Assembly (NCBI GenBank): GCA_947177675.1
Contig: CAMWVK010000007.1
Span: 1 to 14,176, forward strand
Direction: 5' to 3'
Source: an uncultured Mucispirillum sp.
Lineage (GTDB): Bacteria; Chrysiogenota; Deferribacteres; Deferribacterales; Mucispirillaceae
Length of the DNA stretch: 14,176 bases
In this document: one piece after another, positions 1 through 14,176 of the stretch
Layout: each line of letters starts with the position of its first letter
Numbering within the stretch: position 1 is the first letter of the stretch
Made by a program: the position numbers and the translations under genes
The notes under the pieces: model-generated
Seen by the model: only the letters and a program-made list of their open reading frames with translations
Databases searched by the model: none
What the model was told of the DNA's origin: nothing

Positions 1-152
1 GTATATATATTATCCTGTTCTATATCTTTATATAAACTGTAACTTATACAGCCTTCTTCCTGCCTGCTTTTTTCAACAAGCTCTTTTAATATTTTTACTA
101 ATTCTTCTATACAGTTTTCTTTTACTGTATGTCTGGCTGTTATTTTAATCAT
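1..152 (-). CDS. ABM-fold (YgiN-like) monooxygenase family protein, N-terminal part
   Basis: Fifty codons read leftward from an ATG and run off the window edge, so the C-terminus is missing. The product begins MIKITARHTVKENCIEELVK and continues with a helix rich in Leu, Lys and Glu, then an EEGCISYSLYKD segment. That pattern (short beta strand, long amphipathic helix, then E-x-G-C-x-x-Y-x-L) is typical of the antibiotic biosynthesis monooxygenase fold, small dimeric proteins of about 95-105 residues such as the quinol monooxygenase YgiN. An ATG two codons earlier (156-158) is possible, but the AAGGA ribosome binding site lies only a few bases from it, against about 8 bases for the ATG chosen here. 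It follows the Hpt gene on the same strand after a 73-base gap with no obvious terminator. The substrate cannot be told; many family members are uncharacterised. Confidence 0.72.
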   Translation of the reverse strand, partial: MIKITARHTVKENCIEELVKILKELVEKSRQEEGCISYSLYKDIEQDNIY

Positions 153-225
153 ATTCATCTTCCTTTTATCATATTTTGCACGAACAAAAAATATGTAAAT
201 TTTCTCTAATATTCATATAATAATT

Positions 226-558
226 TTATGCTGTTTCTTTATAGTCTATTTGTCCTGTAGTAAACACTTCTGCTAATTCATAATAAAGTTTATCATACTT
301 TTCTGTTTCCATATTATTTGCAGCACGAACAAGAGATGCAGCAGCCTGCTTAATATCTTCAAGTCTTAACCTGTAAGCTGCCCCATATATATTATGAGAA
401 TGACGGATTACTGCTTCATTATCGCCTTTTTCAATACTTTGTGGGATACGCTCCAAATCTTTTGAACAGATAGTAAAAAAATCATGCACAAAGCCTTTTA
501 AAAGCTCTGTATTAGCTATTCCTGTAGATTTTGCAAGTGTTTCCATATCAACTTTCAT
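226..558 (-). CDS. Hpt-domain histidine phosphotransfer protein
   Basis: This 110-residue soluble protein consists of one Hpt four-helix domain. Residues 51-64 read IRHSHNIYGAAYRL, which aligns with the Hpt signature (H-x-L-K-G), making His55 the likely phosphoacceptor. The usual Lys of the signature is Tyr58 here, a mild departure. The following stretch (EDIKQAAASLVRAA) fits the next Hpt helix. It starts with a perfect AGGAGG six bases before ATG and lies 16 bases after the stop of the hybrid kinase gene. That kinase ends in a receiver domain and has no Hpt domain of its own, so the likely role is to take phosphate from the kinase receiver and pass it to an unlinked response regulator not seen here. 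No output regulator is present in the window. Confidence 0.85.
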   Translation of the reverse strand: MKVDMETLAKSTGIANTELLKGFVHDFFTICSKDLERIPQSIEKGDNEAVIRHSHNIYGAAYRLRLEDIKQAAASLVRAANNMETEKYDKLYYELAEVFTTGQIDYKETA

Positions 559-585
559 TAAAAGCCTCCTATTTTCAGGCTTTTA
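559..585 (-). promoter_or_regulatory. Hairpin over kinase stop codon and Hpt ribosome binding site
   Basis: On the minus strand, a 9-base arm (559-567) is perfectly complementary to 577-585 with a 9-base loop between. The kinase stop codon (575-577) sits at the loop edge, and half of the AGGAGG used by the Hpt gene (565-570) is inside the stem. A ribosome ending translation of the kinase would melt this stem, so it could couple Hpt synthesis to kinase translation. The 3' arm ends in four U, so a weak terminator or attenuator is an alternative reading. Confidence 0.5.
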
Positions 586-3500
586 GATACTGGAGTAACA
601 CCTCTTGAAGTTTATCAAAGTTGATTGGTTTTGCAATATGACTATTCATACCGCTTGCAATAAAATTATCCATATCTTCTTTAATAACATTTGCAGTCAA
701 TGCTATAATTGGAACAGATATACCCATAGCTCTGATTTCTTTTGTGGCTGAAACACCATCCATAATCGGCATATGTATATCCATAAATATAATATCAAAT
801 ACTTTGCCACTTGATACTATATCTACAGCTTCCTGACCATTACCTGCAACAGTAACATTAAAGCCTGCTTTTTGAAGGAAGATAACTATAAGTTTTTGGT
901 TAACTGGGTTATCTTCCACCACTAAAATATCGCCTTTCAGCACAACTTTCTTATCTGTATCGGATAATCTTTCATCTTCTTTATAATTTTTTTGCATTAA
1001 TCTTGCAAACATATTATGTAGTCTTGTTAATGTGACTGGTTTTAGGAAAATATGGCTTATACCATCTATTTTACTGATTTCATTTTTATATATGCTGTAT
1101 GAGCCAACTATATATTTAACTTTATCTTTATATGGCATTTTAGCAAATATTTTTTTAAACTGCTCTATGTCCCTGCCTGCATCAATAAGCACATAGTCTG
1201 TATCTTCTGTAATTTTACTGTAATCACCATTACAGTCAGCTACTTTTATATTTAAAGAAGACATATATTCATTTAATACTATGCCACACTTACCCTTGCT
1301 TTCAAAAAGCAGCATTTTAAAGTTTGTATCAAATTTTTCAATATAGTCTGTGTAATCAATTATTTTCAATGAAAGCTCAAAAGAAAATGTAGAGCCTGTA
1401 TTTTCTTTTGTTTCAAGCTCCAATTGAGAATTCATCATTTCAAGCATACTGTTAGATATAGACAGACCAAGCCCTGTGCCACCAAACCGTCTTGTAATAG
1501 ATGTATCACCTTGAGCAAAAGGAGAGAATATTTTTTCCTTAGCATCATTATCTATGCCAATGCCAGTATCTGTTACAGAAAATTTTACTCTTGCTACCCC
1601 ATTTTCTTTATAGATACAGCGAACATCTAACGATATATTGCCATTCTCTGGAGTAAATTTCACAGCATTAGATAAAAGGTTTATCATAATCTGTTTAATT
1701 TTTAAAGAATCGCCTAAAACTTTCTGTGGTAAGAGCGGGTCTGTATAACTTGTAATTTCTATTTTTTTCTCTTCAGCTCTAGCTATATACATATCTGCTA
1801 TTGCTTCAATATCTGTTACAATACTAAATGGCACTTTTTCAAGCTCCATTTTACCACTTTCAATTTTAGAAAAATCTAATATATCATTAACAACGCCTAA
1901 AAGACTTTCTGAACTGGCACTTATAATTTTAAGATATTCTTTTGCAGTTTCATCCACTTTACAGTCTTTTAAAAGAGCTAAAAATCCTAAAATACCATTA
2001 ATTGGAGTTCTGATTTCATGACTCATATTTGCTAGAAATAAGCTTTTAGCTTTACTTGCATATTCTGCCTCTGCTTTTGCAATATCACGAGCCTGCACCA
2101 TTTCCTGCAACTGTGCAACCATTGCATGCTCTTTCTCATTTAATTCAAGCAGTGTTTTCTGTGATTCTACTTTATCAAAAATATTTCTGTGTTCGCATAC
2201 TACAAGTCTTACATTACCCCGTTTATCTAAAATAGGAAAAAAGCTTATCATTTCATATATATTATTTTCTTCTTCTATAACTTCATAAGATATTTTGATT
2301 TTTTCTTTAAATACCTGTTTCACACAGCATTCCTGACATGCTCTTGTGCATCTGCCTACATAATGTTTGTAGCAGTTTACAATATTATCATAAGGGTCTG
2401 ACGCATGGCTTGAGTTGGAATATTCTAGTGTAAAATCCTTTTTATAAACAACTAGTGTATTGCCTGTTGCATTAATATAGTCTGTTAATATTGTAATAAA
2501 TTCTTCACTTCTATCTTCTTCTGCTTTTAATTCATTAATTGCAGAATATTCTGGTGTTAAGTCACTCATTACACATAAAATATTTATTATATCGCCCTGA
2601 CTTGTGGTAATAGGTGTGCTTGATATTGATAAAACAACCTTTTTACTGTGTTTTGTAGTAAATTTATAAATACCATTAAGTACAGTATTTGTGCTTTCAC
2701 GGTTAAAAGAGTTTATAAATTTTTCAGATTCACTACATCTTTTTGCAAAATGTGTAAGTGTTTCACCAATATATTCATCAATCTGACCACCCATTAAGTC
2801 CAAAAACTTCTGGTTTACATTAGTTATTACTAAATCTCTGTTGAATTCTATAATATGAGAAGAATTATCTACCGCCAGCTTATAGCCTTCTAATACTCTG
2901 TTAAGCTGCATAATAGAATGTTTATTTCTTTCCATAACAATTACAATAAATGCAAAAAGCCATAATGCAACAGTTATTAAAAGCCATAAGAAAAAGGCAA
3001 TATTTTTAAACTGGTGTATATAGCTGTTTGGCATAATCTCTGCCACATATCCAAGCTCATTATTATCAATATCATAAATGCTGATAAATACTCCCCAATA
3101 TCTTGTGCCATCTATATATATATCCTCAATAAAATTTTTTACATCTTTTCTAGAAGATACTACATTGTTTATATTATTAATTATAGCTTTTAACACAATA
3201 TCAGGTATATAGTAATGGCTGCCTGTCATAACTTTATATTTACTTATATCCTGACCTTGAATATCTTCTATACCACCTTTTTCTATGTATGTATTTTTAA
3301 TTAAAAATATATATGAGCTGGCATAAAGAGTTTCTATATGGTTTAAAAATGAATCTGCTGTCATACCTAATTCAATATATCCATATACCTCATTATTATA
3401 CTGAAGCTTGTGTGGAATAATTACTGCAATATCTTTAGAATCTATTGTAAAAAGTCTGCTTTCTTTTTCAGGATAAATTATATGAAAGCTGCTGTTAAAT

Positions 3501-3895
3501 GATGATGGGTCAAGTTCTCCATCAACATATCTGCCTATTAATTTGCCAGATTTATCATATATCCTTATTAAGTTAACAGAGCCACGGATAAAATTTACAT
3601 ACATATCAAGAAAATGGTGGTGTATACGCCTGATTGCATTTTCTCTTTCTTTACCTGTCAGACTGTTGATTTCTTTAATATCTTTTAAAAAAGCCTGATT
3701 AGTATATAATATCTGAAATTTAGACAAAGCATCATTTACTACATTGTTATAAATAATTTCCTTCTGTGTAGTAATAGTTTTAACTCTTGATGCTATTTCA
3801 GTATCTATTCTTCTGTCTAAATCATAAAGAATAAAAATAGATACAAATATCTCTATAACAACAAAAACAATAACAAGTAACTTAATATTATTCAT
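575..3895 (-). CDS. Membrane hybrid sensor histidine kinase (Cache-PAS-PAS-HisKA-HATPase-REC-REC)
   Basis: This 1106-residue sensor has a membrane helix at about 5-25, an extracytoplasmic region of about 270 residues resembling a double Cache domain (for example VNLIRIYDKSGKLIGRYV near 107-124), and a second helix at about 298-321. Inside follow a PAS domain (about 338-450), a second PAS-like domain (about 470-575) with a cysteine cluster at 508, 516, 520, 523 and 524, and a short coiled coil. The kinase core is complete: MSHEIRTP with phosphoacceptor His626, N-box Asn743, DTGIG at 776-780 and GGTGLG at 805-810. Two receivers follow. The first (about 855-970) has lost the N-terminal acidic pair (LLFES) but keeps LKP at 951-953. 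The second is intact: Glu994/Asp995, phosphoacceptor Asp1039, Thr1067 and Lys1089. It starts at ATG seven bases after AAGGGA. It probably forms a phosphorelay with the adjacent Hpt gene. The ligand is unknown. Confidence 0.95.
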   Translation of the reverse strand: MNNIKLLVIVFVVIEIFVSIFILYDLDRRIDTEIASRVKTITTQKEIIYNNVVNDALSKFQILYTNQAFLKDIKEINSLTGKERENAIRRIHHHFLDMYVNFIRGSVNLIRIYDKSGKLIGRYVDGELDPSSFNSSFHIIYPEKESRLFTIDSKDIAVIIPHKLQYNNEVYGYIELGMTADSFLNHIETLYASSYIFLIKNTYIEKGGIEDIQGQDISKYKVMTGSHYYIPDIVLKAIINNINNVVSSRKDVKNFIEDIYIDGTRYWGVFISIYDIDNNELGYVAEIMPNSYIHQFKNIAFFLWLLITVALWLFAFIVIVMERNKHSIMQLNRVLEGYKLAVDNSSHIIEFNRDLVITNVNQKFLDLMGGQIDEYIGETLTHFAKRCSESEKFINSFNRESTNTVLNGIYKFTTKHSKKVVLSISSTPITTSQGDIINILCVMSDLTPEYSAINELKAEEDRSEEFITILTDYINATGNTLVVYKKDFTLEYSNSSHASDPYDNIVNCYKHYVGRCTRACQECCVKQVFKEKIKISYEVIEEENNIYEMISFFPILDKRGNVRLVVCEHRNIFDKVESQKTLLELNEKEHAMVAQLQEMVQARDIAKAEAEYASKAKSLFLANMSHEIRTPINGILGFLALLKDCKVDETAKEYLKIISASSESLLGVVNDILDFSKIESGKMELEKVPFSIVTDIEAIADMYIARAEEKKIEITSYTDPLLPQKVLGDSLKIKQIMINLLSNAVKFTPENGNISLDVRCIYKENGVARVKFSVTDTGIGIDNDAKEKIFSPFAQGDTSITRRFGGTGLGLSISNSMLEMMNSQLELETKENTGSTFSFELSLKIIDYTDYIEKFDTNFKMLLFESKGKCGIVLNEYMSSLNIKVADCNGDYSKITEDTDYVLIDAGRDIEQFKKIFAKMPYKDKVKYIVGSYSIYKNEISKIDGISHIFLKPVTLTRLHNMFARLMQKNYKEDERLSDTDKKVVLKGDILVVEDNPVNQKLIVIFLQKAGFNVTVAGNGQEAVDIVSSGKVFDIIFMDIHMPIMDGVSATKEIRAMGISVPIIALTANVIKEDMDNFIASGMNSHIAKPINFDKLQEVLLQYLKA

Positions 3896-3949
3896 CCAAT
3901 TATCCCTTACAGTATTATATACATTAAAGTAGTGAATGCAGAGTTTTCA

Positions 3950-4102
3950 TTATCTTATATCTTCATCTGGCATAATTATAGCTGCAACAGCTTTAAACAT
4001 CTTATTATCAATAATAAAAAATACTTCCCTGTATTTTTTATTTAATCGTTTAGTCGCAATAAATGCTCCTGCTCTCACTAAAGCAAGTGCTTCCTGCACT
4101 TG
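3950..4102 (-). pseudogene. Decayed duplicate of the antiporter gene's 3' end
   Basis: Between the antiporter and the kinase lies an open frame of 50 codons that follows an in-frame TGA and has no ATG near its beginning. Its last residues, FKAVAAIIMPDEDIR, match the last residues of the adjacent antiporter, FKAAAAIVMPDEDIR. The DNA agrees over about 50 bases (3953-4002 against 4120-4169) with only scattered mismatches, several of them at third codon positions. Upstream of that the remnant reads KRLNKKYREVFFIIDNK, which does not align clearly with the antiporter. This suggests the relic of a second antiporter-type gene, or a partial tandem duplication that has since decayed. No ribosome binding site is evident. 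A short translated protein cannot be excluded. Confidence 0.6.
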
Positions 4103-4116
4103 TCAGTATATTAAAC

Positions 4117-5295
4117 TTACCTTATATCCTCATCTGGCATAACTATAGCCGCTGCAGCTTTAAAAATCCATGGAAATACAATAGCAGAAATCATTGATGC
4201 TAAAAGCACTGCGGATGTCTGCATTTTATCTATTAATTCTAAATCATAAAAGATACTTGATACAACAACAAGCATAGTAAGTGGATAAGAAAGACCTGTT
4301 GCAACAAGTACAAGTTTCCGTTTAGGGATAGATGAAAATAAAAGCAAAATTGTACCAGTCGCTTTTGATAAAAACAGTGATGTAATAATTACAAGTGCCA
4401 GTAAAATAACATCTTTCTGCATAAAATCATCAAATGTTACACGCATTCCAACTGATATAAAAAATATTGGTATAAAAAAACCATAACCTACTCCGCCAAG
4501 TTTATCAAGCACACCATCTCTGCCTGCAAAAACAAGAGCAAACATCATTCCACCAACGAATGCTCCCACAACAAACTCTATTTCTAAAACAGCAGCAAAA
4601 GCTACAAATGCAAAAAGTATTACAAAATTAGCTCTCATACCTGTTTCTGTTGAATTACCAACTTCTAAAAATACAGACTGTAAATTAGGCTTCCACCAAA
4701 GAGCAACCTTTAATATTTTCATAAATAAATAAATTACAATGAAAAATACTGCTAAATATAAAATCTGCCTTGCACTGTTTACAGTATATCCATATTTAGA
4801 TATTATAGTAAAGACAGTAAGTCCGGCAAGTGTTAATATTTCACCTATCATTGTAATAATTAAAAGCTTTTGTCCAAAATCTGTTTTTATAAGCCCAGTA
4901 TCTCTAAGCACTGGAAATAAAAGCCCTATACCTGATGTAAAAAATATAATAGCAAATGACCAGTGCAGGTTTAAGTAAAAGGATAAATGCCATGCAGCAA
5001 CTGCCACAGGAATAAATGCTGATACATAAAGCCAGAATTCTTTTCTTGATAAATCTCTGAACTTTTCAAAATCTATTTCAAGTCCGGCTAAATACATCAA
5101 TATTAAAAAACCAAGAGCTGAAAAATATTCTACCATCTCAAGCTGGTTTTCCCCATGGGGCAAAAGTGATGCTATGACTATTCCGTATATTATTTCCCCA
5201 ACAGCAGCAGGCAAAAGAAGCCGTTTGCTGATAAATGGCATAAAAAAAGCACCTATTGCCATAAGAAATAAAAACAGTGCTTCATGTTCAGTCAT
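4117..5295 (-). CDS. Cation/H+ antiporter, CPA2 (Kef/NapA-like) family membrane protein
   Basis: This is a 392-residue integral membrane protein with about 11-13 hydrophobic segments and no long soluble tail. Family hallmarks include GEIIYGIVIASLLP (33-46), LILMYLAGLEIDFEKF (64-79), FVVGAFVGGMMFAL (241-254) and FFIPIFFISVGM (273-284), all as in monovalent cation/proton exchangers of the CPA2 group. At the place where the ion-binding Asp-Asp usually sits, the sequence reads MIGEILTL (Gly151-Glu152), so the coupling residues differ from the NapA pattern. An ATG 14 codons earlier is open, but it lies inside the upstream gene and lacks a ribosome binding site. The chosen ATG has GAGG six bases upstream and overlaps the preceding stop (ATGACTGA), indicating translational coupling to the KTN/RCK regulator. 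The transported ion (K+ or Na+) is not determined by sequence alone. Confidence 0.88.
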   Translation of the reverse strand: MTEHEALFLFLMAIGAFFMPFISKRLLLPAAVGEIIYGIVIASLLPHGENQLEMVEYFSALGFLILMYLAGLEIDFEKFRDLSRKEFWLYVSAFIPVAVAAWHLSFYLNLHWSFAIIFFTSGIGLLFPVLRDTGLIKTDFGQKLLIITMIGEILTLAGLTVFTIISKYGYTVNSARQILYLAVFFIVIYLFMKILKVALWWKPNLQSVFLEVGNSTETGMRANFVILFAFVAFAAVLEIEFVVGAFVGGMMFALVFAGRDGVLDKLGGVGYGFFIPIFFISVGMRVTFDDFMQKDVILLALVIITSLFLSKATGTILLLFSSIPKRKLVLVATGLSYPLTMLVVVSSIFYDLELIDKMQTSAVLLASMISAIVFPWIFKAAAAIVMPDEDIR

Positions 5296-6703
5296 TAGAG
5301 TCCTCATCAGGAAGCATAAGAACACTGTTATTTGCACGAGATGCTATTAAAAAAGATGCATGAGGATTTAAAAAAGATATACTGTCTTTAGAGTTAGCTG
5401 CCACTATTAACAGGCTGTTTAACTTATCATCCACTTCTGATAAAACTTTATGAACAGGATTGCCTTCTAATATTAAAAGTGGTATTTTTGTTCTTGCTAA
5501 ATTTTCATAATCCCTGACAAAATTTTTACGGGATTCCATTTCATGAGTATCCTGATTAGTTTTCAATGCACCGGGTGGCACAACATATATACATCTGCAG
5601 GGCACTCCAAAATGAGCAGCAACTTCTGCACCTGTTTCTATGAGCCTTTCTGGAATACTGCCATTTAATAACACTATTACTTCATCATAAGGTGTTCTTC
5701 CCCTGCATATAAGAATAGGATGATAAGTTTTCTTAAAATAATATTTTAGTTTTCTATTAAATAAACCAAAACCAGCACTGCCTGAAACTGCTAATATACC
5801 TACATCATGAAGATATGCAGCACTGCGGAAATTTTTAAGTGTACCGCCAAACTCACAGCCAGCTTTTTGTATTATCTCTATTTCTTTTGTATCTGTAATT
5901 TTATGGCTTTCTGTATCATACCATAAATATTTTTTTGCCTTTGTATTATTAAAAAAGTAATTAATTTCAACAGAATCTTTATGGACTAAACCACCTGTAA
6001 GCACTGCAAAACACTGACCATACTGCAATGGAAATTCAGGCTTGCCTATCATTAAAATATTTACAATATTTTCCACAACTTTTGGTTCGCCCACAAGAAC
6101 AACTCTATCGCCTATCTGCAGCTTAAAATCACCATCAGGCACCATAAATGAGCCGTTTCTATATACTGCAGCCACTTTCCATCTGCTTGGTGCTAAAAAT
6201 CGCATTTTTCTGTCCACTATATGAGAACGCCTGCGAATAATAACTTCTACAATCTCACCATTGCCAAGCCCTATATTATTAGGTCTTGCATAGTTTTTTT
6301 GTATAATATTCAAAACAGATTCTGATGCAATCAATATAGGATTAATAACTTTAACATCAAACTGCTCTAATTCTTCACGCCTGTCATTTTTATAAAGCAT
6401 TAAAATAATTGGTATTTGAAGATTATATACTTGACGCGCTATTCTGCATATTTCTAATACAACATCAAAATCCTGCAGTGATGATACAATATGAGAAACA
6501 TCTTCTATATTAATTTTCTTCCATGTGACTATGCTGGATGCTTCACCCTCTATACCTGTTACATTATTATATTCATTAGTAACCCGCTCCACAAGGTCGC
6601 CATTTATATCTACAACAACGCATGGTCTTTCATCTGCCAGCATTTTTAATAATCTACGCTGGAAAAAACCAAGCCCAAAAAGTAACACTTTTTTAGCTGA
6701 CAA
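5288..6703 (-). CDS. KTN/RCK (TrkA-N/TrkA-C) regulator with C-terminal universal-stress-like domains
   Basis: This 471-residue cytosolic protein should gate the antiporter encoded next. Residues 4-34 form a Rossmann start (KVLLFGLGFFQRRL, then VVVDIN with Asp32 at the end of strand 2); the third glycine of the nucleotide loop is Gln15. The KTN fold runs to about 140. A TrkA-C-like domain follows (about 148-219, LQIGDRVVLVG at 195-205). Residues 225-335 and 338-467 look like two universal-stress-type (USP) halves: the first ends in HPILICRGR, the second starts YDEVIVLLNGS and ends in NNSVLMLP. The start is TTG, chosen because GGAG lies seven bases before it and no ATG follows in the Rossmann core. 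A near-consensus promoter lies just upstream. NAD(H) or adenine nucleotide binding is the expected signal input, inferred from family. Confidence 0.85.
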   Translation of the reverse strand: MSAKKVLLFGLGFFQRRLLKMLADERPCVVVDINGDLVERVTNEYNNVTGIEGEASSIVTWKKINIEDVSHIVSSLQDFDVVLEICRIARQVYNLQIPIILMLYKNDRREELEQFDVKVINPILIASESVLNIIQKNYARPNNIGLGNGEIVEVIIRRRSHIVDRKMRFLAPSRWKVAAVYRNGSFMVPDGDFKLQIGDRVVLVGEPKVVENIVNILMIGKPEFPLQYGQCFAVLTGGLVHKDSVEINYFFNNTKAKKYLWYDTESHKITDTKEIEIIQKAGCEFGGTLKNFRSAAYLHDVGILAVSGSAGFGLFNRKLKYYFKKTYHPILICRGRTPYDEVIVLLNGSIPERLIETGAEVAAHFGVPCRCIYVVPPGALKTNQDTHEMESRKNFVRDYENLARTKIPLLILEGNPVHKVLSEVDDKLNSLLIVAANSKDSISFLNPHASFLIASRANNSVLMLPDEDSND

Positions 6704-6734
6704 AATAATGCTCCATGAATATATTTTTTTCTAT

Positions 6735-6763
6735 ATTTTAATATGATTATTTTTATATGTCAA
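6735..6763 (-). promoter_or_regulatory. Sigma-70-type promoter for the KTN regulator/antiporter operon
   Basis: On the minus strand, a perfect TTGACA (6758-6763) is followed after exactly 17 bases by TAAAAT (6735-6740), one mismatch from consensus. Transcription would begin near 6728, giving a leader of about 25 bases that contains the GGAG (6711-6714) used by the TTG start. This is the clearest promoter match in the window. Confidence 0.75.
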
Positions 6764-6937
6764 TACAGCCATTATTTTATTTTAGATTTATTTATGTTAT
6801 CTGCTCTCAATGATATTATCTGTTTAAATATCAAAGCATTATAAATAGATATATCTGTTTTTAAATAAAATAACTTGACTATTTATTAAAAAAAAGGCAA
6901 AAGAATAGATTGTTACTTTAAATATATTTGAGGTTAT

Positions 6938-8791
6938 ATGAAAAATTTATCACAAAATGATTCTTTAAGAAATATTGCAATTATTGCCCATGTTGACCAT
7001 GGCAAAACAACTCTTGTTGATGCTATGTTTAAACAAAGCGGTGTTTACAGAGATAATCAGGTTACTGAAGAAAGAGCAATGGATAGTATGGATATTGAAA
7101 GAGAAAGAGGTATTACTATCACTGCTAAAAACTGCTCTGTTAACTGGCATGGCACTAAAATCAATATTTTAGATACTCCAGGACATGCAGATTTTGGCGG
7201 TGAAGTAGAACGGGCATTATCTATGGTAGATGGTGCTATCCTTTTAGTAGATGCTTCTGAAGGCCCGCTTCCACAAACTAGATTTGTTCTTAAAAAAGCA
7301 CTGGAAAGAGGTTTAAAAGTAATAGTATGTATTAATAAAATTGATAGAAAAGATGCAAGATCTCATGAAGTTATAGATGAAGTGTTAGATTTATTTATAG
7401 ATTTAGATGCAACAGAAGAACAGCTTGATTTCCCTATTCTTTATGCTGTTGGCAGAGATGGTGTTGCTTCTCTTACTCTTGAAGAAACGGGAAAAGATTT
7501 AAAACCACTTTTTAATATGATTTTAAAAGAAATACCTGCACCCAGCTATGATGAAGAATCTTCGTTTAAAATGCTTGTTTCAGATTTAGGATATTCTGAT
7601 TATCTTGGCAGACTTGCAATTGGTAAAATAAGAAGTAATGTTACAAATATTAATGACGGGCTTATTATTTTCAACGAAAAAGGCGAAGCAAAGCCTGTAA
7701 GAGTTTCTAAAATACAGTCATATTCTGGTATGGATTTAGTTGATAACCCTAACCCACAGTCGGGAGATATTTTAGTTATTGCAGGTATTGCAGAAGTTAC
7801 TATTGGCGATACTATATGCTCAAAAGATAATACTGTGCCACTTCCTAGAATATCAGTAGATGAACCAACAGTTGCTATGAAATTTACTATTAACAAATCT
7901 CCACTTGCTGGTAAAGAAGGTAAAATTGTTCAGGCGGCTAAAATTAAAGAAAGACTTGCAAAAGAAGTGCTTAGAAATGTTTCCATTAAAGTAGAAGATG
8001 CTGCAGAAAAAGACAGCTTTATTGTTAAAGGCAGAGGTGAGCTGCAGCTTGCTGTTTTAATTGAAGAAATGAGGAGAGAAGGGTTTGAATTAAATGTGGG
8101 CAGACCACAGGTAATATTTAAAAAACAGGACGGCATTCGTTTAGAGCCTGTTGAAAATGTATATATTGACTGTGAAGAACCATATCTTGGTGTTATTACA
8201 GAAAAACTTTCTATTAGAAAGGGCAGAATGACTAATCTTGTAAATAAAGGTACAGGCAGAGTTAGAGCAGAGTTTTCAGTTCCTTCTCGTGGTCTTATTG
8301 GATATCGTGATGATTTCCTTACAGATACAAAAGGAACTGGCATTATGAATACTCTTTTTGCAGGATATGAAGAATACAGAGGCGATTTCCCAGTGCGTCA
8401 TACTGGCTCGCTTGTTTCAGACAGAGCAGGTGTTGCTGTTGGTTATGGTCTTTTCCATTTAGAGCCACGAGGTCAGCTTTTTGTTGTTCCTGGCAACCCT
8501 GTATATGAAGGTATGGTTATTGGGGAATATAATAAAGATAATGATTTAAATGTAAACCCTTGTAAAGAAAAAAAACTTACAAATATGCGTGCATCAGGAA
8601 AAGATGAGGCACTTACTCTCCGTCCTATTCTTCCTATGACACTTGAAAAAGCAATACATTTTATTGCGGATGATGAAATGGTAGAAGTAACACCACAATC
8701 TATCCGTATTAGAAAAACTATTCTTTCTGCACAAGAAAGACATACTCTCCGCGGTAAAATGCTGCAGGGTATTGAATATTTAGATGATTAA
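6938..8791 (+). CDS. typA: Ribosome-associated translational GTPase TypA/BipA
   Basis: This is a 617-residue translation-factor GTPase of the EF-G/LepA class, close to the usual length of about 600-615. The G domain is complete: AHVDHGKT (17-24), RGITI (57-61), DTPGH (79-83) and NKID (133-136). The later domains carry the expected TypA blocks, including KGRGELQLAVLIEEMRREGF, VPSRGLIGYRDDFLTDTKGT and the C-terminal NMRASGKDEALTLRP. Family members bind 70S ribosomes in competition with the stringent-response factor RelA and help 50S assembly and growth under cold or other stress. The ATG has GAGG four bases upstream. It is transcribed divergently from the KTN/antiporter operon across a 234-base gap. 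A TTGACT at 6875-6880 lacks a good -10 at 17 bases, so its promoter is unresolved. A hairpin follows 27 bases after the stop. Confidence 0.98.
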   Translation: MKNLSQNDSLRNIAIIAHVDHGKTTLVDAMFKQSGVYRDNQVTEERAMDSMDIERERGITITAKNCSVNWHGTKINILDTPGHADFGGEVERALSMVDGAILLVDASEGPLPQTRFVLKKALERGLKVIVCINKIDRKDARSHEVIDEVLDLFIDLDATEEQLDFPILYAVGRDGVASLTLEETGKDLKPLFNMILKEIPAPSYDEESSFKMLVSDLGYSDYLGRLAIGKIRSNVTNINDGLIIFNEKGEAKPVRVSKIQSYSGMDLVDNPNPQSGDILVIAGIAEVTIGDTICSKDNTVPLPRISVDEPTVAMKFTINKSPLAGKEGKIVQAAKIKERLAKEVLRNVSIKVEDAAEKDSFIVKGRGELQLAVLIEEMRREGFELNVGRPQVIFKKQDGIRLEPVENVYIDCEEPYLGVITEKLSIRKGRMTNLVNKGTGRVRAEFSVPSRGLIGYRDDFLTDTKGTGIMNTLFAGYEEYRGDFPVRHTGSLVSDRAGVAVGYGLFHLEPRGQLFVVPGNPVYEGMVIGEYNKDNDLNVNPCKEKKLTNMRASGKDEALTLRPILPMTLEKAIHFIADDEMVEVTPQSIRIRKTILSAQERHTLRGKMLQGIEYLDD

Positions 8792-8818
8792 TTATATTAA
8801 GCATTCCTTTTTAGTATA

Positions 8819-8850
8819 AAAGCCCATATAAATTTTATTATATGGGCTTT
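8819..8850 (+). terminator. Intrinsic terminator after typA
   Basis: A perfect 13-base-pair stem is formed by AAAGCCCATATAA (8819-8831) and TTATATGGGCTTT (8838-8850) with a 6-base loop. It begins 27 bases past the typA stop. The trailing U run is short (three U within the arm, then GC), so termination may be partial. Confidence 0.75.
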
Positions 8851-9039
8851 GCTGACTTGTATTTGTAAGCATTTTTTACATGAACTGCCAAATTCCTGTC
8901 CAGTCAGCTTTTTTAATTTCCTGCCTTTTTATCAGAGAAAGTTGTCCCTCTTTTAGTCGCCAAATAGGAATATATCAGAATTTATACAGGCTGTTGAGCG
9001 GTTATATTTTGAAGTTTTGTAAGAAAAATATATGAAAAC

Positions 9040-9068
9040 TTGATTTATGAACTTTGCAGCGGTATAAT
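9040..9068 (+). promoter_or_regulatory. Promoter-like match pointing into the gap and antisense to the superoxide reductase gene
   Basis: TTGATT (9040-9045) and a perfect TATAAT (9063-9068) are separated by exactly 17 bases on the plus strand. There is no open frame of note downstream before 9257. If active it would make a small RNA of roughly 100 bases, or antisense RNA across the superoxide reductase gene. In DNA this AT-rich, chance matches are common. Confidence 0.3.
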
Positions 9069-9163
9069 AATTATATATTTTACTACATTATAAAATTAGT
9101 CATTATCATAAAAATTGTAAACTTTCTGGGACTCTTTCATATAAATTATGTAAAACAGTATTT

Positions 9164-9181
9164 AAAATGATTAATCATTTT
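9164..9181. repeat. 18-base perfect palindrome
   Basis: AAAATGATTAATCATTTT is identical to its own reverse complement, with no loop. It could be a site for a dimeric DNA-binding protein; the ATGATNATCAT-like core recalls Fur-type boxes, although it lies beyond the 3' end of both flanking genes. As RNA it would form only a poor hairpin. Confidence 0.5.
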
Positions 9182-9188
9182 GAATAAT

Positions 9189-9220
9189 AAAAAAAGGGGG
9201 CATTTATAAAAACAACCCCC
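9189..9220 (-). terminator. Intrinsic terminator after the superoxide reductase gene
   Basis: Read on the minus strand, GGGGG (9216-9220) and CCCCC (9196-9200) enclose a 15-base AT-rich loop and are followed directly by seven T (9189-9195). A smaller GGCT/AGCC hairpin (9224-9237) sits between it and the stop codon. Together they fit termination of the leftward transcript and are not shaped for rightward termination. Confidence 0.65.
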
Positions 9221-9256
9221 AAAGGCTAAAAAAAGCCCACCAGTTTGTATTTTAAA

Positions 9257-9628
9257 TTAGACAGCTAATTCAGATTCCCATAAACCATGGATATTACAGT
9301 AACTTACAGCATGGAGTGTGCCTGGAGCTGTAATTTTGCATTTAAATAGTGCAACTGGCTCAGTGTAAAGTGTACCTTGATTTGCACCTTTTACAGATTC
9401 ACCATGAGCTAAAAATTCAGCTCTGCCAATGTGCTGGATAGCTGTTTCGCCTTTATAGTATAAGTCAATATAGGCGATAAAGTGTTCAGTAGTGTTAGGG
9501 TGGGCGATTTCTGCACCAACAGATACTTCAATCACTGCTGTATCGCTTTCACGGCTTACTACCTTAATAACTGGCACATGTTTTTCTGCTTTAAAATCTG
9601 CTGTTTTTATTAAATTAGATATAGACAT
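9257..9628 (-). CDS. sor: Class II superoxide reductase (neelaredoxin type)
   Basis: This 123-residue cytosolic enzyme reduces superoxide to hydrogen peroxide without making oxygen, a typical anaerobe defence. The single mononuclear iron site is complete: EKHVP (His17), AHPN (His43), EHF (His49), and CNIH near the C-terminus (Cys111 as axial thiolate, His114). Glu15 and Lys16 also match the conserved residues near the open iron position. There is no N-terminal desulforedoxin domain with its four cysteines, which makes it class II and explains the short length. The ATG has GGAGG six bases upstream. Its promoter lies in the 77-base gap after lipoprotein A, and a terminator follows. Electrons are expected from rubredoxin or a similar donor, not encoded here. 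Confidence 0.95.
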   Translation of the reverse strand: MSISNLIKTADFKAEKHVPVIKVVSRESDTAVIEVSVGAEIAHPNTTEHFIAYIDLYYKGETAIQHIGRAEFLAHGESVKGANQGTLYTEPVALFKCKITAPGTLHAVSYCNIHGLWESELAV

Positions 9629-9660
9629 ATTTGTCCTCCCGCTTTTTATTTTGCCATTAA

Positions 9661-9689
9661 AGTATATTTATTCTATATTCTTTATGCAA
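9661..9689 (-). promoter_or_regulatory. Promoter of the superoxide reductase gene
   Basis: On the minus strand, TTGCAT (9684-9689) is separated by 17 bases from TATACT (9661-9666), five of six to the -10 consensus. Transcription would start near 9655, leaving a leader of about 25-30 bases containing GGAGG. No clear PerR or Fur box overlaps it. No terminator separates it from the lipoprotein gene upstream, so read-through is also possible. Confidence 0.6.
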
Positions 9690-9705
9690 GTGTTTTATAT
9701 TCAAA

Positions 9706-10248
9706 TTATTTGTTTTTTGTGTAGATATTTCTAATTTTTTCGCATTTTTCCATATCTTTTAAGAAAATAGCTGCCATATCATTCCTAAGTTTTTCCTTGA
9801 ACTTATCAAGATATTTTATATACTGGTTTTCCTGTTCGCTTTTAATAACAGATTCCATATAAAGATATGATGATTTAGTTACAAGGTATGTGCATTTAAC
9901 ATATTCTATATGTTTTTGGTATTCTGTATCATCACTTTTGTTCTGGTATTCATCAATAACTTCTAATGATTTATCAAGCTCTTTTTTAATATAGCCAGTA
10001 AAACGCATCATTCTTTTATATGAAAGTGCTTTTACAATTTCTGCTTCATCTTTCATAATATTTTTACTTATTAAAAAAAGCTTGTCTTCTAACTGATATT
10101 TGTATTTTTCAACATTATTATCTGTTTCTGTATGTTCTGCCACAGTATTAGTGCTTTTGCTTTCCTGCTGTAAAAAAGATGGTTTATCATTTTTAGCAGC
10201 ACATGATGATAAAACAATAAAACAGGCAAAAACAGATAAGTATTTCAT
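9706..10248 (-). CDS. Helical lipoprotein A of the envelope protein array
   Basis: I do not recognise this 180-residue protein. It has a short lipoprotein signal ending in LSSC, with Cys16 as the lipid-bearing residue. Ala at +2 would favour the outer membrane under the E. coli Lol rule. About 30 polar residues follow as a linker, then an almost entirely helical region rich in Lys, Glu, Tyr and Met (for example FTGYIKKELDKSLEVIDEY), and a C-terminal EKIRNIYTKNK. It is the last gene of the leftward array: its ATG lies one base after the stop of lipoprotein B and has no strong ribosome binding site, so translation is probably coupled. It shares size, composition and general layout with its neighbours but only weak sequence similarity. 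Two cysteines (Cys119 region and Cys169 region) occur in the mature part. Confidence 0.8.
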   Translation of the reverse strand: MKYLSVFACFIVLSSCAAKNDKPSFLQQESKSTNTVAEHTETDNNVEKYKYQLEDKLFLISKNIMKDEAEIVKALSYKRMMRFTGYIKKELDKSLEVIDEYQNKSDDTEYQKHIEYVKCTYLVTKSSYLYMESVIKSEQENQYIKYLDKFKEKLRNDMAAIFLKDMEKCEKIRNIYTKNK

Positions 10249-10249
10249 A

Positions 10250-10750
10250 TTATTTTTTAACCATATTTTGAATTTCTTCTAAAAGTTTTTCTTCTTCTTT
10301 TAAAAGATTGTCTATTTTGTTCCCAGATACTGCAATATCATTTGCAAGGATTTCTACAAATGTTTTCATTGACTTATCCTGCAGATTTTTAAAATTATTA
10401 AGCATATCTATTGAAAAACTGCATACACTGTCAATATATTCTATTTTTACAGCTATATATTTTTTACCAATATCTGATTTTATATTTTTAGCTTTTTCTG
10501 TAATAGTGTTTTTAATATCAGTCTGCACTTTTTCAATATCGCTTATTGTTTTATCTACATCAAACACTGTTCCCTGTTCAAGAGCATCTTTTAATTTATA
10601 TACAGGCTCTGAAGATTTGCTTGCAAAATCTTCCTGTAATGGCACAATATCATGTATAATAGTATAGTAATCCTGTTCAATAGTATTTAATTTTTTACTG
10701 CATGCAGCAGTAACTAATAATATTAAAATTAACAGTAATGTTTTTTTCAT
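10250..10750 (-). CDS. Helical lipoprotein B of the envelope protein array
   Basis: This unrecognised protein has 166 residues from the start chosen here. The signal MKKTLLLILILLVTAAC is a classic lipobox with Cys17 and Ser at +2. The mature part is predicted all-helical and highly charged, ending in KEEEKLLEEIQNMVKK. A longer reading from an ATG 24 bases upstream overlaps the previous gene, but GGAG lies seven bases before the downstream ATG, and that ATG starts a standard signal peptide. The segment KKYIAVKIEYIDSV...DMLNNFKNL corresponds in position to the more conserved K-x-Y...EY-x-K core of proteins C, E and F. The gap to protein C is 13 bases, so they are co-transcribed. A surface-anchored helical bundle is the most that can be inferred. 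Confidence 0.82.
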   Translation of the reverse strand: MKKTLLLILILLVTAACSKKLNTIEQDYYTIIHDIVPLQEDFASKSSEPVYKLKDALEQGTVFDVDKTISDIEKVQTDIKNTITEKAKNIKSDIGKKYIAVKIEYIDSVCSFSIDMLNNFKNLQDKSMKTFVEILANDIAVSGNKIDNLLKEEEKLLEEIQNMVKK

Positions 10751-10763
10751 TAAAAAGCTCCAT

Positions 10764-11273
10764 TTATTTTTCATTAATTTCTTCTATAATTTCCTTTAAA
10801 AGTTTATCCTGCTGTTTCTGCAGTGCTCTTATTTTTTTGTTATATTTAATCTGGGTTGTTTTTGTATCATTATTACCATGTTCACCTAGTGTTTTAAACT
10901 GTTCAATAGTAACTTTTACATATTTGGCTTGTATTTCTAAAAGTTTAATAGTTATTTTGTGATAATCTTTTACTTCTTTTGATACTATATGAATATTTAC
11001 TTCTTTTGCAAGTTTCAAAAGTCTTACAAGTTCAATATTAATCAGCTTATTATCCTGTTCAAACTGCGCAAAGTCATTTGTTTTTTTATATTTTGCAATA
11101 GCAGAAGTCATTTGTGTATTAATCAGCTTTATTTTAACATTTAATTCCTCTTCAATTGCAGAGTATCTGCTTATATCTTTTTGCAGGATAATTTTATCTG
11201 TTTTTGCACAGGCAGCAAGGGTAAATATTAGTAATACAGCTGACAGTGCTAAACTATTTTTCTTTATCAGCAT
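10764..11273 (-). CDS. Helical lipoprotein C of the envelope protein array
   Basis: This unrecognised protein is 169 residues from the ATG chosen. Its signal ends IFTLAAC, with Cys22 as the lipidation site and Ala at +2. The mature part is helical and Lys-rich. KEVKDYHKITIKLLEIQAKYVK lines up with LEVKRYHDVTLAYIKLRNSFLK of protein E, which is the best evidence that the lipoproteins and the secreted members are one family. The C-terminal ALQKQQDKLLKEIIEEI resembles the final helix of E and F. The start overlaps the end of gene D by 20 bases; a GTG four codons earlier is open but has no ribosome binding site, whereas AGGTG precedes the ATG by nine bases. The overlap suggests translational coupling. 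Confidence 0.82.
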   Translation of the reverse strand: MLIKKNSLALSAVLLIFTLAACAKTDKIILQKDISRYSAIEEELNVKIKLINTQMTSAIAKYKKTNDFAQFEQDNKLINIELVRLLKLAKEVNIHIVSKEVKDYHKITIKLLEIQAKYVKVTIEQFKTLGEHGNNDTKTTQIKYNKKIRALQKQQDKLLKEIIEEINEK

Positions 11274-11856
11274 AGTAATCAACACCTGATAAAAAGTTTA
11301 TATAATCTATTTCCTGCTGGTTCATATCCTGATGAGTTGTATGCAGCATACCAGTATATATCTCATAACTTACACTTTTTTCTTTTTCATAAATATCTGC
11401 AATTTTATAAATCATTTGATTTTGCAGGCTTATATATTTTTTCAGGGCAGCAAAAGCAGATTTATAATCATTAGTCACAAATTTATTAATCGCTGCATCA
11501 ATTTTGGCAGATAATTCTGCATCACCTTTTTTAATAAAGTTTAATTTTTCAGATATATCAGTGGTTTTATTATCAAATATTATATCAAGCAGGTCATCTG
11601 TCTGCTGGTTTAATATATCAAAAGTTCCTGTAATGTCATTTCTTGCTTGATTTATATAGTAATCTGTATCCTGTATCAATTCTTTAGATGATGTAATATA
11701 TTTTTTAAATTCTAAATATGCTTCTTCAGAATTAATATTTTCTTGAGAGTTTTCAGTATCAGCTGCTTTTTCTTCTTTTGGTGTGGAAATAACAGCCACA
11801 GCAATGCAAAGAGCTGTAATTAATAAAATTATTATACCAACAGTTATTTTTTTCAT
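11254..11856 (-). CDS. Exported or membrane-anchored helical protein D of the array
   Basis: This unrecognised protein has 200 residues. The N-terminus (MKKITVGIIILLITALCIAV) is a strong hydrophobic segment. Cys17 is preceded by Leu, so it is not a lipobox; it may be cut after AVA (19-21) or stay as an anchor. An acidic, Asn/Glu-rich linker (about 27-45) leads into a helical region with Gln, Lys and Asp, for example KKYISLQNQMIYKIADIYEK. It is longer and more divergent than the others, and its likeness to them is mainly architectural. It is separated from protein E by 83 bases containing an 11-base-pair hairpin, so it may begin a second transcript (D-C-B-A). The weak GAG six bases before ATG supports the start. 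Confidence 0.8.
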   Translation of the reverse strand: MKKITVGIIILLITALCIAVAVISTPKEEKAADTENSQENINSEEAYLEFKKYITSSKELIQDTDYYINQARNDITGTFDILNQQTDDLLDIIFDNKTTDISEKLNFIKKGDAELSAKIDAAINKFVTNDYKSAFAALKKYISLQNQMIYKIADIYEKEKSVSYEIYTGMLHTTHQDMNQQEIDYINFLSGVDYYADKEK

Positions 11857-11892
11857 ATAAATCTCATATTTTAAGTATTATCATATAAAGAA

Positions 11893-11923
11893 TATGGTTT
11901 GAATAATAAGTTTTCAAACCATA
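11893..11923 (-). terminator. Hairpin between array genes E and D
   Basis: An 11-base-pair stem (11893-11903 with 11913-11923, core ATGGTTTGAA/TTCAAACCAT) with a 9-base loop lies 16 bases after the stop of gene E. On the minus strand it is followed by TTCTTTAT, a weak U-rich run, so it could be a leaky terminator or an RNA-processing stem setting different levels of the two halves of the array. Confidence 0.5.
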
Positions 11924-11939
11924 ATATTATATATTGTAA

Positions 11940-12461
11940 TTATTTTGCAGTATTTCCAGCAGGGGCAGGGTGGATAGTTTCCATTAAAACTTTTAAGATT
12001 TCAGTATTTTCTTTATTTAGTCTGTCAAATTCACCTGCATATTTTTTTGTTAAGGATTCTTTATCTTTTTCATCTACTTTACCTTTTTTTACAAAAACAT
12101 CTGCAACATCTTTTAGAAAACTGTTGCGGAGTTTAATATAAGCAAGTGTTACATCGTGGTATCTTTTAACTTCTAAAGTTTTAATTTTTTGAGCTTGTGC
12201 ATTCATGTGTTTTTCAATAGCCTGCACTTGATTATCTACTATTTTTATACTTGTTTTTATATCTTTTTTGCTTTTGCCTTCAATTATATTATCAATTTCC
12301 ACCATTTCCTGCTCTATTTTAGAAAGAGCATCTATAATTTTAGGATTTATTTCACTGTTATATACATTAAGGTCTTGTGTTATGGCTTCCTGTAATGATG
12401 CAGCAAAACATAATCCTGCTGTGATAAATACTAAAAGTAAAGATAGTAAAATTTTTTTCAT
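11940..12461 (-). CDS. Secreted helical protein E of the array (paralogue of F)
   Basis: This 173-residue protein has a cleavable signal peptide, predicted cut after Ala20 (GLCFA/A). The mature protein is helical and charged. From about residue 62 it matches protein F at more than half of positions by eye, with shared blocks QKIKT-EVK-Y, YIKL-NSFLKD, LTKKYAGEF and LMETI-PA. The signal peptides also match (MKKILLSL against MKKILISL, both ending LCFA), so this is a recent tandem duplication. The ATG has AAGGAG six bases upstream, and the gap to F is 15 bases. The end (HPAPAGNTAK) is a short unstructured tail. I cannot assign a function. A periplasmic or extracellular location follows from the signal peptide. 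Confidence 0.85.
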   Translation of the reverse strand: MKKILLSLLLVFITAGLCFAASLQEAITQDLNVYNSEINPKIIDALSKIEQEMVEIDNIIEGKSKKDIKTSIKIVDNQVQAIEKHMNAQAQKIKTLEVKRYHDVTLAYIKLRNSFLKDVADVFVKKGKVDEKDKESLTKKYAGEFDRLNKENTEILKVLMETIHPAPAGNTAK

Positions 12462-12476
12462 TGTTTTCTCCTTATT

Positions 12477-12983
12477 CTATTCAAATTGTGCAGGGCGTAT
12501 TATTTCCATTAATATATCATGAAATTCTGCTTCTTTTTTTCTAAGTTTTTCAAATTCGCCTGCATATTTTTTGGTTAAGTATTCTTTCTTTTTTTCATCT
12601 ATTTTATTTTGTTTCTTGAAAACAGCAGCTGTATCTTTCAAAAAGTTATTGAGAAGTTTAACATACTCAAGCTCTATGTAGTAATACTGCTTTACTTCTG
12701 GTGTTTTTATTTTTGAAGCTTGGATATTCATTTGTTTTTCAAGAGCCTGCATTTCATCATCTAGTATTGCTATGCTGTTTATAATCTCTTTATTATCTTT
12801 GCCTTCTGTCGCATCATCTATTTCCCTCATTTGCTTATTAACATTTACAATCATATCTTCAATTTTCTTTTCTATCTTGCTGTAATATAAATATTCTGCC
12901 ACAACTTGATCCCTTTTTGAATCTGCAAAACACAATGAGACTGTAATAAACACAGCTGTTAAAGATATTAAAATTTTTTTCAT
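12477..12983 (-). CDS. Secreted helical protein F of the array (paralogue of E)
   Basis: This 168-residue protein has a signal peptide predicted to be cut after Ala20 (SLCFA/D). The mature region is mostly helix, probably a small bundle or coiled coil: helices with EKKIEDMIVNVNKQMREID, then ALEKQMNIQASKIKTPEVKQ, then YVKLLNNFLKD, then KKEYLTKKYAGEFEKL. It has no cysteine in the mature part and no recognisable enzyme motif. It matches E closely and G more distantly, for example YSK-I-K and the spacing of KT...K...KKY. GGAG lies upstream of the ATG, and there are 15 bases between the stop of G and this start. Possible roles such as a structural, chaperone-like or host-contact protein are only guesses. 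Confidence 0.85.
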   Translation of the reverse strand: MKKILISLTAVFITVSLCFADSKRDQVVAEYLYYSKIEKKIEDMIVNVNKQMREIDDATEGKDNKEIINSIAILDDEMQALEKQMNIQASKIKTPEVKQYYYIELEYVKLLNNFLKDTAAVFKKQNKIDEKKKEYLTKKYAGEFEKLRKKEAEFHDILMEIIRPAQFE

Positions 12984-12998
12984 TATGTCTCTCCAATG

Positions 12999-13493
12999 CT
13001 AATTAAAAACAGCTTTTAAAAAGTCTTTTCTTATAGTTTCTGCCTGTTTTTTAACATCTGCTTCTTCATCTTTATATTTTTTTTCAATTTCTTTTATTTC
13101 TTTTTTTGTAATTGAGCCTTTTTTATTATAATAATTTACAGTTTCTTTTATCACTTTTTCATAAAAAGAAAGCTCATATACTGGATATGTAAGAGCATAC
13201 TTCATATTGTCTGTTTTTAATGTTTTACAGCTTTCTTTTATATAATTATCAAGCTGTTGTATTTTGCTGTGAATGATATTAAGCTTTTCATTAACTGTAT
13301 CTATTTTATTATCAATCAGCAGGCTTTTTATTTTATCTATTTCTTTATATACTTCTTTTTTTACAGCTGCTATTCTCTTATCTATTTCTTTACTGTATAT
13401 GCCATAATCATCAAACAAATCCTTTTTATTATCTGCATAAACAATGCTGTAAGGCAGTATTAGAAAAATAAATAGATATATACATTTTTTCAT
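12999..13493 (-). CDS. Secreted helical protein G of the array
   Basis: This 164-residue protein has a signal peptide predicted to be cut after Ala20 (SIVYA/D), the same position as in E and F. The mature part is very rich in Lys, Glu, Ile and Tyr and looks fully helical (for example KEIKEIEKKYKDEEADVKKQ). IYSKEIDKRIAAVKKEVYKEID aligns with the first helix of F, and KTDNMKYALTYPVYELSFYEK aligns with the KTPEVKQYY core, so it is a diverged member of the same family. Its AGGAG lies inside the last codons of the preceding gene, five bases from ATG with only two bases between the genes, implying tight coupling. One cysteine (in KESCKTLK) is in the mature part. Function is unknown. Confidence 0.83.
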   Translation of the reverse strand: MKKCIYLFIFLILPYSIVYADNKKDLFDDYGIYSKEIDKRIAAVKKEVYKEIDKIKSLLIDNKIDTVNEKLNIIHSKIQQLDNYIKESCKTLKTDNMKYALTYPVYELSFYEKVIKETVNYYNKKGSITKKEIKEIEKKYKDEEADVKKQAETIRKDFLKAVFN

Positions 13494-13495
13494 AT

Positions 13496-14092
13496 TTACT
13501 CCTGCATACCGCCTGCAAGAGCCAGCACAAGCATAGTCGTTTTAATAAACTGTTTACCTACAGTCTGCTCTTTATCATCATATTTATTTAAAATCATTCT
13601 GTATTCTTCTTTACTTAACTGGTTGTATAGGCAGTCCATGATTTCTTCACCCAGTTTTTCATCTATTTTGTCATATTTTGTAACAATACCCTTATATTCC
13701 TGAAAAGTAAGTGCCTCGTTTTCTGCATACCGTTTAATAATTTCATATCCTTTTGCTATCTTAAAACGGTTTTGTTTATCTAAAAGGGTTATAAAAATAC
13801 GCATTTTATAAGTCTTAAACCCAGAGAAGTTTGCTTTTAAAATAGTTAAGTTATGTTCTAGATTTTTTAAAGTGTTACGCATTCTAAAAACATCATTTCT
13901 AGTAAGCTGATATTTTGTAATATCAAGCATACGGACAACTTTATCTATCTGGTCAGTAATATCTTCAAATCGTGCTTCAAGACCTGAACTTAAAAGGTCT
14001 AAATCATCAGCAAAGCATTTAATTTCACCAGTTGCATTTTTAGCACCAGTTTCTGCTATCAGTTTAGATAAATTAAATTCCTGTTCGTTCAT
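13496..14092 (-). CDS. Cytosolic helical hypothetical protein H
   Basis: This 198-residue protein has no signal peptide, unlike the genes that follow it. It begins MNEQEFNLSKLIAETGAK, continues with helical segments (DITDQIDKVVRMLDITKYQL, MRNTLKNLEHNLTILK) and a middle part LLDKQNRFKIAKGYEIIKRY, and ends in a short apolar stretch TTMLVLALAGGM. I do not recognise it. A GTG three codons earlier is open but overlaps the stop of the upstream gene; the ATG, five bases after that stop, is preferred although its ribosome binding site is weak. Because it sits in the same operon as the secreted proteins, it could be a cytosolic partner, or simply a co-transcribed gene. Its sequence shows no convincing kinship with E, F or G. 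Confidence 0.78.
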   Translation of the reverse strand: MNEQEFNLSKLIAETGAKNATGEIKCFADDLDLLSSGLEARFEDITDQIDKVVRMLDITKYQLTRNDVFRMRNTLKNLEHNLTILKANFSGFKTYKMRIFITLLDKQNRFKIAKGYEIIKRYAENEALTFQEYKGIVTKYDKIDEKLGEEIMDCLYNQLSKEEYRMILNKYDDKEQTVGKQFIKTTMLVLALAGGMQE

Positions 14093-14097
14093 TTTTA

Positions 14098-14176
14098 TCA
14101 CATATTTTTATATTTTTCTAATGAGCGTTGAAGTCTTTTTGCTTCTTTTTCATATTTTGAAACTACACTTCTGTAA
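14098..14176 (-). CDS. C-terminal end of an upstream operon gene (partial)
   Basis: The last 25 codons and stop (TGA at 14098-14100) of a gene that enters from beyond the right edge. The visible tail, YRSVVSKYEKEAKRLQRSLE followed by KYKNM, is charged and helical like its neighbours. It ends five bases before the ATG of protein H, so the operon continues upstream. Too little is present to assign it. Confidence 0.55.
   Translation of the reverse strand, partial: YRSVVSKYEKEAKRLQRSLEKYKNM

Follow-up and report, generated by a model that had tools for sequence, protein, structure and literature searches.

What relates the small, Lys/Glu-rich, exported proteins that are encoded in a single gene run of Mucispirillum, some as lipoproteins and others as soluble proteins, and what could such a set be for? 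In mice, Mucispirillum belongs to the core gut flora; it lives in mucus and has been associated with inflammation (PMC5285517; PMC12887300). Table S3A of the former source gives five genes of unknown function that are up-regulated in the colon, three of them predicted to be exported; these five might include genes described here.

The window, i.e. the whole stretch of 14,176 nucleotides that was analysed, forms one contig in a genome of Mucispirillum (Deferribacterota). A preliminary description, made from the sequence alone, had placed an array of at least seven such genes, A to G, in this window. All seven are real and open on the minus strand, and the run is longer, two members (I and H) being added at its 5' side. 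The features are as follows:

14101..14176, minus strand: H, exported, full product of about 150 aa; its final 25 codons are in the window, the remainder past the contig end
13496..14101, minus strand: I, 201 aa, N-terminus not hydrophobic (open reading frame)
12999..13493, minus strand: G, soluble exported paralogue, 164 aa (open reading frame and profile)
12477..12983, minus strand: F, soluble exported paralogue, 168 aa, duplicate of E (open reading frame and profile)
11940..12461, minus strand: E, soluble exported paralogue, 173 aa, predicted four-helix bundle (open reading frame and model)
11857..11939, minus strand: E-D gap, hairpin with an 11-pair stem (folding compared with shuffles)
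11254..11856, minus strand: D, paralogue, 200 aa, N-terminal membrane anchor probably uncleaved (open reading frame, hydropathy and profile)
10764..11285, minus strand: C, lipoprotein paralogue, 173 aa counted from the first GTG (open reading frame, lipobox and profile)
10250..10774, minus strand: B, lipoprotein paralogue, 174 aa (first ATG) or 166 aa (next ATG) (open reading frame, lipobox and profile)
9706..10248, minus strand: A, 180-aa lipoprotein modelled as a four-helix bundle (open reading frame, lipobox Cys and model)
9257..9628, minus strand: superoxide reductase, desulfoferrodoxin iron-binding domain (domain match)

The contig terminates at 14176 and cuts H there. The remaining H stretch matches a profile of nine orthologues (E 3.2e-10, profile positions 126-150), and another contig of the same genome, C141, ends at the apparent H start codon, directly beyond an HNH gene. 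The true start of I, whose identity is 85-96% across the genus, may be an ATG three codons further in. The superoxide reductase gene is on the same strand as A, 77 bases downstream of it, and no Rfam family was found within the window.

The lipoboxes initially read from this one sequence are kept among orthologues. That of C is present in 10/10 and that of B in 7/7, and in A all 27/27 aligned relatives share the lipobox Cys, A having in addition two invariant Cys, at 119 and 169. The N-termini of E, F and G are hydrophobic and close with -FA or -YA at residue 20, in agreement with the putative signal peptides that had been proposed. D, described at first as perhaps anchored, is probably so, since it is without a lipobox and its N-terminus is very hydrophobic in 10/10 genomes (best 15-residue mean 2.8-3.6). 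No signal peptide was seen in I.

Kinship was assessed by comparing profiles of the mature proteins with hhalign, the null being given by 90 reversed-profile comparisons, whose maximum score is 25.5. E and F are clear duplicates, as had been claimed, with 52% identity and a score of 218. The other two links drawn at first sight, G as a diverged relative and C as related to E, are also borne out (E-G 52, E-C 47), and further scores exceed the null (G-D 42, E-D 39, F-B 36, H-G 33). Several within-family pairs score no higher than the null, so that membership is established by linkage; on this basis, the sequence comparisons group E, F, G, C, D, B and H as a single family. I appears to be weakly tied to it through H (30.6-31.7, compared with at most 23.2 for reversed profiles), over 31-35 residues.

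A profile built from E, F, G and C, without D, H and B, was then run against whole genomes, as the preliminary description had suggested, and it recovers D, H and B at the array locus. At E-values up to 0.1, D is recovered in 5/10, H in 9/10 and B in 1/10 Mucispirillum genomes, the best E-values being 2.2e-9 for D, 1.2e-4 for H and 1.8e-4 for B (one genome); the best match of D lies outside the signal peptide, whereas those of H and B take in the signal peptide. In a tree built from the E, F, G and C rows, the remaining positions being assigned by BLAST or profile, C and G each fall on one side of a branch with 100% bootstrap and F does so with 92%, E being the surrounding stock.

A is the exception to the single family of seven that had been proposed, a claim that stands for the six others, with H and perhaps I in addition. 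The mature part of A scores at best 17.7 against any profile, inside the null, and deeper mature profiles give 13.4, compared with 13.7 and 13.2 for reversed ones. With signal peptides kept, A reaches 27.6 (probability 16%) against the E/F/G/C profile, above the reversed controls (14.8 and 12.5) and above 30/30 column shuffles. As this score vanishes once the signal peptides are removed, it was assigned to the shared signal peptide and membership of A was rejected; a distant kinship could nevertheless exist. The broader proposal, that one exported helical family occurs in lipid-anchored and soluble forms within a single gene run, is supported.

Does this family correspond to a described one? 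None of the eight array proteins in the window passes a curated Pfam or NCBIfam cut-off, in keeping with the first impression that no described family is known to have this arrangement. Many of the rows below cut-off are helical or coiled-coil (Prominin, fibrinogen, HAUS4, HBL) and were rejected as composition. Prominin, the best Pfam row for E (residues 27-110), has 22.2 bits for a gathering cut-off of 34.3, and it is found in 16/57 E/F/G/C relatives at E<=0.01, which is an E-value threshold and not the gathering cut-off. Searches of the PDB by sequence gave best E-values of 0.041 (E/F/G/C), 0.23 (E/F), 0.47 (A) and 0.4 (I). Both E and A are predicted to be four-helix bundles (mean pLDDT 84.4 and 78.8, respectively), for which Foldseek and VIA-align found no clear structural relative, a result that does not by itself make the fold a new one. 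A phage origin is not supported, 0/8 array proteins matching PHROGs. In PADLOC-DB, 1/8 matched, G to LeoB (E 4.2e-4, positions 246-335 of 568), which was read as a helical chance match and not as LeoB-type anti-phage defence. Among the publications listed, titles and abstract openings hold no account of the array.

To which genomes does the array belong? The search covered 10 Mucispirillum and 40 other Deferribacterota genomes. The 10 Mucispirillum genomes share the gene order H-I-G-(F)-E-D-C-B-A-superoxide reductase, with some members lost or swapped: F is present in 2/10, G is decayed in genome G005, and in 3/10 diverged B2 copies stand in place of B, one copy being truncated in G005. On the longest open frames, neighbouring genes are separated by short gaps or overlap, H and I by 4 bases in 7/9 genomes and D and C in 10/10. 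The superoxide reductase follows A wherever the contig extends that far (8 whole, 1 part). In genome G011, the superoxide reductase adjoins pckA and HNH. In the contig search, the I alignment found 8 loci and the F query had no match. Among the 40 other genomes, no credible match was found, only weak partial ones, the best being those of the B profile in G027 (E 1.4e-4), E/F/G/C in G044 (E 0.0013), the D profile in G044 (E 0.0019) and the A profile in G021 (E 0.0034). Genome G025 was rejected as a carrier, as its F match (E 0.008) lies at a locus that shows no array. The array is therefore a good candidate for genus distinctness, being in 10/10 Mucispirillum genomes with no credible match in the 40 others of the phylum.

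Orthologue dN/dS values are 0.08-0.46 for G, E, D, C, B and A, 0.11-0.18 for H and 0.02-0.07 for I; F evolves fastest (dN/dS 0.58 and 48% identity in the one pair). All computed values are below 1, so that the array genes are under purifying selection and diversifying selection is not supported as the main force, although these are whole-gene averages and positive selection at single sites is still possible. These values bear on the idea that the genes have little selected function and are lineage-specific products of tandem duplication retained in an A+T-rich genome. The confinement of credible matches to one genus, the Lys/Glu-rich sequence, the decay of G and the truncation of the B2 copy would fit, but purifying selection in every computed pair, the invariant residues and the order kept in 10 genomes make this reading very improbable.

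The array could instead face the host, its helical products, surface lipoproteins as well as secreted proteins, acting in adhesion or immune evasion in the manner of the PFam54 array of Borrelia, with a constant part and a duplicating or lost part. Its head-to-tail paralogues, part of them lipoproteins, its turnover at F/G and B/B2 and the fast evolution of F would be expected of such a set in a vertebrate-gut genus (PMC12887300), and in PFam54 arrays, too, the ends are constant and the middle varies (PMC11389397). This reading is nevertheless doubtful, as dN/dS never exceeds 1 in the computed pairs, most positions keep their own orthologues, and I is highly conserved without an export signal. 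Of the two functions offered by the preliminary description, the diversifying surface set accordingly fits less well, because of these own orthologues and dN/dS values and in spite of the turnover of F and B/B2, and the multi-subunit envelope structure would fit better.

Our leading, still tentative, explanation is that the array proteins are subunits of an envelope assembly specific to Mucispirillum. Duplication of a single four-helix-bundle protein would have supplied copies that became fixed in separate roles before Mucispirillum diversified: H, G, E and at times F as soluble periplasmic subunits, D as a membrane-anchored subunit and C and B as lipoproteins. A would be an unrelated helical lipoprotein joining the assembly, and I a highly conserved cytoplasmic partner. 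The genes for soluble subunits lead and those for anchored ones come after; the hairpin in the E-D gap, between the two blocks, may set different amounts of each. Its folding energy (z -3.5) is reached by 1/300 shuffles, and a hairpin beats shuffles in 8/10 genomes. A terminator was rejected at this position, as none came from the consensus scan and the T run is weak; the hairpin may thus be an attenuator, processing or stabilising element. We infer co-transcription, the role of the hairpin, the meeting of the products in one assembly, their exact places in it and any function. Against such an assembly, F, G and B are each dispensable somewhere, the array contains no gene for a partner whose function is known, the mature sequence of A shows no relation to the others, the kinship of I is short, several family pairs stay within the null, and the hairpin is missing in 2/10 genomes. 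A bolder version is speculative and appreciably less probable: a heteromeric apparatus spanning the envelope, made almost wholly of copies of one four-helix-bundle protein, one of them cytoplasmic after its export signal was lost or having never had one, which would have arisen at the base of Mucispirillum between the HNH gene and the superoxide reductase, with soluble and anchored subunits dosed separately by the intergenic hairpin. The locus also appears to be a clean case of a single fold copied to soluble, membrane-anchored and lipid-anchored places.

Comparison with known systems brings in a further alternative, that of periplasmic ligand-binding or stress-buffering bundles, either free-standing and resembling chemoreceptor sensor domains, or small helical chaperones made with the superoxide reductase. 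Foldseek ranks four-helix ligand-binding domains highest for E (8bsa_A, E 0.024, probability 1.00), and the superoxide reductase comes after A in 8/8 genomes having it whole; its position beside pckA and HNH in G011 lowers this reading, which we regard as unlikely. The chemoreceptor domains (Vc1313, Tsr, Tar, PcaY) are four-helix bundles of a size similar to the one predicted for E, although the match is weak (TM 0.43 by query length). The array proteins differ from them in being free-standing, with no second membrane helix and cytoplasmic signalling domain: in the models of E and A, nothing follows helix 4 and, past residue 40, no 15-residue stretch has a mean hydropathy above 1.47 in H or above 1.23 in any other exported member.

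Also among the closest known systems is 2ap3, an uncharacterised helical protein from Staphylococcus aureus, which we take to be a YkyA-like lipoprotein. The PFam54 array, which lies on lp54 and includes CspA, encodes proteins of helical fold, and Pfam contains both the PFam54 and the YkyA-like family. The eight window proteins have no Pfam row for the YkyA-like family, nor for PFam54 at E<=1, and both are absent at E<=0.01 from the matches listed for 57 E/F/G/C relatives (25 of 29 families) and 27 A relatives. In Borrelia, 6 to 11 related genes, some conserved and some variable, follow one another head to tail in the PFam54 array and encode lipoproteins (PMC11389397). The Mucispirillum array resembles it in being a tandem, head-to-tail set of paralogues, some constant and others variable, and differs from it in that one member, I, is without an export signal and the orthologues stay in place at most positions.

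The preliminary description placed seven genes for exported helical proteins (A to G) in the window, and all of them are indeed open on the minus strand, hence a transcription order of G-F-E-D-C-B-A. The source genome is a draft (1.88 Mb, 329 contigs) of which the window is one complete contig of 14176 bases, and two genes, I and H, are added at the 5' end. I lies upstream of G and encodes a protein of 201 aa without a hydrophobic N-terminus:

13496-14101, minus strand: gene I

The final 25 codons of H are found upstream of I (orthologue-profile match, E 3.2e-10). Another contig of the same genome, C141, stops right after an HNH gene, at the apparent start codon of H, so that the break between the two contigs probably falls within H. 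With 85-96% identity to the window copy, I is the most conserved array protein, a surprising degree of conservation for a single-genus gene.

Orthologues were gathered from the nine other Mucispirillum genomes. In genome searches, the E/F/G/C profile gives strong matches in 10/10 genomes of the genus, together with a few weak ones away from the array. Outside the genus, it gives one or two weak, partial matches in each of 11/40 genomes of the phylum (best E 0.0013). The D profile matches 10/10 Mucispirillum genomes and, weakly, 1/40 others (0.0019); the A profile 9/10 (the G008 contig stops before A) and, weakly, 5/40 others (best 0.0034); the B profile 9/10 (G007 has only B2, a diverged copy) and, weakly, 2/40 others (best 1.4e-4). 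The I and H profiles match 10/10 Mucispirillum genomes and 0/49 other genomes, and the eight loci found in public records with I are all from Mucispirillum. In a collection of 5.8 billion proteins, 90 match the E/F/G/C profile at E<=0.1, of which one is a fused fragment (2.2e-4) and the other 89 have E values no higher than 1.2e-18, and the A profile finds 41 (weakest 1.8e-13); both sets stop sharply, with no tail of distant relatives in a search that requires shared 5-residue words. The array is real, larger than first noted and confined to Mucispirillum among the genomes searched, and, as had been claimed, no described family corresponds to it in the libraries searched. Away from the array, a stretch interrupted by four stops (G007 contig C26:5625-5810) matches the E/F/G/C profile at E 5.2e-4 and may be a decayed copy.

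The array proteins had been proposed to form one family. Mature parts were compared by hhalign, with 90 reversed-profile pairs as the null (mean 14.9, sd 3.4, maximum 25.5). Scores above all null values are obtained for E-F (218), E-G (52), B-B2 (50), E-C (47), G-F (46), G-D (42), F-C (42), E-D (39), F-B (36), H-G (33), E-B (31), H-I (30.6), D-B (30.5), H-E (29), C-B (28) and F-D (26). As several pairs inside the group are at null level, including G-C (13), D-C (11), G-B (16), H-C (16) and I-E (12), membership is by linkage and not all-against-all. A deeper mature E/F/G/C profile scores 58 against D (reversed <=12), 34 against B (<=19), 33 against H (<=18) and 16 against I (<=12), and gives no signal against A (13.4, reversed 13.7). 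The one-family proposal holds for E, F, G, C, D and B, joined by linkage, extends to H and is not supported for A. The full-length E/F/G/C profile, searched in 50 genomes of the phylum, also recovers at the array locus three proteins absent from it: D in five genomes (best 2.2e-9), and, with the signal peptide within the match, H in nine (best 1.2e-4) and B in one (1.8e-4). Conversely, the B profile matches E in three genomes (best 2.4e-7, signal peptide included). As read from alignments, the family members have in common a motif at the turn from helix 3 to helix 4, aromatic-x3-(G/N)-x-(I/V), which most of them continue with K-Y. A lacks this motif and has instead two invariant Cys (27/27 relatives), at about equal height on predicted helices 3 and 4, so that a disulphide is possible. 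In the E/F/G/C tree, whose bootstrap is not fully settled and whose midpoint root is for drawing only, one branch splits off C and another G (100/100 each), F is also split off (92/79), and E forms the stock that surrounds them.

HNH lies upstream of the array in every other genome with a contig reaching that far (eight whole, G008 partial), and superoxide reductase downstream in 8/8 genomes where it is whole (partial in G004). In G010, G011 and G012, from the family's two other genera, the array is absent and HNH lies between pckA and alaS-cheX, pckA and cheX being named from one Pfam match apiece and alaS being presumed. The row of the sister genus is:

L100 (G011), 6391-12304: cheX-alaS-HNH-pckA-superoxide reductase

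It looks like the pre-array site, differing by an HNH-pckA inversion: flipping these two genes yields the Mucispirillum order, alaS-pckA-HNH-array-superoxide reductase, whose alaS side is present in G000 (the window's genome, contig C141), G002, G003, G005 and G007. Different genes precede HNH in G006. Most simply, the array would thus have arisen at the base of the genus, between HNH and superoxide reductase and beside a local inversion. Beyond superoxide reductase lie convergent typA in this genome (window 6938-9628), an apparent AraC-type regulator in five others (one tested) and presumably transposase-like genes in G006, and these differences indicate breakpoints just past the array. The window also carries, on the minus strand, a TrkA-type regulatory protein gene overlapping a sodium/hydrogen exchanger gene (4117-6703), which look like a two-part antiporter, and a large hybrid histidine kinase (226-3895; PAS, HisKA, HATPase, receiver), after which a small Hpt-like protein is encoded separately, scoring just under the Pfam cut-off.

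Across the Mucispirillum genomes searched, the order H-I-G-E-D-C-B-A is conserved, apart from the members that turn over (below). By Nei-Gojobori, with 1 to 7 genome pairs for each gene and some unreliable dS values (>1), dN/dS is 0.02-0.07 for I, 0.11-0.18 for H (three pairs), 0.20-0.46 for G, 0.08-0.32 for E, 0.58 for F (one pair), 0.22-0.43 for D, 0.12-0.25 for C, 0.15-0.36 for B and 0.11-0.23 for A; the neighbours give 0.03-0.05 (pckA), 0.07-0.09 (alaS) and 0.02-0.15 (superoxide reductase). The E-D gap, exactly at the boundary between the soluble and anchored blocks, is more stable than dinucleotide shuffles in 8/10 genomes, with 0 to 3 of 300 shuffles reaching its energy; the hairpin is missing in G005 (277/300) and G004 (gap of 22 bases). 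One stem is common to five related genomes, G000 being set apart from the other four by a paired T-A to C-G change, and at this position G009, G001 and G007 carry unrelated stems. The most likely reading is a single assembly whose subunits are divided between locations, in keeping with the kept order, the differing targeting signals, purifying selection and this split point. I would act in the cytoplasm, and D would face the periplasm from the inner membrane; H, G, E and F would be free in the periplasm and C, B and A would be lipoproteins, and all of them may meet in the assembly.

Some members do turn over. F is present in just two genomes, G000 and G006, where it separates G from E, and B2 copies replace B in G001, G005 and G007. 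G is decayed in G005, where 7/9 G orthologues match by tblastn at E 8e-8 to 2.4e-4 and the other array proteins tried reach 0.15 or worse. Compared with known systems, the family is new, as is the way it is laid out; its class of fold and the paralogue-array principle are both known. Beside the one-assembly reading, a host-facing array keeps some weight by analogy, since the turnover of F and B/B2 resembles that of the PFam54 array (PMC11389397).
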